Shown: one piece after another, positions 1 through 64,000 of the stretch
How the letters are laid out: each line of letters starts with the position of its first letter
Position numbering within the stretch: the first letter of the stretch is position 1
Assembly: GCF_900403705.1 (NCBI RefSeq)
Contig: NZ_OUNR01000012.1
Location: 434,001 to 498,000 of the forward strand
Source of the DNA: Nitrospira lenta
Lineage (GTDB): Bacteria; Nitrospirota; Nitrospiria; Nitrospirales; Nitrospiraceae
Direction of reading: 5' to 3'
Length of the DNA stretch: 64,000 nucleotides
Position numbers and translations under genes: made by a program
Notes under the pieces: generated by a model
Told to the model about the DNA's origin: nothing
Database searches by the model: none
What the model saw: the letters and a program-made list of their open reading frames with translations, nothing else

Positions 1-641
1 GTCCCTATCTGATGTTCCAGCATTCGCAGATGTTGTCCAGTACGCTTGATGACGGCGTGGTGGGATTGATGGATCCGGCGCATGGCCCCTATGTGCATCA
101 GAGCAGTTTGTGGCGGAAGCCCGCCAGCCAGCACGACAAGGCCAAGACGTTTGAACCGATCCCAAACGGATTCCGGATGATCGGCCATGCGCCGTCGAAG
201 AATAGCCCGCCGTATCAATTATTGAAGTGGGTTTCCGGGGGAGAGCTCACCACCACGATCGACTTCGTGCTGCCGAATCAGCGGTATGAATTGATCCAGT
301 GCGGATCGCTGTGGGTCTCGATCAGGGTCCTGATGACGCCGATTACGGAACATGAAACCCGCATGGACTTCTGCGCGGCATGGAACGTCTTCCGTTGGTT
401 GCCGTTCGGCTCATCGATTTTCAAGTATTTCGCTAAGGGCTTTCTGGCCCAGGACAAAGTGGCGATGGACCGCCAGTCAATCGGGCTCAAGCACAAGCCG
501 CCGTTCCGCCTGGTCGGCGATGCTGATCAGCAGGCCAAGTGGTATCACAAGTTGAAAGCGGCTCATGTCGCATCGCTTCAGACCGGACAACCGCTCGATC
601 ATCCGCTCAAAGGCCCGGTCACACTGCGCTGGCGCAGCTGA
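1..641 (+). CDS. Rieske-type aromatic ring-hydroxylating oxygenase, C-terminal part (5' end outside window)
   Basis: The reading frame is open from the first bases, so the true start lies before the window; about 212 residues are visible. The sequence has no Rieske cluster motif, as expected for a C-terminal half. It resembles the catalytic, START-like domain of the pheophorbide a oxygenase / vanillate demethylase type. The end, with an AQDKVAMDRQ-like helix and a DQQAKWYHKLK-like tail, is typical of that group. Such enzymes use a mononuclear iron and an external reductase to hydroxylate or demethylate organic substrates. The substrate cannot be told from this fragment. The assignment rests on family resemblance only. 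Confidence 0.6.
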   Translation, partial: PYLMFQHSQMLSSTLDDGVVGLMDPAHGPYVHQSSLWRKPASQHDKAKTFEPIPNGFRMIGHAPSKNSPPYQLLKWVSGGELTTTIDFVLPNQRYELIQCGSLWVSIRVLMTPITEHETRMDFCAAWNVFRWLPFGSSIFKYFAKGFLAQDKVAMDRQSIGLKHKPPFRLVGDADQQAKWYHKLKAAHVASLQTGQPLDHPLKGPVTLRWRS

Positions 642-712
642 TTGTTTCCGTCGTTCGGAGAGGGCCTCACGCTCAATATCCGATGGAAGACAGTGAGATC
701 AGCGGGCGGGCG

Positions 713-2725
713 CTACTGTTCTTTGGATTCAGACGGCAGGATTAACTCCATTGCCCGGCGGATCTGATCACGGGAGCCAAGTAACACCACAATATCGCCG
801 GGGAGCAGTTTGGTTTTTTCCGACGGGTTTGACTCGGTCACTCCCGCTCTGGTCCAGGCAATGACCGAGGCTCCGGTCCGTGGTCGCAGGGACAGTTGGG
901 AAAGCAGTTTGCCGGCTGCCGGTGAGGCTTCTTCAATCCGGCAGGTTTCTACCTCCACATCGCTGAGGGTTCCCCCGCGAAGATGATGGGCCAGTTCCGG
1001 CAAATCGCTCCGGCGTAACAGGGCGTACCCTTCCCGGCGCACCTGCTCGGCCTTCCGCATGACGAATTCCTGCGGCATATTGTAGGTGCGGAGCACCAGC
1101 GCGAAGATTTCAATCGACGTCTCAAATTCTTCCGGCACCACGTCATCGGCGCCGAGCTGATGGAGTTCTTCCAGTTCCCGCAGGTAGCGGGTCCGCACGA
1201 CGATGTGGAGTTTCGGGTTCAACCCTCTGGCCACCTGTACGGTGCGCCGGGCCATGAAGGGATCGGAAATCGCCACGACCAACACGCGCGCATCTTCGAT
1301 CTTCACATGGCGGAGCACGTTCGGGTTCGTCGCATCGCCGTAGTACAGCGGGAGTCCATGCGTGGTTTCCCGTTGGACGGTATCGCCGTCGAGATCCAGC
1401 GCGATATACGGCACTTCCGTTTCGCTCAGCACCCGCGCGAGGTTTCGCCCGTTCAGCCCGTATCCCACGATGATCACGTGATCCTTGATCCGGAGATGCC
1501 GCCCTTCCGTTTCCAAGACGTGGGCGGTCGTTCGACCGGGGAACCAGTGGCGGAGCCGCTGCATCGCTTCAGCCCGGCGGGCGAGGTGCGGGGACCATTG
1601 CATGAGGAACGGAGTAATAATCATCGAACACACCGACACCGCCAGGAATATTTGATAGGGCACGCCGGTCAGCAATTTGTTCTCTTGTCCAACTTGCGCG
1701 AGGATGAAACTGAATTCGCCGACCTGCGCGAGGGCCACGCCGGCCATCACGGCGGAACGCGGGGGGGCGGCGACGGCCAGGACGGCTCCGGCCCCGGTCA
1801 CAAATTTGATCACGAGGATGGCGGCGAGGAGGCCGGTCACCACGGCGGGATATTCCAGCAGGATCCGCCAGTCCATTAAGATGCCGATGGACACGAAGAA
1901 CAGGCTGTTGAAGCTGTCGCGAAACGGCAGGACTTCGGCCATGGCCTGGTGGCTGAATTCCGACTCTGAAATGACGAGCCCGGCGATGAAGGCGCCGAGG
2001 GCTAGCGACAGGCCGCCGAGCGCCGTCAGCCAGGCGATGCCGAGGCACAGGACGATGATCGTGAGCAGGAACAACTCGCGGCTGCGGCTGCGGACAATGT
2101 GTTCCAGCAGCTTCGGTACGAGATACCAGGCGGCAGCCACGACGAGACCGACGACCACCACGGATTTTCCGAGCGTGAGCAGAATGGAGAGCGCCGCTCC
2201 TTCACTGGGACTGGACAGAATCGGCGCGAGGAGGATCATCGGGACCACGGCCAGGTCTTGGAAGACGAGAATGCCGATGGCCGCGCGTCCGTGTAGGGAC
2301 TCGCTTTCGCCGTTTGCCGCGAGAGCTTTCAAGACGATAGCGGTGCTGCTGAGGGAGATGAGGAAGCCCCAGAAGATGCCTTGTTGCCAGGGCACCCCGG
2401 CGAGCATCGCTCCGCCCCAGACGATGGCGATCACGCCTCCGACTTGAATCGGCGCGGCAATGAAGAGCAGGCGCTTCAGCGACGCCAGCTGTACGAGCGA
2501 GAATTCAATGCCGATGGTAAAGAGCAACAGGACGACGCCGATTTCCGCCAGCACTTGAACGGTACTGGAGTCGGAGATCAGATTGAACCCGTGGGGACCG
2601 ATCAGTGCGCCGGCCACCAGAAATCCCGCAATGGACGGGAGCCTGAATTGATGAAAGACGAACACGACGGCAATGGACACCGTGAAGATGACGAGCAGAT
2701 TGCTGAGGACGCTGTAGTCGGTCAT
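713..2725 (-). CDS. CPA2-family monovalent cation:proton antiporter with RCK domains (Kef-type)
   Basis: A 670-residue inner-membrane antiporter. Residues about 1-390 form a hydrophobic Na+/H+ exchanger domain with some 12 membrane segments, beginning MTDYSVLSNLLVIF. A TrkA-N (RCK-N) nucleotide-binding domain follows, with the glycine-rich VIIVGYGLNGRNLARVL strand-loop-helix. A TrkA-C domain closes the protein. This matches the KefB/KefC and YbaL layout of potassium or sodium/proton exchange gated by cytosolic ligand. The frame stays open well upstream, but that extension is low-complexity and overlaps the divergent HAD gene. The start is therefore placed at the ATG just before the first membrane helix. 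The transported ion is not certain. Confidence 0.88.
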   Translation of the reverse strand: MTDYSVLSNLLVIFTVSIAVVFVFHQFRLPSIAGFLVAGALIGPHGFNLISDSSTVQVLAEIGVVLLLFTIGIEFSLVQLASLKRLLFIAAPIQVGGVIAIVWGGAMLAGVPWQQGIFWGFLISLSSTAIVLKALAANGESESLHGRAAIGILVFQDLAVVPMILLAPILSSPSEGAALSILLTLGKSVVVVGLVVAAAWYLVPKLLEHIVRSRSRELFLLTIIVLCLGIAWLTALGGLSLALGAFIAGLVISESEFSHQAMAEVLPFRDSFNSLFFVSIGILMDWRILLEYPAVVTGLLAAILVIKFVTGAGAVLAVAAPPRSAVMAGVALAQVGEFSFILAQVGQENKLLTGVPYQIFLAVSVCSMIITPFLMQWSPHLARRAEAMQRLRHWFPGRTTAHVLETEGRHLRIKDHVIIVGYGLNGRNLARVLSETEVPYIALDLDGDTVQRETTHGLPLYYGDATNPNVLRHVKIEDARVLVVAISDPFMARRTVQVARGLNPKLHIVVRTRYLRELEELHQLGADDVVPEEFETSIEIFALVLRTYNMPQEFVMRKAEQVRREGYALLRRSDLPELAHHLRGGTLSDVEVETCRIEEASPAAGKLLSQLSLRPRTGASVIAWTRAGVTESNPSEKTKLLPGDIVVLLGSRDQIRRAMELILPSESKEQ

Positions 2726-2917
2726 ACGAAAGCCTGCCAGGAATGAGTGTGAAGAGTCAGGCGGGGAGATCGGCTCATCCCGTTCACATCGCGCCTCACG
2801 ATTCCCATGGTATAGAGCGGAGAATACCTCAGCGGAGGGTCCCGAACAAGGTAAAGCTTCTTGTCGGGCTGCGTCGAGGTGGGTAGAGTGGTCCGGGATG
2901 TCAGGAGAAGAAGCTGA

Positions 2918-3598
2918 ATGATTCGCGCCATCCTGTTCGATTTTAACGGAGTCCTCGCGGATGATGAGACGGTCCATGTGGAGTGTTTCTGTCAGGCGCT
3001 CCACGAATTCGGCCTCGCCCTGTCCACAACGGAGTATTACGGGACCTATCTCGGGATGGATGAACGGAGCTGCACCGCGCTCCTCATAGCGGCACGTGAG
3101 GGCCAGAGTGATGCCGAGTTGGTTAGGCAGATTCAGGACCGCAAGGCCGAGTTGTTTCGATGCCATCCGGCTGCGCAGAAGCCGGCGCTCTTTCCCGGTG
3201 TGATTGAGTTTGTGCAAGCCGCCAGGCCGTTGTGCCGTCTGGCGGTCGCTTCCGGCGGCCGTCGCGAACAGATTGACCGGGCGCTGCACGGGACCGCGAT
3301 CGAACGGGCCTTTGAACGTATCGTGTCGGCTGACGATTGTCCGGTCGGGAAGCCCGACCCTGCCATCTATCTCTTGACCTTGACGCGATTGAACGACGGC
3401 GTGCGGCCTCTCTTGAGGCCTGATGAGTGTTTGGTCATTGAAGATTCAAAGGCGGGTATTCGAGCGGCTCGGGCCGCCGGAATGTCCGTGCTCGGATTGG
3501 CGACGACCTACCAGGCCGATGAATTGCGTGAGGCGGATCGAGTCCTGCCGTCGTTGGTTGCGGTCGATCCCGGCATACTGCTTCGGCAGTTTTCCTGA
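2918..3598 (+). CDS. HAD-superfamily phosphatase (beta-phosphoglucomutase-like)
   Basis: A 226-residue soluble HAD hydrolase with a helical cap. Motif I reads DFNGVLADDE, with the nucleophile Asp at residue 8. The usual second Asp, two positions on, is Asn. Motif II lies in LAVASGGRR, motif III in VGKPDPAIYLL and motif IV in CLVIEDSKAGIRAA, the order expected of beta-phosphoglucomutase-like phosphatases. A GGAG ribosome binding site precedes the ATG. The gene is divergent from the Kef-type antiporter. The substrate is unknown, probably a small phosphorylated sugar or similar metabolite. The Asn in motif I occurs in a known subset but should affect acid/base catalysis. Confidence 0.85.
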   Translation: MIRAILFDFNGVLADDETVHVECFCQALHEFGLALSTTEYYGTYLGMDERSCTALLIAAREGQSDAELVRQIQDRKAELFRCHPAAQKPALFPGVIEFVQAARPLCRLAVASGGRREQIDRALHGTAIERAFERIVSADDCPVGKPDPAIYLLTLTRLNDGVRPLLRPDECLVIEDSKAGIRAARAAGMSVLGLATTYQADELREADRVLPSLVAVDPGILLRQFS

Positions 3599-3786
3599 GT
3601 GCGCCGGCTGTTCAATCTTGCGCACTTGATCGCGGGAAACCCGCTCCTGCTCTGCCTTTCCCCCTCCAAAGCGGCATAGACTCTCGTGACCTCCATTGCG
3701 TAGGCTGTCGCTAGTACGAGCGCGGCTCGCATCGTGGTGCTGAAGAGTGTCCGGTGCACGGTCATAATTTTTTCCGGAGGTGCTCC

Positions 3787-4338
3787 ATGGGTGTGAACCA
3801 AATATTTTTCGTCATGACGCTGGTCGCGTTGACTGCTGTGAGTCCCGCGCACAGCGATACCCCGCCTCCGTCGGAACCGTCACATACGTGGGAATGTCCG
3901 CAAGCCGATGGAACACTGGTCTATACGAATAAAGAAAAACCCGGCTGCCGGGCAATGCCGCTGAAACCATTGTCGGTGGTTCCCTCATTGGAGAACATGC
4001 CCCTTATTCCCCGCACGATCGGCAATCCGCCCTACCAGGCTCCTGTGTCTCAGGGATATGGGCCTGCCAACGGAACACAGAATGTGCCGGATTGGGCCAA
4101 GGACTGGCATGCCTCAACAACAGGAAATCACGGCGACATCTGCGGGATGTTTTGGGAATGGGTCCGGTTGAATGAGAAGACCAGAGGCGGAGTTTTCTTT
4201 GGTTCTGATCCGTCCTACGGCAGTGACCTGAGTGGACAGAACCAGCGAGGTGCCAGTTATTCTTTCTATGATCAAACTCGGTATTCCGCGTTGGCAAGAA
4301 TCTTTGGGTCAGGGTTTATTCCCGTCGGCTGCCAGTAA
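3787..4338 (+). CDS. small secreted protein with DUF4124-like N-terminal region
   Basis: A 183-residue protein. The start is set by TCCGGAGGT just before an ATG followed by a signal peptide (VNQIFFVMTLVALTAVSPAHS, split here only as a description). After cleavage comes a WECPQADGTLVYTNKEKPGC stretch, similar to the DUF4124 motif (a short beta-hairpin domain with the YT-x-K pattern) found in many periplasmic proteins. The C-terminal half has no recognised domain but keeps four cysteines overall, so disulfides are plausible. Its 3' end overlaps the tail of a decayed gene on the other strand. Function is unknown; export to the periplasm is the only firm inference. Confidence 0.6.
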   Translation: MGVNQIFFVMTLVALTAVSPAHSDTPPPSEPSHTWECPQADGTLVYTNKEKPGCRAMPLKPLSVVPSLENMPLIPRTIGNPPYQAPVSQGYGPANGTQNVPDWAKDWHASTTGNHGDICGMFWEWVRLNEKTRGGVFFGSDPSYGSDLSGQNQRGASYSFYDQTRYSALARIFGSGFIPVGCQ

Positions 4339-4680
4339 GCGCGGGGCGGCTTCGCTACGCAATTGAGCCAAGACGATGGCGGGATCCTCGTAGGCCCAGA
4401 AGGTCTGGATCTCGCCGGCTTCATTGAATTCGAACAGATCAATCCCCTTCCCCCCTTCACTTCGACAGGCTTCCCGTTTTTCCCGATTCCCTGTACATGA
4501 AACAGGACCGCTGCTCGGTTGTGGGAGATGTGTGTTTTCTGTGCGTGGAATAGTGATTTTCCGCAGGGTGCCGCCGATAGAGTGCACGAGCGTCTTCAGC
4601 GCGGCCTATCCTTGAACCGGCGTCGCGCCATAGGGCTCGTGGCTGATGGGATCGAGGGCGAACAGGCTGTTCAGACAATC
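4309..4680 (-). pseudogene. decayed NTF2/SnoaL-like protein gene
   Basis: Read on the minus strand from 4680, the DNA encodes a recognisable NTF2-like protein in three frames. The first segment (DCLNSLFALDPISHEPYG, then ATPVQG) runs into an in-frame TAG at 4608-4606. It resumes as AALKTLVHSIGGTLRKITIP. One extra base near 4523-4525 moves the reading to HNRAAVLFHVQGIGKNGKPV. An 8-base insertion near 4444-4456, a copy of the neighbouring GAAGGGGG, then shifts it again to GIDLFEFNEAGEIQTFWAYE. The N-terminal 20 or so residues are missing and the remnant begins right after the epimerase stop codon. Family members are small ketosteroid-isomerase-fold proteins with varied functions. The gene is dead unless sequencing errors explain three separate lesions. 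Confidence 0.85.
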
Positions 4681-4687
4681 GAACGGC

Positions 4688-5710
4688 TTATGCCTTGTAG
4701 TATTCGCGATACCACTTCACAAATCGAGGGATACCTTCCTCGATCGGTGTCGATGGTTTGAACCCCACATCATTGGCCAGGTCGTCAATGTCCGCATAGG
4801 TCGCCGGCACATCGCCGGGCTGCAGGGGCATGAGCTTCTTTTCCGCCTTCTTGCCGAGAGCATTCTCCAAGACTTCGATGAAATGCAGCAATTCGACCGG
4901 CTGATGGTTGCCGATGTTATAGACGCGCGCCGGAGCGGAACTGGTGCCGGGGTCCGGTTGTTCGCCATTCCACGACGGATTCGGCGTCGCCGGGTGATCG
5001 AGGGTGCGAATGATCCCCTCGACGATGTCGTCCACGTAAGTGAAATCGCGCCTCATCTTGCCGTGGTTGAAGACCTCGATCGGTTTTCCTTCCAGAATCG
5101 CCTTGGTGAAAATGAACAGAGCCATGTCCGGGCGTCCCCAGGGGCCATAGACGGTAAAGAAGCGCAGGCCGGTGCAGGGGATGCGATAGAGATGCGCGTA
5201 GCAATGGGCCATCAGCTCATTGGCCTTCTTGCTCGCGGCATAGAGGGAAACCGGATGGTCCACGTTGTCGTGGATCGAGAACGGCATATGGGTGTTCCCG
5301 CCGTAGACGGAACTGGAGGAGGCGTATACCAGATGGTCGACCTTGGCGTGCCGGCATCCTTCCAAGATGTTCATGAAGCCTTCGATGTTGCTCTCGGTAT
5401 AGGCGTGGGGGTTGATCAGCGAGTAGCGGACGCCGGCCTGGGCGGCCAGATGCACCACGCGTTTGATTCCGTGATCGGCAAAGAGCGCCTTCATCCCTGC
5501 TCGGTCGGCCAGATTCAACTTGAGAAAGCGATGGCCGCTGGCATTGGCCAGTTGGGCCAGCCGTGCTTCCTTCAAGCGGACATCGTAGTAGTCATTGACG
5601 ATATCCAGGCCGATGACCTGTTCGCCGCGCGCCAGTAAGCGCTGGGCCACGTGGAAACCGATGAATCCGGCTACGCCGGTGACAAGAATTGGGGATGGTG
5701 CTCCAGCCAT
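4688..5710 (-). CDS. NAD-dependent epimerase/dehydratase, probable UDP-glucuronate 4-epimerase
   Basis: A 340-residue extended short-chain dehydrogenase. The Rossmann motif [16 protein letters not shown] lies near the N-terminus. The catalytic YxxxK appears as [10 protein letters not shown], and a SSSSVYG strand carries the active-site serine region. The [13 protein letters not shown] stretch after the first strand is characteristic of UDP-glucuronate 4-epimerases (CapI/LpsL type), which make UDP-galacturonate for surface polysaccharide. An ATG 18 bases upstream has no ribosome binding site; the chosen ATG has AAGGAG nine bases before it. It is the last intact gene of the minus-strand VOC-MBL-epimerase run. 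UDP-glucose dehydrogenase, which makes its substrate, is encoded separately at 20946-22268. Confidence 0.88.
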
Positions 5711-5749
5711 TCGCGTGCACTCCTTCACATGTGGTTAACACGATGGTGC

Positions 5750-7381
5750 TTATGCCCGTCCGCCTGACTTCATGAACGGGGGATCGCCGTGGTCCAGACG
5801 GTGTAAGGCCAGCGGTGTCAAGGATTCCCCTGACGAGACCACTTCCACATGACCGTCCTGGTTGGCCCGATAGATGTCGAGCGCTCGAGCGTAATGATAC
5901 CCGCAACCCTGAGCGTCGAGAAGGTCTTTCAGTTTTTCCGGACGTTCCCAATGCGCCGTGAGCAGCGCCGTTCTGGCAGGATTTCGTTGACTGAACATGA
6001 ACGAGAGGTGGTCCGGATACCAGTCCGCTCCTCCGGTCGCATAGGAGACAAAGAGTTTGGCTTGGGCTGCGGCGCAGAGATCTGACAGATAGGCATTGGT
6101 GAGGTAGCCGTTTTCACCCACGTCCAGCCACTTCCCGGGATGAGACAGCGAGGCATGGGCGGCATAACTCCGCACCTCCAGCAGTTGTTGCTGTGATGCG
6201 AGCACGAGCGAGATCGGTCCGTATTTCTCGACCAGTTGCTGAATGATCTGTTCCTTGAGCGCGGAACGGCCGTTGTTCGTAGGGCCGCTGTCGGCATGCA
6301 CGAGGATATTTTGCCCGCGGTCGTGGATCAGATAGCAGTTTCTTGGCATTTCGAGATCGCAGGGGTCTTCTCCATAAAACGGCACCGACACGACAGATCC
6401 GCCGTCGAAGTCCCAGCGTTCGCCGTGCGCCAGTTCAACCACTCGTCCGAAGCCCATCTCGCGTAAGAGTCCGAGATAATCGTAGTGCAGTTTCTTGCGG
6501 TTGCGCCGGCTGGGCACGACGATCGGCGTTTCTTTGGGAAGATGCAGGAGTGTCCGTGGGTCCACGTGATCGTCGTGGTCGTGCGTGAGAAATACGGCGG
6601 CCGGTTTCGGCAGCAACGCGCCCCACAACGACGGCACCGACGATTCCGCAAACCAGGGGAGCAGCCAGGGATCGAAGAGCAGCATCTGCGATTGCTGGCG
6701 GTAGAGCAGCGCCGCATGTCCGAGATGCACGAGATCCCGGTCCTGCACGGCGTCGAGCCAGCGCTGCCGGACGGTCGGCTGGGCGGTGCCGAGCAGGCAC
6801 TCGTATTGGTGCAGGGACTCAATCAGCTTGAGTAAGAGCGGCTGGGCTTCGCGCGGTGCGGCCATGACGACCGTTTTGATTTCTTCGGTTTGATGCGTGC
6901 CGTCCAACATGCCGAGGACTTTGCCCACTGCCGGGCCGAGGAGGCGCTGATCGAATCCGATGGGAATGGCCTGCCGTTTGACCGAATGGAAAATGCGCAG
7001 GCCGCCGTTGGTGACGGTCGCTGATTTCGTCGGATCGGTTGGAAACTCCCACTGAAACGTGCCGTCGGGTTTCCGCCCGCAGCGGATATGTTGCTTCAAA
7101 TACGGGCGAGAGTTCACCAGTTCCGCATAAGCATCTTCCAGCCGCCGCTGCCGATCGGCATCGTCCAGCGGGGCGCGCTTCGAGAACACGTCGCTGATGG
7201 CCGTATCGATGGAGCTCGACAATAGACTATGGGCTTCGTGCAGACTGGCCACGACTTCAGGCGCGATGCCGGCCACGAAGGGGAACGGACCGGGCGCTTC
7301 TCCGCTTTCCAATTGCACCCAACACCAGGGGGCGAGGCTCACATATTGTTGCCGTGGAAGCCGGTCCCATACGCTGCTCAT
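5750..7381 (-). CDS. MBL-fold metallo-hydrolase with N-terminal extension including a PqqD-like region
   Basis: A 543-residue protein. The C-terminal half carries the metallo-beta-lactamase signature: His267-x-His269-x-Asp271-His272 within LTHDHDDHVD, a later H-x-D segment (LVHADSGP), and GHAALLYR at the domain start as in UlaG/RomA-like hydrolases. Residues about 145-200 (GKVLGMLDGTHQTEEI, then a leucine-rich helix) look like a PqqD-type winged-helix domain, a peptide-binding module. Residues 1-140 have no recognised match. The start is 3 bases after the VOC gene stop, so the two are probably co-transcribed. The substrate is unknown. The PqqD assignment is by pattern only and less certain than the MBL call. 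Confidence 0.7.
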   Translation of the reverse strand: MSSVWDRLPRQQYVSLAPWCWVQLESGEAPGPFPFVAGIAPEVVASLHEAHSLLSSSIDTAISDVFSKRAPLDDADRQRRLEDAYAELVNSRPYLKQHIRCGRKPDGTFQWEFPTDPTKSATVTNGGLRIFHSVKRQAIPIGFDQRLLGPAVGKVLGMLDGTHQTEEIKTVVMAAPREAQPLLLKLIESLHQYECLLGTAQPTVRQRWLDAVQDRDLVHLGHAALLYRQQSQMLLFDPWLLPWFAESSVPSLWGALLPKPAAVFLTHDHDDHVDPRTLLHLPKETPIVVPSRRNRKKLHYDYLGLLREMGFGRVVELAHGERWDFDGGSVVSVPFYGEDPCDLEMPRNCYLIHDRGQNILVHADSGPTNNGRSALKEQIIQQLVEKYGPISLVLASQQQLLEVRSYAAHASLSHPGKWLDVGENGYLTNAYLSDLCAAAQAKLFVSYATGGADWYPDHLSFMFSQRNPARTALLTAHWERPEKLKDLLDAQGCGYHYARALDIYRANQDGHVEVVSSGESLTPLALHRLDHGDPPFMKSGGRA

Positions 7382-7384
7382 GAT

Positions 7385-7822
7385 CTATGTCCCGGTTTCC
7401 CAGCGGAGCTTGCTGATCGTGGGTTCGTAGAGGGCCTGAATCACGTTGCCGTCGGGGTCTGAAAAATAAAATGAGTAACTGCCGTCCCGGTGTTGCTTCG
7501 GCTGTTTGACGATCGTTCCGCCGAGCCGAGCAATCTTCGGAGAAATTTCTGTAAACATCCGGTCGACGGTTTGGGGATTGTCGAGTATCACGCCGACGTG
7601 GTCCAGCAATTGGCCCTGGGGTGGGCGATAGGCGCTGAGTTCGTTTTGGGGAATTTGATGGAGCGCCAGATTGTCGTGCCCTGAACTGAAGTAGACATTG
7701 TCGGCATCCGGCTCCCAGACGACCTTCATGCCGAGCAACTCTTCGTAGAATCGGCGAGACGTGGGGAGGTCGGTCACCCGAAGGGCCAGATGCCGGAGTC
7801 CTCGATGGAGCGGAAGAGACAT
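7385..7822 (-). CDS. VOC-family (glyoxalase/bleomycin resistance fold) protein
   Basis: A 145-residue protein made of two paired beta-alpha-beta-beta-beta units. The opening LRHLALRVTDLPTSRRFYEE is the standard first VOC strand, and FYFSDPDGNVIQALYE is the standard last strand, carrying the metal-ligand Glu. LDHVGVILDN in the middle supplies the other half-site. These proteins bind a divalent metal and act on varied small molecules (isomerases, dioxygenases, sequestering proteins). The upstream extension of the frame is poor, so the start is set at the ATG before SLPLHRGLRH. The gene is first in a tight minus-strand run with the MBL hydrolase and the epimerase. Confidence 0.85.
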   Translation of the reverse strand: MSLPLHRGLRHLALRVTDLPTSRRFYEELLGMKVVWEPDADNVYFSSGHDNLALHQIPQNELSAYRPPQGQLLDHVGVILDNPQTVDRMFTEISPKIARLGGTIVKQPKQHRDGSYSFYFSDPDGNVIQALYEPTISKLRWETGT

Positions 7823-8044
7823 GGAGCCGATCCTGTTCTCACAAATCAATCGACCTGAAACGACCATATAGTAGGGAGGCATTGCCTCACCCGTCAACGG
7901 AAATTCTGCTCCTGCGTGTCGGAGCGGGCGCAGTGGCCCAGGGTATTGCGGTCCACCATCCATCGCGAAAATTCTGCCCCTGTGGAAGGCGGTGTGGCTG
8001 TGATACCATGACGCATTGATCGTTGCACAAAGGAGTATCGTGGC

Positions 8045-8875
8045 ATGAATGCTCTACGTTCTATGGTGCTTATGGGGCTCGTTCTGGTTGCAGCGCCGGC
8101 GGTCACAGTGGCCGGAGGGCTTGAGAAGGACACGAAGGGAAAAGATGGCGCCCCGATGGTCTTGATACCTGAAGGCCCATTCCCGATGGGGGTCCCGGAT
8201 GGTGATCGTGACGGAGGACGGGATGAATATCCTCGCCATGACATATTCGTGAACAATTTCTATATCGACAAATTTGAACTGACTAACGGCCGTTATCTTG
8301 AGTTCGTCAAAGCGACCAATCACCGTATTCCGCAGAATCCCACGAACCCCACGAGAAATCTCTGGCAGGGCGATACCATTACCGAGTCGCTCGCCGACCG
8401 GCCCGTCGTCAATGTGGACTGGGCCGATGCGAACGCCTATTGCCAGTGGGCCGGCAAACGATTGCCGACCGAAGCAGAATGGGAGAAGGCGGCCAAGGGG
8501 ACTGCCGATCGTCGCTTCCCCTGGGGCAATGTCGAGCCGACCAACAAGCATCTGAACTTCAACCAGAAGTGGATCGGTGAAAAGACCCTCATGCCGGTGG
8601 GAAGCTATGAGCTTGGGAAAAGCCCCTTCGGCGTCTATGACGTGGCGGGCAACGTCTGGGAATGGGTGAACGACTGGTACGACGCCAAGTATTACGAGAA
8701 GAGTCCGGCGAAAAATCCCACGGGTCCTGAGTCCGGGACCAAACGCGTGCTTCGCGGGTCAGGCTGGCAGAACGAAACGCCGACCGTCCGCATCTTCACC
8801 CGGGTGGACAGCGACCCGACCATCCGTAACGAATCGACCGGGTTCCGTTGTGCCATGGATGCAGGGACAAAGTAG
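8045..8875 (+). CDS. secreted formylglycine-generating-enzyme-like (SUMF1/FGE-sulfatase domain) protein
   Basis: A 276-residue protein with a signal peptide (about 24 residues ending ...VTVAGG), followed by one FGE-sulfatase domain. Family marks are MVLIPEGPFPMG at the domain start, FYIDKFELTNGRYLEFV, PVVNVDWADANAYCQWAGKR, LPTEAEWEKAAKG, NVWEWVNDWYD, and RGSGW with GFRCA at the end. AAAGGAG precedes the ATG. True formylglycine-generating enzymes use a pair of cysteines near the C-terminus. Here only single cysteines are seen (AYCQ and FRCA), so sulfatase activation is unlikely. Many bacterial members are non-catalytic or have other roles. It is followed after 8 bases by hemD, but a functional link is not evident. 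Confidence 0.85.
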   Translation: MNALRSMVLMGLVLVAAPAVTVAGGLEKDTKGKDGAPMVLIPEGPFPMGVPDGDRDGGRDEYPRHDIFVNNFYIDKFELTNGRYLEFVKATNHRIPQNPTNPTRNLWQGDTITESLADRPVVNVDWADANAYCQWAGKRLPTEAEWEKAAKGTADRRFPWGNVEPTNKHLNFNQKWIGEKTLMPVGSYELGKSPFGVYDVAGNVWEWVNDWYDAKYYEKSPAKNPTGPESGTKRVLRGSGWQNETPTVRIFTRVDSDPTIRNESTGFRCAMDAGTK

Positions 8876-8883
8876 CGTGGCCG

Positions 8884-9723
8884 ATGAGTGAGAAGGGGTT
8901 GTCAGGCATTACCGTCGCCGCATTTGAAAGCCGGATGGCCGTGGAAATGACCCGGCTCATTGAACGATACGGGGGCCGCCCATCGGTGGCCCCCGCCCTC
9001 CGTGAACTTCCTATTCAAGATAATCCCACTGCCCTGCGATTTGGAGTTCGGCTCATCGAAGGCCAGGTCGATGTGCTGGTGCTCATGACCGGCGTCGGGA
9101 CGACGGCGTTATTCGACATTCTCAAAGCCCGCCATCCCATGTCGTCCATCATGGTCGGGGTCAAACAAACGGCCGTTGTTGCGCGCGGACCGAAGCCGGT
9201 GGCGGCGTTGAAAGCGCTGGGGATCACGCCCGCACTCGTTGTTCCAGAGCCCAATACGTGGGTCGATGTCGTGTCGACGCTCGATGAATATCGCCCGGTC
9301 AAAGGGCTGCGTGTGGCGGTGCAGGAATATGGCAGTTCCAATCCTGACTTTCTGGAGGCGTTGAGAGTCCGCGGCGCCGATGTGTTTCCCGTCCCGGTCT
9401 ACAAGTGGGGACTTCCGGAAGATCTGACTCCGCTCAGGCTGGTCTTGGCAGACGTGGTTGCCGGCGATATCTCCGTGATGCTGATCACGAATGCGGCGCA
9501 GATCGATCAGGTGATGCAGCTGCTTGAACAGGAGGGCAAAGTCCCTCTGTTTAGAGAAGCTTGTAAGGGGATCGTCATCGCCTCCATCGGTCCGACCGCC
9601 AGCGAACGGCTTCGGCACTACGACCTTCCTGTGGACTTTGAGCCGTCGCATGGAAAGATGGGTGTGTTGGTGAAGGAATTATCTGAACAGATTGCTCCGC
9701 TGCTCGCCGCTAAGCATCGCTAA
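8884..9723 (+). CDS. hemD: uroporphyrinogen-III synthase
   Basis: A 279-residue cytosolic protein with the two-lobe HemD pattern. It begins LSGITVAAFESRMAVEMTRL, has VLVLMTGVGTTALFDIL at the end of the first lobe, then LRVAVQEYGSSNPDFLEAL, and closes with IVIASIGPTASERLRHYDLP in the second lobe. The enzyme cyclises hydroxymethylbilane and inverts ring D to give uroporphyrinogen III, the branch point for haem, siroheme and cobalamin. Sequence identity across this family is always low, so the call rests on motif order. The ATG at 8884 is preferred over an in-frame start within the preceding gene. No other haem gene is adjacent. Confidence 0.8.
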   Translation: MSEKGLSGITVAAFESRMAVEMTRLIERYGGRPSVAPALRELPIQDNPTALRFGVRLIEGQVDVLVLMTGVGTTALFDILKARHPMSSIMVGVKQTAVVARGPKPVAALKALGITPALVVPEPNTWVDVVSTLDEYRPVKGLRVAVQEYGSSNPDFLEALRVRGADVFPVPVYKWGLPEDLTPLRLVLADVVAGDISVMLITNAAQIDQVMQLLEQEGKVPLFREACKGIVIASIGPTASERLRHYDLPVDFEPSHGKMGVLVKELSEQIAPLLAAKHR

Positions 9724-9909
9724 TCGCCTCGTCGATCCTCATCCAGGTCATTCTCCCTCTCGTTCAAACCTGTGCACCGGATGGATAGATCGCTTCGTGC
9801 GGTCTTTTGCAATCGCCATCTTTCGCGGGGTTCTGCCCGGCACTTTTCTTGCGGATCTCCGCGGAATTCGGTTTTCACACAGAGGGTGTTCTATGAAAAG
9901 GGGGATGCG

Positions 9910-10776
9910 ATGGCAACAGCGTTTGACCTGGACAAACAGACGGCTTCGTACGTGTGGCAGCTGGAGGAACAACGCAAACTCGAAAAGACGTTGCTGGTTG
10001 AGCGGGTTCGTGGAACGAAAGAGGGCGCCGAATCGGTGTTCAACGATATCAAGACTCGCGTGGCGGTGCTCGAAAGGCTGAATGGAACCGCCGGCGCCGC
10101 CTGCATTGCGCCGATCGGCTGGAGTAAGCTTATTTTTACCGGTGCGGACAGTGTGTCGGCGCCCAATACGATCGGGTTCGGTGGCCGCGATGAAACGCTC
10201 CGTAAACTGGACCAGATTCGTTCTTTCGAAGACTTCACGTATCTGCGCCTGAGTGCGAATCCTCACTATGTGGAGCATGGGATGCCGAACAAATCAGCCC
10301 ATGCGCGGGTCGGGGCCAATGCCTCAATGTGGGACACGCTGGGCTATGTGCATGTTGGGTATGTCACGCAGCTGGGGGTTCCGGCCTCGTTGGAACCGAC
10401 GACCGTTTCGATCATGTCGCGGCTGAATACGCTCTTTAATTGGGTCGAAGCTAATGCCGTGGGTGACGAATGGTATGCCCATGTCTCGGCCACGGCCCGG
10501 CTCTGGGTGACCTACGACGGTGAGTTTCGTCAAGCGCCGCCGGCGGTATTCGTGAACGTCCTGGCGGCACCATCGCAAATGCGGACCCATCACGACATTC
10601 CATCACCGGCGCCGAGCGCGGCGTTGACGATGCAAGTGTCGGCGTCGGCCGGCAGCGGCACGACGATCAGCGTGTATGAAAGCATCGAGCTGGTCGCGAT
10701 GACCCCGAATGGCCACGCCTATTTGGACGGCATCTTTTCGTGGGAGCCCCTGGCGGTGCAACTGAGAGAGGGTTAG
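9910..10776 (+). CDS. hypothetical protein, 288 residues
   Basis: No family recognised. The start ATG follows AAAAGGGGG, and the frame upstream of it is poor. Residues 1-50 are charged and helical (a QLEEQRKLEKTLLVER stretch). The rest is rich in beta-prone segments, with repeated W/Y/H residues and an alanine-proline-rich linker near residue 220. There is no signal peptide or membrane segment, so it is probably cytosolic. Its stop overlaps the stop of the convergent gene 10773-12050 by a few bases. The late region (LTMQVSASAGSGTTISVYES) has the alternation of a beta-sandwich, but this is only a structural guess. Confidence 0.55.
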   Translation: MATAFDLDKQTASYVWQLEEQRKLEKTLLVERVRGTKEGAESVFNDIKTRVAVLERLNGTAGAACIAPIGWSKLIFTGADSVSAPNTIGFGGRDETLRKLDQIRSFEDFTYLRLSANPHYVEHGMPNKSAHARVGANASMWDTLGYVHVGYVTQLGVPASLEPTTVSIMSRLNTLFNWVEANAVGDEWYAHVSATARLWVTYDGEFRQAPPAVFVNVLAAPSQMRTHHDIPSPAPSAALTMQVSASAGSGTTISVYESIELVAMTPNGHAYLDGIFSWEPLAVQLREG

Positions 10777-12050
10777 CGCCCGGCGTCTTTGTAGAGGGAT
10801 CGAAGGATCTCGGACGTGTTGAAGAGCATGGCGTTTAATCGCGTGTAGGCGGCGTGACCGTAGTAGTGCTCTTGGACATTCGTGGAGTTCGTGCAGTCTT
10901 TGTAGTCGACCAGCAGGCAACTACCTTCGCTGGGGAACCGTACGGCGCGGCGGGCGCACTCCAACCAGCGTTCGAACCCATCGTAGGGCTCGACCATTTC
11001 CCATATAGTTTTGTTGACGGTTTTTGCTGCTTCCGTCGCCGGGACGGCATCGCTTCCTGCGACGGCCAACTGCTGGACATAGTCTCCGCCCCAGGCGATG
11101 GGCATTTCCATCGTGACTTGGGGCAGTTCCATTTTGGAAAGCCAGGTCTTGCCATCCGTTCTGAGATTCCGGTGATTGACGATGTGCAACAGGCGCCCCA
11201 TTCCTGAGAGGTCCCATCCGTATCGTACCGGGGTGCCCATGGTGACGACATCGAGGGTGGCGCCGTTCAGCAAGGAATGGTCAGCGAGGAGGGGTTCGAT
11301 GCGTCGAGCGGTGGCGGCCAGGTCGGCTTGGTTGTATTGATCGGCAAAGGCGGTTAGTAAGCCCAGGAGCTTCGGCCGTTTCGTAATAGGGCTTGGGCAG
11401 AGCAGATTTGAGGCCAGGGCAAGCACTAACCCCGCCTGTCCGTGGGCCTGCACGAGGATCCGGTCTTCCTTGCCCAGTTTCTGCGTCTCGCAGAGGGTGT
11501 GTAGTTCATGGAGTAAGCGGACAGCGGCTGCCGCACGGCCTAGATGGTGATGTTCTGAGGCCCAGAGTAGGCGCTGGCAGGCGATCGGTTGAGGGAGGCG
11601 CTTGTTGATGGCTTGCTGAAAGAGCGCCACGTAGGCATTGGTGAAGTTGCCGGCCTCGCCGACTTGTCCATCAACGATCTTTCCGGTCGCCGCATCGTTC
11701 AAAAACGGAGGCTTGAGCCCTCCCGAGAGGATCGGGATTCCGTTTCCTCCTTCCCGCATGGCTGAAAGCAGGGCATCGACACCCGAGACGCCGCGCGAAT
11801 AGCCGCGTTTCAACCCGCCGACTTCGTCCAGCCGTTGCATGCCGAACACATCGCTGCCGTGGATCGAGCCATGGAGAAACACGATGGCGCGAACGCGCGC
11901 TTGTGAGAGCGCCGTGCCGTAGTCGGCCATGCTCTCGAACCAGGCTGGAGATTCAGGTAGCGCGCCGCCGGTCAGTTCGGTGGCCGTCAATCGTTCGCCG
12001 GGGCTCTTTCGCGAGAGCTCGTCGTGCTGGAAGTTATTCTCGTTCGGCAT
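10773..12050 (-). CDS. hypothetical protein with degenerate alpha/beta-hydrolase features
   Basis: A 425-residue protein without signal peptide. It contains AIVFLHGSIHG near residue 55, which looks like the oxyanion-hole strand of lipase/alpha-beta hydrolases. ILVQAHGQAGLVLALAS follows near residue 198, where a G-x-S-x-G elbow would be expected. The serine position there is glycine, so a hydrolase active site is not evident. The middle has helical segments rich in Leu/Ala and the C-terminus has clustered Cys, Tyr and His. No ribosome binding site is obvious before the ATG. It is convergent with the unknown gene at 9910. The function is unknown; the hydrolase resemblance is weak. Confidence 0.5.
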   Translation of the reverse strand: MPNENNFQHDELSRKSPGERLTATELTGGALPESPAWFESMADYGTALSQARVRAIVFLHGSIHGSDVFGMQRLDEVGGLKRGYSRGVSGVDALLSAMREGGNGIPILSGGLKPPFLNDAATGKIVDGQVGEAGNFTNAYVALFQQAINKRLPQPIACQRLLWASEHHHLGRAAAAVRLLHELHTLCETQKLGKEDRILVQAHGQAGLVLALASNLLCPSPITKRPKLLGLLTAFADQYNQADLAATARRIEPLLADHSLLNGATLDVVTMGTPVRYGWDLSGMGRLLHIVNHRNLRTDGKTWLSKMELPQVTMEMPIAWGGDYVQQLAVAGSDAVPATEAAKTVNKTIWEMVEPYDGFERWLECARRAVRFPSEGSCLLVDYKDCTNSTNVQEHYYGHAAYTRLNAMLFNTSEILRSLYKDAGR

Positions 12051-12101
12051 GGGAAGAGGTATCTACCGCAAGTGGAAGCGGAAGTGCAACGAGGTTCGCA
12101 T

Positions 12102-12668
12102 TTATTGGGATGCGGGAGGGACTGAATCGAGGTCTGGCGCGTGCCTCGGCTGAAGAGGACTCTTGAGCATCACGGCGGTGGCCGTACAGATTTTATGCTC
12201 TTCGTCGATCTGGCGATCGATGATCTTCACCCCCAGCAGGTATTCTTGGACCAGCTCCTCACGGGTCAGCTCAATATCCTGTTCGGGCTCCCGGCCTGTC
12301 CGCTCTCGGACACGGTCGACCATGTGCTCCTTCACCATCACACGGATTTGTTTCGCCAAGTCGGTCCGTGCCGAGAGTTCCGAGACGCGCTGACAGATGA
12401 TCTTGCCCTTCGCTAAATCACCGTGGCCTTTGCCGACCCAATAGCGATCTGAGGAATAGGAGTCAGGATTGTTTTCAGCGAGCGAGTGGATTTCCCTGGC
12501 TGATTGAGCCGGTCTCTGTGGCTCTTGGTGCCGCTTGAGTTGATCGAATGATCGCTCTGCGCGAGTGTTGACCTCGTTCGGCTCGGCCGCCGTGCTAGGA
12601 AGAGGGAGGAGAAGTGCCGTGCTCCCAAAGCTCAGTCCGATCAGGATGTTTCCGATTGTACGCATCAT
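12102..12668 (-). CDS. secreted protein with LPP20-like domain
   Basis: A 188-residue protein. The N-terminal hydrophobic segment (MMRTIGNILIGLSFGSTALL) ending at PSTAAEP is a signal peptide. After a polar linker, YWVGKGHGDLAKGKIICQRV and SARTDLAKQIRVMVKEHM resemble LPP20-type lipoprotein domains. In these an alanine/arginine-rich helix follows a short strand with G-x-G. No lipobox cysteine is seen, so it is probably soluble in the periplasm. It starts 3 bases after the stop of the 419-residue secreted protein, so the pair is likely one transcript. Family function is not well defined; some members are associated with outer-membrane or flagellar structures. Confidence 0.55.
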   Translation of the reverse strand: MMRTIGNILIGLSFGSTALLLPLPSTAAEPNEVNTRAERSFDQLKRHQEPQRPAQSAREIHSLAENNPDSYSSDRYWVGKGHGDLAKGKIICQRVSELSARTDLAKQIRVMVKEHMVDRVRERTGREPEQDIELTREELVQEYLLGVKIIDRQIDEEHKICTATAVMLKSPLQPRHAPDLDSVPPASQ

Positions 12669-12671
12669 GGA

Positions 12672-13931
12672 TTACTTTCCTCGTGCCCCATGTCCCCCTC
12701 CTCCACCCCCGTGGTGTCCTCCCCCACCTCCCCCAGAGGCGCGCGGCGGCGCAACCTGGTAGGGGACCCGCGGGACTTGAAGAGATGTGGGCGGATGGAT
12801 CTGGTTGATGGTCGGGGGAAGGTGTCGGCCGATGGGGGGCTGACTGCCGGAATTGAGACCAGGCGCTTGGCTGAAATTGCCATTCTGCCGCAGGAATTGT
12901 TGCATACGCGTGGCTGCGTGCGGCGGGAGCTGTTGGTTTGCCGAGGGCGCCAGGAACGGATTGAGTTGGTGTACGTCAGTCAAGTTGTGGGATCCTGGCT
13001 GGTTGCTGATTGGCGGTGCGGTTGGGGTGGCATGGGTGATTTCATTCAGGGTGCGCGGCACGCCCGGAGATCCGGGGCCGGGAACAATCTGATGAGTCGG
13101 CATATGGGACGGAGCATTGCCGGGCGTCGGCGGAATCGGTGGTTGAGGCGGCGTCGGTGGCTGTCTGGTCGTGATGACTTGTTGGGCGACGGCTACGTGA
13201 GGGCTGTTTGGATAGAGGCCCCGGGCGACATTTAAAAGCGCATGCGTCTGCGCCAGGCCGATCCAGGGGTAGGGATAGACGGCCGGCGAGACAATCACCC
13301 AGTCGGTCCAGGCCTGCGAGACCATCGCATTCGACTGAACGCGATTGAGAATTTCTTGCCGTTGTTGAAATGCTTGTTGCGTTTGATCGGGTGTTGAAGC
13401 ATTTGCCAGGGCCAGGTTCGCGGCCTCGAGTTCCTGCTGGAGCTGTTCGTTTTCTTGTTTCAATGCCGCCAGCTGGACCCGCGCGTCTTCGTTCTCGCGG
13501 AGCGCGGCAATCGCATGACCGACTTCTTCGGTATCGACTTGGGCGACTAGATCGACCTTGACGACAATGGCGTCCCCGTCAATCGTCGTATTGGTTTGCT
13601 GATCCAGGACGAGGACGAGGCCAGCGGTATAGGTCCGGATCTCATCCTTGGTGACATCCATGCCGTCTACGACCGTGATGCTTTCGAGATAGGTCGCTAC
13701 CTGTTCGAGCGCGGTTCGTTTGGCCGATTCCGTGGCCATTCGGATCGCGTCCTCGCGGGTGTCGCGGTCTCCCATCCGATACTCACCCTGAGCCGTGACC
13801 ACGCGGATTTCAGCTTGTGCAGGGAGTGCCATCGAGAGCTGGGTTGCGATGAGGAGTAGTGCGGACAGTACGATGTGAGGACGCTGCTGCGAGACCGGGG
13901 GGATGGCTTGTTGTCCTGACTGAGCCGGCAT
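12672..13931 (-). CDS. secreted coiled-coil protein with FlgT/LPP20-like N-terminal domain and Gly/His-rich tail
   Basis: A 419-residue exported protein; the signal peptide ends near ALPAQA. The first domain (VVTAQGEYRMGDRDTREDA, then MATESAKRTALEQVATYLES) matches the N-terminal fold seen in FlgT-type and LPP20-type proteins. A coiled coil follows (LAALKQENEQLQQELEAAN), then a proline-rich region with PPTPPQPPIPPTP. The tail is made of glycine runs with histidines (HHGGGGGGHG). The start ATG is preceded by GGAGAGG; an upstream in-frame ATG is less likely. It is co-oriented with, and just upstream of, the LPP20-like gene. The His-rich tail could bind metal, but this is inference. Confidence 0.6.
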   Translation of the reverse strand: MPAQSGQQAIPPVSQQRPHIVLSALLLIATQLSMALPAQAEIRVVTAQGEYRMGDRDTREDAIRMATESAKRTALEQVATYLESITVVDGMDVTKDEIRTYTAGLVLVLDQQTNTTIDGDAIVVKVDLVAQVDTEEVGHAIAALRENEDARVQLAALKQENEQLQQELEAANLALANASTPDQTQQAFQQRQEILNRVQSNAMVSQAWTDWVIVSPAVYPYPWIGLAQTHALLNVARGLYPNSPHVAVAQQVITTRQPPTPPQPPIPPTPGNAPSHMPTHQIVPGPGSPGVPRTLNEITHATPTAPPISNQPGSHNLTDVHQLNPFLAPSANQQLPPHAATRMQQFLRQNGNFSQAPGLNSGSQPPIGRHLPPTINQIHPPTSLQVPRVPYQVAPPRASGGGGGGHHGGGGGGHGARGK

Positions 13932-14131
13932 TGCCTTCACCCTCTCCATAAAAGAGGACTGACGCACCAGGCCCCCGTTAGCTGACGCAATTCTGGCGGA
14001 CCGGACGAATTCAGCATAACACCGGGCAACCCGTTTCGCCAGGCGATCCGCGCCTTCTGCAGCCATCTTGCCTTCCAGAAAATTCGCGTGCTAAGGTACG
14101 CATCCCCTTACTGGGTGAAAGGAAACGACGT

Positions 14132-15160
14132 ATGTCTATGAACCGTTTATCTCGCTATTTGCTTACGGTCGTTGTCGGTCTCTCTATGCTGGGGCTTGAG
14201 ATCTTGGGAGGGGCCGGAGGCGCCTATGCCTCGTCGACACCTCAAGCGAGGGAGCCGGTCCAGGGGGATTCTGAGCATGTCATTTTGTTTGTTCTTGAGG
14301 GATTTGGCCAGGATTCGCTCAAGGGCGGTGCGATGCCGGTTATTAGTAAACTGGTGAAAGACGGCGCGGTCACCTGGTCCGCCACAGGGGTCAATCCGGC
14401 CTTGCGGTTGCCGACGATGGCATCGATTGTGACCGGAATGCCGGTCGAAAAGCACGGCATCACCTGGAACGTATTCGAATTCAGCCGCGGCTATCCGCGC
14501 TCCCCCAGCATGTTCGACTACCTGGACTTAAGCGGCGGCCGCGACAGCGCCATTTTCTATATGGACGAGTCGCTCTACCAGCTGGCGAGGCCGGAGGTGT
14601 ACACCGACTATCAGTTATGCGGCGCATTGCGCCCTGAGTGCCGTTCCGAGAAGATCGTGTCCTATATTCGGCAGTACTTCCAGAAAGCCACGAGCGGCTC
14701 CGGCTATGGCCATGCGATTCTCTCGGTTCCCCATCTGTTGGTCGTGCATTTACCGGAAGCCGGCCGGGCCGGGGTGGCGCACGGGTGGAATTCCAAGGAG
14801 TACCGCCAGGCGTTGCAGGCAGTGGATAGTGCGATGAAGTCTGTGTTGGATGTCTTCAAAGAGCATGGCCTCTCCAACCGGACCACGGTGTTGGTCACGG
14901 CGCTCAGCGGCCCCGGGACGGATCTGAGCGGTGAAGCGGCTACTACGGCGGGTACTCCGATGGTGCCGTGGATTGCGTCAGGAGTAGGGATCAAGCATGG
15001 GCAGGTCATCCACCAGCCGGTCTCGATCATCGATACCGGAGCGACGGTCATGCGCATGCTCGGACTTGAGACCCATACGGAATGGGACAGCAAAGCGGTC
15101 GAAGAAATTTTTCAATCGGCGGCGGTCGCGCCGGTCGCGGCCTCGTCCAAGAAACAATAG
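14132..15160 (+). CDS. secreted alkaline-phosphatase-superfamily protein, likely lacking metal ligands
   Basis: A 342-residue protein with a signal peptide (cleavage near AYASS). The fold pattern is that of type I phosphodiesterase/alkaline-phosphatase enzymes: a first strand HVILFVLEGFG, a nucleophile segment LRLPTMASIVTGMPVEKHGI, and a late strand TTVLVTALSGPG. Thr95 sits at the usual nucleophile site. The first metal Asp is Glu56. The usual D-x-x-G-H is G-R-A-G-V (211-215), and the usual D-H-G is L-S-G (258-260). Catalysis by the normal two-metal mechanism therefore looks impossible. AAGGA precedes the start. It heads the cluster leading to five HEAT-repeat genes, so a binding or scaffold role is possible. 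Confidence 0.75.
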   Translation: MSMNRLSRYLLTVVVGLSMLGLEILGGAGGAYASSTPQAREPVQGDSEHVILFVLEGFGQDSLKGGAMPVISKLVKDGAVTWSATGVNPALRLPTMASIVTGMPVEKHGITWNVFEFSRGYPRSPSMFDYLDLSGGRDSAIFYMDESLYQLARPEVYTDYQLCGALRPECRSEKIVSYIRQYFQKATSGSGYGHAILSVPHLLVVHLPEAGRAGVAHGWNSKEYRQALQAVDSAMKSVLDVFKEHGLSNRTTVLVTALSGPGTDLSGEAATTAGTPMVPWIASGVGIKHGQVIHQPVSIIDTGATVMRMLGLETHTEWDSKAVEEIFQSAAVAPVAASSKKQ

Positions 15161-15167
15161 GGCGATT

Positions 15168-15623
15168 ATGAGGACACGATTTTCTCGTCAATGGGGTGTC
15201 GCCCTCGCAGGGGCGGCGATGTTCGGAGTGCTGGTGTGCGCCTGGCCGCTGAGTGGGCAAGCCGGCCCGCCGCCGGCTCATCTCAGGGAGCATCCCATCA
15301 CAATCGACGCAACGCAGTTGGTGCCGGCCTCGTGGTGGCAAGTCCCGGGCGCGACGCCATCCATCTATCACTCTGATCCGGATTCGCTGGATGCGCCGAA
15401 GACGTCCGAACGACGGGAATTGCAGCTCAAGCCGGGCAAATACAAATTCATCGCCTTCACGTTCGATTTCCCCTTCGCCGTGAATCTCTCCGGGATGGTG
15501 GAGTTTTCGAAGGCCCTGGATCAATGTGTCGAGGGCCGCGGCACTCAGACGCTGGTGATCAAGTGCAAACGGACGTATCCCCACGGGGGGCAGCGCGATC
15601 AGTATTACGAACAGAAGCCATAA
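15168..15623 (+). CDS. small secreted protein of unknown function
   Basis: A 151-residue protein. The ATG lies 7 bases after the stop of the phosphatase-like gene. An N-terminal signal peptide (RTRFSRQWGVALAGAAMFGV, then VCAWPLSGQA) is clear. The mature part has beta-prone stretches such as LQLKPGKYKFIAFTFDFPFA and two cysteines, CVEGRGTQTLVIKC, that could form a disulfide. No family recognised. Its position between a secreted phosphatase-like protein and cytosolic HEAT proteins suggests one transcript, but the following HEAT gene has no clear ribosome binding site and may depend on translational coupling. Confidence 0.6.
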   Translation: MRTRFSRQWGVALAGAAMFGVLVCAWPLSGQAGPPPAHLREHPITIDATQLVPASWWQVPGATPSIYHSDPDSLDAPKTSERRELQLKPGKYKFIAFTFDFPFAVNLSGMVEFSKALDQCVEGRGTQTLVIKCKRTYPHGGQRDQYYEQKP

Positions 15624-15628
15624 CTACT

Positions 15629-16993
15629 ATGACGCAATCTCTAGAAGATTTGTTGGAAGCGCTCGAAGATGTCGATGATGCGACGCGTGAGGAGGCGGCG
15701 AAAGCCCTGGCCGAACTCGGCGATCCCAAGACCATCGACCCTCTGGTGAGCGCCTGCGGTGACGATTTCTGGTCCGTGCGGGCCTATGCCGGGTGTGCCG
15801 TGGCAAAGATCGGCGGGCCGAAGGCGCTGGAGGCGCTGGTCGGTCTGTTCAACGATTCCATCATGGAAGTGCGCAATCAGGCTGTCGAGGCGACGGCGAA
15901 GATGGGCCCGACGGTTGTCGATCGCATGATCGCGGCGTTGAAAGATGAACGGTGGCGGGTTCGGGAACATGCGGCAAAGACCTGCGGAGAGATTCGTGAC
16001 GAGTCGGCGGTCGATGCTCTCATTGCCGTCTGTCGCGATCGCGATGGTGCGGTGAAGAGCGCTGCGGCTGAAGCCCTGGGGAAGATTCGCGACGCGAAGG
16101 CCGTTCCGGGGTTGATCAAGCTGTTCCGGGATTCATCAAAGATCGTACGTGAAACTGCCGGGACTGCACTCATCTGTATCGGGCAGGCGTCGGTCAACCC
16201 GCTGGTCGAGGCGCTGAAAGACAAGGATTTCGTCGTGCGGTGCCATGCAGCCCGGGCACTGGGCGGGATGACCACCGACTATCAAATCGGCCGGACGTGG
16301 GTTCGCGATGCCAATGTCGTCGATGCGTTGATTGCCACGTTGAAAGATCCGGATCGGGCCGTTCGTGAGGATGCCACGATTGCCTTAGGCATGATCGGCG
16401 ACTCGCGAGCCATCGATGCCCTGTTAGAAGCCATGAAAGACGGCGTCGTCAAGCGGCATGCGATTGCGTCCCTCGGCATGATCGGCGATCCGCGGGCCTT
16501 GCCGGCCGTCTTGGATGCCTTGAAGGGAAAGGGCATCAAGCAAGAGGGCACTCCGACGCCGGGTTGTATTGTGAGCGAAGATGCCTTCATCAAGGAAGCG
16601 GCGGCCACGGCCCTCGGGCAGTTCCGCGATCCCTCAGTCATTCCCGATCTCATTATGTTGTTGAAGGATGGCGTGTTGCGAGAAAAGGCCGCTCAAGCCC
16701 TCACCGTGATCGGGGACACGGCCATTGAACCGTTGATTGCGTTTCTCTATGACCCAAAGGCGTCCGAAGTGGAAGCCGAGGGCGAGCGGGTGCTGTCCTA
16801 TGCATCCGTTCGACTGACGGCCAAAGATGCGCTCCGGTTGATCGTCCTGGAAACATTGGAAACGCTGGGCTGGTCGCCTCCTGCGGAAGAAGTGCAGATC
16901 AGCTCCAGCAAGGCGGACAATCTCCGCGTCGATCGGCCGTTGGGCGATACCGGCCGGTTCGGGCCGTCAGGCGACGTCGCCAAGTCTAGCTAG
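15629..16993 (+). CDS. HEAT-repeat protein (PBS-lyase-like repeats), first of five
   Basis: A 454-residue protein built almost entirely of about 31-residue HEAT repeats. Each has the AVxALIxxLKDxDxxVRxxAAxALGxI pattern (for example VDALIATLKDPDRAVREDA). Such arrays form curved alpha-solenoids for protein binding. The phycobilisome-lyase type is common in bacteria without phycobilins. No signal peptide is present, so it is cytosolic. The ATG follows the preceding stop by 5 bases without a visible Shine-Dalgarno sequence. A region near residues 300-315 (GTPTPGCIVSEDAF) interrupts the repeats, and a non-repeat tail follows residue 420. Confidence 0.85.
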   Translation: MTQSLEDLLEALEDVDDATREEAAKALAELGDPKTIDPLVSACGDDFWSVRAYAGCAVAKIGGPKALEALVGLFNDSIMEVRNQAVEATAKMGPTVVDRMIAALKDERWRVREHAAKTCGEIRDESAVDALIAVCRDRDGAVKSAAAEALGKIRDAKAVPGLIKLFRDSSKIVRETAGTALICIGQASVNPLVEALKDKDFVVRCHAARALGGMTTDYQIGRTWVRDANVVDALIATLKDPDRAVREDATIALGMIGDSRAIDALLEAMKDGVVKRHAIASLGMIGDPRALPAVLDALKGKGIKQEGTPTPGCIVSEDAFIKEAAATALGQFRDPSVIPDLIMLLKDGVLREKAAQALTVIGDTAIEPLIAFLYDPKASEVEAEGERVLSYASVRLTAKDALRLIVLETLETLGWSPPAEEVQISSSKADNLRVDRPLGDTGRFGPSGDVAKSS

Positions 16994-17108
16994 TGCTTCG
17001 GGAACTGCGGTCGTCCTTCCTCCCTATCCTCGCCAGTGGCGTGCAGGTTCCGTTGACCCTATAAAAAACCGTGTGCTAGGGTTATCGGCTCGATTCAGGA
17101 GGTCCAGA

Positions 17109-18191
17109 GTGGGGGATCCCGTGGCAGAGCAGATTGCAGCCCTCAAAGACGAGGATTGGGCTATTCGCGAGGAAGCCGCCGGCTTGCTCGGGACCTTCAA
17201 GGACCCGCGCGCGGTTCAACCGTTAGTCGCGATTCTTCGCGATACTGATCGTGCTGTGCGGGAAGCGGCGATCGGGGCACTGACGGCAATCGGCGCGCCC
17301 TCCGTAGAGGCCCTAGGCGCCTGTCTCGTCGCCCGCGAATTATCGGTACAGGAAGCGGCCTCTGGAATTCTCGCCTCGATCGCCGACGAACGGGTGTATG
17401 AGCCATTGGTGGCCGCGTTGCGGAGCGCCGATTGGATCGTGCGCATGCATGCGGCGAAGGCCTTGGGGCGTGTGAAAAATATGGCGGCGGTGGAGCCGTT
17501 GATCCCGCTGTTGCAAGATAAAGTCAAAGCTGTGCGGGAAGAAGTCGCGACCGCCCTGGCTTCGATCGGGGAAGCCGCGATCCCTTCGTTGCTGGAGGCG
17601 TTGCAGCACACCGAGTGGCTGGTTCGACTCCACGCGGTGGAGTCGCTCGGCAAAACGAAATCGCCCCGTGCAGTTGAGCCGCTTCTTGCGCTGCTGTTCA
17701 ATGACCGGGATTCCGCTGTTCGAGAAGATACGGTGCGGGCTCTGGGTGAAATCGGCGATCCGCTAGCGGTCGAGTTTTTGTTCACCGCAATGCGGGAGCC
17801 GGGATTGCGCACCCTGGCGGTTGAAGCATTGGGACGTATCGGTGACCGGCGGGCGGTGCCGGTGCTCATTGCCGTGGTCGCAGGTACCTGTCCGCCGGAT
17901 GTAACGCGGGCGGTTGCCGGCTGCGGCGATCAATGGAACGAAGAGGTCATCACCCAGGCCGCGGCCGCCCGGGCCTTGGGCATGATCGGCGATGACGCCG
18001 CGGTTCCCGCGCTGGTGGCTGCGTTGGAGCCGACATTCACGAGGGCTGAGGCGGCGGCGGCCTTAGCGAAATTCGGATCGAAAGTGGTGCCGTTCCTCAT
18101 TCCACTGTTGACCGGTCATCCCGATGAGAATATGCGCTATCACGTGAAGGAAACGTTGGCGTTGGCCGGCTGGCGAGCTGGGCGTGTCTAG
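17109..18191 (+). CDS. HEAT-repeat protein, second of five
   Basis: A 360-residue alpha-solenoid protein, with repeats from residue 5 to near the end (EQIAALKDEDWAIREEAAGL opens the array). A GTG start at 17109 is chosen because AGGAGG lies six bases before it and upstream codons look non-coding. One repeat is interrupted by a CPPDVTRAVAGCGDQW insertion, comparable to the insertion in the first HEAT gene, which suggests the two are paralogues. The spacing of 115 bases from the previous gene may hold a weak promoter. The role is presumably protein-protein interaction; the partner is unknown. Confidence 0.85.
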   Translation: MGDPVAEQIAALKDEDWAIREEAAGLLGTFKDPRAVQPLVAILRDTDRAVREAAIGALTAIGAPSVEALGACLVARELSVQEAASGILASIADERVYEPLVAALRSADWIVRMHAAKALGRVKNMAAVEPLIPLLQDKVKAVREEVATALASIGEAAIPSLLEALQHTEWLVRLHAVESLGKTKSPRAVEPLLALLFNDRDSAVREDTVRALGEIGDPLAVEFLFTAMREPGLRTLAVEALGRIGDRRAVPVLIAVVAGTCPPDVTRAVAGCGDQWNEEVITQAAAARALGMIGDDAAVPALVAALEPTFTRAEAAAALAKFGSKVVPFLIPLLTGHPDENMRYHVKETLALAGWRAGRV

Positions 18192-18323
18192 ACGGATGCT
18201 AAAAAGTCTACCACAGGCGTTCTCGCGTCGTGCCGAGACTCAACGTACGAAGAAGTCCGCCTTGTCCCGTAATAGAGCGCGTCCGTATTCATGATGTGTC
18301 CGATGGTTCTATTGAAAGTATAA

Positions 18324-19424
18324 ATGTCCAAGGAAACGATCGAAACGCTGGTCTCGGAGCTGGTCCATGAAGAGGATTGGCGGCGCATGCGGGCGACGGC
18401 GGCCTGTGTGGCCGGCGGACCCCGCGCCGTGCAAGCGCTGGTCGAAGCGCTTCGGACCGGGACGCCTGAGCTGAAAAAAGAAGTGGCGGCAATGTTGTCG
18501 CGCATCAAAGATCCGCAGGCCGGCGTGGCGCTGGTCGGTCTCCTGGAAGACGAAGATGAAGTGGTGCGGAAGGCGGGCGCTAATGCGTTAGAGCAGATGG
18601 CCGGGGTGCTCGATACCGACACCGCTGCGGCTCTAGTGGCGTTGCTTCCCAAATATCAAGAAGGCGAAGCGCGCCAGCTGATGACGCATCTGGTCGGGGC
18701 CATTCCGACGGCGGTCATTCCGCTGTGCGATATGTTGAAGCACCCGGATCCATCGGCACAGGTGACGGCCGCGTTGATGCTCGATCAGCTTCTGGATCCC
18801 CGCTCTATCGATGCGTTCATTGATGCGATGGGGCAGCCGGCGGTTCAGGATATTGCGGTCAGCACGTTGAAAAAGCTGAGCGCGATTCGTGAGCGGATCG
18901 ACGAGACATTCAACGCGCTTCGGGATGTGGAAGGGGCGAGTGAACGCGAAGAAGCGCGGATGTCGACGGTGATCTATCTCTTGGGCATCGGGCGGCCGAG
19001 CGTGGAAATTTTAATCGAATATCTTGAAGATGACGATTGGCTGGTGCGTGAAGCGGCGGCCGACTTGCTGGGAAAGATTGCGGATGTGCGGGCGGTTGAA
19101 CCGTTGATGCGGCGGCTGGAGCGCGACAAGGATACCGGCGTGAAGGAGTTGGCGATCAAGGCGCTGGGATTGATCGGCGACGCCCGTCCGACGCAACTCT
19201 ATCTGGAAGCGATTCCGATCCGGCCGCTCCGGGTGTATGCCATGGAGGCGCTGGCCAAGATTAAGGATGTGGAAGTGTTGCGTCCCCACAAGGAGCTCTT
19301 TGATCGGCTGCGGACGGACCGCGATGGGTTGGTGGCTTATAATGCCGGGCTGATCGCTGATAAACTCGAAGCCTTAGGCGGAACCGATATCACAGGTCAG
19401 GAAGGGAATCACGAGGATGAGTAA
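18324..19424 (+). CDS. HEAT-repeat protein, third of five
   Basis: A 366-residue protein. Repeats are more diverged in the first half (VSELVHEEDWRRMRATAACV, ALVGLLEDEDEVVRKAG) and regular in the second (LIEYLEDDDWLVREAAADLL). No signal peptide. A 132-base gap separates it from the second HEAT gene, so it may have its own promoter. Its last codons overlap the start of the fourth HEAT gene by eight bases, so those two are translationally coupled. A charged segment, DVEGASEREEARM, lies between repeats near residue 205. Confidence 0.85.
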   Translation: MSKETIETLVSELVHEEDWRRMRATAACVAGGPRAVQALVEALRTGTPELKKEVAAMLSRIKDPQAGVALVGLLEDEDEVVRKAGANALEQMAGVLDTDTAAALVALLPKYQEGEARQLMTHLVGAIPTAVIPLCDMLKHPDPSAQVTAALMLDQLLDPRSIDAFIDAMGQPAVQDIAVSTLKKLSAIRERIDETFNALRDVEGASEREEARMSTVIYLLGIGRPSVEILIEYLEDDDWLVREAAADLLGKIADVRAVEPLMRRLERDKDTGVKELAIKALGLIGDARPTQLYLEAIPIRPLRVYAMEALAKIKDVEVLRPHKELFDRLRTDRDGLVAYNAGLIADKLEALGGTDITGQEGNHEDE

Positions 19425-20181
19425 CGAGACAGAATCTGATCGGATTGATCTCCTCATTTCAGCATTGCGTGATGAGAATGAAGCGTTGCGCGATCACGCG
19501 ATCGCGAGTCTCGGGCAGATGGGGTCCGACGCCGTGCCGCGTTTGATCGGGTTGATGGCCGATGAAGATGTGGTCATTCGAGAGGCCGCGACGACGGCGG
19601 TGGTGCGGATCGGGCCCTCCGTAGTGGAGGCGCTTTTGGAGGCCCTGCAGGACGATGAGTGGGCGATTCGAGAGCAGGCCGCATCCGGGCTGGGCAAACT
19701 CAAAGACCCGCGCGCGGTTGAGCCGCTCGTGAAGGCACTCAAGGATAAAGATGGTGCCGTGCGGACGGCGGCGGTCTGGGCGCTGGAGCGAATCGGTGAT
19801 GCGCGTGCAGTTCCCGGGCTGGTCGATGTACTGGGCGACAATACCCTGCGGGAAGATGTTGCCCGCGTGTTGAAAAAAATCGGCGATGCACGCGCGGTGG
19901 ATGCGTTGATTGACGGACTCTTGGGCAATAATTGGATGGTGCGGCGCCATGCGGCAGAGGCATTGGGAAAGATCGGGGATCACCGCGGAGTCGGTCCGTT
20001 AATCGAATCATTGCAGGACGAAGATTGGCTGGTCAGACGGAATGCGGCGGAATCGCTGGCGCGGCTCGGGGCGAAGGAGGCGATTCAGCCGCTCTTGCCG
20101 CTACTGGAAGATGAAAATACGATGGTGCAAGAAACCGTCGAAGGTGTACTTGCGAGCTTGGGTTGGACAGCGAAACAGTAA
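19417..20181 (+). CDS. HEAT-repeat protein, fourth of five
   Basis: A 254-residue protein of about eight nearly perfect HEAT/PBS-lyase repeats (VEALLEALQDDEWAIREQAA, VEPLVKALKDKDGAVRTAAV, IESLQDEDWLVRRNAAESLA). The regularity is higher than in the other members, suggesting recent repeat amplification or strong constraint. It starts inside the end of the previous gene (ATGAGTAA overlap), a mark of translational coupling. Cytosolic, with no other domain. It could form a subcomplex with the third protein, but that is inference from coupling only. Confidence 0.87.
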   Translation: MSNETESDRIDLLISALRDENEALRDHAIASLGQMGSDAVPRLIGLMADEDVVIREAATTAVVRIGPSVVEALLEALQDDEWAIREQAASGLGKLKDPRAVEPLVKALKDKDGAVRTAAVWALERIGDARAVPGLVDVLGDNTLREDVARVLKKIGDARAVDALIDGLLGNNWMVRRHAAEALGKIGDHRGVGPLIESLQDEDWLVRRNAAESLARLGAKEAIQPLLPLLEDENTMVQETVEGVLASLGWTAKQ

Positions 20182-20219
20182 CGACTCATCTACCTTTTTA
20201 GAGAAGAAGGACATACGTT

Positions 20220-20927
20220 ATGGCTGATGAAGCACCGGTAAAGTTGATTCAGATCGGTCCGAAGGGCGGGGAAAAGAAAGACGGCTTCAACCTGGTGACG
20301 GAGCGGGTGGTGGCGATCAACCCCGAGGCCAAGCAGCTCGAAGTTGAATTGCTCGCCTACGATGGCAAGACGGTGGTCCTGGAAGTCGCCGAAGAGGCGC
20401 TTGAAGATCTCAAGAAGCTCAAGGTCGGTGACGGAGCGACTATCCGGGTTGTGGAAGAGGGTGGCAAGCGCGTCGCGAAGAGTTTCCGGATTCGTTCGAA
20501 AGATCCGAATGCGGCCAAAGCCGATGCCATGTTGCTGGATCTCAAGGATCCGCACTGGCTCAATCGGAAGTATGCGGCGGAAGTCCTGGGCGAGCTTAAG
20601 GACAGCCGCGCGGTGACGCCTCTGGTGGAAGCCTTGGTGGATGAGGTCGGTGATGTGCGGCAGCGCGCCTATGATTCGCTGATCAAGCTCGGCGGGATTT
20701 CGGTGTCCTCATTGGTGCCGTTGCTGGTGTCTGAAGAGGATGAAATCCGGCAATCGGCGACGGAAATTATTCGGAAGATCGGCAAACCTGCGGTGGAACC
20801 GTTGGCGACAGCGTTGACGGATGCCGACGATCGGTTGAAGACCCGGATTATGAAAGTGCTGGATCGGATGGGCTATAAGCCGAAGGCCAAGCAGGAGACC
20901 GGCGCTGAATTGCCCCGCTTGACCTAA
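20220..20927 (+). CDS. HEAT-repeat protein with a distinct N-terminal beta-rich domain, fifth of five
   Basis: A 235-residue protein. Residues 1-90 are not HEAT. They look like a small beta-barrel (RVVAINPEAKQLEVELLAYD, then GATIRVVEEGGKRVAKSFRI). Residues about 100-215 hold roughly four HEAT repeats (LLDLKDPHWLNRKYAAEVLG, LVPLLVSEEDEIRQSATEII). The C-terminus is basic. AAGGA precedes the ATG by a short spacer. It closes the five-gene HEAT series. A GC-rich hairpin follows between it and the convergent ugd gene. The N-terminal domain is unrecognised and might bind a ligand or nucleic acid. Confidence 0.8.
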   Translation: MADEAPVKLIQIGPKGGEKKDGFNLVTERVVAINPEAKQLEVELLAYDGKTVVLEVAEEALEDLKKLKVGDGATIRVVEEGGKRVAKSFRIRSKDPNAAKADAMLLDLKDPHWLNRKYAAEVLGELKDSRAVTPLVEALVDEVGDVRQRAYDSLIKLGGISVSSLVPLLVSEEDEIRQSATEIIRKIGKPAVEPLATALTDADDRLKTRIMKVLDRMGYKPKAKQETGAELPRLT

Positions 20928-20938
20928 ACTGCCGCCGA

Positions 20939-20960
20939 CCGCGGCCTAGGCAGGCCGCGG
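20939..20960. terminator. GC-rich hairpin between convergent genes
   Basis: A 9-bp perfect inverted repeat, CCGCGGCCT / AGGCCGCGG with a 4-base loop. It spans the ugd stop codon, just after the last HEAT gene. There is no T-run on either side, so it is not a standard intrinsic terminator. It may still pause or stabilise transcripts from both directions. Confidence 0.35.
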
Positions 20961-22268
20961 CTCTCTGGTGGGACGACCGACCGATACGTGGCGGAACCCG
21001 TGTCCCGTCACACGGTCGGAGTCGTAGACATTGCGCAGATCCAGCAGCAGCCTCTGCCGCATGGACTGTTTGAGCCGCTCGAAATCAAGGTTCCGGAACT
21101 GATTCCACTCGGTCATGATGATGAGCCCGTCGGCGTTCTCAGCCACATCGTAGGTTTCTTTGCATGGAATCATTCCGGGGATGAGCTTGGTGGCTTCTTC
21201 CATCGACACCGGGTCGTAGGCACGCACGGTGGCGCCTTCCTTCATAAGTTCTTTCAGGATCGTCAGAGACGGGGCCTCCCGCATATCATTCGTATTTGGC
21301 TTGAACGACAGTCCGAGCACCCCGAGGGTTTTCCCGGCGAGCCCGCCGCACGCTTCGCGGATTTTCGCAACCATTCGGAGGTGCTGCTCGTAGTTCACTT
21401 TGGCGGCTGCACCCGCAATTTGGAATGGGTAGCCCACGCGCTCACCGGTCTGGACCAGTGCCGCGAGGTCCTTGGGGAAGCAGGACCCACCGAATCCAGG
21501 CCCTGCGTGGAGAAACTTGCCGCCGATTCGATGATCCAGCCCCATGCCCTTGGAAACCAGTTGCACGTCCGCGCCGACGCGTTCACAGACCGTGGCCATC
21601 TCGTTGATGAACGAAATCTTGACGGCGAGAAAGGCGTTTGAGGCGTACTTGATCATTTCCGCTGTGGGGACGTCGGTGACGACAAAGGGCGTTTCAAGCA
21701 GGTAGAGCGGCCGATAGAGATCTTTCATGATGGCTGCGGCTTGATCGCTGTCGGCGCCGAGCACCACGCGGTTCGGACGCATGAAATCTTCAATCGCGGA
21801 TCCTTCGCGCAAGAATTCAGGGTTGGAGACGATGTCAAAATTAATCGGTTTCGTCTGGTGCTTTCGGATGACTTCCCGGAGTCGCTCGCCGGTTCCGACG
21901 GGGACGGTCGATTTGGTGACGATCACTTTATAGCCGGTCATGTGTGTGGCGATGCCACGGCCGACTTCCTCCACAAAGGATAGGTCAGCGGATCCATCGC
22001 TCTTCGGAGGAGTGCCCACGGCAATAAAGATGACCAACGCTTTATCGACAGCTTTGACGACATCTGTGGTGAAGCTCAGCCGGCCCTCTTTGATTCCTTT
22101 GGCCACCAATTCAGTGATGCCCGGCTCGAAAAATGGCACCTCTCCCTTTTCCAGCTTCTCAACCCGACGGGCATCGTTATCCATGCAGGTGACGTTGACC
22201 CCGAACTCTGCGAAGCAGGCTCCTGTGACAAGGCCGACGTAACCGGTTCCGATGACGCTGATATGCAT
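20946..22268 (-). CDS. ugd: UDP-glucose 6-dehydrogenase
   Basis: A 440-residue cytosolic enzyme that oxidises UDP-glucose to UDP-glucuronate with two NAD+. The N-terminal Rossmann motif is VIGTGYVGLVTGACFAEFG. The catalytic cysteine lies in GPGFGGSCFPKDLAAL, with the conserved EFLREGSAIEDFM and FLAVKISFINEMA segments. The C-terminal domain has LGLSFKPNTNDMREAPS. Length and motif order match the bacterial Ugd/TuaD family. The product is the substrate of the epimerase encoded at 4688-5710, so together they could supply UDP-galacturonate for surface glycans. The gene is monocistronic on the minus strand. Confidence 0.95.
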   Translation of the reverse strand: MHISVIGTGYVGLVTGACFAEFGVNVTCMDNDARRVEKLEKGEVPFFEPGITELVAKGIKEGRLSFTTDVVKAVDKALVIFIAVGTPPKSDGSADLSFVEEVGRGIATHMTGYKVIVTKSTVPVGTGERLREVIRKHQTKPINFDIVSNPEFLREGSAIEDFMRPNRVVLGADSDQAAAIMKDLYRPLYLLETPFVVTDVPTAEMIKYASNAFLAVKISFINEMATVCERVGADVQLVSKGMGLDHRIGGKFLHAGPGFGGSCFPKDLAALVQTGERVGYPFQIAGAAAKVNYEQHLRMVAKIREACGGLAGKTLGVLGLSFKPNTNDMREAPSLTILKELMKEGATVRAYDPVSMEEATKLIPGMIPCKETYDVAENADGLIIMTEWNQFRNLDFERLKQSMRQRLLLDLRNVYDSDRVTGHGFRHVSVGRPTREPRPA

Positions 22269-22450
22269 GAGATGATTTCTCCTTGGTAGCTAGGGTATTG
22301 GTGGAGCAAAGTATAGCAACGGATCAAACGGTGGGCAATGGAATGGCTAAAATCAGCTACTTAGTCTTCACGGTCGATTTCTCGGCGTTGACTCTTGGAA
22401 AATTGGTTGAGTAGAATCCGATACGTTTACCGAGATGGAGTATTGTTGCC

Positions 22451-22855
22451 GTGACTGCTCTAGGGATGCAGCGTCCGCTTGCCGTGATGATGCGGTCGTC
22501 CGCCCAAACGATTTCCCCGAATGCGACCGCCTGCGATGCTGCGCAACAAATGCGCGTGGCAAAAGTCGGGGCGCTCCTGGTTCGGGAAGGCATCTGCTAC
22601 ATTGGGATTATTAGTGAGGCGGATCTGGTTCGGAAAGTCCTGGCGGAGTCTCTGGTCCCCGCCGACATTCTTGTGCGGTCGGTCATGAGCGCCCCGCTGA
22701 TTACCATCGATATTACGGCTTCGGCCCATGAGGCTAGCGACGTGATGGCGCGCGCTGGTATTCGTCATCTGGCGGTCGTCGAAGGCGGAGAAGTGGCTGG
22801 AATTCTTTCCGTAAGAGATCTGCTGCTGTATTTCAAGAATTGGGGCCCTCAATGA
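22451..22855 (+). CDS. CBS-domain-pair protein
   Basis: A 134-residue stand-alone pair of CBS domains: SAQTISPNATACDAAQQMRV and GIISEADLVRKVLAE for the first, and APLITIDITASAHEASDVMA with EVAGILSVRDLLLYF for the second. Such pairs bind adenosine nucleotides and act as energy sensors when combined with a partner. The frame opens with GTG at 22451, with GGAG about 12 bases upstream. An ATG at 22466 is an alternative. No enzyme domain is attached. The neighbours give no clear partner. Confidence 0.85.
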   Translation: MTALGMQRPLAVMMRSSAQTISPNATACDAAQQMRVAKVGALLVREGICYIGIISEADLVRKVLAESLVPADILVRSVMSAPLITIDITASAHEASDVMARAGIRHLAVVEGGEVAGILSVRDLLLYFKNWGPQ

Positions 22856-22913
22856 TTCTCGCGGGGTTTTGCCTCCTTAGTCCTGGTCGACACCTACCTG
22901 TGCTGCCTCTTGC

Positions 22914-24461
22914 ATGACTGCTGAAGGAAGTCCTCCAATCTCGCGTGCGTTCCTCCTTTCCACCGCGCTGATCACCGGAGCGGTCGTGATGGCGCTTGAA
23001 ATTCTCGGCAGCCGTTTGCTCGCGCCTGTTTTTGGGAATTCCTTGTTCGTCTGGGGTGCGCTGATCGGAGTCATTCTTGCTGCGATGAGCAGCGGCTATG
23101 CCTTCGGTGGATGGGCATCGGATCGGTATGCGGGGGGAAGCGTACTCGCGGGGCTGCTGCTCTTTTCAGGGTCCTGGACTTTTCTCGTTGCCTGGGCCAG
23201 CCAACCGATTCTCTTTCAAGTGGATGCCTGGATACAGGATCCACGGTGGGGCCCGTGCCTGGCCGCCACGATCCTTCTGGCACCGCCTGCGTTTGGATTG
23301 AGCGGAGTTTTGCCGGCGATGTTGCGGTTGGCCGTCTCTGATATGGGGCATTTAGGGCGTCACACGGGCCGCATGATTGCCTTGTCAACCGTAGGGAGTT
23401 TGATTGGGACCTGGGGGACTGCGTTCTTTCTCCTTTCGTGGATTGGGAGCCAGGCGCTCGTGGCGTGGCTGGGAACCATTCAAGTCGCGCTGGGGCTATT
23501 GTGGCTTTGGCGCGGAGCCAAGGTGGGATTAATCGGGAAATTATTCGGGGTGGCGTGCAGTGGTCTATTTGTCGCACTGGCACTCCATCCTATTCAGAAA
23601 TTGAATCCGCCGGTTCATCAGGAGGATAGTCCCTATCAGCAAGTGCGGGTGCGGGATGACCAGTTGTTTCGGTATCTCGTGCTTGATCGTACCTTTCATG
23701 CAGTGATGTGGAAGGCCGATCCGCTTCCGTTGTTTCTGCCCTACAGCCAGCTCATGGTTGCATCATTGGCGTTGGTCGATCAGCCGCGCCGTGGATTGAT
23801 TTTGGGCCATGGCGGTGGCTCGCTGGCCAAGTGGCTGGCGCACTATTGGCCTGATCTGGAGATGGACATCATCGAGTTCGATCCGGTCGTGGTGCGGATG
23901 GCCGAGGACTACTTTGAGTATCGTCCTCCAGCCAATCACCATGTGCGGGTTAAGGACGGGCGGGCGTTCCTGAATACCACCGATCACCTCTACGATGTAA
24001 TTTGGATCGATGCCTTTGCCCGTCACATGATTCCATTTCATCTGACCACAAAGGAATTCTATGCGGCGGTGCGAACGCATCTGAAGCCGGATGGAGTGGT
24101 GGCGTTGAATTTAGCGTCATCCGGAGAAGAGCTCGATAACGCACGAGCGGCGGCTGTCGTCCAAACAATGCGCCGGGAGTTTCCTGTGATTGAAACATTT
24201 GCGGTTAAAGGGCCGTGGAAGAGCGGCCAGACCAAAGCGGAGAATTTGATTTTTTTTGCAGGAAGTCCGGTCACGGAGCATGGCCATGAAGCCTTCATCG
24301 AAAAAGTGACAGCGATGGCTATGAATCGACAGCTGCCCGGCGAGGCCGTTGCGTTGCTTGCTTCTCATCGGACTGATCCATGGCCAATGGGATTTGAATT
24401 GACCGACGATTTCGCTCCCTATGATGTTCTGATAGGGAAAGATGCGCCGGACGCACGGTAG
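22914..24461 (+). CDS. membrane-anchored spermidine-synthase-like protein
   Basis: A 515-residue fusion. Residues about 10-225 contain six to seven membrane segments (ALITGAVVMALEILGSRLLA opens the first). The C-terminal half is a PABS/spermidine-synthase-like methyltransferase fold, with GHGGGSLAKWLAHYWPDLE binding the nucleoside, DIIEFDPVVVRMA and YDVIWIDAFA. This fused MFS-like/spermidine-synthase architecture is common in bacteria, and its substrate is usually unproven. The usual polyamine-synthase D-x-x-E-V-x-R pattern is not evident. The start ATG has no ribosome binding site, so the exact N-terminus is unsure. Polyamine synthesis should not be assumed. Confidence 0.8.
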   Translation: MTAEGSPPISRAFLLSTALITGAVVMALEILGSRLLAPVFGNSLFVWGALIGVILAAMSSGYAFGGWASDRYAGGSVLAGLLLFSGSWTFLVAWASQPILFQVDAWIQDPRWGPCLAATILLAPPAFGLSGVLPAMLRLAVSDMGHLGRHTGRMIALSTVGSLIGTWGTAFFLLSWIGSQALVAWLGTIQVALGLLWLWRGAKVGLIGKLFGVACSGLFVALALHPIQKLNPPVHQEDSPYQQVRVRDDQLFRYLVLDRTFHAVMWKADPLPLFLPYSQLMVASLALVDQPRRGLILGHGGGSLAKWLAHYWPDLEMDIIEFDPVVVRMAEDYFEYRPPANHHVRVKDGRAFLNTTDHLYDVIWIDAFARHMIPFHLTTKEFYAAVRTHLKPDGVVALNLASSGEELDNARAAAVVQTMRREFPVIETFAVKGPWKSGQTKAENLIFFAGSPVTEHGHEAFIEKVTAMAMNRQLPGEAVALLASHRTDPWPMGFELTDDFAPYDVLIGKDAPDAR

Positions 24462-24552
24462 ACAGAGAAATCTTATATAAGCATCGAATTTATTTAAGCT
24501 TTCAAGCGAATTGCAAATAGAGCCATCGTTGCGTTCTATCCAGAGAAGCTGC

Positions 24553-24582
24553 TTGCTTCCATTTTGAGCCCTATGCTATAAG
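24553..24582 (+). promoter_or_regulatory. possible promoter of the cupredoxin gene
   Basis: TTGCTT and TATAAG are separated by 18 bases, and a TG lies just before the -10 (TGCTATAAG), giving an extended -10. It lies in the 264-base AT-richer gap upstream of the cupredoxin. The transcript would have a leader of about 135 bases. Nothing else recognisable is in that gap. Confidence 0.4.
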
Positions 24583-24725
24583 TTGCGCCTCGTGATGTAG
24601 CACATGTTGGCATAGGGTGTATGTGTGAGTGTCGGACGGCATCGGATCAGTCAAGGCTATCAGAGCTTGGCGGAAGTTATTTACCAACCTAATCACATCT
24701 CTTCTTCTTTTTAAGGAGGTAGGTC

Positions 24726-25202
24726 ATGGGCAAGACGATGTTATCGGTCCTCTTTGGCCTCGGGTTGAGCGTCGCTGGAGCCTCGGCTGCATTCGCACTC
24801 CAAGCCGGTGGCGTTGAGATCGGCGATCTCGAAACGGGATCGGTCGTAGGCCAGCCATTCAAGGAACTTGACGTGGATGCGTCATTCTATGCCATCGAAA
24901 TTGGCAATATGAAGACCTGGTATCCGCCGACGACGGTGATTGACTTCAAAAATCGCGCTGGAGCCCCAGTGCTTTTGAAAGTGACGAACAATTCGACTGC
25001 AGACCATGGCTTTCAACTCACGGCTGCTGTGAACCAGTCCGGTCCCTGGACCTTGAACACGACCTTGGTGCTCAAGCCTGGAGAGACCAAGTATATCGGT
25101 GTGCCGACGAGCGATCTGTTTTATGCGGCGGGCAACGTTCTTCAGTATCGCTGTCAGCTCCATCCGGCGCATGTCGGTGGCAAATTGGTGATGCTGAAGT
25201 AA
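24726..25202 (+). CDS. exported cupredoxin related to nitrosocyanin
   Basis: A 158-residue exported protein. A perfect AAGGAGGT ribosome binding site precedes the ATG, and the signal peptide ends near AAFALQ. The mature part is a cupredoxin fold. The C-terminal copper loop, YRCQLHPAHVGGKL, gives Cys143, His146 and His149. A further candidate ligand, His94, lies in TADHGFQL. From memory, nitrosocyanin of Nitrosomonas has the same WCQLHP loop and a KAGETKTI strand matching KPGETKYI here. Its Glu60 aligns with His94, and its second loop His lies at Cys+8 rather than Cys+6. The protein probably carries a copper site in the periplasm for electron transfer or NO-related chemistry. The function is not established. 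Confidence 0.8.
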   Translation: MGKTMLSVLFGLGLSVAGASAAFALQAGGVEIGDLETGSVVGQPFKELDVDASFYAIEIGNMKTWYPPTTVIDFKNRAGAPVLLKVTNNSTADHGFQLTAAVNQSGPWTLNTTLVLKPGETKYIGVPTSDLFYAAGNVLQYRCQLHPAHVGGKLVMLK

Positions 25203-25225
25203 TTTGCATCGACCATCGATTCGTG

Positions 25226-25266
25226 AAACGGCCTCCGGGGATCTTCCCCGGAGGCCGTTTTGTTTT
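25226..25266 (+). terminator. strong intrinsic terminator after the cupredoxin gene
   Basis: A 16-bp perfect stem (AAACGGCCTCCGGGGA and its complement) with a 3-base loop, followed by TTTTGTTTT. It lies 24 bases after the stop codon and ends the monocistronic cupredoxin transcript. It could also serve the convergent gene. Confidence 0.92.
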
Positions 25267-25286
25267 ACTGATTTGTATCCGCACAG

Positions 25287-25613
25287 TTAGGTTTCTTCAC
25301 GCAGGCAGTCCGCACCATCCTCAAGCGGCACGCGTTGAGCTGCAGCCAGTTTTCCCTCTCGGATGAGCAGTAGGTACCGGTTTTCAACCGGTGCAGGCAT
25401 CTGCTTCTCAAGGACCATGGTGCGAATGTCTACGACCATTTCATCTCCGTCCCATTCCGTACCGTTGACAATCCAGATATGGCTGGTAGCGTCAGGAAAG
25501 TGATGGACGATAAAACTTTCAATGATCGTCCCGAGCTCGCTTGTGCTGGCACTGCTGATGTTGGGGGTAAAGAGTGTGAGGGCTAGGGTGCTCAGTAACC
25601 AGAGCTGGCGCAT
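25287..25613 (-). CDS. small secreted hypothetical protein
   Basis: A 108-residue protein. GGAGGTG sits before the ATG and a signal peptide (RQLWLLSTLALTLFTPNISS) opens the frame. The mature part is about 85 residues with FIVHHFPDATSHIWIVNGTE and a single cysteine near the C-terminus. No family recognised. It is convergent with the cupredoxin gene and shares its terminator region. A role beside the cupredoxin is conceivable but unsupported. Confidence 0.6.
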   Translation of the reverse strand: MRQLWLLSTLALTLFTPNISSASTSELGTIIESFIVHHFPDATSHIWIVNGTEWDGDEMVVDIRTMVLEKQMPAPVENRYLLLIREGKLAAAQRVPLEDGADCLREET

Positions 25614-25765
25614 GACGACACCTCCAAGGGTGTGAGTGAGAGGCTGATAGCCGAGGAAAGGACCCTGGCTACACGACTACTCTACGCTCGGAACGATCAC
25701 AATTTCCAGATGTATGGATGGGGATAAATAGGGTGATGAATCGAGAAATAGCTGGATGGAATAAG

Positions 25766-25803
25766 AAGGCCTCGTCCCCCCTTGAGAGGACGAGGCCTTT
25801 TAT
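25766..25803 (-). terminator. hairpin downstream of the ferredoxin gene
   Basis: A 12-bp stem, AAGGCCTCGTCC / GGACGAGGCCTT, with a 10-base loop. The T-run is better on the plus strand (TTTTAT) than on the minus (TTCTTATT). No plus-strand gene ends here, so it most likely ends the minus-strand ferredoxin transcript. Confidence 0.7.
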
Positions 25804-25829
25804 CAGATTGGCTCGCAAGCAACGAGAGA

Positions 25830-26177
25830 TCAGTTCCGGACGCCGCTCCAGATCTTGCTCTTGTCGATGGCCTTGTCAGGGTTCAACGTTTTGGCCTTTT
25901 CCATTAAGACGTCCGTTGTCTCAGGATAGGCCGGATCGGAGATGCAGCAATTGTCGACCGGGCAGACCGCTGCGCACTGTGGTTCATCGAAGTGCCCGAC
26001 GCATTCCGTGCAGCGATCGTGGGTGATGATGTAGATGTTGTCCCCTACGCCCTGACCGTCGCCAACGTGATGGCCCTTGCCCTCCGCATCGCTCCGGGTT
26101 TCGAAAATCGCCTCGTTGGGACATTCAGGCAGGCAAGCCCCACAGGAAATGCATTCGTCGGTAATCAGCAGTGCCAT
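25830..26177 (-). CDS. YfhL-family 2[4Fe-4S] ferredoxin
   Basis: A 115-residue ferredoxin. The first cluster motif is CISCGACLPECP. The second comes from CTEC followed by an insertion, CAAVCP, as in YfhL and Allochromatium-type ferredoxins, which carry a loop between two cysteines and a C-terminal helix. AAGGAGG precedes the ATG. These carry low-potential electrons; in autotrophic Nitrospira a ferredoxin is needed for the reductive TCA cycle, but the partner here is not shown. The insertion region GKGHHVGDGQGVGDNIY between the clusters is longer than in minimal ferredoxins. Confidence 0.92.
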   Translation of the reverse strand: MALLITDECISCGACLPECPNEAIFETRSDAEGKGHHVGDGQGVGDNIYIITHDRCTECVGHFDEPQCAAVCPVDNCCISDPAYPETTDVLMEKAKTLNPDKAIDKSKIWSGVRN

Positions 26178-26217
26178 GACCCACGCCTCCTTCTCACTTC
26201 TGAGACAACAAACAATA

Positions 26218-26247
26218 TTGACAAGATCGCGCCGCCCCGACCATAGT
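26218..26247 (+). promoter_or_regulatory. possible promoter upstream of the DUF192 gene
   Basis: A consensus -35 TTGACA and a CATAGT -10 separated by 18 bases, in the gap between the divergent ferredoxin and DUF192 genes. The leader to the DUF192 ATG would be about 140 bases. Confidence 0.35.
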
Positions 26248-26396
26248 GCGTGCGCTGTGTGGAGGCCATTCTATTCTGTGATTCTTTTCTAAGTCAACAG
26301 AATGGCTTCCGGTCAGAAGGCCTAGAATTCACGGGAATATGGCCCATGAGACCCAGTCAGGCGTGCGAATATTTATTGACACCGAAGGCGAACGTT

Positions 26397-26897
26397 ATGG
26401 GTTTGACGCAGTCTCAAGGGAGCGATCGAGAGCAGAAAAAAAAGCGGATCATCATGATGATCCTGCTGGCGATTCTCTTAATGAGCGTGTCCATGTTTCT
26501 GGTGCCGCAGAAGGACACCGATGTCATTGTGGTGACCTTCCCTCGTGGCGAAACGATCGAAGCGGAAGTTGCAGAGACGCCGGAAAAGCTGCTGTTCGGG
26601 CTTGCGTTCCGTGAGCAGTTGCCGCCCAACACGGGGATGCTCTATATCTTTGAGTCCAACGGGCTCCATCGGGTTCGGACCAAGGAGTTTCGATTTCCGG
26701 TGGATATGATCTGGGTGGATGAGAGCCATCATGTGGTGCATACTGTTGAGGGAGCGAGTCCCTGCGAAAAGGACCCCTGTCCGTTCTTCGGTCCGCCGCC
26801 GGAGCCAGCGCGATATGTGTTACAAACGGAACCTGGATTGATCAAACGGTTTGGGGTTGCGAATGGGGACGAGTTGAAGTATTTCCTTCGGATGTAG
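26397..26897 (+). CDS. membrane-anchored DUF192 protein
   Basis: A 166-residue protein. After about 15 polar residues there is one membrane helix (RIIMMILLAILLMSVSMFLV), then a DUF192 domain. Domain marks are VEVAETPEKLLFGLAFRE (as EAEVAETPEKLLFGLAFREQ here), TGMLYIFESNG, FRFPVDMIWVD, and the cysteine pair CEKDPCP. DUF192 proteins are small exported or anchored beta-barrels of unknown function, widespread in bacteria. The frame is open upstream, but the ATG at 26397 gives the normal short cytosolic lead before the helix, with AAGG nine bases away. Confidence 0.8.
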   Translation: MGLTQSQGSDREQKKKRIIMMILLAILLMSVSMFLVPQKDTDVIVVTFPRGETIEAEVAETPEKLLFGLAFREQLPPNTGMLYIFESNGLHRVRTKEFRFPVDMIWVDESHHVVHTVEGASPCEKDPCPFFGPPPEPARYVLQTEPGLIKRFGVANGDELKYFLRM

Positions 26898-26960
26898 CTG
26901 CGTGCTGTGCTGGTGAGGGCATACGCGGTGCAGTTTCTGGAAAATAATTAGGGGACGGAT

Positions 26961-27278
26961 ATGGAGGGGTTCCAACGAGTCGCAGGATTGAACGAGGTCG
27001 CTCCAGGGCAATCGAAAGTCGTCAAGGTCAATGACAAGGCGATTGCCTTGTTCAATGTCGACGGCAAGTTCTTCGCGATTCATAATCTGTGTCCGCATGA
27101 AGGTGGGCCGCTGAACGAAGGTCGTTTGAAAGGATATGTGGTGGCCTGTCCCTGGCACGATCTGGCGTTCGATATTCGAAGTGGGCAGGGAACCGACGGC
27201 GGTGGGTATTGTATCGGGAGTTACGACGTTCGTGTCGAGGGAGGCGATATTTTTATCGGCCCCCGTCGAAAGGCATAA
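26961..27278 (+). CDS. Rieske [2Fe-2S] ferredoxin-like protein
   Basis: A 105-residue soluble Rieske protein. Cluster ligands are in CPHEGGPLNEG (Cys-x-His) and CPWHDLAFD (Cys-x-x-His), the classic C-x-H ... C-x-x-H set. The size and the FAIHNLCPHEG context match biphenyl-dioxygenase-type ferredoxins and the NirD-like small subunit. No catalytic subunit is adjacent. AGGGGACG precedes the ATG. It is followed by a chagasin-like gene and an aminotransferase in the same direction, but there is no obvious shared pathway. It could supply electrons to a distant oxygenase. Confidence 0.88.
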   Translation: MEGFQRVAGLNEVAPGQSKVVKVNDKAIALFNVDGKFFAIHNLCPHEGGPLNEGRLKGYVVACPWHDLAFDIRSGQGTDGGGYCIGSYDVRVEGGDIFIGPRRKA

Positions 27279-27331
27279 AAGGCATCGAGGTGGATTGAGG
27301 GGGCGGTGGCCTATGGCGCTGATGGGCAGTC

Positions 27332-27676
27332 ATGAATAGTGTAGGACAGGATATGGCGGGTCCCTCGGAAGGGCAAGAGAGGCGTACCATCGAAGCCGTC
27401 ATCGGGCAGGTATTTACTATTCATTTGTGGGAAGACCGTACCCGCGGTGAGCAATGGGTTCCGAGCTACAACACCAAGGCGTTGACCCTTGTGGATGATC
27501 AGTTTCTCCGAATCGCCAGTAATAACGCGGTTGAAAATGGTCAGCGCACGTTCGAATTTCAGGGGATGCTGCCTGGGGCTCATGAAATACTGTTTGAGAA
27601 ACGCATGGGGTGGAAATTCACGTCGGAAGATCGTCGGGTATTTCTGATCCAGGTCGCACCGGTTGGGAAAGGCTAA
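27332..27676 (+). CDS. chagasin-like (I42) protease-inhibitor-fold protein
   Basis: A 114-residue protein with the immunoglobulin-like pattern of the I42 inhibitor family. GQVFTIHLWEDRTRGEQWVP aligns with the F-x-I-x-L ... N-P-T-T-G-Y-x-W loop. LVDDQFLRIASNN and FEFQGMLPGAHEILFEKR follow the later strands. The inhibitory NPTTGY loop is changed to DRTRGEQ, so cysteine-protease inhibition is uncertain. No signal peptide is seen, unlike most family members. An alternative ATG at 27353, preceded by AGGACAGG, would shorten it by seven residues. It lies 5 bases before the aminotransferase start. Confidence 0.6.
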   Translation: MNSVGQDMAGPSEGQERRTIEAVIGQVFTIHLWEDRTRGEQWVPSYNTKALTLVDDQFLRIASNNAVENGQRTFEFQGMLPGAHEILFEKRMGWKFTSEDRRVFLIQVAPVGKG

Positions 27677-27681
27677 TTGTC

Positions 27682-28536
27682 GTGCCGGATATTGCATTTA
27701 TCAATGGGCGATTCCTTCCCTGGCATGAGGCCACCGTACCGATCGAAGATCGTGGGTTCCAGTTCGGCGACGGCGTGTATGAAGTCATCAGGACCTATCG
27801 CGGCCGCCCCTTTGAGTTGGATGCGCACCTCAACCGGCTTGACCGTAGTGCGCATGAACTGAGTCTGATTCAGCCCTATACGAGAGCGCAGTGGACCGAA
27901 TGGATTCAGCAGGGTATTCGGGCGGCTGGATATGCTGAAGCGAAGGTCTATCTCCAGATTACCCGCGGGGTCGCGGCGAGAGATCACGTGTTTCCGCCAA
28001 ACGTGGCTCCGACAGTGGTGATGACGATTCGTGAGCTGGCCTCGTTTCCGGCGAAGACCAGAGAGACCGGCGTCATTACCAAGACCTGTGAGGATTTGCG
28101 CTGGGGGCGTTGTGACATTAAGAGTGTGAATTTATTGGCGAATGTATTGGCTCGGGAAGAGGCCAAGCGGGCCGGCGTGTTTGAGGCCATCCTGGTGAAA
28201 GAGGGGCTGGTCACGGAAGGGTCGGTGAGTAATGTGATGGTGGTTCAATCGGGAGCCGTGGTGACTGCTCCTGAAGGCCCGCGCATTCTCTCAGGGGTGA
28301 CCCGCACGGTCGTTTTGGAGTTGGCAAGGGCTGCTGGGATTCCGATACGCGAAGAGTTCCTGACGGTGGAGTCTCTCTATACCGCCGATGAAGTGTTTCT
28401 CACCGGGACGACCGTGGAAGTCCTCGCGGTGGTTCAGGTGGATGGGCGGACGATCGGCACCGGTCGACCTGGGCCGGTTGTAAAGGCGCTGGCCTCTCGC
28501 TGGGCGGCCTTGACGGGGGAATCCCCCTTGCTTTGA
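27682..28536 (+). CDS. class IV aminotransferase (D-amino acid or branched-chain type)
   Basis: A 284-residue PLP enzyme of fold type IV. FINGRFLPWHEATVPIEDRG opens it, GFQFGDGVYEVIRTY carries the phosphate-binding region, and CDIKSVNLLANVLAREEAKR contains the PLP lysine. EGSVSNVMVV and the late FLTGTTVEVLAV complete the set. Spacing and the CDIKS motif favour D-amino acid aminotransferase (making D-glutamate/D-alanine for the wall), but branched-chain or aminodeoxychorismate lyase activity cannot be excluded. The GTG start follows AAAGG and agrees with the family N-terminus. A strong terminator ends the transcript before rimP. Confidence 0.87.
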   Translation: MPDIAFINGRFLPWHEATVPIEDRGFQFGDGVYEVIRTYRGRPFELDAHLNRLDRSAHELSLIQPYTRAQWTEWIQQGIRAAGYAEAKVYLQITRGVAARDHVFPPNVAPTVVMTIRELASFPAKTRETGVITKTCEDLRWGRCDIKSVNLLANVLAREEAKRAGVFEAILVKEGLVTEGSVSNVMVVQSGAVVTAPEGPRILSGVTRTVVLELARAAGIPIREEFLTVESLYTADEVFLTGTTVEVLAVVQVDGRTIGTGRPGPVVKALASRWAALTGESPLL

Positions 28537-28567
28537 GGGGGGGGCCATGTTAATGTGCCGTCGCTGG

Positions 28568-28591
28568 AAGTGGGCTCAGGCCCACTTTTTT
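28568..28591 (+). terminator. intrinsic terminator before rimP
   Basis: An 8-bp stem, AAGTGGGC / GCCCACTT, with a TCAG loop, followed by TTTTTT. It separates the aminotransferase unit from the rimP-pnp operon. The rimP ATG lies 11 bases after it. Confidence 0.85.
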
Positions 28592-28601
28592 GTTTGGGCA
28601 G

Positions 28602-29120
28602 ATGTACGCAGTGTCAGAGGATATCGCGTTGAGCATTCCGGAGCATGGATCCCGGTCTTCCATTGATCGGATTCAGGACATTCTTTCTCCGATTCTCTGG
28701 ACACTAGGGTTGGAATTAGTGGACGTGGTGTGTGTCGGGCAAGGTTCCCGATCCGTTGTCCGAGTGCTGATCGACAAGCCAGGCGGTGTGACCGTTTCTG
28801 ATTGTGAGCGGGCCCATTTGGCCGTAGGTCCCGCACTGGATGTTGCCGATCCATTTCCACATACCTATACGCTAGAAGTGTCATCACCCGGGCTTGACCG
28901 CCCGTTCAAGCGGCTCCAAGACTATCAGCGTGCGGTCGGGAAGCGGGTGAGCGTCAAGCTGAAGCAGCCGCGTGACGGCCAATGGCGTATTATCGGAGAA
29001 TTGGTGGAGGCGGATGAGGACTTGGTCGTTTTGTCGATCGCGTCGAAAGCCGCCACGACGGACACAGTGAAACTGGATCGCCACTCTATCGCGGAGGCCC
29101 GGCTAGTGATTGAGATGTAG
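28602..29120 (+). CDS. rimP: ribosome maturation factor RimP
   Basis: A 172-residue protein needed for 30S subunit maturation. The N-terminal domain holds LGLELVDVVCVGQGSRSVVR and VLIDKPGGVTVSDCERA. TYTLEVSSPGLDRPFKRLQD is the strongest family motif. The C-terminal SH3-like domain (VGKRVSVKLKQPRDGQWRII) binds ribosomal protein. It starts the conserved rimP-nusA-infB order. A TTG upstream is in frame inside the terminator tail, so the ATG at 28602 is preferred. Confidence 0.93.
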   Translation: MYAVSEDIALSIPEHGSRSSIDRIQDILSPILWTLGLELVDVVCVGQGSRSVVRVLIDKPGGVTVSDCERAHLAVGPALDVADPFPHTYTLEVSSPGLDRPFKRLQDYQRAVGKRVSVKLKQPRDGQWRIIGELVEADEDLVVLSIASKAATTDTVKLDRHSIAEARLVIEM

Positions 29121-29173
29121 TCGATGGCCAGGAGTGGTTGCAGTCCCGCACGGTCGAGCAGGAGTCTAAATTT

Positions 29174-30325
29174 ATGAACCGAGAATTAATCGCAGTCATC
29201 GATGAGATTGGACGCCAGAAAGGCATCGACAAATCCCGCGTTATTGGGGCCATCGAGTCCGCTCTCCAGACTGCCGCCAAAAAGCGCTTCGGGCAGGCGG
29301 AGAACATTCAAGTCGAGATCGACTCCAAGACCGGCGAGATTTCCGTAGTCTCGAAGAAGACGATCGTCGATCACGTGAGCAATCCGAAGGCGGAAATCTC
29401 GCTTCAGGAAGCGCGCCAACTTGATAGTGAAGCGGAAGTGGGAGACGAGATCGGCTCGCTCATCGAAATGGACGAGCTCGGTCGGATCGCGGCGCAGACG
29501 GCGAAGCAGGTTATTTTTCAAAAGGTGCGCGAAGCCGAGTGGGAAGCCGTTCAGAAAGAATACTCGACCAGGCAGGGCGACCTCGTCAATGGCATTATCC
29601 TCGGCATGGAACGCCGGAATTATCTGGTAGATCTTGGTAAGACCGAAGCCGTCTTGCCGATTCAGGAGCAGATCCCACGCGAGACGTATCGGCGTGGCGA
29701 CCGGGTCAAGGCGATGCTGTTGGAAGTCCGTCGGACGCCGAAAGATGTGCAGGTCATTCTGACGCGGAGCCATCCCCAATTCGTCTCGAAGCTGTTTGAG
29801 TTGGAAGTGCCGGAAGTCATGGAAAAGATCGTGGAGATCAAGTCGATCGTCAGAGAGCCTGGCGATCGCACGAAGATCGCGGTCACCTCGCGTGAGAAGG
29901 CGGTGGATCCGGTCGGCGCCTGTGTCGGTATTAAGGGATCGCGTGTGCAGGCGGTAGTTCGTGAGTTGCGCGGCGAGAAGATTGATATCATCACCTGGAC
30001 GCAGGACCCGCGCGTGTTTATTGCGGAGGCGCTGAATCCGGCCACGATTGAAAAAGTCGGCATCGACGACGAGAAGAAGTCGGCGCTGGTCGTGGTGGCT
30101 GATTCACAGCTGTCGTTGGCAATCGGGAAGAACGGGCAGAACGTGCGGTTGGCGGCTCGGTTGACCGGGTGGAAGATCGATATCATCAGCGCGACGGAGT
30201 ACGAAAAAGAAAAAGTAGAGCGCGACAAGGAAATTAAAGCGGCGATGGCCGATGAGGCTGAAGCGCAGCGATTGCAGGAAGAGGCCCGGCAAGCCGCCAG
30301 GGCTGAAGAAAACGAATCGAACTAG
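29174..30325 (+). CDS. nusA: transcription termination/antitermination factor NusA
   Basis: A 383-residue RNA-polymerase-associated factor. Domains in order are an N-terminal polymerase-binding domain (NRELIAVIDEIGRQKGID), an S1 domain with GDLVNGIILGMERRNYLVDL, KH1 (REPGDRTKIAVTSREKAVDP), and KH2 with LAIGKNGQNVRLAARLTGWK. The acidic repeats found at the end of E. coli NusA are absent, as in most bacteria outside gamma-proteobacteria. The C-terminus is a charged helix. AGGAG lies before the ATG. The gene is second in the rimP-nusA-infB operon. Confidence 0.95.
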   Translation: MNRELIAVIDEIGRQKGIDKSRVIGAIESALQTAAKKRFGQAENIQVEIDSKTGEISVVSKKTIVDHVSNPKAEISLQEARQLDSEAEVGDEIGSLIEMDELGRIAAQTAKQVIFQKVREAEWEAVQKEYSTRQGDLVNGIILGMERRNYLVDLGKTEAVLPIQEQIPRETYRRGDRVKAMLLEVRRTPKDVQVILTRSHPQFVSKLFELEVPEVMEKIVEIKSIVREPGDRTKIAVTSREKAVDPVGACVGIKGSRVQAVVRELRGEKIDIITWTQDPRVFIAEALNPATIEKVGIDDEKKSALVVVADSQLSLAIGKNGQNVRLAARLTGWKIDIISATEYEKEKVERDKEIKAAMADEAEAQRLQEEARQAARAEENESN

Positions 30326-30349
30326 AATCGAGTTCAACCAGTGTCTGCA

Positions 30350-32923
30350 ATGCGTGTCTATGAATTAGCGAAGAAGCTGGGGATGGAGAATAAAGACCTC
30401 ATCCCTGAACTCAAGAAGATGGGTGTGCCTGTCGCCTCTCACAGCAGTGCGCTCGATGACGACACGGTGCAAAAAGCTCTGGACAAACTCAGCCAGAAAG
30501 CCAAAGGGGCCAAGGCGAGTGGGAAGGCGTCAGGCGACGATGTGGTCGGAAAAACACGTGACACCGAGGTAAAGCACGAGAGTGGGCACGGCGCCAAGGC
30601 GTCAAAGGCGGCAATTGTTGAGGAGCCGGCAAAGGCGGACAAGCGGCGCATTCTCATCAAGCGCAAGAAGGACGATGAGCCGGTTGAGGCCAGTGCTCTG
30701 GTCGCTCCCCCGCCGAGTGAGGCTGAGCCATCCGCCGTGGCGGCACCGCCTGTTGCGCATCCGGTGGTGAGTGAACCGCCTCCTCCTCCACCTGTGGTCT
30801 TGCCGGAGTTGCCGGAAATCGGAACGATCCTCGCGCAGCCTCCGCCTGCTCCGGTCGAGAAGGTTGTGGTCAAGCCCGCGGCCGTTTTGCCTGGCGCTGC
30901 GCCAGGAGCTGTGCTGACGCCGGAAGCGCTCGCAGCTAAAAAGAAGAGCCAGGCGCTTGAGGCGATTGAAGCGGAAGGGCTCAAGGAAAAACTCAAGAAG
31001 GCCAAAAAGACCGGTCGGCCCAAGGAAGAGCCGGATGTGAAGCATCGTGAAGATGCCGCACGGTGGCAGGATCTTCGTGCCATTCCGACTGTGCCGCGCC
31101 GCGATGATCGCTCTCGGCACCTCCATCATAGCGCTCCATCTGAAATTACCAAGCCGCGCAGAAAGAGCGTTAAGGTTACGCTGGGGACGACAGTCAAAGA
31201 ATTTGCGGAGCTGATCGGGCAGCGTCCGGCAGACATTGTGCGAAAGCTGATGGAGATGGGGCAGATGCTCACCTTCAATCAGCCGATGAATATGGATGTG
31301 GCCTCGATGATTGCCGAGGAAGCCGGCGTCAAAGTGGAAATCTCCGTCGAGAAGGCCGGCGATGAACTCCTGGAGGCTGTGGTGCAAGCGGGGGAAGGCG
31401 ATGAGCGCCTGGAGCCCAGGCCTCCGGTCGTCACCATCATGGGCCATGTCGACCACGGGAAAACCTCTCTCCTGGATGCGATCAGGCAAACGAAGGTGGC
31501 CGAGGGCGAAGCGGGCGGGATTACGCAGCACATCGGTGCCTATACCGTCTCGGTCCATGGGAAGCAGGTCACATTCCTGGATACGCCAGGCCATGAAGCC
31601 TTTACCGCGATGCGGTCGCGTGGAGCGAAGGTGACGGACATCGTCATTCTCGTGGTGGCTGCTGACGACGGTGTGATGCCGCAGACCATCGAAGCCATCA
31701 ACCACGCAAAGGCCGCCGGGGTGCCGCTGATTGTGGCCATGAATAAGATCGACAAGCCCGAGGCCAACCCGGACCGGGTGCGGAATGCGCTGTCCGAGTA
31801 CGGATTGATTTCAGAGGCTTGGGGTGGCGACACCATCATGGTGGAGGTGTCCGCCAAGCAGAAGACCGGTCTTGATACGTTACTGGAAATGATTTTGTTG
31901 CAGTCGGAAGTGCTGGAGCTGAAGGCCGATCCTCACCGTCAGGCCAAGGGAACGGTTGTGGAAGCCAAGCTGGAGCGGGGCCGTGGCCCTGTTGCAACGG
32001 TCTTAGTGCAGAACGGCACCCTCAAGGTGGGCGATGTGTTTGTTGTCGGAACATTCAGTGGCCGCGTCCGTGCGCTCCTCAACGACCGGGGCGTCAAGAC
32101 GCAGCAGGCGACACCGTCGATCCCCGTTGAGGTGATTGGGTTGCCTGGCGTGCCTTCCGCTGGCGATGTCTTCCAAGTGGTTTCCGACGAGCGAGTGGCG
32201 CGAGAAATTGCCGATGAGCGGGCGCAGAAGCAGCGCTCGGCGGATCTCGCGGGTCAGACGAAAGTCTCGCTCGACGATCTCTTTGCCAGAATTAAAGAGG
32301 GGTCCGCCAAGGAACTCGCCATTGTCATTAAGGCGGATGTGCAAGGTTCATCCGAGGCGCTGGCTGCGGCAGTTGAAAAGCTTCCCACGCCTGCCGTCAG
32401 GATCCGGGTTATTCACAACGGCGTCGGTGGAATTACGGAGTCCGATGTGCTCCTGGCCGCTGCCTCGCGCGCGATTATTATCGGATTCAACGTCCGCCCT
32501 GAACCGAAGGCTGCGAATCTAGCTGAGCAACAAGGGGTCGACGTTCGTTTGTACACGATTATTTATGAAGCGCTGTCCGACATTAAAGCGGCAATGGAAG
32601 GGTTGCTTGATCCCACGCTCAAAGAGCGGTCGTTGGGCCGGGCGGAAGTGCGCCAGGTGTTCACGATTCCCAAGGCCGGTGTCGTGGCCGGTTCCTACGT
32701 CGTCGATGGCACGATTTCTCGAGCGGCGGTGGGTGTCCGACTGATTCGCGACAACGTGGTGGTCTTCGAAGGACGCCTCGGATCGCTGCGCCGGTTCAAG
32801 GATGACGTACGCGAAGTTCAGCAGGGATACGAGTGCGGTATCAGCATCGAGAACTTTAATGACATCAAGGCCGGCGACGTGATCGAGGCCTATACGATCG
32901 ATAAGATCGCGGGGAAGCTCTAA
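30350..32923 (+). CDS. infB: translation initiation factor IF-2
   Basis: An 857-residue GTPase that brings fMet-tRNA to the 30S subunit. It opens with the IF2-N helix ([20 protein letters not shown]). A long Ala/Pro/Lys-rich linker (residues about 60-270) includes a polyproline run, and a second IF2-N domain follows ([20 protein letters not shown]). The G domain starts near residue 365, with [23 protein letters not shown] and NKIDKPEA. Domains II-IV follow, with the end matching family length. A GTG nine bases upstream is also in frame. NusA ends just before it, as in the standard operon. Confidence 0.96.
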
Positions 32924-32959
32924 GTCGCAGAGCCGGTCGGTGTGGTGTGCGTGACTGGG

Positions 32960-33241
32960 ATGGTTGTAGGCGTCTGCACCGTCGAGCTGTGGATTCCGGA
33001 GAGTCAGTCGCTCAAGGATAAGCGACAGGTTCTGCATAGCGTGAAGGATCGCTTGCGCGGCAAGTTCAACCTCTCCATCGCCGAAGTGGACGGGCAAGAC
33101 CTCTGGCAAAAAGCGGTGCTCGGGATGGCCTGTGTGGCGAATGACGGGAGTCATGCCGAGCAGGTTATGGAGCAGGCGCTCAACGTCATCAAGAGTATGC
33201 CAACCATTGAACTGGTCCGTGTGCATCGGGAGCTATTGTAG
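32960..33241 (+). CDS. DUF503 (YlxP-like) protein
   Basis: A 93-residue protein of the DUF503 family, which sits between infB and rbfA in many bacteria. The family pattern VVGVCTVELWIPESQSLKDK at the start is clear, followed by RQVLHSVKDRLRGKFNLSIA. An in-frame GTG 18 bases upstream is less likely, because the family normally starts at this methionine. It is thought to take part in RNA or ribosome metabolism because of its neighbourhood, but the biochemical role is not settled. Confidence 0.9.
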   Translation: MVVGVCTVELWIPESQSLKDKRQVLHSVKDRLRGKFNLSIAEVDGQDLWQKAVLGMACVANDGSHAEQVMEQALNVIKSMPTIELVRVHRELL

Positions 33242-33303
33242 CGCGCATGCGGGTGAGAGCAGGAAGAATCAGGCAGGAATGGCGAGCGTGCGACAGGTGG
33301 GCG

Positions 33304-33729
33304 ATGTCCAAAGCCACATATAAACGATCAGACCGAGTGGCCGATCAGATTCGTATGGAAGTGGCAGATATCTTGATGCGCAAGATCAAGGATCCGCGCG
33401 TGCGGTCGGTCACGGTGACCGATGTCGAACTGACGGCGGATTTACGGATCGCCTATATCTTCGTTACGACAATGGAGAAAGAGCAGGCTGAGCGCGATGT
33501 GTTCGCCGGATTGTCGAAGGCCAGTGGCTTTGTTCGTGCCGAGCTGGGCCGGCGATTGGCGCTGCGCTATTTGCCGGAGATCGTGTTCAAGCGAGATGAG
33601 ACGGGCCCGCGCGGCGACCGAGTGATGAAACTGCTCGATGAGTTGCAGCCGCATGAGACGGCCCAAGACACGGCCGATGGCACGTCAGGTCCGGCGGAGT
33701 TGATTATTCCTCCGATGAGAACCAAGTGA
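33304..33729 (+). CDS. rbfA: ribosome-binding factor A
   Basis: A 141-residue KH-type cold-shock factor that binds immature 30S subunits and helps process 16S rRNA. Motifs are RSDRVADQIRMEVADILMRK at the start, IKDPRVRSVTVTDVELTADL, and LGRRLALRYLPEIVFKRDET near the end. AGGTGGG precedes the ATG; the frame upstream of it is not conserved. A polar tail of about 30 residues extends past the domain. Its stop overlaps the truB start codon by one base, showing coupling. Confidence 0.92.
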   Translation: MSKATYKRSDRVADQIRMEVADILMRKIKDPRVRSVTVTDVELTADLRIAYIFVTTMEKEQAERDVFAGLSKASGFVRAELGRRLALRYLPEIVFKRDETGPRGDRVMKLLDELQPHETAQDTADGTSGPAELIIPPMRTK

Positions 33730-34673
33730 TGGCGCTGGTGACGGGCGGGCGGCAACAGACTCGTGTGGGCGATGGCGTGCTCATCGTCAACAAAGAGGCC
33801 GGGTGGACGTCTCATGACGTCGTGGCGAAAGTGCGCGGCCTGTTGGGCGGAATCAAGGTCGGCCATGCTGGCACGCTGGATCCCGCGGCGACAGGGGTAT
33901 TGCCGTTACTGATCGGGAAGGCCACGCGCGTCGCGGAATATCTGGTGGGTTGGGACAAAGAGTATCGTGCGGTCTTGCGGTTGGGCGAAACAACGGATAC
34001 GCAAGACGCGACCGGAACGGTGCTTCAGCGGGTTGACACAGCGGGCGTGAGTGCTGACGCTCTTAACGGCGTGGTCGCTCGATTTCGCGGGCCGCAAAAG
34101 CAAATGCCCCCGATGTATTCGGCGGTGAAGGTGGCCGGGCGACCGTTGTATAAGTCGGCGCGTGCAGGCGAAACCGTTGAGCGGGCAGAGCGGGACATCG
34201 TCATTCATGAGCTCGAAGTGACGGCCGTCGACGGACGTGACATTGCCTTGCGAGTCGTGTGTTCGAAGGGGACATATATTCGTACGCTGTGCACCGATAT
34301 GGGGCAGGCGCTGGGCGTCGGCGGACATCTGTTGTCGCTCGAACGTACGCGCGTCGGATCGCTGGCGGTGGAGCAGGCGCTGACCGTCGAGCAGATTGCC
34401 GCTCATGTGGCGATCGGGTCGATGGAATCCGTTCTGCTGACGCTGGATCAGGTGTTGGCGCAGCTTCCGCTCGTGACGGTGACGACGGAGCAAGCCACGC
34501 GCGTGTTGCACGGAGCGCCAATTGGGCTGCCGCAGGATCTGCCGCCAACCTTGTCGCCCCTTCGCTTGAAGGATGAGCAGGGACGGCTGTTGGCGATTGG
34601 GACGTATGACGGGCAGGGTAAAGGGTCGGTCAGAATTGACAAAGTGTTAGTGGACAGTGAATCACTCAATTAA
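33729..34673 (+). CDS. truB: tRNA pseudouridine(55) synthase
   Basis: A 314-residue enzyme making pseudouridine at position 55 of tRNA. The catalytic Asp lies in KVGHAGTLDPAATGVLPLLI. VLIVNKEAGWTSHDVVAKVR precedes it, PPMYSAVKVAGRPLYKSARA follows, and CSKGTYIRTLCTDMGQALG is the next motif. The C-terminal PUA-like region is shorter and less typical. The ATG overlaps the rbfA stop by one base. It is the usual companion of rbfA and rpsO. Confidence 0.94.
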   Translation: MALVTGGRQQTRVGDGVLIVNKEAGWTSHDVVAKVRGLLGGIKVGHAGTLDPAATGVLPLLIGKATRVAEYLVGWDKEYRAVLRLGETTDTQDATGTVLQRVDTAGVSADALNGVVARFRGPQKQMPPMYSAVKVAGRPLYKSARAGETVERAERDIVIHELEVTAVDGRDIALRVVCSKGTYIRTLCTDMGQALGVGGHLLSLERTRVGSLAVEQALTVEQIAAHVAIGSMESVLLTLDQVLAQLPLVTVTTEQATRVLHGAPIGLPQDLPPTLSPLRLKDEQGRLLAIGTYDGQGKGSVRIDKVLVDSESLN

Positions 34674-34694
34674 AGGGCAGGAGGAGTACGAGTC

Positions 34695-34964
34695 ATGGCC
34701 TTGTTGAAGGAAGCAAAAACAGAGTTGATCAAGCAGTATCGCCAGCACGATACGGATTCGGGCTCTCCCGAAGTTCAGATCGCGGTGCTGACCAACCGGA
34801 TTACCTATTTGACCGAGCATTTCAAGCTGCACAAGAAGGATCACCATTCACGGCGTGGTCTCTTGCAGCTGGTCGGACGGCGGCGTCGGTTGCTCGACTA
34901 TCTGCGTGGCGTCGATGAAGCGCGCTATCGCGCAGTCATTGAACGACTCGGTATTCGCAAGTAG
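34695..34964 (+). CDS. rpsO: 30S ribosomal protein S15
   Basis: An 89-residue protein, standard length. The S15 signature runs from [18 protein letters not shown] through [20 protein letters not shown] to [12 protein letters not shown]. It binds 16S rRNA early in assembly and, in some bacteria, represses its own mRNA. AGGAGGAG precedes the ATG. A structured intergenic stretch follows before pnp. Confidence 0.97.
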
Positions 34965-34987
34965 TCGGAAGAGAGACGGACGCAAGC

Positions 34988-35074
34988 CGCTGTCGCACAG
35001 GGAGTGCGACAGCGCGGAACGTATGTCACACAGGTGAACACGGAGATGCGCTCGCGTGCGAGCGTATCTCTGTG
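34988..35074 (+). promoter_or_regulatory. two hairpins between rpsO and pnp, possible RNase processing site
   Basis: Hairpin 1 (34988-35014) is an 11-bp perfect stem, CGCTGTCGCAC, with a 5-base loop. Hairpin 2 (35039-35074) is about 17 bp with two G-U pairs and a 2-base centre. Neither is followed by a T-run, so they are not typical terminators. In E. coli a double-stranded structure at the same place, between rpsO and pnp, is cut by RNase III and allows PNPase to control its own mRNA. The position here suggests the same kind of control. Confidence 0.6.
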
Positions 35075-35109
35075 GGCATCTGTGGGACCCAACCTGGAGG
35101 ACACCATAG

Positions 35110-37224
35110 ATGGTACACGTTGTTGAATTGGAGATTGCAGGTCGCACCTTGCGGCTTGAAACCGGTCGAGTGGCCAAGCAGGCCGACGGCTCGATTTGGG
35201 CCACGTACGGGGACACGGTCATATTGGCGACGGCGGTAGCGTCACAGAACGCCAAGCCCGGTATCGATTTTCTACCCCTCACCGTCGATTATATTGAAAA
35301 AGCCTATGCCGCTGGAAAGATCCCGGGAGGATATTTCAAGCGTGAGGGGCGTCCGGCTGAAAAGGAAGTCCTGACCAGCCGCTTGATCGATCGCCCGCTG
35401 CGCCCGCTCTTCCCCGAAGGCTACTACTTTGAAACTCAGGTCATTGCCTCCGTCTTGTCCGCAGATAAAACTGGCGCGACCGATGTGGTCGGCATTACAG
35501 CGGCCTCCGCGGCCTTATCGATTTCGAATATCCCGTTCGCGGGACCGGTAGCCGGCGTGAAGATTGGCCGGGTAAATGGCCAATTTGTCGTGAATCCCGA
35601 TCTGGAGACCTTGGAGGTCAGCGATCTCCATTTGGTGGTGGCTGGTACGGCGGATGCCATCATGATGGTCGAAGCGGGTGCCAATGAATTGCCCGAGGCC
35701 ACGATGCTGGAAGCATTGGCCTTGGCCCATGCCGAGATTAAGAAAATCGTCGCAAAGATTTCCGAGCTGGCCAAGCTGGTCGGGAGCAAAAAGCGCGAAG
35801 TGAAAGTCGAAGCGATCGATCCGGCCCTGGCTGCCAAAGTGAAGGCGATGGTCGCGCAGCCGATTCGCGATGCGATCATGATCCCGAACAAGGCCGCGCG
35901 TCAGGAGCGGTTGGATCAAGTCATGGCCGAGGCCGTCGAAAAACTCAAGAATCCCGATGTGCCCACTACCGAGCGCCACGTCAAGATCGTCTTCCACGGA
36001 TTGGAATACACCGAAGTCCGGAACATGATTCTCGAAAAGCGCTCACGGGCTGACGGGCGCGGCCCGGCGGATATCCGGCCGATCACCTGCGAAGTCGGGG
36101 CCTTGCCTCGCGCGCACGGGTCCGCCATTTTCACGCGCGGCGAAACACAGAGTCTTGCAGTCGTGACGTTGGGGACGACGGATGACGAGCAGCGTATCGA
36201 TGCGCTGGAAGGCGAGTACACCCGTACCTTCATGCTGCATTACAATTTCCCGCCATTCAGTGTCGGCGAGGCGCGGCCGCTTCGGACGCCGGGTCGGCGC
36301 GAGGTTGGTCACGGGGCCTTGGCAGAGCGGGCGCTGAAACCGGTCATTCCCGGGAAAGACGTGTTTCCCTATACGCTCCGCATCGTCTCTGAAATTCTGG
36401 AGTCCAACGGATCATCGTCGATGGCGACCGTCTGCGGCGGCACCCTGGCGATGCTGGATGCCGGCATTCCCATCAAGGAGCCGGTGGCGGGTATCGCGAT
36501 GGGCCTGATTAAGGAAGGGGATGGAGTCATCATTCTCTCCGATATCCTTGGCCTCGAAGATCATTTGGGCGATATGGACTTTAAAGTCTGCGGAACGAAG
36601 AATGGCGTGACGGCCTTGCAGATGGACATCAAGATCGGCGGGATCACGATGGCCTTGATGCAGCAGGCGCTGGAACAGGCCCGTTCTGGACGCATTCATA
36701 TCCTTGAGCGGATGGCCTCAGCGTTGACCACGCATCGTACGAACCTCTCGCCATTTGCTCCGCGTATCTATACGGTCAAGGTTAAGCAGGATAAGATCCG
36801 TGACATTATCGGTCAGGGCGGGAAAACCATCCGCGCCATCCAGGCTGATTGCGGCGTCAAGATCAATATCGAAGACACTGGCATTGTCACCATTGCATCT
36901 GCCGACGAGGCCTCGCTGCAGAAGGCGAAGGATATGATCAACCGGCTGACCGAGGAAGTTGAAATCGGCAAGATTTATATGGGTACGGTTCGCAAGATTA
37001 TGGACTTCGGCGCATTCGTCGAAGTGTTGCCAGGCACCGATGGCCTGGTGCACATTTCTCAGTTGGCGCACCATCGTGTGAAAGCCGTTGCCGACGAAGT
37101 CGCAGAAGGCGATCAGATTATGGTGAAGGTCTTGGAGATCGACCGGCAGGGCAAGATCCGGTTGAGCCGGAAAGAGACCATGCCAGCGCCGACAGGGGGC
37201 TCACAGGAACCAGCGGCCGAGTAA
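35110..37224 (+). CDS. pnp: polyribonucleotide nucleotidyltransferase (PNPase)
   Basis: A 704-residue phosphorolytic 3'-5' exoribonuclease of the RNA degradosome. Two RNase-PH-like halves are present: the first has GIDFLPLTVDYIEKAYAAGK and GYFKREGRPAEKEVLTSRLI, the second LPRAHGSAIFTRGETQSLAV, FPPFSVGEARPLRTPGRREV and GGTLAMLDAGIPIKEPVAGI. A KH domain (IRDIIGQGGKTIRAIQADCG) and an S1 domain (GTVRKIMDFGAFVEVLPGTD) close the protein. GGAGG precedes the ATG, and two hairpins in the leader may serve regulation. Confidence 0.97.
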   Translation: MVHVVELEIAGRTLRLETGRVAKQADGSIWATYGDTVILATAVASQNAKPGIDFLPLTVDYIEKAYAAGKIPGGYFKREGRPAEKEVLTSRLIDRPLRPLFPEGYYFETQVIASVLSADKTGATDVVGITAASAALSISNIPFAGPVAGVKIGRVNGQFVVNPDLETLEVSDLHLVVAGTADAIMMVEAGANELPEATMLEALALAHAEIKKIVAKISELAKLVGSKKREVKVEAIDPALAAKVKAMVAQPIRDAIMIPNKAARQERLDQVMAEAVEKLKNPDVPTTERHVKIVFHGLEYTEVRNMILEKRSRADGRGPADIRPITCEVGALPRAHGSAIFTRGETQSLAVVTLGTTDDEQRIDALEGEYTRTFMLHYNFPPFSVGEARPLRTPGRREVGHGALAERALKPVIPGKDVFPYTLRIVSEILESNGSSSMATVCGGTLAMLDAGIPIKEPVAGIAMGLIKEGDGVIILSDILGLEDHLGDMDFKVCGTKNGVTALQMDIKIGGITMALMQQALEQARSGRIHILERMASALTTHRTNLSPFAPRIYTVKVKQDKIRDIIGQGGKTIRAIQADCGVKINIEDTGIVTIASADEASLQKAKDMINRLTEEVEIGKIYMGTVRKIMDFGAFVEVLPGTDGLVHISQLAHHRVKAVADEVAEGDQIMVKVLEIDRQGKIRLSRKETMPAPTGGSQEPAAE

Positions 37225-37229
37225 GCCTC

Positions 37230-38480
37230 GTGTATCGTAAACTCATTCTGGAGAACGGGGTCCGCTTGGTGACCGAGCGGATCCCCACTCTCAAGTCAGT
37301 CACCGTCGGCATTTGGGTCAATGCCGGTTCGCGTGATGAACAGCCGGCGCAAGCCGGATATTCTCACTTCATCGAACACATGTTTTTCAAGGGGACGACC
37401 AGCCGGTCGGCTACCGATATCTCCCGCGAGATTGATGCACTGGGCGGCGAGATGAACGCCTTTACCACGCGTGAGACCACCACGTTCTATGTGAAAGTTC
37501 TCGACCAGCATCTGCCGAAGGCCCTCGACCTGCTTTCCGATCTCTTGCATCGCTCCAAATTCGCTCCGAAGGATATTGAAAAAGAAAAACAGGTTGTGCT
37601 GGAAGAAATCCGCATGGTGCAGGATGATCCGGAGGATCTTGTCCAGGAGCTCCATACGGGCCAGGTCATGGGCCGTCATCCGTTGGGTCGTCCGATACTT
37701 GGGCGGGCCACGACGATCGGAGCATTGCGGCGGCAGGATCTTCTCGACTATGTCGACGCGCGGTATCAGCCCCAGGAGATTGTCGTCGCAGTGGCGGGAA
37801 GTTTTGACCAGCGCGCGCTGGAGCGGACCATTGCGCGTGAGTTCGGCCGTCGTCGTCCGTCATCGCAGCAGTCTCATGTGCGCCGTGCGCCGGATCTTCT
37901 CGGTGGCGTGGTGATGCAGCGGAAGCAGCTAGAGCAGGTCCATCTTTGCATCGGCATGAAGGGAATTTCAGCCGGCCATCCTGACCGATACGCGGCTTAT
38001 GTCTTGAACAGCGTACTGGGCGGGAGCGTAAGTTCACGTCTGTTTCAGGAAGTCAGGGAAAAGCGGGGGCTTGCCTATTCGATCTATTCTTTTCTCTCCG
38101 GCTATTCAGACGGCGGGACCATTACTGTGTATGCGGGAACGCGCCAGAAAGAAGTCGAGCGGGTGCTTGATGTCATTCGTCGGGAGATTCGCCGCATGGC
38201 TGCCAACAGCATTACTCGGGATGAGTTGAAGCGAACGAAGGATCAAATGAAGGGTAGTCTGATGCTCAGCCTGGAGAGTTCGCATAGTCGGATGAACAAG
38301 CTGGCCAAGGACGAAATGATCAAAGGCAAGCGCACGTCACTCGATGACATGACGCGGGCCATCGATGCCGTGACCTCCAAGCAGATGGAGCGAGTCGCAC
38401 AGGAACTTCTCGACGAACAGGCAATGGCGGTCACGGGCCTTGGGCCTTTGTCTGCGCGCCAACTCCAGCTTTCGAGATGA
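37230..38480 (+). CDS. M16 family zinc peptidase
   Basis: A 416-residue mitochondrial-processing-peptidase-like protease. The inverted zinc motif H-x-x-E-H is in YSHFIEHMFFKGT, with the downstream Glu in the helix EKEKQVVLEEIRMVQD. The C-terminal half keeps the second M16 domain, including SSRLFQEVREKRGLAYSIYS. No signal peptide is seen. It starts (GTG) 5 bases after pnp, as in many bacteria where a YmxG-like peptidase follows pnp. The substrate is unknown. Confidence 0.92.
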   Translation: MYRKLILENGVRLVTERIPTLKSVTVGIWVNAGSRDEQPAQAGYSHFIEHMFFKGTTSRSATDISREIDALGGEMNAFTTRETTTFYVKVLDQHLPKALDLLSDLLHRSKFAPKDIEKEKQVVLEEIRMVQDDPEDLVQELHTGQVMGRHPLGRPILGRATTIGALRRQDLLDYVDARYQPQEIVVAVAGSFDQRALERTIAREFGRRRPSSQQSHVRRAPDLLGGVVMQRKQLEQVHLCIGMKGISAGHPDRYAAYVLNSVLGGSVSSRLFQEVREKRGLAYSIYSFLSGYSDGGTITVYAGTRQKEVERVLDVIRREIRRMAANSITRDELKRTKDQMKGSLMLSLESSHSRMNKLAKDEMIKGKRTSLDDMTRAIDAVTSKQMERVAQELLDEQAMAVTGLGPLSARQLQLSR

Positions 38481-38601
38481 GAATTTTTTAATAGAGCTGC
38501 GGTGAAGGCCGTGCAAACTGGCTTGGTTATTTTATGTAACGTATTGTTTTATTGATTATTTATCTGTGGATTAAAATTTTATTAGAGAGGTAAACATTTT
38601 C

Positions 38602-38630
38602 TTGACACTAATTGACCGTTTCAGTACGAT
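38602..38630 (+). promoter_or_regulatory. near-consensus sigma-70 promoter
   Basis: TTGACA and TACGAT are separated by exactly 17 bases, downstream of a strongly AT-rich stretch (38520-38600) that could act as an UP element. The stretch 38481-38819 holds no gene. The transcript would carry a leader of about 180 bases before the first exported protein. Confidence 0.65.
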
Positions 38631-38819
38631 TGCGCCGGTCTAGTGAACCTGAAATTTTAAACGGGGAACAACCGCGAAAGAGAAAAAGAGAAGGGGCCAG
38701 CCGAACACTTTTTCTCAGCGTAGTGACCGCTGGTCATTCGGTAGCAGACGCATTCATCGCTTTCAAAGTGAAAGTTCATTGGGTTGTCGTTTTTATTTTT
38801 TATGAAGGAGGGACTAGGT

Positions 38820-39329
38820 ATGAAGAGGGTCTTAGTTCTAGCCGCCGTTGCAGTGTTCTCAGTGGCTGGCTTGCTACCGGCCGGATTTGCCGTAGCCGCC
38901 GATGCTCCAGCTGGAGGTGGTCCTGCTACCGACGTGGTCGGTGGAAAAGTCATGAAGGGCGATGCCGCCAAGACGCTTCAGGGCCGCGTGTGGTCTCAGT
39001 GGGCTGACAATCCTGATAGTGAGTTGCTGTTCGGTATTCAGTATTGGAACACGGGTGATCCTGCTTCAGGAACCCCGGCTGGCCGTTCATCAACCATGAT
39101 GGATGTCAAGCCTCCGGATCCTTTGGTTACCTGCTGCGGTTGGGGATTTGTCGGCGGGACCGATAAAAATAATGCCTATGCCGGCTGGTATCATGCTGCT
39201 ACGACGGTGCGTTTGTCGGTGAAGGACAAAGCGTTGATGGATCAGATCATCAAGGCTGCGCAGGAACTCGTGGCCATGGAAGTGACCCTGGATGGTCGGA
39301 CCATTACAGGATTCAAGGTTCTTAAGTAA
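38820..39329 (+). CDS. exported protein of unknown function, first of a pair
   Basis: A 169-residue protein. GAAGGAGGG lies just before the ATG, and a signal peptide ending near FAVAAD opens it. The mature part has AKTLQGRVWSQWADNPDSEL, an adjacent cysteine pair (LVTCCGWGF), and a lysine-rich helix near the end followed by VTLDGRTITGFKVLK. No known family. The TLQGRV motif also occurs in the next protein, so the two may be distant relatives or share a partner. Strong promoter, strong ribosome binding site and a shared terminator suggest high expression. A periplasmic role is likely, but its nature cannot be stated. Confidence 0.75.
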   Translation: MKRVLVLAAVAVFSVAGLLPAGFAVAADAPAGGGPATDVVGGKVMKGDAAKTLQGRVWSQWADNPDSELLFGIQYWNTGDPASGTPAGRSSTMMDVKPPDPLVTCCGWGFVGGTDKNNAYAGWYHAATTVRLSVKDKALMDQIIKAAQELVAMEVTLDGRTITGFKVLK

Positions 39330-39379
39330 TCGATTTCATTACGCTTTATTCTTTCATGTTGTTGAAGGAGGATTCGATT

Positions 39380-40051
39380 ATGAAGCTTCAGAAGCAAGGC
39401 GGGGCCGTGATGGCAGCTGTTGCCCTGGTAGTCGGCATGGCTTCCAGCGCACTGGCCATCGAAGCATTTCAAGAGCGATTTGAGTGGGGTGATCTCAGCA
39501 AGCCCACCACATTGCAGGGGCGGGTGATTATTCTCGATCCCTACGATGAGGCGGTATGGATCAATGTCGCGGTATTCGGCGGTAACGCTGAGAGCGGTTT
39601 GTTCTGGCAGAAGGTTCACCCAGGCAAGAACCTCAAGTTCTACGCTGATAAGGGTGCATGGGAAGAGTTGAAGAAAATGGGCCGTCCGCACTCTGGACCA
39701 GCGGCAGCAAAAGAAGTGCCTCCTGGCAGCACGACTGATCTGGTCGAGTTTGTCGTCACGGAGACCGAACAGAATCATCGTGTGATCTCGTCCGTGAAGA
39801 AGCTTCAGGAGAACGCCGGTACTCCTGACAAGACTCGGCCTATCTCTGCGCTCCGTTTGAAAGAGTGTGAGCAAAAAAGCTTAGCTGATGCCAGTTGTGC
39901 CGCAGCGATGCAACAGCTCAACACTTCGCCGAAGTCTCCGGATGGAGCCAGCATTCCGCAGCTCTACGATGTGATGATCCCTGGTGGACATACGTATGGC
40001 GGTTTGATCCCTTGGGAAGCCAAGTACAACTTGCCAAGCAGCGGACACTAA
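39380..40051 (+). CDS. exported protein of unknown function, second of a pair
   Basis: A 223-residue protein. GAAGGAGGA precedes the ATG and a signal peptide ends near SSALAIEA. Early in the mature part is TTLQGRVIILDPYDEAVWIN, matching the LQGRV motif of its neighbour. The middle is rich in charged residues. CEQKSLADASC has two cysteines ten apart, and the C-terminus is IPGGHTYGGLIPWEAKYN. No recognised family. The upstream gene ends 50 bases earlier and a terminator follows, so the two form one small transcript. Secretion is well supported; function is not. Confidence 0.75.
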   Translation: MKLQKQGGAVMAAVALVVGMASSALAIEAFQERFEWGDLSKPTTLQGRVIILDPYDEAVWINVAVFGGNAESGLFWQKVHPGKNLKFYADKGAWEELKKMGRPHSGPAAAKEVPPGSTTDLVEFVVTETEQNHRVISSVKKLQENAGTPDKTRPISALRLKECEQKSLADASCAAAMQQLNTSPKSPDGASIPQLYDVMIPGGHTYGGLIPWEAKYNLPSSGH

Positions 40052-40072
40052 TTTAGGTCTCTGTTCATAAGA

Positions 40073-40108
40073 AAAGGCGGTCGCTCTTCACGGGGCGGCC
40101 GCCTTTTT
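40073..40108 (+). terminator. intrinsic terminator after the exported pair
   Basis: A 12-bp stem (AAAGGCGGTCGC with AAAGGCGGCCGC as the complement, one G-U pair), a 10-base loop and TTTTT. It ends the two-gene transcript. The following 150 bases to the mutS stop hold no gene. Confidence 0.9.
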
Positions 40109-40256
40109 CATTTTATTCATCGACGTACCATAACTTCCTCATTCTATTTTTCCCGAGAGGTAACCTTAGGGCAATGAGGATGAGATTCACCGCCTGGTCG
40201 AGGCCCTATTCTGTTTCGAGAAAATCGCATCCGGGAGGTGAGATGTTCAGAACAGA

Positions 40257-42908
40257 TCAGAGCGGGGCGTCTTTAGACGAAGGCGTTACTTTTCGCTGTA
40301 GGTCTGCAAGCCGGTTGAGAGCGTCCAGAGGCGTCATTGAAAATAAATCGATCTGTCGAACCTCCTCGACGAGGGGATGCGGTTGTGGCAACGGTGCGGC
40401 AGCAGGCTCTGTACGGAGATCTGACTCTGCGATCTGAGCCGCTTCCGGTCGCTCCAGCTGCACAAGAACATCTTGGGCTCTGGTGATGACGGATGGCGGA
40501 AGCCCTGCTAATTTCGCGACGTAGATGCCGTAGCTGCGGTCCGCTCCTCCGGCAACAATTTTTCGGAGGAAAACCACGTCGCCGTCACGCTCCTGCACCG
40601 CCACTCGGAAATTCTTGATCCCGTCGCGCTGTTGTTCTAATTGGGTCATCTCATGATAATGCGTGGCGAACAACGTCCGCGCTCCGAGCGTCCTGCGATC
40701 GTGGATGTATTCCGCGACGGCCCAGGCAATACTGAGTCCATCATAGGTGCTAGTGCCTCGGCCGATTTCATCAAGCAGGATCAAACTCCGCACGGTCGCG
40801 CTGTGAAGGATCGTGGCGGTTTCCACCATCTCTACCATGAAGGTGCTGTGACCGCTGGCTAGATTATCTGAGGCTCCGACGCGGGTGAAGATCCGATCGA
40901 CTACGCCGATCGTCGCCGCAGTAGCCGGGACGAAACTGCCGATTTGCGCGAGCAGCACAATCAAGGCGACCTGGCGAAGAAACGTGCTTTTCCCTGCCAT
41001 ATTCGGTCCTGTCAGGATCTGAAGGCGCTGTGAGTCCAGATTCAGTACCGTATCATTCGGTACGAAGGTCATCTCTTCAGTCAGCCGCTCCACGACGGGA
41101 TGCCGGCCGCCTCGAATGTCAATCAACCCGCCATCGTTGATGACGGGTTTCGTATATTGATTCAATGCGGCGGTTTCAGCCAGCCCGGCCAGGACATCGA
41201 TCAAGGCAAGTTTCCCGGCCATCTCTTGCAGGCGGCCGGCATGGCCAGCGAGTGTGGCACGCAGTTGCGCAAACAGCTCCTGTTCCAGAGCCAACAGCTT
41301 CACTTCGGCGCCTGTCACGCGCTCTTCAAGTTCTTTCAACTCGGGGGTCATGAACCGTTCGGCGTTGACCAGTGTTTGCTTGCGGATAAAGTCCGCCGGC
41401 ACGCGGGCCAAGTTCGCCTTGGTGATCTCGATGTAATAGCCGAATACCTGATTGTAACGTACTTTCAGGGATTCGATGCCGGTCCGTTCCCGTTCTTTTG
41501 CCTCCAATGCGGCAATCCAGTGTTTGCCTTCGGTGTTGACTTTTCGCAGTTCGTCCACGTCAGCGTGGTATCCGTCGCGGATCACGCCTCCATCGCGAAG
41601 CGACATCGGCGCCTCCGGTTGAAGCGCCTGTTCAATCAGGGCGGCGAGATCGCGCCCGTCATCCCATGCTTCGCGTGCTTCGGTGAGATGGAGGCTTACG
41701 AGTGAAGCCAGCTGTGTGGCGATTTCAGGAAGGGCGGCGAGGGAGTCCTTCAACGCCAGAAGTTCACGGGGGCCAGCCACGCCTAGAACGATGCGGCCGC
41801 TCAGGCGTGAAAGGTCCTGTACCGTTCTGAGTGCTGCGCGCAAGGCCACGCGTGCCGCAATCCGGTCTTTCAATTCTCCGACGGCATCGAGTCGGGCTTG
41901 GATTGAATCACTCTGAATCAGTGGCCGGACTAACCATTGGCGAAGCAGGCGGCTGCCCATGGCGGTGACGGTTCGATCAAGCACGGAAAGCAGTGTGGCA
42001 GGTTTCCCGCTGAGACTATCGTCTAACGCCCCCATCGGTTTGAGCAGTTCAAGATTGCGAATGGTGACGCTGTCCAAATGCATTGCGTCCGAGACTCGAC
42101 GGACGCGCGGACGACGAATGTAATCCAGCGGCGCTGTTGGTTGGGTGTCGCGGAAGTAGCTCAGGACTGCGCCGGCCGCGCCGATTCCCATCGTCAGACC
42201 CTGACAACCGAATACATCCAGCGAGTGAACGTGAAACTGTTCTTGCAGTAGGCGAGCGGCTCGTTCCGGTTCAAACGTCGATGGGTCACGCTCGCACAGA
42301 CGGATGCCTTTCATCTGATCGAGCCAGGTACGGTCTTCCCGTCTGGCCGTCGGCGCAAACAGAATTTCACGGGGGTCCAGGCGGGCCAGCTCATCCAACG
42401 TTTGCGTCTGAGCCTGATCCCCCTGAAATTCGGCAATCCAGAATTCTCCGGTGGAGACTTCGAGCATTGCCAATCCGATCACGGGTTGTGGCTTTGCCGT
42501 TGGACTGATGGCAACTGCTGCGAGAAAGTTTGATTCGACCGGAGAAAGAAACTCGGTTTCGACGAGTGTGCCTGGCGTGTATAGCCGGACGACTTCGCGG
42601 CGTACCAGCCCTTTGGCGAGCTTAGGGTCCTCGACCTGCTCGCATAGGGCGACCGTGCGTCCGGCCTTCAGCAGTTTGGCGATATAGCCGGTCGCGGCGT
42701 GGTATGGCACGCCGCAGAGCGGGACTGGATTCGGACTGTTCTTATCGCGCGAGGTCAGGGCGATAGAAAGAATGCGCGACGCTTCCTGCGCATCCTGATA
42801 AAACATTTCGTAGAAATCGCCCACCCGGAAAAACAAGATGGCATGTTCGTAGCCGCGCTTGATCTCCCGGTATTGCCGCATCAGCGGACTGGCGTCGTGC
42901 TCACTCAT
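40257..42908 (-). CDS. mutS: DNA mismatch repair protein MutS
   Basis: An 883-residue mismatch-recognition ATPase. The N-terminal mismatch-binding motif is in HAILFFRVGDFYEMFYQDA (F-x-E at the usual place). Connector, core and clamp domains follow. The ATPase has GPNMAGKSTFLRQVALIVLL (Walker A), ILLDEIGRGTSTYDGLSIAW (Walker B) and TLFATHYHEMTQLE. Length is standard. No mutL is next to it. Its start overlaps the preceding LapA-like gene by eight bases (ATGAGTGA). Confidence 0.96.
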   Translation of the reverse strand: MSEHDASPLMRQYREIKRGYEHAILFFRVGDFYEMFYQDAQEASRILSIALTSRDKNSPNPVPLCGVPYHAATGYIAKLLKAGRTVALCEQVEDPKLAKGLVRREVVRLYTPGTLVETEFLSPVESNFLAAVAISPTAKPQPVIGLAMLEVSTGEFWIAEFQGDQAQTQTLDELARLDPREILFAPTARREDRTWLDQMKGIRLCERDPSTFEPERAARLLQEQFHVHSLDVFGCQGLTMGIGAAGAVLSYFRDTQPTAPLDYIRRPRVRRVSDAMHLDSVTIRNLELLKPMGALDDSLSGKPATLLSVLDRTVTAMGSRLLRQWLVRPLIQSDSIQARLDAVGELKDRIAARVALRAALRTVQDLSRLSGRIVLGVAGPRELLALKDSLAALPEIATQLASLVSLHLTEAREAWDDGRDLAALIEQALQPEAPMSLRDGGVIRDGYHADVDELRKVNTEGKHWIAALEAKERERTGIESLKVRYNQVFGYYIEITKANLARVPADFIRKQTLVNAERFMTPELKELEERVTGAEVKLLALEQELFAQLRATLAGHAGRLQEMAGKLALIDVLAGLAETAALNQYTKPVINDGGLIDIRGGRHPVVERLTEEMTFVPNDTVLNLDSQRLQILTGPNMAGKSTFLRQVALIVLLAQIGSFVPATAATIGVVDRIFTRVGASDNLASGHSTFMVEMVETATILHSATVRSLILLDEIGRGTSTYDGLSIAWAVAEYIHDRRTLGARTLFATHYHEMTQLEQQRDGIKNFRVAVQERDGDVVFLRKIVAGGADRSYGIYVAKLAGLPPSVITRAQDVLVQLERPEAAQIAESDLRTEPAAAPLPQPHPLVEEVRQIDLFSMTPLDALNRLADLQRKVTPSSKDAPL

Positions 42909-43239
42909 CGACGAGATCTCGCGCGGGCTCGGTGGTCGAATTCGAACGGCCGGTTAATTTTTCAAGTGATTGGCGTGCACGCTCCAGATCCACTTCGGCA
43001 TCTTGCAGTGCCTTGGTTTTTCGCCGGAGGTCGATTCGGCTGCGCACCCACGGGGGGAATAACAGAATGCCTGACACGAGCAGGCCGACAGCGAAGGCCG
43101 TGAGGATCGGTTTGTAGATCGGGGTAGAGGCTTCCAGTAAACCGAAGAAGTACCGCAAGGTGACTTCCTGCTCCTGATTCTGGAGAAAGAACGCCAGGGA
43201 GAGAAGCAGCAGAATACCGACAAGGATGAGCCGAATCAT
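42901..43239 (-). CDS. LapA-domain (DUF1049) membrane protein
   Basis: A 112-residue inner-membrane protein with two helices (LILVGILLLLSLAFFLQNQE and ILTAFAVGLLVSGILLF), then a cytosolic coiled coil (LRRKTKALQDAEVDLERARQ). This matches LapA/YciS-type proteins, linked in E. coli to lipopolysaccharide regulation. It overlaps tsaE and mutS starts by a few bases, so the three are coupled. The functional link to DNA repair or tRNA modification is not obvious. Confidence 0.82.
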   Translation of the reverse strand: MIRLILVGILLLLSLAFFLQNQEQEVTLRYFFGLLEASTPIYKPILTAFAVGLLVSGILLFPPWVRSRIDLRRKTKALQDAEVDLERARQSLEKLTGRSNSTTEPARDLVDE

Positions 43240-43871
43240 GATGTGCGGGGTCTCCCTCTCCGGGTGGAGATTTTGGGCGATGATGTGGATGCAGCCGCGC
43301 GCCGATGTTGTCGAACGGCCTGTTTGAGGGCGGCGAACAATGTGCCGGCGCGTGGCCCATGGGCGATCATCCGCGCAGTTCTCGTCGTGGGTGTGTTGTG
43401 CTGCAGTGTGAGTTCAAATCGATCACTCGGCAATAAGTCCGGAAACTTATCGGCCCATTCGATCGCTGTGACGATGTTCCCCTGAAAGTATTCTTGCAGC
43501 CCGATCCCCTCGGCTTCCGCCGCGCTCCGGAGTCGGTAGAGATCCACATGAATGAGCGGAAGCCGTCCCGCGTATTCGTGGATCAAGACGAAGGTCGGGC
43601 TGGTCACCTGATTCGGCGGCATGCCCAGGCCTGCGGCAATTCCACGCACGAGAGCCGTCTTCCCGGCGCCGAGTTCTCCGGAGAGAGCCAGCGTTTCGCC
43701 GCCCGCCAGTGATTGCCCGATGATCCGGCCAAATGCTTCTGTGGCAATGCGCGAGGGAAGCGGCACCGTCCAGAGCGCAGGCGACACAGGACGTGGCTGT
43801 GTGGCTGTGCGGGCCTTCCGAGGTACGGCAGTCGTGGGCTGGTTACGCTGAGCCGATGTTCGTGAGCGCAT
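43236..43871 (-). CDS. tsaE: tRNA threonylcarbamoyladenosine biosynthesis ATPase TsaE
   Basis: A 211-residue protein, longer than the usual 150 because of a basic N-terminal lead of about 40 residues and a Ser/Arg-rich tail. The core is typical: LALSGELGAGKTALVRGIAA (P-loop), VTSPTFVLIHEYAGRLPLIH, HVDLYRLRSAAEAEGIGLQE and IEWADKFPDLLP. It drives t6A synthesis with TsaB/TsaD. Its 5' end overlaps the nnrD/nnrE gene by 29 bases. The ATG at 43871 is chosen; a GTG or another ATG inside the overlap is possible. Confidence 0.9.
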   Translation of the reverse strand: MRSRTSAQRNQPTTAVPRKARTATQPRPVSPALWTVPLPSRIATEAFGRIIGQSLAGGETLALSGELGAGKTALVRGIAAGLGMPPNQVTSPTFVLIHEYAGRLPLIHVDLYRLRSAAEAEGIGLQEYFQGNIVTAIEWADKFPDLLPSDRFELTLQHNTPTTRTARMIAHGPRAGTLFAALKQAVRQHRRAAASTSSPKISTRRGRPRTS

Positions 43872-45414
43872 AAGGAATATGGTCAATGATATCTCTGGCG
43901 ATTAAACTGGTTTGCCCGATTGTTTCGGCAGCCAGGTCCCCGGCAAGTCCGTGCACATAGGTAGCGGCGCACGCGGCCTCCCATGAGGCGACTCCCTGGG
44001 CGAGTAATCCTGTGATCATACCGGTTAAGACATCGCCGGTTCCAGCCGTGGCCATGCCGGGATTACCGGTGGGACAAATGGCTGCCATGCCGTCAGGTCC
44101 GGCAATCACGGTTCTGGCCCCTTTGAGCACGAGGTAGCAGCGATGTGCTTGGGCAAAGCGTGTGGCCGTGCCGATCCGGTCCTCGTTGACCGATTGAGCC
44201 GAGGATTTGGTCACTAGCCTGGCCATTTCGCCGGGATGCGGCGTCAGAATGGGAGGAATTGCACATTCGGCTAAGAGCGCGGCGCGACCGGCCAGTGCAT
44301 TCAATGCATCGGCATCAAGGACGCTCGGTCGATCCAGTTGCCGGACAAGCGCTTGCACTAGCGCAACAGTTTCAGGATGGGTTGAGAGTCCCGGACCGAT
44401 CGCGACCGCTGTTCTCGTGTTGATGAAGTCTTTCAGCCGGTCCAGCGCAGCGCGGGACAATGTGCGCGCGGTGGTCTCAGGCATCGGGATCGTCATGACT
44501 TCCAAGAGCTTGGCCTCCAGGACATCGTTGACGCTCGCCGGGATGGCCACGGTTACCAACCCGGCCCCTATTCGCAAGGCCGCTTGTGCCGCCATCGCGG
44601 CCGCCCCGGTCTTGCCGACTGATCCAGCGATGATGCCGGCATGGCCGAACGTGCCTTTGTGACTGGAGAGGCGACGGGGAGGTACGACGGTCCGAACAAA
44701 CGGGGCGGTGATCAATCGAATCCGGCTTTCCACGGCATCGACATAGGCTGGTGGAATTCCGATGTCGACAATCTCCACACGTCCGGCGTGATCGATACCT
44801 TGATTCTGGAATAGGCCCAGCTTTGGCAGTCCGAAGGTTACGGTCAGATCAGCCTTCACGGCGCGGCCTAATACTGCGCCGGTATCGGCGTGGATGCCGG
44901 AGGGCAGATCCACGGCCACGGTCAGGCGCTGTGCCTGATTGATGCCGTCGATAGCTTCTGCATATCGTCCTGTAACCGGCGTGGCCAGGCCTGTTCCTAA
45001 TAAGGCGTCGATGATTGCGTCGCTGTCGCTGAGTATTGTCTGAAGCTGACTGGTTGAGGAAAACGGTTTCACGATCGCTTTGCCGGCGGTCCGGATAAGT
45101 TGCCGGTACATGCGTGCAGCGTCGCGGCTCAGATCCGCGGCCGGAGCCAAGGTGAACACGTGGACCTTGGCCCGTTGCTTGTGCAGCAGGCGCGCCACGA
45201 CGAATCCATCGCCGCCGTTATTGCCTTTCCCGCAGAGAATTGTGATGAGTTTCCCACGCAGGGGGCCGAGCTGTTGCTCAAGGCTGGTGACGACACCGGC
45301 TCCGGCCCGTTCCATCAACATCGTGCCGGGCACGCCGGCTTCCTCGATCGTCCGGCGGTCCAGCGCCTGCATTTGTGCGGCGGTGACGATAAGCCTCATT
45401 GCGGGGTACTTCAT
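43843..45414 (-). CDS. nnr: bifunctional NAD(P)H-hydrate epimerase/dehydratase
   Basis: A 523-residue repair enzyme. The N-terminal YjeF-N epimerase has MERAGAGVV, then ITILCGKGNNGGDGFVVARL and VDLPSGIHADTGAVLG. The C-terminal ribokinase-like dehydratase has SHKGTFGHAGIIAGSVGKTG, IGPGLSTHPE, LTPHPGEMARL and GTGDVLTGMITGLLAQ. It converts damaged NADHX/NADPHX back with ADP or ATP. TsaE follows directly, as in many bacteria. The start could be the ATG at 45414 or another five codons on. Confidence 0.93.
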   Translation of the reverse strand: MKYPAMRLIVTAAQMQALDRRTIEEAGVPGTMLMERAGAGVVTSLEQQLGPLRGKLITILCGKGNNGGDGFVVARLLHKQRAKVHVFTLAPAADLSRDAARMYRQLIRTAGKAIVKPFSSTSQLQTILSDSDAIIDALLGTGLATPVTGRYAEAIDGINQAQRLTVAVDLPSGIHADTGAVLGRAVKADLTVTFGLPKLGLFQNQGIDHAGRVEIVDIGIPPAYVDAVESRIRLITAPFVRTVVPPRRLSSHKGTFGHAGIIAGSVGKTGAAAMAAQAALRIGAGLVTVAIPASVNDVLEAKLLEVMTIPMPETTARTLSRAALDRLKDFINTRTAVAIGPGLSTHPETVALVQALVRQLDRPSVLDADALNALAGRAALLAECAIPPILTPHPGEMARLVTKSSAQSVNEDRIGTATRFAQAHRCYLVLKGARTVIAGPDGMAAICPTGNPGMATAGTGDVLTGMITGLLAQGVASWEAACAATYVHGLAGDLAAETIGQTSLIARDIIDHIPYALTNIGSA

Positions 45415-45532
45415 CTCATAGCCCCGCACAGTTGCGGTGAGACTGGCAGCGCCTGGCGCGATGGGATCGATACGTGTGGCGTCATGAGATCGTTGACGGC
45501 TCGAGTGACAGTGAACGGCGTCAACAGGCAGG

Positions 45533-46246
45533 CTAGCTGAGCAGCGCTTTCATTTCTTTGACTGCCTGGTCGAGGCCGACGAGGACGGCGCGGGCGATGA
45601 TACTGTGCCCGATGTTGTACTCCACGATTTCCGGAATATGGGTCAGGCGCGCGACATTGCGATAATTGAGGCCGTGTCCGGCGTTGACACCCATGCCGAG
45701 CTTGTAGGCGAGCTTGGCGGCTTGGGTGATGGCCTCGAATTCCGCATCGGCCTCTTTCGACTTGGTGGCATTGGCATAGCGCCCGGTGTGGAGCTCGACG
45801 AAGTCGGCTGCAATCTTGTGCGCCGCTTTGATCTGGTTGAGGTCCGGTTCGATAAAGAGACTGACGGGGATCCCGGCATCGTGCAGCATGGCAACGGTGG
45901 TTTGTATACGCTCTTTTAACCCGGCTACATCCAGGCCGCCCTCGGTTGTGAGCTCCTGCCGTTTTTCCGGGACCAGGGTGACCAAGTCTGGTTTTACGGT
46001 CAGGGCGATCTTGACCATGGCGTCATCGGCGGCCATTTCCAGATCCAGCTTGGTCCGGACGATCTCCCGCAAGAGCGTGAGGTCGCGGTCCTGAATGTGT
46101 CGTCGATCTTCGCGTAAGTGTACGACGAGGCCATCGGCTCCGGCGAGTTCCACGAGGACCGCTGCGGCTAAGGGATCCGGATCGGTCCCGCCACGGGCTT
46201 GGCGAAGAGTCGCGATATGGTCAATATTGACGCCCAGTCTGGCCAT
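45533..46246 (-). CDS. pdxJ: pyridoxine 5'-phosphate synthase
   Basis: A 237-residue TIM-barrel enzyme that joins 1-deoxyxylulose 5-phosphate to 3-amino-2-oxopropyl phosphate, making vitamin B6. The start [20 protein letters not shown] is typical, followed by [33 protein letters not shown] and FIEPDLNQI, ending with [12 protein letters not shown] and [24 protein letters not shown] precedes the ATG; the open frame above it is not conserved. It is at the head of the minus-strand run toward mutS. Confidence 0.96.
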
Positions 46247-46413
46247 GACACCTCCAGCCTGCGTGAGACCTACAGGAAAGGAATGAGTGACGGGGGAAAC
46301 GTGACGCATTAATAGCAGATGGCGAGGGATGGAGCAAGGTTGACAGGTGTGAGCCGCTCCGTGTGAGGCTTGAATGTTTGCTGAAACCGAACCCCACAGA
46401 ATCACAAGGTAAA

Positions 46414-46442
46414 TTGACTCGACAGAGGCCCTCAATTAGAAT
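46414..46442 (+). promoter_or_regulatory. sigma-70-like promoter of the alaC-hom-thrC operon
   Basis: TTGACT and TAGAAT with 17 bases between, in the 280-base divergent gap between pdxJ and the aminotransferase. The leader is about 80 bases. No riboswitch or leader peptide could be recognised in it. Confidence 0.55.
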
Positions 46443-46527
46443 AGGCGCTTCTTCCAGCCTGTTCATTCCTCTATTCACTGAGGAGCAGCTCGAAGGAGAC
46501 CAGAATTTTAAGAGGTAGAGGACCGTC

Positions 46528-47724
46528 ATGGGTTTGGGTGATGGGTTTTATCGGCTACAGCGACTTCCGCCATATGTATTTGCTCAGGTGCAGAGCCTCA
46601 AGTTAGAAGCTCGTCAACGCGGAGAGGATGTCATCGATTTCGGGATGGGCAATCCCGACCAGCCGACTCCGCCCCACATTGTCGACAAGCTGATTGAAGC
46701 CGCCCGCAAAAGTAAGAATCATCGCTACTCGGCGTCGCGTGGCATCACGAAGCTGCGTCACGCAATTTGCGGCTGGTACAAGCGAAACTACAATGTCGAG
46801 TTAGATCCTGAGACCGAAGCGATTGTGACGATCGGCTCGAAGGAAGGGCTGGCTCATCTTGCGTTGGCGATGATCGGTCCCGGTGACGTGGTCCTCACGC
46901 CCACGCCGACGTACCCCATCCATATGTACAGCTTCATCATTGCCGGGGGCGAGGTCCGTGGGATCGAACTGCGGCAGGACAGCGATTTTTTCGAAGACTT
47001 GCAACGGGTCTATCGGCAGACGATGCCGCGTCCGAAGATCCTGGTCATCAACTTCCCGCACAACCCCACGACTGCCGTGGTCGACATCTCGTTTTTTAAG
47101 AAGATTGTCGCGTTTGCCAAAGAACACAATGTAATCGTCATTCACGATCTGGCCTATGCCGACCTGGTGTTTGATGGCTATAAGGCGCCGAGTTTTCTCC
47201 AGGTCCCAGGCGCGAAGGATGTCGGAGTCGAGTTTTATACGCTGTCAAAGGCCTACAACATGCCCGGATGGCGCGTGGGATTTTGTGTCGGCAATCGAGA
47301 AGTGGTCGGAGCCTTAGCCAAGATCAAGAGCTATCTCGATTACGGTATTTTTCAGCCGGTCCAGATTGCCAGTGTCATCGCGTTGAATGGGCCTCAGGAC
47401 TGCGTTAAAGAGACCGTATCACGCTATCAGAAACGACGGGATGTGCTGGTAGGAGGCTTGAACCGGATCGGGTGGCAGGTGACCAAACCGCTGGCGACGA
47501 TGTTTGTGTGGGCGCAGATTCCGCAGGCCTATCGGCACATGGGGTCGTTGGAGTTCTCGAAGTTGTTGTTGCGTGAAGCGAAGGTGGCGGTCTCCCCCGG
47601 GATCGGATTCGGTGAGGGGGGCGATGAGTATGTGCGATTCGGGCTGGTCGAGAACGAACATCGAACCAGGCAGGCGGTTCGGGGGATCAAGAAGGTGTTG
47701 AAGCTCGAAGGGTCAGAGGAATGA
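46528..47724 (+). CDS. alanine/LL-DAP-type class I aminotransferase
   Basis: A 398-residue PLP-dependent class I aminotransferase. [20 protein letters not shown] opens the substrate loop, [12 protein letters not shown] is the conserved Asn-Pro motif, and [20 protein letters not shown] holds the PLP lysine. It closely resembles AlaC/alanine aminotransferases, also annotated as LL-diaminopimelate aminotransferase. It overlaps hom by four bases (ATGA). The operon context (hom, thrC, lysC) favours amino-acid synthesis, perhaps alanine or diaminopimelate. The specific substrate is not fixed by sequence. Confidence 0.9.
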
Positions 47725-49034
47725 AAACCCGCATCGGTGTCGGCTTGATCGGATTCGGTACCGTTGGAACCGGCGTCGCGAAAGTCTTGTTCGAAAACGC
47801 GGCTCTGATCCGTCGGCGGGTCGGCGTTCCGGTCGAGCTGCTGCGGATCGCCGATCTCGACATCACCCGCGATCGCGGAGTGGCGGTGCCGCCTGGCGTA
47901 TTGACGACGGATGTGAAACAGATTCTTGCCGATCCGGCGATCGATATCGTCATTGAGCTGGTCGGCGGGTACGATTTTGCCAAGCGCGTGATGCTCGACG
48001 CCATTGCGGCCGGCAAACATGTGGTCACGGCCAACAAAGCGCTCTTGGCATTGCACGGAGAAGAAATTTTCGCGGCGGCGGAGTCGCAGCATGTGGATCT
48101 TGGCTTCGAAGCCAGTGTGGGCGGTGGCATTCCGATCATTCGGGCGTTGACCGAAGGACTGGCGGCGAATCGTATCGAATCGATCTACGGCATTATCAAC
48201 GGGACGTCGAATTATATTCTCTCCCGGATGACGCGAGAGGGGCACAGTTTCGACGCGGTGCTCAAAGAGGCTCAGCAAGCTGGATATGCGGAAGCGGATC
48301 CCACGTTTGATGTGGCCGGAATTGACTCGGCCCACAAGCTTGCCATTCTGGCGAATCTGGCGTTTGGAACGCCGATCAATTTCAAAGAAATCTATACCGA
48401 GGGGATCACCAATATCACGGAGCAGGACATCGCGTACGCGAGGGAGTTTGGTTATACGATCAAGCTCTTGGGGATCGCGAAGCTTCATAACGGAGCTGTT
48501 GAAGCGCGGGTGCATCCGACCATGGTGCCGTCCGATTCGCCGATCGCCAAAGTTGAGGGGGTCTACAATGCGATCCATCTCGTCGGTGATGCGGTGGGCG
48601 ACGTGATCCTCCATGGCCGAGGCGCAGGCTCGCTGCCGACCGGCAGTGCGGTGGTGAGCGACGTGATTGCAATCGGGCGCAATGTGCTGAAGGGCGCCGC
48701 CGGGCTGGTTCCGCCGGCTTCGTTTCAGCAAGACCAGCGCCGGCCGATCCGTCTCAAGCCCATGGACGAAATCAGCTCGCTCTACTATCTTCGATTTATG
48801 GTGCTAGATCGACCGGGTGTGTTGGCGCAGATTGCCGGAGAACTGGGCCGCTGTGAGATCAGTATCTCGTCGATGCTCCAGCAGGGCCGTCGCGAAGGAC
48901 AGACGGTTCCGGTGGTCATCAAGACACATATGGCGAAGGAGCGGGATGTGCAGAAGGCGATGTGTGAGATCAATCGCCAGGCTTTTATTTCTGAGCCCGC
49001 CACGCTGATCCGCGTGGAAGGGAAGGATGAGTAG
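47721..49034 (+). CDS. hom: homoserine dehydrogenase
   Basis: A 437-residue enzyme that reduces aspartate semialdehyde to homoserine. Domains are the NAD(P)-binding start [20 protein letters not shown], the catalytic domain with [18 protein letters not shown]-type sequence ([18 protein letters not shown] here) and [13 protein letters not shown], and a C-terminal ACT domain with [20 protein letters not shown] for threonine feedback. It overlaps the aminotransferase and thrC, showing tight coupling. Confidence 0.96.
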
Positions 49035-50100
49035 TCGGATGGCTCGTTGGCGCGGCATTATTGAGGAATATCGAAAGTTTCTTCCGGTGACGGGGGCGAC
49101 GCCGATCATCAGCTTGGGAGAGGGCAATACGCCGCTCATTCGCGCGGAACGTTTGGCGAAGGCTATTGCCCCGGGCGTCGATCTCTACTTGAAATTCGAG
49201 GGCGCGAATCCCACCGGTTCATTCAAAGATCGCGGGATGACGATGGCGATCTCGAAGGCGGTGGAGCAGGGGGCGCGCGCGGTCATGTGCGCCTCGACCG
49301 GCAATACCTCCGCGTCCGCCGCTGCCTATGGCGCCCGGGCCGGGCTGGCCGTCTATGTGCTGATCCCAGCGGGTAAAATTGCGCTCGGGAAACTGTCGCA
49401 AGCCATGATGCACCAGGCGACGGTTATCCAGATCGAAGGCAATTTCGACCAGGCGCTCACGATCGTCAAAGATCTTTCGGCCGCGCACCATATTGAGCTG
49501 GTCAACTCCATTAATCCCTTTCGAATCGAAGGCCAAAAGACGGCCGCGTTTGAAGTGTGTGATCAGTTGGGGGATGCGCCGCATCTTCACGTGCTGCCGG
49601 TCGGGAATGCCGGGAACATCACGGCTTATTGGAAAGGTTATCGAGAATATCGGGCCGCGAATCAGACGACCAAATTGCCGCGCATGATGGGATTTCAGGC
49701 GGCGGGAGCCGCCCCGATGGTATTGGGCCGGGTGGTTGAAGAGCCGCAAACGATTGCCACCGCGATTCGAATCGGGAATCCGGCGAGCTGGGCCGCGGCG
49801 TCGACCGCAGTAGAGGAATCATCCGGGGCGATTGATCTGGTCACCGATGAAGAAATTCTTCAAGCCTATACGCTCGTGGCGGCGACGGAAGGGGTGTTCT
49901 GTGAGCCGGCGTCCGCCGCATCGGTGGCCGGTGTCACGAAGCTGGGCCGCGCGGGCAAATTGCGGGAAGGGGAGACGGTGGTGTGTACGCTGACCGGGCA
50001 TGGATTGAAAGATGCCGATACGGCGATCAGCGTGTCCAAACCGCCGTTGACTGTCAAGGCGATATCTTCGGATGTTGCCCGGTTATTAAATGCACGATGA
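49027..50100 (+). CDS. thrC: threonine synthase
   Basis: A 357-residue PLP enzyme converting O-phosphohomoserine to threonine. ISLGEGNTPLIRAERLAKAI is the opening motif, FEGANPTGSFKDRGMTMAIS carries the PLP lysine, and STGNTSASAAAYGARAGL is the next. VLPVGNAGNITAYWKGY binds the phosphate. It overlaps hom by eight bases. It belongs to the shorter class. Its substrate requires a homoserine kinase, which this operon may supply through the following apgM-like gene. Confidence 0.95.
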   Translation: MSSRMARWRGIIEEYRKFLPVTGATPIISLGEGNTPLIRAERLAKAIAPGVDLYLKFEGANPTGSFKDRGMTMAISKAVEQGARAVMCASTGNTSASAAAYGARAGLAVYVLIPAGKIALGKLSQAMMHQATVIQIEGNFDQALTIVKDLSAAHHIELVNSINPFRIEGQKTAAFEVCDQLGDAPHLHVLPVGNAGNITAYWKGYREYRAANQTTKLPRMMGFQAAGAAPMVLGRVVEEPQTIATAIRIGNPASWAAASTAVEESSGAIDLVTDEEILQAYTLVAATEGVFCEPASAASVAGVTKLGRAGKLREGETVVCTLTGHGLKDADTAISVSKPPLTVKAISSDVARLLNAR

Positions 50101-50113
50101 GGGTCTGATCTCA

Positions 50114-51325
50114 ATGAAGTATCTGATTCTCCATGCTGGCGGGTTAGCGGGTCATGCGCAGGATGCATTGGGGGGACGCACGCCGCTTCAGGCGGCTGCC
50201 ACGCCTCATCTTGATCGATTGGCACGGATCGGCGAACTCGGGTTGGTTACGAATCCCGCGGAGGGGAATCGTCATGGCAGCGGTCTTAACGGGACCGCGA
50301 TTCTCGGGTACGACCCCAAGAAGTACTATCAAGGTCCCGGTCCGCTCGAAGCCGCGAGTCTCGGTGTCTCTGTGACGGAGCAAGACGTGGTCTATCGCTG
50401 TACGATGGTCACGGTGAAGCCGGAAGGCGGAAAAGTCGGCGCAGACATCAAGAAGTTAAGCGCACATGTCGTGCTGGACGATGCGACGGCTGGTCTCATC
50501 GAAACTGATGAGGCGCGCGAATTGATCGAGGCGATCAACGAGCAGCTGGGCTCTGAGACAATGCAGTTCTACCCCGGTACGGGCCATCGTCATGTCATGG
50601 TGTGGATGAAAGGCAAGCCGCGGGCCGTGTGTGTCGATCCACAGTCGGTGAGAGGTCGCGTGATCGGGGATGCGCTTCCGACAGGAGACGGCGCAAATAT
50701 TCTGCGAGAGCTGATGGAAGCGTCCCATCTCATTTTGCGCGATCATCCGGTCAATGCGGAGCGATTAGCATCGGGGAAAAATCCGGCCAATTGTATCTGG
50801 TTATGGGGAGAAGGACGAGCCATCCCGTGGCCCAGTCTGGCTGAACGATTTCAGGTGACCGGTGCGGTCGTGGCCTCCAGTGCGGTCCATCGGGGAGTCG
50901 GGCTGTGTGCCGGGTTGGACGCGTCGGATGCTCCAGAAATTGGCGACGAACCCTTTAAGGCGATGGCCGCGACGGTACTCGATGAGTTTGCCAAGAAGGA
51001 CTTTGTCTATGTCCATGCTTCCTTGCCTGATGAAGTGGTGCATGGCAGCGATGTGAATGCGACCGTGCGGGCCATCGAAGAGTTTGACCGGGACCTCGTC
51101 GGACCGATCCTGAAAGGGCTTGAGAAGCAAGGCCCATATCGATTTCTTGCGTTGTGCGATCACGGTGAAGGGGTGCAGGGCCAGGCGTTCGCGGTGTTTG
51201 GCGAGGGGCCAGGCACGGATGGAGCCTCAGGAGGTCGTCGATTCACCGAGGCTGATGCGCAGGCCTCCAAGGCGCCGGTCCGTGATGCCAGCAAGTTTGT
51301 GATCAAGCTGTTTGCCAAAGGGTAA
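50114..51325 (+). CDS. ApgM-like alkaline-phosphatase-superfamily protein, proposed homoserine kinase
   Basis: A 403-residue member of the archaeal-type cofactor-independent phosphoglycerate mutase family (GGRTPLQAAATPHLDRLA, LGYDPKKYYQGPGPLEAASL, and the C-terminal AIEEFDRDLVGPIL). A subset of this family has been annotated as an alternative homoserine kinase (the TIGR02535 description, from memory), and the position between thrC and lysC fits that. The usual GDG-x-x-D at the start is HAGGLAGH here, and the usual nucleophile Ser region is GSGLNGTAIL with Thr61. C-terminal PDEVVHGSD and LCDHGEG keep other metal ligands. The start is the ATG before KYLILHAGG. Mutase activity looks less likely than in canonical members. 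Confidence 0.75.
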   Translation: MKYLILHAGGLAGHAQDALGGRTPLQAAATPHLDRLARIGELGLVTNPAEGNRHGSGLNGTAILGYDPKKYYQGPGPLEAASLGVSVTEQDVVYRCTMVTVKPEGGKVGADIKKLSAHVVLDDATAGLIETDEARELIEAINEQLGSETMQFYPGTGHRHVMVWMKGKPRAVCVDPQSVRGRVIGDALPTGDGANILRELMEASHLILRDHPVNAERLASGKNPANCIWLWGEGRAIPWPSLAERFQVTGAVVASSAVHRGVGLCAGLDASDAPEIGDEPFKAMAATVLDEFAKKDFVYVHASLPDEVVHGSDVNATVRAIEEFDRDLVGPILKGLEKQGPYRFLALCDHGEGVQGQAFAVFGEGPGTDGASGGRRFTEADAQASKAPVRDASKFVIKLFAKG

Positions 51326-51543
51326 GTCAGTGGCGTTGATTGTTCAGAAATACGGCGGGACGTCGGTTGGTACGATTGAATGGATCCATCGGGTGACCGA
51401 GACGGATGTGCCGGCGCCAGTCCGTGAGGCCAATCAGTTTGTATGTAAGCTGTTTGCCAAGGGGTAAGTCGGTGGCGTTACTGGTTCAGAAATACGGCGG
51501 GACGTCGGTCGGTACGATTGAACGCATCCATCGGGTCGCAGAG
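51272..51543 (+). repeat. 142-bp imperfect tandem duplication of the apgM-lysC junction
   Basis: Two copies start at 51272 and 51414. Over 130 aligned bases they differ at 20 positions by my hand count (about 85% identity), with no gaps. Each copy contains the last codons of the apgM-like gene, its stop and the first codons of lysC. The real apgM end lies in copy one and the real lysC start in copy two. Confidence 0.9.
51330..51467 (+). other. 45-codon chimeric ORF made by the tandem duplication
   Basis: A GTG-started frame encodes [20 protein letters not shown] (the first residues of aspartate kinase), then a short bridge, then [17 protein letters not shown] (the last residues of the apgM-like protein) and stop. 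It is a leftover of the duplication rather than an evolved gene. It keeps the same ribosome binding context as lysC and may be translated. Its stop lies four bases before the lysC GTG, so it could work as a coupled leader, which is speculative. Confidence 0.6.
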
Positions 51544-52713
51544 CGGGTCGCGCAGTCGCATCGTGCCGGAGACCAGGTGGTCGTCGTGTTGTCTGCGATG
51601 AGCGGTGAGACGGATCGATTGATCAAGCTTGCGCATGAGGCGTCCGCCACGCCCGATGATCGTGAAATGGACATGTTGCTGTCCACGGGTGAGCGTGTGA
51701 CCGTGGCGCTCTTGGCGATGGATCTTCGTAGTCGCGGACTGAATGCCCGGTCCTATACGGGACGGCAAGTCGGCATTATCACCAACAGTGTCCATACCAA
51801 GGCCAGGATTGCACGGGTTTCAGCCGACCGGCTTCGCGAAGCGTTGGCAAAAGGTATCATTCCCGTGGTGGCGGGGTTTCAGGGAATCAACGAACAGTCG
51901 GATGTCACGACGCTGGGACGCGGCGGATCGGATCTGTCTGCGGTAGCGTTGGCTGCGGCGTTGAAAGCCGATCGATGCGTCATCTTTACCGATGTGGATG
52001 GGGTCTACACCTCAGATCCCAATGTGGTGCCAGCGGCGCGGCGGATCGACAAGATTTCATACGAAGAAATGTTGGAAATGGCCAGTCTCGGCGCCAAGGT
52101 GTTGCAGGCCAGGTCAGTGGAGTTCGCCGCGAAATTCAACGTCCCGGTTGAGGTGAATTCGAGTTTTAAGGAAGGAAAGGGGACTCTCGTGACACGTGAA
52201 GATGCGGATATGGAGGCAGTCGCGGTGGCCGGAGTCACGGGAGACCGGAATCAGGCAAAAATCACAATGGTCGGCGTGCCCGACAAGCCCGGCATCGCGG
52301 CAAAAATTTTCGGGCCTGTGGCCCAGGCCAACATCAACGTCGATATGATCATTCAGAACGTCAGTCAGGATGCGTTGACGGACTTGTCGTTCACTGTGCC
52401 TCGGGCGGATTTGCGCGCTGCGACTCCGTTGCTACAAGCGGTGGCCAACGATGTCGGGGCCAGAAGCGTGGCGATCACCGAAGCGATTGCCAAAGTCTCG
52501 CTCATCGGGGTGGGCATGCGCTCGCATTCGGGTGTCGCTGCGAAGATGTTCGAGGTGTTATCCCGTGAGGGCGTCAATATCATGATGATCAGCACTTCGG
52601 AGATCAAAATTTCCTGCGTGATTGCCGAGAAGTATTTGGAGCTCGCGATGCGCTCGTTACACACCGCGTTCGGGCTCGATCGGGTTGTGCAAGGAGAGCA
52701 GTCGGCGAAGTAA
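51472..52713 (+). CDS. lysC: aspartate kinase
   Basis: A 413-residue kinase, first step to lysine, threonine and methionine. The start [20 protein letters not shown] is the family signature. [20 protein letters not shown] and [20 protein letters not shown] form the active site, and two ACT domains at the end ([40 protein letters not shown]) give feedback control. The GTG start is supported by AAGGGG and by family alignment; the longer frame runs through the duplicated DNA and is not real coding. It ends the threonine part of the operon. Confidence 0.95.
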
Positions 52714-52777
52714 GCGAATCTGGTTCGTCCCGGCTCGACTCGACAGATCCTTCCCACTCCTGCTACTCTTTTGAACA

Positions 52778-54427
52778 ATGGCTCGAAAATCCTCACAGAC
52801 TCGTTCTTCTCGTCGCACTCTACCGGAGGAGCCGGTCGTCATTCCGGTTCTCACCGTCGACCGCGCCGCCGCGCTGGAAGTGTACGATACGACGCTTCGC
52901 GACGGTGCGCAGGCTGAAGACGTCAGCTTTTCCGCGGAAGACAAAGTTCGTGTCGCTCAAAAGTTAGACGAACTGGGCGTGCACTATATTGAGGGCGGCT
53001 GGCCGGGCGCCAATCCGAAGGACATCGAGTTTTTCCGGATCATGAAGACGATCCCGCTCAAGCATGCCTCGGTCATTGCCTTTGGATCGACGCGCAAGGC
53101 CAGTAATTCCGTTCAGAAAGACCAGAATCTGCAGGCCCTCCTCGCAGCGGAAACCAAGACCATCACGCTGTTTGGGAAAACCTGGTCGTTGCACGTGACC
53201 GATGCGCTGGGGATCTCACTGGCGAAAAATCTCGAATTGATCGGCGATTCCATTGCGCATCTGAAAAGTAAGGGCCGCCGGGTGTTTTACGATGCCGAGC
53301 ATTTCTTCGACGGCTACAAGACGAATCCGGAGTATGCGCTGAATACGATTCGCAAGGCGGTGGAGGCAGGGGCTGAACGCGTCATTCTCTGCGATACAAA
53401 CGGCGGGGCGATGCCGTGGGAGATCCGGGCCATCTGTGAAGTGGTGCGCCAGGAAATCACGGTGCCGTTGGGCATCCATGCCCACAACGATTGTGAAATG
53501 GCGGTGGCGAACTCACTGGTGGCGATCGAGACCGGCATCATTCAGGTGCAGGGAACGATCAATGGGATCGGTGAGCGCTGCGGAAATGCCAACCTGTGTT
53601 CCATCATTCCGAATCTCGAGTTGAAGATGCGGCGACCGGCGCTCGGCGACCGGCTCAGTCATTTGAAAGATGTGTCGGGATTCGTCACGGAAATCGCGAA
53701 CTTGATGCCCAACAAGCACCAGCCCTATGTGGGCGATTCGGCGTTTGCCCACAAAGGCGGCGTCCACATTCATGCGGTGCTGAAGAACGCATTGACCTAT
53801 GAGCACGTCGATCCGACGAGGGTGGGGAATCGCCAGCGCGTGCTGGTGTCGGACTATGCGGGACGGAGCGGCCTGTTAGACAAGATCGAAGCCTACGGCA
53901 TCAAGCTGTCAAAGGATCATGCGAAGGTGCAAGAGCTGATGGATACGCTCAAAGCGCGTGAAAACGAAGGCTATCAGTTTGAAGGCGCCGAGGGTTCGTT
54001 TGAGCTGCTGATGCGCAAGGCGATGGGAACTCATAAGCCGGCGTTCCAGCTGTTGGGATTCCGCGTGATTGTGGAAAAGAAACAGGAAGACGGCGCGCCC
54101 CTTTCAGAGGCGACCGTCATGATCAAGGTTGGCGGCGTGGTTGAGCACACCGCAGCGGTCGGAGCCGGACCGGTGAATGCGCTGGACCATGCGCTGCGTA
54201 AGGCCTTGGAAAAATTCTATCCGCAATTGCAAGAAGTGAAATTACTCGATTACAAAGTGCGCGTACTCGCGGCTAATAAAGGCACGGAGTCAAAGGTGCG
54301 GGTGCTGATCGAATCCGGCGACCATAAAGATAAGTGGGGAACCGTCGGAGTATCCGAGAACATCATCGAGGCCACCTGGCAAGCCCTCGCCGACAGCATT
54401 GAGTACAAGCTTCTGGCGAAGCCATAG
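52778..54427 (+). CDS. cimA: (R)-citramalate synthase
   Basis: A 549-residue enzyme joining pyruvate and acetyl-CoA to citramalate, an entry to isoleucine that avoids threonine deaminase. The HMGL-like TIM barrel starts [20 protein letters not shown] and has [20 protein letters not shown] and [38 protein letters not shown] is the next. A LeuA-dimer regulatory domain follows ([20 protein letters not shown]). The length and the [13 protein letters not shown] segment favour CimA over 2-isopropylmalate synthase. It has a leading basic tail of 25 residues. Confidence 0.92.
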
Positions 54428-54462
54428 CAGAGCTCCTGCCGCATCCCCGCCGATGTTTATTC

Positions 54463-54491
54463 TTGACAGAACTCGTAACCTCACGTAACTT
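54463..54491 (+). promoter_or_regulatory. possible promoter of the IHF/HU gene
   Basis: TTGACA and TAACTT separated by 17 bases. The -10 is poor, but the -35 is perfect. The leader to the start codon is about 45 bases. Confidence 0.45.
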
Positions 54492-54539
54492 AAGCAGAAC
54501 TTTCCGTCTTTAGAGTGCAGCTTCATCGGAGGTTGCGTG

Positions 54540-54845
54540 ATGGAAATGCGCAGCGGTTACGGAGGGGGCATGAGAAAGGCTGATATCGCAAACGAGATCT
54601 TCAAGCAGGTTGGAATTTCGAAAAATGAGGCGGCCGATATCGTTGAACTTGTGCTCAACCTTCTCAAGTCGGTGCTGCAAAAAGGGGAATCAGTCAAGAT
54701 TGCGGGGTTCGGCAATTTCGTCGTTCGCAGCAAAGGTTCTCGCAAGGGGCGCAATCCTCGCACAGGAGAAGAAATTGGGATTACCCCGCGTCGCGTTGTC
54801 ACATTCCGCCCAAGCCAAGTCTTTAAGAAGTACGTCAATTCATAG
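54540..54845 (+). CDS. integration host factor/HU-family DNA-binding protein
   Basis: A 101-residue DNA-bending protein. RKADIANEIFKQVGISKNEA opens the body, KGESVKIAGFGNFVVRSKGS leads to the arm, and RKGRNPRTGEEIGITPRRVV ends it. The R-NP arm with the proline that inserts between bases is kept. It resembles IHF alpha. GGAGG precedes the ATG at 54540. A second ATG at 54570, also after GGAGGG, would give a standard 91 residues, so the first ten may not be translated. It precedes a MerR gene, a common order (himA-merR). Confidence 0.9.
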   Translation: MEMRSGYGGGMRKADIANEIFKQVGISKNEAADIVELVLNLLKSVLQKGESVKIAGFGNFVVRSKGSRKGRNPRTGEEIGITPRRVVTFRPSQVFKKYVNS

Positions 54846-54888
54846 CTATCGCGAGCCCCGCATCGCGACCACAGGATGAGGGCCGGTC

Positions 54889-55239
54889 ATGGGGATTGAA
54901 CCCAGGCTGGGGAGTAAAGTTTTTTATAAAATCGGGGAGGTGAGTCAACTGACGAAGCTCCCGGCTTACGTGCTACGTTTTTGGGAGTCTGAGTTTAAGT
55001 TCCTGAGCCCGAAGAAGAGTCGTGGAAACCAGCGTCTGTATATTCGCCGGGACATTGAGACGGTCCTTGAAATTAAGCGGATGCTGTATGAAGAAGGGCA
55101 CACGCTGGAAGGAGTGAAGCGGTATTGGGCCAGGCGTGGGCGGGCGGCTTCTCGGAAGCTCACCCCCCAAGAGTTGGCCAAGAAGCTGCGCGGGGATCTC
55201 CAGGCCATTGTGAAAATTATCGACGCGCATTCACCGTAA
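54889..55239 (+). CDS. MerR-family transcriptional regulator
   Basis: A 116-residue regulator. The winged helix [20 protein letters not shown] leads to [20 protein letters not shown] and [20 protein letters not shown]. It lacks an effector domain. A stand-alone MerR protein after an IHF alpha gene is common in Nitrospirota and delta-proteobacteria (from general knowledge). The target genes are unknown. It ends about 80 bases before the tRNA. Confidence 0.9.
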
Positions 55240-55318
55240 GTCTTCCGTAACATCCCCATTGCCTTTCCGGAGTTGTACAAGCGACAATAGAGATCGAATC
55301 ATCATACAGAGAAGATGT

Positions 55319-55395
55319 CGGGGCGTAGCGCAGCCCGGTAGCGTACTCGCTTGGGGTGCGAGTGGTCGTGGGTTCAAATCCCGCCGCCCCGACCA
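55319..55395 (+). tRNA. tRNA-Pro (GGG)
   Basis: A 77-base cloverleaf with encoded CCA. The acceptor stem CGGGGCG pairs with CGCCCCG, followed by discriminator A and CCA. The anticodon stem CTCGC/GCGAG encloses the loop TTGGGGT, giving anticodon GGG for proline CCC codons. The T loop reads GGTTCAAATCC and the D arm GCGCAGCCCGGTAGCGT. A terminator follows about 80 bases downstream. Confidence 0.97.
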
Positions 55396-55474
55396 ATCTT
55401 TTCCATGGCCCCTTGGAGGCTGAGCACGAGGCAGCGATAGTGGCGCGGCTCCTCGGTCGGCCACAGGGATGGAG

Positions 55475-55501
55475 AAAAAGCTGCCGCGTGCAGCTTTTTT
55501 T
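55475..55501 (+). terminator. intrinsic terminator of the tRNA-Pro transcript
   Basis: A 10-bp perfect stem, AAAAAGCTGC / GCAGCTTTTT, with a CGCGT loop and a run of seven T. It sits 15 bases before surE, whose promoter must then lie within or after it or allow read-through. Confidence 0.85.
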
Positions 55502-55515
55502 ATGACTGGAAGCAC

Positions 55516-56319
55516 ATGCGAATTTTAGTCACGAATGACGACGGAATCGATTCGCCTGGTCTGACGATATTGGCCGATGCGCTCAAAGCGATCGGTGAAG
55601 TGTGGGTGGTGGCGCCGGATCGGGAGCGTACTGCTGTGGCCCATGCCGTGACATTGCATAAGCCGCTCCGCCTGCATCGCTTGGCGCCGCGCACATTTTC
55701 CGTGAACGGCACGCCGGTGGATTGTGTGAACTTGGCGCTGCTGAAAGTGCTGCCGAAGCCTCCTGCCATTGTGGTGTCCGGAATCAATAAGGGCGTCAAT
55801 CTTGGGGACGACGTGCTCTATTCGGGAACCGTCTCTGCGGCGATGGAGGGGGCGATCCTTGGCATTCCATCGATTGCTGTGTCGCAGGAGGGACGAGAGA
55901 CCTTTCGGTTTCCCGTTGCCGCCGACTATGCGGCGCGCATCGTTCGGCTCGTGTTGGAGCAAGGACTGCCCGATGAAACGTTGTTGAATGTGAATGTGCC
56001 GAATCGTGCGTTGCGCTCCATCAAGGGAGTACGGGTGACCTGTCTCAGTCGCCGGCGCTTTGACAATCCCATTATCGAGAAACTCGATCCGCATGGCAGG
56101 AAATATTTCTGGATCGCCGGCACGCGGGTATCCTGGAGCCGGAGCCAGAATGCTGATCACGAAGCGCTCGAAGAGGGGCGGGTGTCGGTGACGCCGATTC
56201 ACTTGGATTGCACCAACTATGCAGTGCTTGATCATTTTCGAGCCTGGGAGCCGATGATCCAGGATAAGTCGGTGCGTGCCAAGCCGCGCGCACGTTCGGC
56301 TTCACAACGGAAGGGGTGA
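55516..56319 (+). CDS. surE: 5'/3'-nucleotidase SurE
   Basis: A 267-residue metal-dependent nucleotidase acting on nucleoside monophosphates. [20 protein letters not shown] carries the metal-binding Asp pair, [19 protein letters not shown] the next, and [20 protein letters not shown] with [17 protein letters not shown] the last. The C-terminus is extended with a basic tail. GGAAG precedes the ATG. It is followed in the same direction by a DedA protein and cysS. Confidence 0.95.
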
Positions 56320-56322
56320 TTG

Positions 56323-56961
56323 ATGATCGGAGATCTCATTGAAGCGATTATCGGTGAGCTGAGCCGCTTTGTCATCGCCTGCATTTCCCGATTCGGCTAT
56401 GCCGGGATTTTGTTCACTATGGCGGTGGAGAGTGCCTGCATCCCATTGCCCAGTGAGATTATTATGCCGTTTTCAGGCTATCTGGTCTTGTCCGGGCAGT
56501 TCACGATGCTCGGGGTGACACTAGCCGGGGCGATTGGGAATGTCGTCGGGTCGATTGCCGCATACTATGCCGGAGTGTGGGGGGGGCGCCCGTTTGTGGA
56601 GCGCTATGGTCGGTACTTTCTTGTGTCGCACCGAGATCTCGATATCGCCGATCGCTGGTTCCTGAAATACGGGGAAGCCGCGGTCTTTTTCAGCCGAATG
56701 CTTCCGGTGGTGCGTACGTTCATTTCGTTACCGGCCGGTATCGCGCGGATGAATTTCCCTCGGTTTGTGCTGTTCACATTTCTTGGCGCGTTGCCCTGGT
56801 GCTATCTTCTTGCCTATATCGGGTTGAAGATGGGAGAGCGCTGGGAAGAGCTGCGTGACTATTTCCATCGGTTCGATATTGTGATCGGCGTGATTCTGGT
56901 CGTCATTATCGGACTGTTCGTTTGGTCGCACTGGCCGAAGCGGCGCGCGCCACAGCCATAG
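56323..56961 (+). CDS. DedA-family membrane protein
   Basis: A 212-residue inner-membrane protein of the SNARE-associated/DedA family, which includes undecaprenyl-phosphate and polyamine-related flippases. ESACIPLPSEIIMPFSGYLV is the conserved re-entrant motif, GAIGNVVGSIAAYYAGVWGG follows, and FFSRMLPVVRTFISLPAGIA carries the key arginines. About five membrane segments are seen. The ATG after GAAGGGG is preferred to the TTG three bases upstream. It begins right after surE. Confidence 0.9.
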   Translation: MIGDLIEAIIGELSRFVIACISRFGYAGILFTMAVESACIPLPSEIIMPFSGYLVLSGQFTMLGVTLAGAIGNVVGSIAAYYAGVWGGRPFVERYGRYFLVSHRDLDIADRWFLKYGEAAVFFSRMLPVVRTFISLPAGIARMNFPRFVLFTFLGALPWCYLLAYIGLKMGERWEELRDYFHRFDIVIGVILVVIIGLFVWSHWPKRRAPQP

Positions 56962-56970
56962 GTTGATCGC

Positions 56971-58404
56971 ATGCTCAAGATTTACAATACGCTGACGGGA
57001 AAGAAGGACGCGTTTGAGCCGCTCGTGCCCGGCACCGCGCGCATGTATGTCTGCGGGGTGACGGTGTATGACTATTGCCACATCGGTCATGCGCGCAGTG
57101 CGCTGGTGTTCGATGTGGTTCGGCGGTATTTGGAGTATTCCGGACTTCGTGTCGAGTTTGCCAAGAATTTCACAGACGTCGATGACAAGATCATCAAGCG
57201 CGCCAATGAGCAGGGTGTCGGCTGTGACACGATCACGGAGAAATATATTCAGGCCTATTATGATGATATGAAGCGATTGGGCGTGCGGCCCGCGACGATC
57301 GAACCGAAAGCGACGGAGCATATGGCCGACATCGTCCGGCTGACCGAAACCCTGATCGCGAAGGGCTTGGCCTATCAAGTGGATGGAGACGTCTACTTCG
57401 AGGTTGCCAAATACGGAGAGTACGGACGTTTGTCTAAGCGAAAGATGGAGGATCTCCAATCCGGGGCGCGGGTGGGTGTGGATGAACGAAAGCGACATCC
57501 GATGGATTTCGCGCTATGGAAAAGCGCCAAGCCTGGCGAGCCGGCATGGCCGAGCCCGTGGGGCGAGGGACGGCCGGGGTGGCACATTGAGTGTTCCGCC
57601 ATGGCGATTCGCCACCTGGGCGAGACGTTCGATATCCACGGCGGCGGAATGGATCTGATTTTTCCGCACCATGAGAATGAGATTGCCCAATCGTGCGGCG
57701 CGACGGGGAAAGAGTTTGCCCGCTATTGGATGCACAACGGGTTTGTGCAGATCAATCAGGAGAAGATGTCCAAGTCGTTGGGGAACTTCTTCACCATCCG
57801 GGAGATCTTTGAAAAGTCGGAGTGGCCGGAAGCGGAAACCGGAGAGATGTTGCGGTATTTCTTATTGGCGACACAATACCGAGGTCCGTTGGATTTCTCC
57901 GATCAAGCGTTGAAAGAAGCGAAGAGTACCGTGAATGGGTTCTACGATCTCTTTGCGCGGCTGGCTGAGACGGGCGGGAAGGCGTCAGGAGATGCCGGAT
58001 TGAATACAGCAATTGAACGATGCACGGCCGCATTTCAGTCCGCTATGGACGACGATCTTAATACGCCAGTGGCTCTTGCGGCGTTGCAGGGACTGCGCAG
58101 TGATCTGAACAAACTACTGGCCGAGGGTTTGTCGACGGATGCGCGATGCAGGGCCAGAGAGGCCTTTCGATCGCTGGGCCGAGTGTTGGCATTGTTCCAG
58201 TTAGATCAGTGGCTGTTCAACGTCGAAACCGGGGGACATGGTTCCCCTGCGGGTGAGGTCGAGATTGAGAGACAAATTGCCGAACGAACGGAAGCCAAGA
58301 AGCGGAAGGACTTCGCACGCGCCGACGCCATTCGAGCGGAACTGGCAGCCCAAGGCATCATCATCGAAGACAAGCCCGATGGCACCAGCCGATGGAAGCG
58401 ATGA
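56971..58404 (+). CDS. cysS: cysteinyl-tRNA synthetase
   Basis: A 477-residue class I synthetase. The first zinc-ligand region is YVCGVTVYDYCHIGHARSAL, which includes the HIGH motif, and GRPGWHIECSAMAIRHLGET has the second zinc ligand. FPHHENEIAQSCGATGKEFA follows, and the KMSKS loop is NQEKMSKSLGNFFTIRE. Length is standard. It starts ten bases after the DedA gene and overlaps rlmB by 26 bases at the end. Confidence 0.97.
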   Translation: MLKIYNTLTGKKDAFEPLVPGTARMYVCGVTVYDYCHIGHARSALVFDVVRRYLEYSGLRVEFAKNFTDVDDKIIKRANEQGVGCDTITEKYIQAYYDDMKRLGVRPATIEPKATEHMADIVRLTETLIAKGLAYQVDGDVYFEVAKYGEYGRLSKRKMEDLQSGARVGVDERKRHPMDFALWKSAKPGEPAWPSPWGEGRPGWHIECSAMAIRHLGETFDIHGGGMDLIFPHHENEIAQSCGATGKEFARYWMHNGFVQINQEKMSKSLGNFFTIREIFEKSEWPEAETGEMLRYFLLATQYRGPLDFSDQALKEAKSTVNGFYDLFARLAETGGKASGDAGLNTAIERCTAAFQSAMDDDLNTPVALAALQGLRSDLNKLLAEGLSTDARCRAREAFRSLGRVLALFQLDQWLFNVETGGHGSPAGEVEIERQIAERTEAKKRKDFARADAIRAELAAQGIIIEDKPDGTSRWKR

Positions 58405-59158
58405 CAGCCAGGAGCTTCTCTATGGTCTCCATGCGGTCCGGGAAGCGCTGAAGGCCGGTAGCAGGCCGTTGCAGCGGCTGCATGTGATTCGGACTGATAA
58501 ACAGTTTGCCGAGCTAGTGCAGTTAGCGCGGGCGCTGCATGTGCCGGTTCATATCCAGCCGCTGGCGTCTCTTGATCGGCTGGCTCCCGGTGGTCGACAC
58601 CAGGGGATTGTGGCCTTTGCCGCAGCGAAGGCCTACCAGACAGAAGAATCCATTCTTGCCGGCGCTGCCAAACGGAATGAGCCGCCGTTACTAGTGATTC
58701 TCGATGGTGTGGAGGATCCGCATAATCTCGGCGCCGTGCTTCGTACTGCCGAGGGCGCTGGTGTGCATGGCGTGTTTATTCCCGAGCGGCGGGCGGCTGG
58801 GCTGACTTCGGTGGTGGCGAAAGTGTCGGCCGGGGCGATCGACCATATTCCTGTTGCGCGCGTGACGAATACGAGTCGATTGTTGGAGTCCTTGAAAGCG
58901 GCGGGGGTGTGGATTTACGGCCTGGATCCGGCGGCGACGAAGCTGTTTACCGAGGTGGATTTTCGAGGCCCTGTCGGGTTGGTTTTTGGGGGAGAGGGTG
59001 CGGGGATTCGTCCCGGCGTATTACAGCATTGCGATGAACGGATTCGCATTCCGATGAAGGGGCATGTGCAGTCGCTGAATGTCTCAGCTTCTGCGGCGGT
59101 GACGCTCTTTGAAGCGGTGCGGCAGCGCGCGGTGCCCGTACCAACCCGGCCACGTTAG
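58379..59158 (+). CDS. rlmB: 23S rRNA 2'-O-methyltransferase of the TrmH/RlmB family
   Basis: A 259-residue SPOUT enzyme. The N-terminal substrate-binding part (LLYGLHAVREALKAGSRPLQ) is L30-like, then comes PGGRHQGIVAFAAAK. The knot has ILDGVEDPHNLGAVLRTAEG, FGGEGAGIRPGVLQHCDERI and IPMKGHVQSLNVSASAAVTL. It probably makes Gm2251 in 23S rRNA. The start inside cysS fits the family N-terminus. The stop overlaps the convergent LuxR-type gene by four bases. Confidence 0.92.
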   Translation: MAPADGSDDSQELLYGLHAVREALKAGSRPLQRLHVIRTDKQFAELVQLARALHVPVHIQPLASLDRLAPGGRHQGIVAFAAAKAYQTEESILAGAAKRNEPPLLVILDGVEDPHNLGAVLRTAEGAGVHGVFIPERRAAGLTSVVAKVSAGAIDHIPVARVTNTSRLLESLKAAGVWIYGLDPAATKLFTEVDFRGPVGLVFGGEGAGIRPGVLQHCDERIRIPMKGHVQSLNVSASAAVTLFEAVRQRAVPVPTRPR

Positions 59159-59433
59159 CGGATCTTCAGCACGCCGCCTTGAATGGCGTTCTTCAGCAGT
59201 TGGGCGGTGTTGGATACCCGCATCTTCTTCATCATGTTGGCGCGGTGGGCCTCCACCGTTTTCACGCTGATCTTGAGCTTGGTGCCGATTTCCTTATTCT
59301 TAAATCCAGCCCAGATCAATTCCAGAATTTCCTGCTCACGTGCGGTGAGCGACTCCGGCCGTTTCTTGCGAGGAGGAGGCTCAAGGTCTGCAAGGGATTT
59401 GCGAACCCGAGGCTTGGTCGTTGCTTTGGCCAT
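59155..59433 (-). CDS. stand-alone LuxR-type helix-turn-helix regulator
   Basis: A 92-residue protein. A basic N-terminal lead of about 25 residues is followed by a GerE/LuxR HTH: SLTAREQEILELIWAGFKNK, EIGTKLKISVKTVEAHRANM and MKKMRVSNTAQLLKNAIQGG. There is no receiver or sensor domain, so DNA binding may be constitutive or controlled by a partner. AAGGAG precedes the ATG at 59433. It is divergent from the prepilin peptidase, which suggests control of the pilin genes, but this is inference. Confidence 0.88.
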   Translation of the reverse strand: MAKATTKPRVRKSLADLEPPPRKKRPESLTAREQEILELIWAGFKNKEIGTKLKISVKTVEAHRANMMKKMRVSNTAQLLKNAIQGGVLKIR

Positions 59434-59654
59434 AATCGTCGGTTCTCCTTTGAATCGCCGAAGCTTGAGGTATACTGGATTCGCGCGTCTGCGCCGCAGA
59501 TGTAATGCGGGGAAAATTATAGAGGCGTTCGTAACAAGTGTAAATGCAAGCACAATGGCCCTAGTAGGGTTACTGAGTACGGAAACCAGAGTATTCGTAA
59601 CAAGCTAGAGAGAAATTGAGCTTCTTCTCGGTTTCAATAGAGGCCTGGCGCGGT

Positions 59655-60425
59655 ATGTGGCAGCTGTATTTCGTAGTGGGACTCTTGGGCGCACTCATTG
59701 GGAGTTTTCTCAATGTGTGCATTTACCGATTGCCTCGCCATGAATCTATTGTGTGGCCGGGATCCCATTGTCCAGCTTGCTCCAAGCCGATTGCTTGGTA
59801 CGACAACGTGCCGATTCTGGGCTATCTGATGCTGGCCGGTCGATGTCGCGCCTGTTCCGTCAGTATTCCGCTCCACTATCCAGTCGTAGAAGCCTTGAAT
59901 ATGGTTGGGTATCTGGCCCTACTTTGGTTCTTCGGGCCTACGATGGTGGCGATGGTCTATGCCATCTTGTTTTCTGCTTTGCTCGTGGTGGCGGGTACGG
60001 ACTTGTCCCATAAGATTATCCCCAATGCGGTCACTTTTCCTGGGATTGTTGTAGGCCTAGTGAGCGCCGCAACCGTCTTGCCCTTGGGATTGCTGAATAG
60101 CCTCCTGGGCCTGTTGGTCGGCGGTGGAATTCTGTGGATACTCGCCTGGGCCAGCCCGTATCTATTCGGCAAGGAAGGGATGGGCGGCGGGGATATCAAA
60201 TTGTTGGCAATGATCGGGGCATTTCTGGGATGGAAGTTGGTATTACTGACGATCATGGTTGGATCTCTGGTCGGGTCGGTCGTTGGCCTGTCGCTACTTG
60301 CGGCGCGGGTGATCACGCGTGAGGAGTATATTCCCTTTGGCCCGTTCCTGGTTCTGGGCGCAGTGAGCGCCCTCTTCTTTGGAACCCCCATTCTGGAGTG
60401 GTACCAAGGGTTATTGGCAGGCTAA
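59655..60425 (+). CDS. pilD: prepilin peptidase (leader peptidase/N-methyltransferase)
   Basis: A 256-residue membrane aspartic protease cutting and methylating type IV prepilins. The opening GALIGSFLNVCIYRLPRHES is typical. Zinc cysteine pairs follow in SHCPACSKP and GRCRACSVS. The catalytic aspartates lie in GTDLSHKIIPNAVTFPGIVV and GMGGGDIKLLAMIGAFLGWK. The ATG near the first helix is preferred over a TTG upstream. Minor pilin genes follow after about 240 bases, so a local type IV pilus/type II secretion system is likely. Confidence 0.93.
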   Translation: MWQLYFVVGLLGALIGSFLNVCIYRLPRHESIVWPGSHCPACSKPIAWYDNVPILGYLMLAGRCRACSVSIPLHYPVVEALNMVGYLALLWFFGPTMVAMVYAILFSALLVVAGTDLSHKIIPNAVTFPGIVVGLVSAATVLPLGLLNSLLGLLVGGGILWILAWASPYLFGKEGMGGGDIKLLAMIGAFLGWKLVLLTIMVGSLVGSVVGLSLLAARVITREEYIPFGPFLVLGAVSALFFGTPILEWYQGLLAG

Positions 60426-60669
60426 TCTCACCTCTTGAATTCACACTGTTCGCTCTCCTCTGTATCTAATCCTTTCTCGGTGTATCCACCCGGTCACGCG
60501 GCTATGCGCTGCGTGTGGCATATCTCGATTCCTATACCGTGTGACTTTCCTTCCATTGTCCGATGATTTCCCCGTGAGTTTCAAAGGGATCGGTATCCAG
60601 CTCCTATCGGCTCATGTCGAAATGCAGAGCTGTGCGCTGTAGGTATGGCTCTTGATATGCCCCCTGAGT

Positions 60670-61137
60670 ATGAACCGATGCAGCGCAAACAGAATATCAG
60701 TTGTGAAGAGTGAGAGAGGCTTCAGCCTCACCGAGGCGCTGACGTCGATGGCGATTGTCGGCCTCGTGTCGGCGTTGGCCATTCCCAATCTGATGCTGCT
60801 GAACGCGCGCGTGCAGGCTGACGTGTTTGCGCAGCAGGTCTCATCTGAACTCCGCTGGGCGAGGCAATGGGCGATCACGAAGCGAGACCGTGTCCGGCTG
60901 GTGTTCGATCAAGACCGCCAGGCGATCGTTGCTGAGGTCGGTCACGATCGCGTGCCGCACCACCAGTTGTCGTATCAGCACAAAGGGCTCGAGATCGACG
61001 AGCCGAGTGCGGGGCCGGATGTTGTGTTCCATCCGAGCGGGCGTTCTGCGACCGCCACCACAATACAATTCCACAACGGCCAGGGGCATGCGCGGACGAT
61101 CACCGTGAGTCTTACGGGCAGGGTCTCGATTCGATGA
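60670..61137 (+). CDS. minor pseudopilin, GspH/FimT type
   Basis: A 155-residue prepilin. The leader KSERG is cut before FSLTEALTSMAIVGLVSALA, with Glu at position 5 of the mature form, a type III signal for PilD. A GspH-like C-terminal domain follows (LRWARQWAITKRDRVRLVFD). The upstream TTG is in frame, but ATG 60670 gives a normal leader. It overlaps the next pseudopilin by four bases. Confidence 0.85.
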   Translation: MNRCSANRISVVKSERGFSLTEALTSMAIVGLVSALAIPNLMLLNARVQADVFAQQVSSELRWARQWAITKRDRVRLVFDQDRQAIVAEVGHDRVPHHQLSYQHKGLEIDEPSAGPDVVFHPSGRSATATTIQFHNGQGHARTITVSLTGRVSIR

Positions 61138-61613
61138 GGCGGCATCACGACGGAGGTTTCAGTCTGGTGGAGTCGATGGTTGCCATGAGTATTTCGATGA
61201 TTGTTGTGATGGGCGGGATGGCGGCGCTCCAGGTGTCTGCCAGGCTGGTTCAACAGGGGGTGATGAAGACGAGGGCGTTGGTGCTGGCGCAGGGGCGCTT
61301 GGAAGCGAAACGGTCCGTGCGGTGGGAGACGCTCCTGGAGGATGATCTCGACCACGATGGCCGCATGGATGTGATGATGGCGGATGACGGGCAAGGGGCC
61401 GATGTCTCGGCCGGAGACGGCATCTATTCGGCCCAGTGGGAGCATGACGGAGTGACTTTGAAATGGACGGTGGCGATGGACCGTCTCGGGCCACTCGGTA
61501 CTGCCGGATTGGTGACGATTCGGGCGGCAGCATCCTATCCAGGACTTGGTGCCGTGCGGATGGTGGAGGTGGGAACCGTGCGGGCCAATCCGGCATTTAC
61601 AGGATCCCGATGA
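61134..61613 (+). CDS. PilV-like minor pilin
   Basis: A 159-residue prepilin. Cleavage is at HHDGG before FSLVESMVAMSISMIVVMGG, with Glu at position 5. The rest has DDLDHDGRMDVMMADDGQGA, a calcium-like acidic loop, typical of minor pilins of the PilV group. It overlaps both neighbours by four bases (ATGA), so a coupled operon is clear. Confidence 0.82.
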   Translation: MRRHHDGGFSLVESMVAMSISMIVVMGGMAALQVSARLVQQGVMKTRALVLAQGRLEAKRSVRWETLLEDDLDHDGRMDVMMADDGQGADVSAGDGIYSAQWEHDGVTLKWTVAMDRLGPLGTAGLVTIRAAASYPGLGAVRMVEVGTVRANPAFTGSR

Positions 61614-62350
61614 GTGGATCGAGTCGATATCCTGCGTGGCTGAAAGGTCTGATCTCATCGTCCGGGGTGTGTTTATCAGAACTGATGGTGGCCCTAGCGA
61701 TCGGGACGGTGGTATTGGCAGGAAGTCTGGAGGCGTTCAACCTTGTGCAGGCTCAGGCCGTTCGACAGCAACGCATCCTGGCCGCCCAGCAAGAAATGCG
61801 GTTGGGGCTGGAAGTGTTTGAGCAGGAAGTCCGCATGGCTTCGTCGTCGACCATTGCCGTTGCCAGGTCTGATCGATTTGAGTTTTCCGCCAACATCCAT
61901 GGGTTGCGGACGGTGACCACGGCTCCTCTCGTGGCTGGTCAAACCCTGTTGCCGGTGCAGAGCGGCAGTGGGTGGGAAGCGGGGAAAACGGTGGTGCTTT
62001 GTGGAATGAGTCGGTGCGAATCCCACCGACTGGGGAGCCCGGGCCAGCGCAGCCAACTCTTGCTGAGTGATCCGGTTGGAGGAGCCTATCCTCCGGGTGC
62101 GTCGGTCGAGGTGCGTAATCGGGTGGCGTACTACACCCGGGTTGATGACCGAGATCGTACGCAGCTGATGCGGCAGATTGATGGAGGCGCCGGAGTGTTG
62201 ATCGGCGATTTGCAGTCGGTGCGTTTGTCGTACTGGGATGAGTGGGGGAAGGCTGGCGCAGGAATCGGCCGGATTATTCGTGTTGCAGTGGAACTCTCGA
62301 TGATTGGCGGTGACCCCAAGGTTATTCGAGACGTCACGGTGCGCTCCTAG
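61610..62350 (+). CDS. PilW-like minor pilin
   Basis: A 246-residue prepilin-like protein. The signal reads SSG before VCLSELMVALAIGTVVLAGS, so the usual Phe at +1 is Val, while Glu +5 is kept. A long helix (QAVRQQRILAAQQEMRLGLE) follows, then PilW-like beta regions with FEFSANIHGLRTVTTAPL and two nearby cysteines (CGMSRCESH). The ATG overlaps the previous stop by four bases. Confidence 0.8.
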   Translation: MSGSSRYPAWLKGLISSSGVCLSELMVALAIGTVVLAGSLEAFNLVQAQAVRQQRILAAQQEMRLGLEVFEQEVRMASSSTIAVARSDRFEFSANIHGLRTVTTAPLVAGQTLLPVQSGSGWEAGKTVVLCGMSRCESHRLGSPGQRSQLLLSDPVGGAYPPGASVEVRNRVAYYTRVDDRDRTQLMRQIDGGAGVLIGDLQSVRLSYWDEWGKAGAGIGRIIRVAVELSMIGGDPKVIRDVTVRS

Positions 62351-62377
62351 CGCATTTGATGAAAGGAGTCAGAGGCC

Positions 62378-63850
62378 ATGAAGACGGTTCAACCACACGC
62401 ATCACCTGAACAGGGGATCGCGCTGTTAGGGGTCATCATTCTTGCGTTGGTACTGGCGTTGGTGGGCGCGGCGCTGCTCGATCTGGCAGGGCAAGAGGCG
62501 TCCAGTGCCTCGGGCGCAGCCGATGTTGCCGTGGCCCAGGCTGTTGCCGATGCGGCACAGGATCTGGTCATTGCCTGGTTTCATAGTCCGCACACCAGCC
62601 CATCGACATTGGCGGCACTTCTGACCAAGCTGCAATCGACTTCAGATGGAAGCCCCTCATTTTTTGACCAGGCCGGCCGGTCTCAATTTATCGGGACCGT
62701 CGATCACCCTGATCTGCTGCTTGATGCTTCACGAGGTGTAGACCAACAACTGTTGAACGATGCAGGTGCAGGAATGTTTCGACTTCTGAAGGATCTTGGT
62801 TCTGTGCAAGAGGTGAAGGTTTATGCACCGAGCACGCCCGGGTTGCTCTGTACGGTAGACGCGACGGTCACGACGGCGAGTTCATCCACGAGACATGCTG
62901 TCTCGATACAACTTGGCGCTCTTGAAATTCCGGCCCTGCGAGCGGGGATCCAGGTTGGAGGAAATCTTGGCCTGCCGCAGATCGCGCCGGAGTCAGGCGC
63001 GCTGGTGCATTGGGGAGATCTGATCGTCGGCGGTGATCTGGCTGTGCAGCGGGTAGAAGACCTCCCCTCACAGAGTGACAGCGCACCGGTGACAGCCGTG
63101 AGTTATCGCGATATGTCTCATCGCGAAGACCGATGGCTATCGATGTGGATAGGGGGACCGGTTCATCTCATGCAACTTTCACCGGGCCAGAGCAGTAATG
63201 GCGTGCTTCCCCTCAATGTCCATGCGAATCGGTATCCGGCTCCCGGGGTGCGGCGAGATCACTGGGGGTACGAACAGCTTAAGCAACTGGCCAAACAACA
63301 TGGCACCTATTTGGCAATCGATCGGGATGGCCTTCTGTATGCGGGTGGGGCAGTAGAGCCGGGCCATGGTGTGCTGCCAGACGAGTATCTTCGGTCACGC
63401 AGTGTTGGCGAGGCTCGTGGGCTCATCTTTATCGACACGCTGGATCAGAAGGCTCCACGGGCTGACAATCTTGGGGTGGTGCGGTTGAGCGTGGGCTATC
63501 TTGAAGCGGTCCTTGTTGTACAAGGCCATGTTGTGGCAGGGCCTGCTGGGTCTGGGCAGCCCCTCTCTATATTGAGCCCTCCTGCGGCAGGCAACGGGGT
63601 GGCTGGGAGCAGGACTGCCGTTCAACTCTCGGATATTCATTTGAACGGGGTGCTCTATGCCGCCGGGAATATCACTCTCGATCGCTCCATGCGGGTCTTT
63701 GGGGCTGTAGCGGCGGAAGGTACGATTGCGACTGCTCGTCCTGGTATGACCCTGGAGCTGTGGTACGACCATGAGATGGGGCGAGGACTGTTTCGTGGGG
63801 TTCCGGTTGTCATGCGAGCGCCCGGGACCTGGATGGTCCGATATGAATGA
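62378..63850 (+). CDS. PilX-like N-terminal protein, large unknown C-terminal part
   Basis: A 490-residue protein. The N-terminal GIALLGVIILALVLALVGAA is a PilX-type helix that follows a short polar lead. There is no Glu at +5, so normal PilD handling is unsure. The C-terminal 400 residues have repeated G-x-V/L-x beta strands, such as VHWGDLIVGGDLAVQRVEDL and NGVLYAAGNITLDRSMRVFG, suggesting a beta-solenoid. Its stop overlaps the next start by eight bases. It likely has a role in pilus assembly or as a pilus-associated protein, by context. Confidence 0.7.
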   Translation: MKTVQPHASPEQGIALLGVIILALVLALVGAALLDLAGQEASSASGAADVAVAQAVADAAQDLVIAWFHSPHTSPSTLAALLTKLQSTSDGSPSFFDQAGRSQFIGTVDHPDLLLDASRGVDQQLLNDAGAGMFRLLKDLGSVQEVKVYAPSTPGLLCTVDATVTTASSSTRHAVSIQLGALEIPALRAGIQVGGNLGLPQIAPESGALVHWGDLIVGGDLAVQRVEDLPSQSDSAPVTAVSYRDMSHREDRWLSMWIGGPVHLMQLSPGQSSNGVLPLNVHANRYPAPGVRRDHWGYEQLKQLAKQHGTYLAIDRDGLLYAGGAVEPGHGVLPDEYLRSRSVGEARGLIFIDTLDQKAPRADNLGVVRLSVGYLEAVLVVQGHVVAGPAGSGQPLSILSPPAAGNGVAGSRTAVQLSDIHLNGVLYAAGNITLDRSMRVFGAVAAEGTIATARPGMTLELWYDHEMGRGLFRGVPVVMRAPGTWMVRYE

Positions 63851-64000
63851 CGAAGGAGAGGCGAAAGGGAAAGAGCTGATGGAGAGTCCAAGCGGAAAAA
63901 TTTCTGAGGTGGTTTCCCCTGAGATCGTTCAACGTCCGTTGCGCAAGTCTTCGTCTGCTCGCATGGATCGGGAGCGCCGTCTCCTTGCGCTGTTGGAGAC
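63843..64000 (+). CDS. unknown gene, 5' part only
   Basis: Starting at an ATG that overlaps the preceding stop by eight bases, the frame stays open to the window end: 52 codons. It begins NDEGEAKGKELMESPSGKIS and is polar and charged, then becomes more basic (RMDRERRLLALLE). No domain is visible. The position after pseudopilin genes suggests a pilus or secretion component, but nothing in the sequence proves that. Confidence 0.5.
   Translation, partial: MNDEGEAKGKELMESPSGKISEVVSPEIVQRPLRKSSSARMDRERRLLALLE

Follow-up and report, generated by a model that had tools for sequence, protein, structure and literature searches.

A nitrosocyanin-related cupredoxin with a predicted His3Cys copper site in nitrite-oxidising Nitrospirales

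Which metal site would a relative of nitrosocyanin possess when its ligands are changed, and what would such a protein do in a nitrite oxidiser? These questions are raised by a reading frame of 158 codons at positions 24726 to 25202 (+ strand) of the window, a stretch of 64,000 nucleotides from Nitrospira lenta. A first-pass annotation had described its product as a nitrosocyanin-like cupredoxin with changed ligands. The frame, which is open throughout, starts with an ATG preceded by AAGGAGG and would encode a secreted protein of 158 aa with the cupredoxin fold, related to nitrosocyanin and reading in part ...STADHGFQL...LVLKPGETKYIGV...LQYRCQLHPAHVGGKL... Residues 1 to about 26 (24726 to 24803, + strand) probably constitute a Sec signal peptide, as judged from the sequence and from helix 2-26, which is hydrophobic in the AF2 model.

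Strong expression signals had also been ascribed to the gene, and this remark stands only in part because its codon usage is average (codon adaptation 0.545, window mean 0.544), which leaves high expression judged from codon usage unsupported. In its favour, a promoter-like element on the + strand (24553 to 24582) consists of TTGCTT (24553 to 24558), an 18-nt spacer and TATAAG (24577 to 24582); the upstream alignment of 18 Nitrospira relatives shows TTGCTTC to be conserved and GCTATAA to be kept in most rows, and we infer that this element is the promoter of the cupredoxin gene. The consensus ribosome-binding site AAGGAGG (24713 to 24719, + strand), 6 nt before the ATG, is kept in most of the aligned upstream regions, and folding gives a strong Rho-independent terminator hairpin (25225 to 25261, + strand) of 17 bp with a 3-nt loop and, after it, a T-rich tail, the segment 25222 to 25265 having a folding energy of -34.6 kcal/mol. 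A generic scan for promoter and terminator consensus, on the other hand, gave no call on the + strand and missed both the TTGCTT-18-TATAAG element and the hairpin.

Searched by itself, the 158-aa protein (P0001) matches nothing significantly in Pfam, NCBIfam or among PDB sequences, and its link to nitrosocyanin is therefore transitive, through positional orthologues. Such orthologues in family f2 (L112, L113 and L115) are 126-131 aa long and lie in the same gene order as the N. lenta locus, and the only one tested, L112, scores 29 bits (7.5e-7) with the nitrosocyanin model of NCBIfam, whose cut-off is 142.85. A second f2 type, with the loop CQLHPKH, matches nitrosocyanin 1iby in phmmer (2.1e-6), and the class-level relatives L198 and L199 match the nitrosocyanin model TIGR03096 at 5e-12 and 2e-13, respectively. 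Against the PDB, profile A1 gives nitrosocyanin at 5.2e-7 and the next cupredoxin at 0.49, and a diverse profile of 12 members, with the syntenic orthologue and relatives at class level among them, ranks nitrosocyanin 1iby first (2.3e-15), ahead of Bacillus Cupredoxin_1 (1.3e-8) and NosZ (0.0027). Nitrosocyanin is here 22 bits above Cupredoxin_1, over an alignment that takes in the C-terminal two thirds of the domain and so more than the loop. In addition, hhalign of the family with nitrosocyanin gives a probability of 99.1%, E 9.7e-19 and 36% identity over 73 columns. Because of these phmmer, model, profile and hhalign scores, nitrosocyanin is, as judged by sequence, the closest relative of solved structure. 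Foldseek places nitrosocyanin at all of ranks 1-4 for the AF2 model (pLDDT 82); in VIA-align the model superposes on nitrosocyanin with Z 10.8 (2.0 A, 91 residues, 28% identity), but Bacillus Cupredoxin_1 reaches Z 11.3, which amounts to a tie. The kinship claimed at first thus holds by sequence, where no plastocyanin-like protein is closer, while by structure nitrosocyanin and Cupredoxin_1 are level; the phrase "nitrosocyanin with changed ligands" is right as to the relatedness and the differing ligands, but the protein is better read as belonging to a sister family that is core in nitrite-oxidising Nitrospirales.

The residues on which that phrase was based had been read correctly. The CQLHP loop and the strand KPGETKYI are present, and the nitrosocyanin PDB chain has CQLHPKNIH and KAGETKTI at the equivalent places. 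The predicted copper ligands, all invariant and on the + strand, are His94 (codon 25005 to 25007), which stands in the same column of the profile alignments as Glu60 of nitrosocyanin, Cys143 (25152 to 25154), aligned with Cys95, His146 at Cys+3 (25161 to 25163), aligned with His98, and the predicted axial ligand His149 at Cys+6 (25170 to 25172), aligned across a two-residue gap with His103, which in nitrosocyanin is at Cys+8 (nitrosocyanin residue numbers are our own count on the printed PDB chain). The predicted set, four His/Cys candidates without Glu, would accordingly differ from that of nitrosocyanin, as had been proposed. The four residues do not vary among the ligand-bearing sequences of the initial set (90, or 89 owing to one incomplete row), and the match of ligand positions is not due to chance because they are invariant across ligand-bearing relatives in alignments down to 24-39% identity. 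Directly after Cys the N. lenta protein has Gln, whereas 100 of 117 distinct relatives have His, most relatives having a His-rich CHLHPxH loop.

In amicyanin the loop is C-x2-H-x2-ligand with Met as the last ligand, and the N. lenta protein has this Cys-x2-His-x2-ligand spacing with His for Met. Among the VIA-align matches is 1a4a, the engineered azurin M121H, whose His2Cys site has His as its axial residue. Neither amicyanin nor azurin M121H, the latter man-made, has specific sequence kinship to the Nitrospirales family. M121H azurin, with its axial Met-to-His change, is described as having a type 1.5 site in the title of a paper that PMC4059628 cites. By this analogy, the N. lenta protein would be expected to possess a mononuclear His3Cys site with copper as the metal, type 1.5 (green) or type 2-like and rather low in potential. 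No earlier description of a predicted His3Cys cupredoxin of Nitrospira was found in the freely accessible main texts searched.

The N. lenta genome also contains a paralogue of 67% identity (G000:C1:758910-759383; L002, L156) in which all four predicted ligands are replaced: His94 by Arg, Cys143 by Asp, His146 by Asn and His149 by a non-His residue. Many other genomes carry such a ligand-less paralogue (Arg, Asp, usually Asn, non-His); those of family f1, read in many Nitrospira genomes, have the same Arg94/Asp143 pair, with His at the third position in a few, and two f3 paralogues have other residues at the ligand positions. In a third paralogue group (L194, L195, L196, L197 and L206 5345-5917), the first His is Gln and the Cys is Asn or Ser, while the last loop His is kept. 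Paralogue loci share a Slp-like lipoprotein gene as neighbour, some of them a TPR gene as well, and despite these shared neighbours the tree needs three changes between the ligand-bearing and ligand-less states. Gene conversion between the copper-type and ligand-less paralogues is not claimed: at third positions, two copies from one genome are 29-53% identical, a range that overlaps the 40-49% seen between lineages. Because ligand-less paralogues exist, the cupredoxin fold has uses without copper; such uses make conservation alone a weaker proof of redox function, but the contrast at the ligand positions becomes sharper.

The conserved gene order is HEAT repeats, UDP-glucose dehydrogenase (UGDH), CBS protein, cupredoxin, ferredoxin, DUF192, I42 inhibitor and aminotransferase (BCAT), and in one f2 locus RimP and NusA are also in conserved order. 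From the HEAT repeats to NusA (19417 to 30325 of the window), this order is kept across much of the Nitrospirales, although no function shared by these genes is evident. The conserved neighbours of the cupredoxin gene include no amo, hao, nir or other nitrogen gene, and no respiratory or copper-transport gene. Two f2 copies (L116 and L117) are fused to about 300 additional C-terminal residues.

Profile A1 matches 147 of the 151 high-quality Nitrospirales genomes, and in the phylum sample matches occur in the class Nitrospiria only; the orthologue of N. moscoviensis lies at about 4.23 Mb in NZ_CP011801. Among 20 Nitrospirales genomes, picked so as to include those without the cupredoxin, the profile and NxrA both match in 12, neither matches in 6 and one only in 2 (one each way), giving a Fisher p of 0.001 that is inflated by kinship; in this count the "present" class mixes the syntenic type and the f2 CQLHPKH type, G060 is scored absent, its single copy being ligand-poor, and NxrA of G022 is scored from a stretch of 46 residues, an NxrB-like match being found there as well. 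Family f4 (G037, G040, G043 and G046) has neither an NxrA match nor a ligand-bearing protein. In G060, a genome of 99% completeness, there is a ligand-poor paralogue only and no NxrA match. Short class-level relatives are also found without NxrA. AMO has no match in the N. lenta genome, and of the 59 genomes searched 39 give none either, the majority of these carrying the cupredoxin; a comammox-specific role is rejected because the gene occurs both with and without AMO. Because its presence follows NxrA and AMO is absent from the N. lenta genome, the Nitrospirales form is associated with the oxidation of nitrite and not with that of ammonia, and is a core gene of nitrite-oxidising Nitrospirales. 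N. lenta itself has two NxrA genes (G000:C3:1353-3191 and C12:1819-3120) near contig starts, one of which overruns the contig end; no NarH-like NxrB was found in this genome, perhaps owing to an assembly break at the repeated nxr genes. In the main-text passages found in Nitrospira transcript and proteome papers, the cupredoxin gene is unnamed.

The best explanation, which we hold to be fairly probable, is that the protein is periplasmic, consists of one cupredoxin domain for which a mononuclear copper site of the His3Cys kind is predicted, and belongs to a sister family of nitrosocyanin in nitrite-oxidising Nitrospirales. His94, Cys143 and His146 would lie in the usual plane and His149 would replace the axial Met, and the protein would carry single electrons for the periplasmic chemistry of nitrite oxidisers, not for ammonia oxidation. 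Electron transfer is the first choice of role, at about an even chance; a low-potential site, if such it is, would be ill-suited to accept electrons from nitrite, a high-potential donor. The explanation draws on the predicted fold, the invariant ligands, the kinship, the conserved synteny and the joint occurrence with NxrA. Counted against it are the transitive link, the structural tie with Cupredoxin_1, the neighbours and the short relatives without NxrA. To some role besides electron transfer, NO or nitrite chemistry and copper handling only a slight chance is given.

Of the other explanations, the one that survives best, though unlikely, is chemistry or buffering of NO or nitrite at copper, as proposed for nitrosocyanin, and the protein could then be the missing NO oxidoreductase of comammox Nitrospira. 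Nitrosocyanin is the nearest solved relative, the protein occurs in AMO-bearing and AMO-free Nitrospira alike, and comammox Nitrospira are without nitrosocyanin (ncyA), so that another NO oxidoreductase is needed, which has been left open (PMC6478695). However, the gene is core in nitrite oxidisers without AMO too, no amo, hao or nir is among its conserved neighbours, the axial Glu of nitrosocyanin is not kept, and its water site is not to be assumed. A broader version is a long shot: Nitrospiria would retain the intermediate that gave rise to nitrosocyanin's red copper site, on a path from His-Cys-His-Met through His-Cys-His-His to Glu-Cys-His-His, and in comammox organisms and nitrite oxidisers the Nitrospirales form would do with NO or nitrite what nitrosocyanin has been proposed to do. 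Even so, a sister family that is present in nearly all Nitrospirales and tracks NxrA would offer a concrete NO oxidoreductase candidate for comammox.

It is also rather doubtful that the protein is a periplasmic copper carrier or store with Cu(I) bound by the invariant Cys and His. The His-rich CHLHPxH loop of most relatives and the near-ubiquity of a gene that has a promoter-like element and a terminator to itself would suit such a function, but the gene has no link to copper transport genes, three of the four ligands sit at rigid type 1 site positions and the fold ranks among redox cupredoxins. It is improbable that an ordinary cupredoxin for electron transfer, of Cupredoxin_1/plastocyanin type, resembles nitrosocyanin here by convergence of the loop only: the VIA-align tie and a class-level relative matching PF13473 at 57 bits (cut-off 27) point that way, but the profile prefers nitrosocyanin by its 22 bits in the C-terminal two thirds, which extend beyond the loop, and axial Met is absent from the aligned family.

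A His3Cys cupredoxin of a sister family thus remains the preferred reading, and it can be set beside the known systems. At the curated cut-off of TIGR03096 (142.85 bits) P0001 has no match, the best relatives reach 29-50 bits and no genome among the 39 searched is above it. The Cys-x2-His loop (Cys143/His146) and, in the model, a cupredoxin fold resembling 1iby are features of nitrosocyanin, but nitrosocyanin proper is excluded by the score below the cut-off, by the absence of Glu60 and by the second loop His at Cys+6, not Cys+8. A blue copper protein of the plastocyanin/azurin type (PF00127) is excluded by the lack of an axial Met, His149 being there and the aligned family loop having no Met. 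For PF13473, with a gathering cut-off of 27 bits, P0001 has no match, the syntenic orthologue scores 26.1 and a class-level relative 57.2. A TIGR03096 match elsewhere in the N. lenta genome (C1:131514) is a different cupredoxin with a loop ending in Met (PHNF ... YCDKRLWPLPSHRDKGMEG); the matches of a plasmid search outside Nitrospirota include annotated NosZ genes, and the one in Neisseria is a short cupredoxin-domain ORF which resembles the NosZ CuA domain. The protein would therefore represent a sister family of nitrosocyanin, in which His occupies both the canonical cupredoxin position and the place that the axial Met holds in blue copper proteins.

Cupredoxin_1 (PF13473; Bacillus anthracis 4hcf) shares with this family the fold (Z 11.3) and the place of the first His (EHTF vs EHGF), but its sequence score (1.3e-8) is weaker than that of nitrosocyanin and its axial ligand is Met, where the Nitrospirales family has His. 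Two cupredoxin-like proteins are encoded in the NXR gene cluster of Nitrospira, Nitrospina and Kuenenia and have been proposed as copper carriers for nitrite oxidation (PMC3578206); those are described as lying inside a cluster of NXR and a bd-like oxidase, whereas the N. lenta gene lies near rimP-nusA.

Nitrosocyanin (NcyA, TIGR03096; PDB 1iby, 1ibz and 1ic0; Nitrosomonas europaea) shares the cupredoxin fold, the C-x-L-H-P start of the loop and a second loop His, and the strand VKEVIKPGE/VQEVIKAGE is common to it and the shorter relatives. Its site, termed His2CysGlu (PMC9241007), is square-pyramidal and built from a Cys, two His and a water with Glu as the axial ligand, and it has an S(Cys)-Cu band near 390 nm and a type 2 EPR signal (PMC3603459), and it is the only red cupredoxin studied in detail (PMC4059628). 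The Nitrospirales family, which is a likely relative for it, differs in a 9-residue insert after the HGF strand, in an extra conserved N-terminal segment and in a loop that is two residues shorter, with the second His at Cys+6 instead of Cys+8. If the His3Cys site is real, nature would have supplied both it and paralogues without the ligands, a test case for how the ligands of cupredoxins set colour and potential, and this in a family found in nitrite oxidisers, whereas the red nitrosocyanin belongs to ammonia oxidisers.
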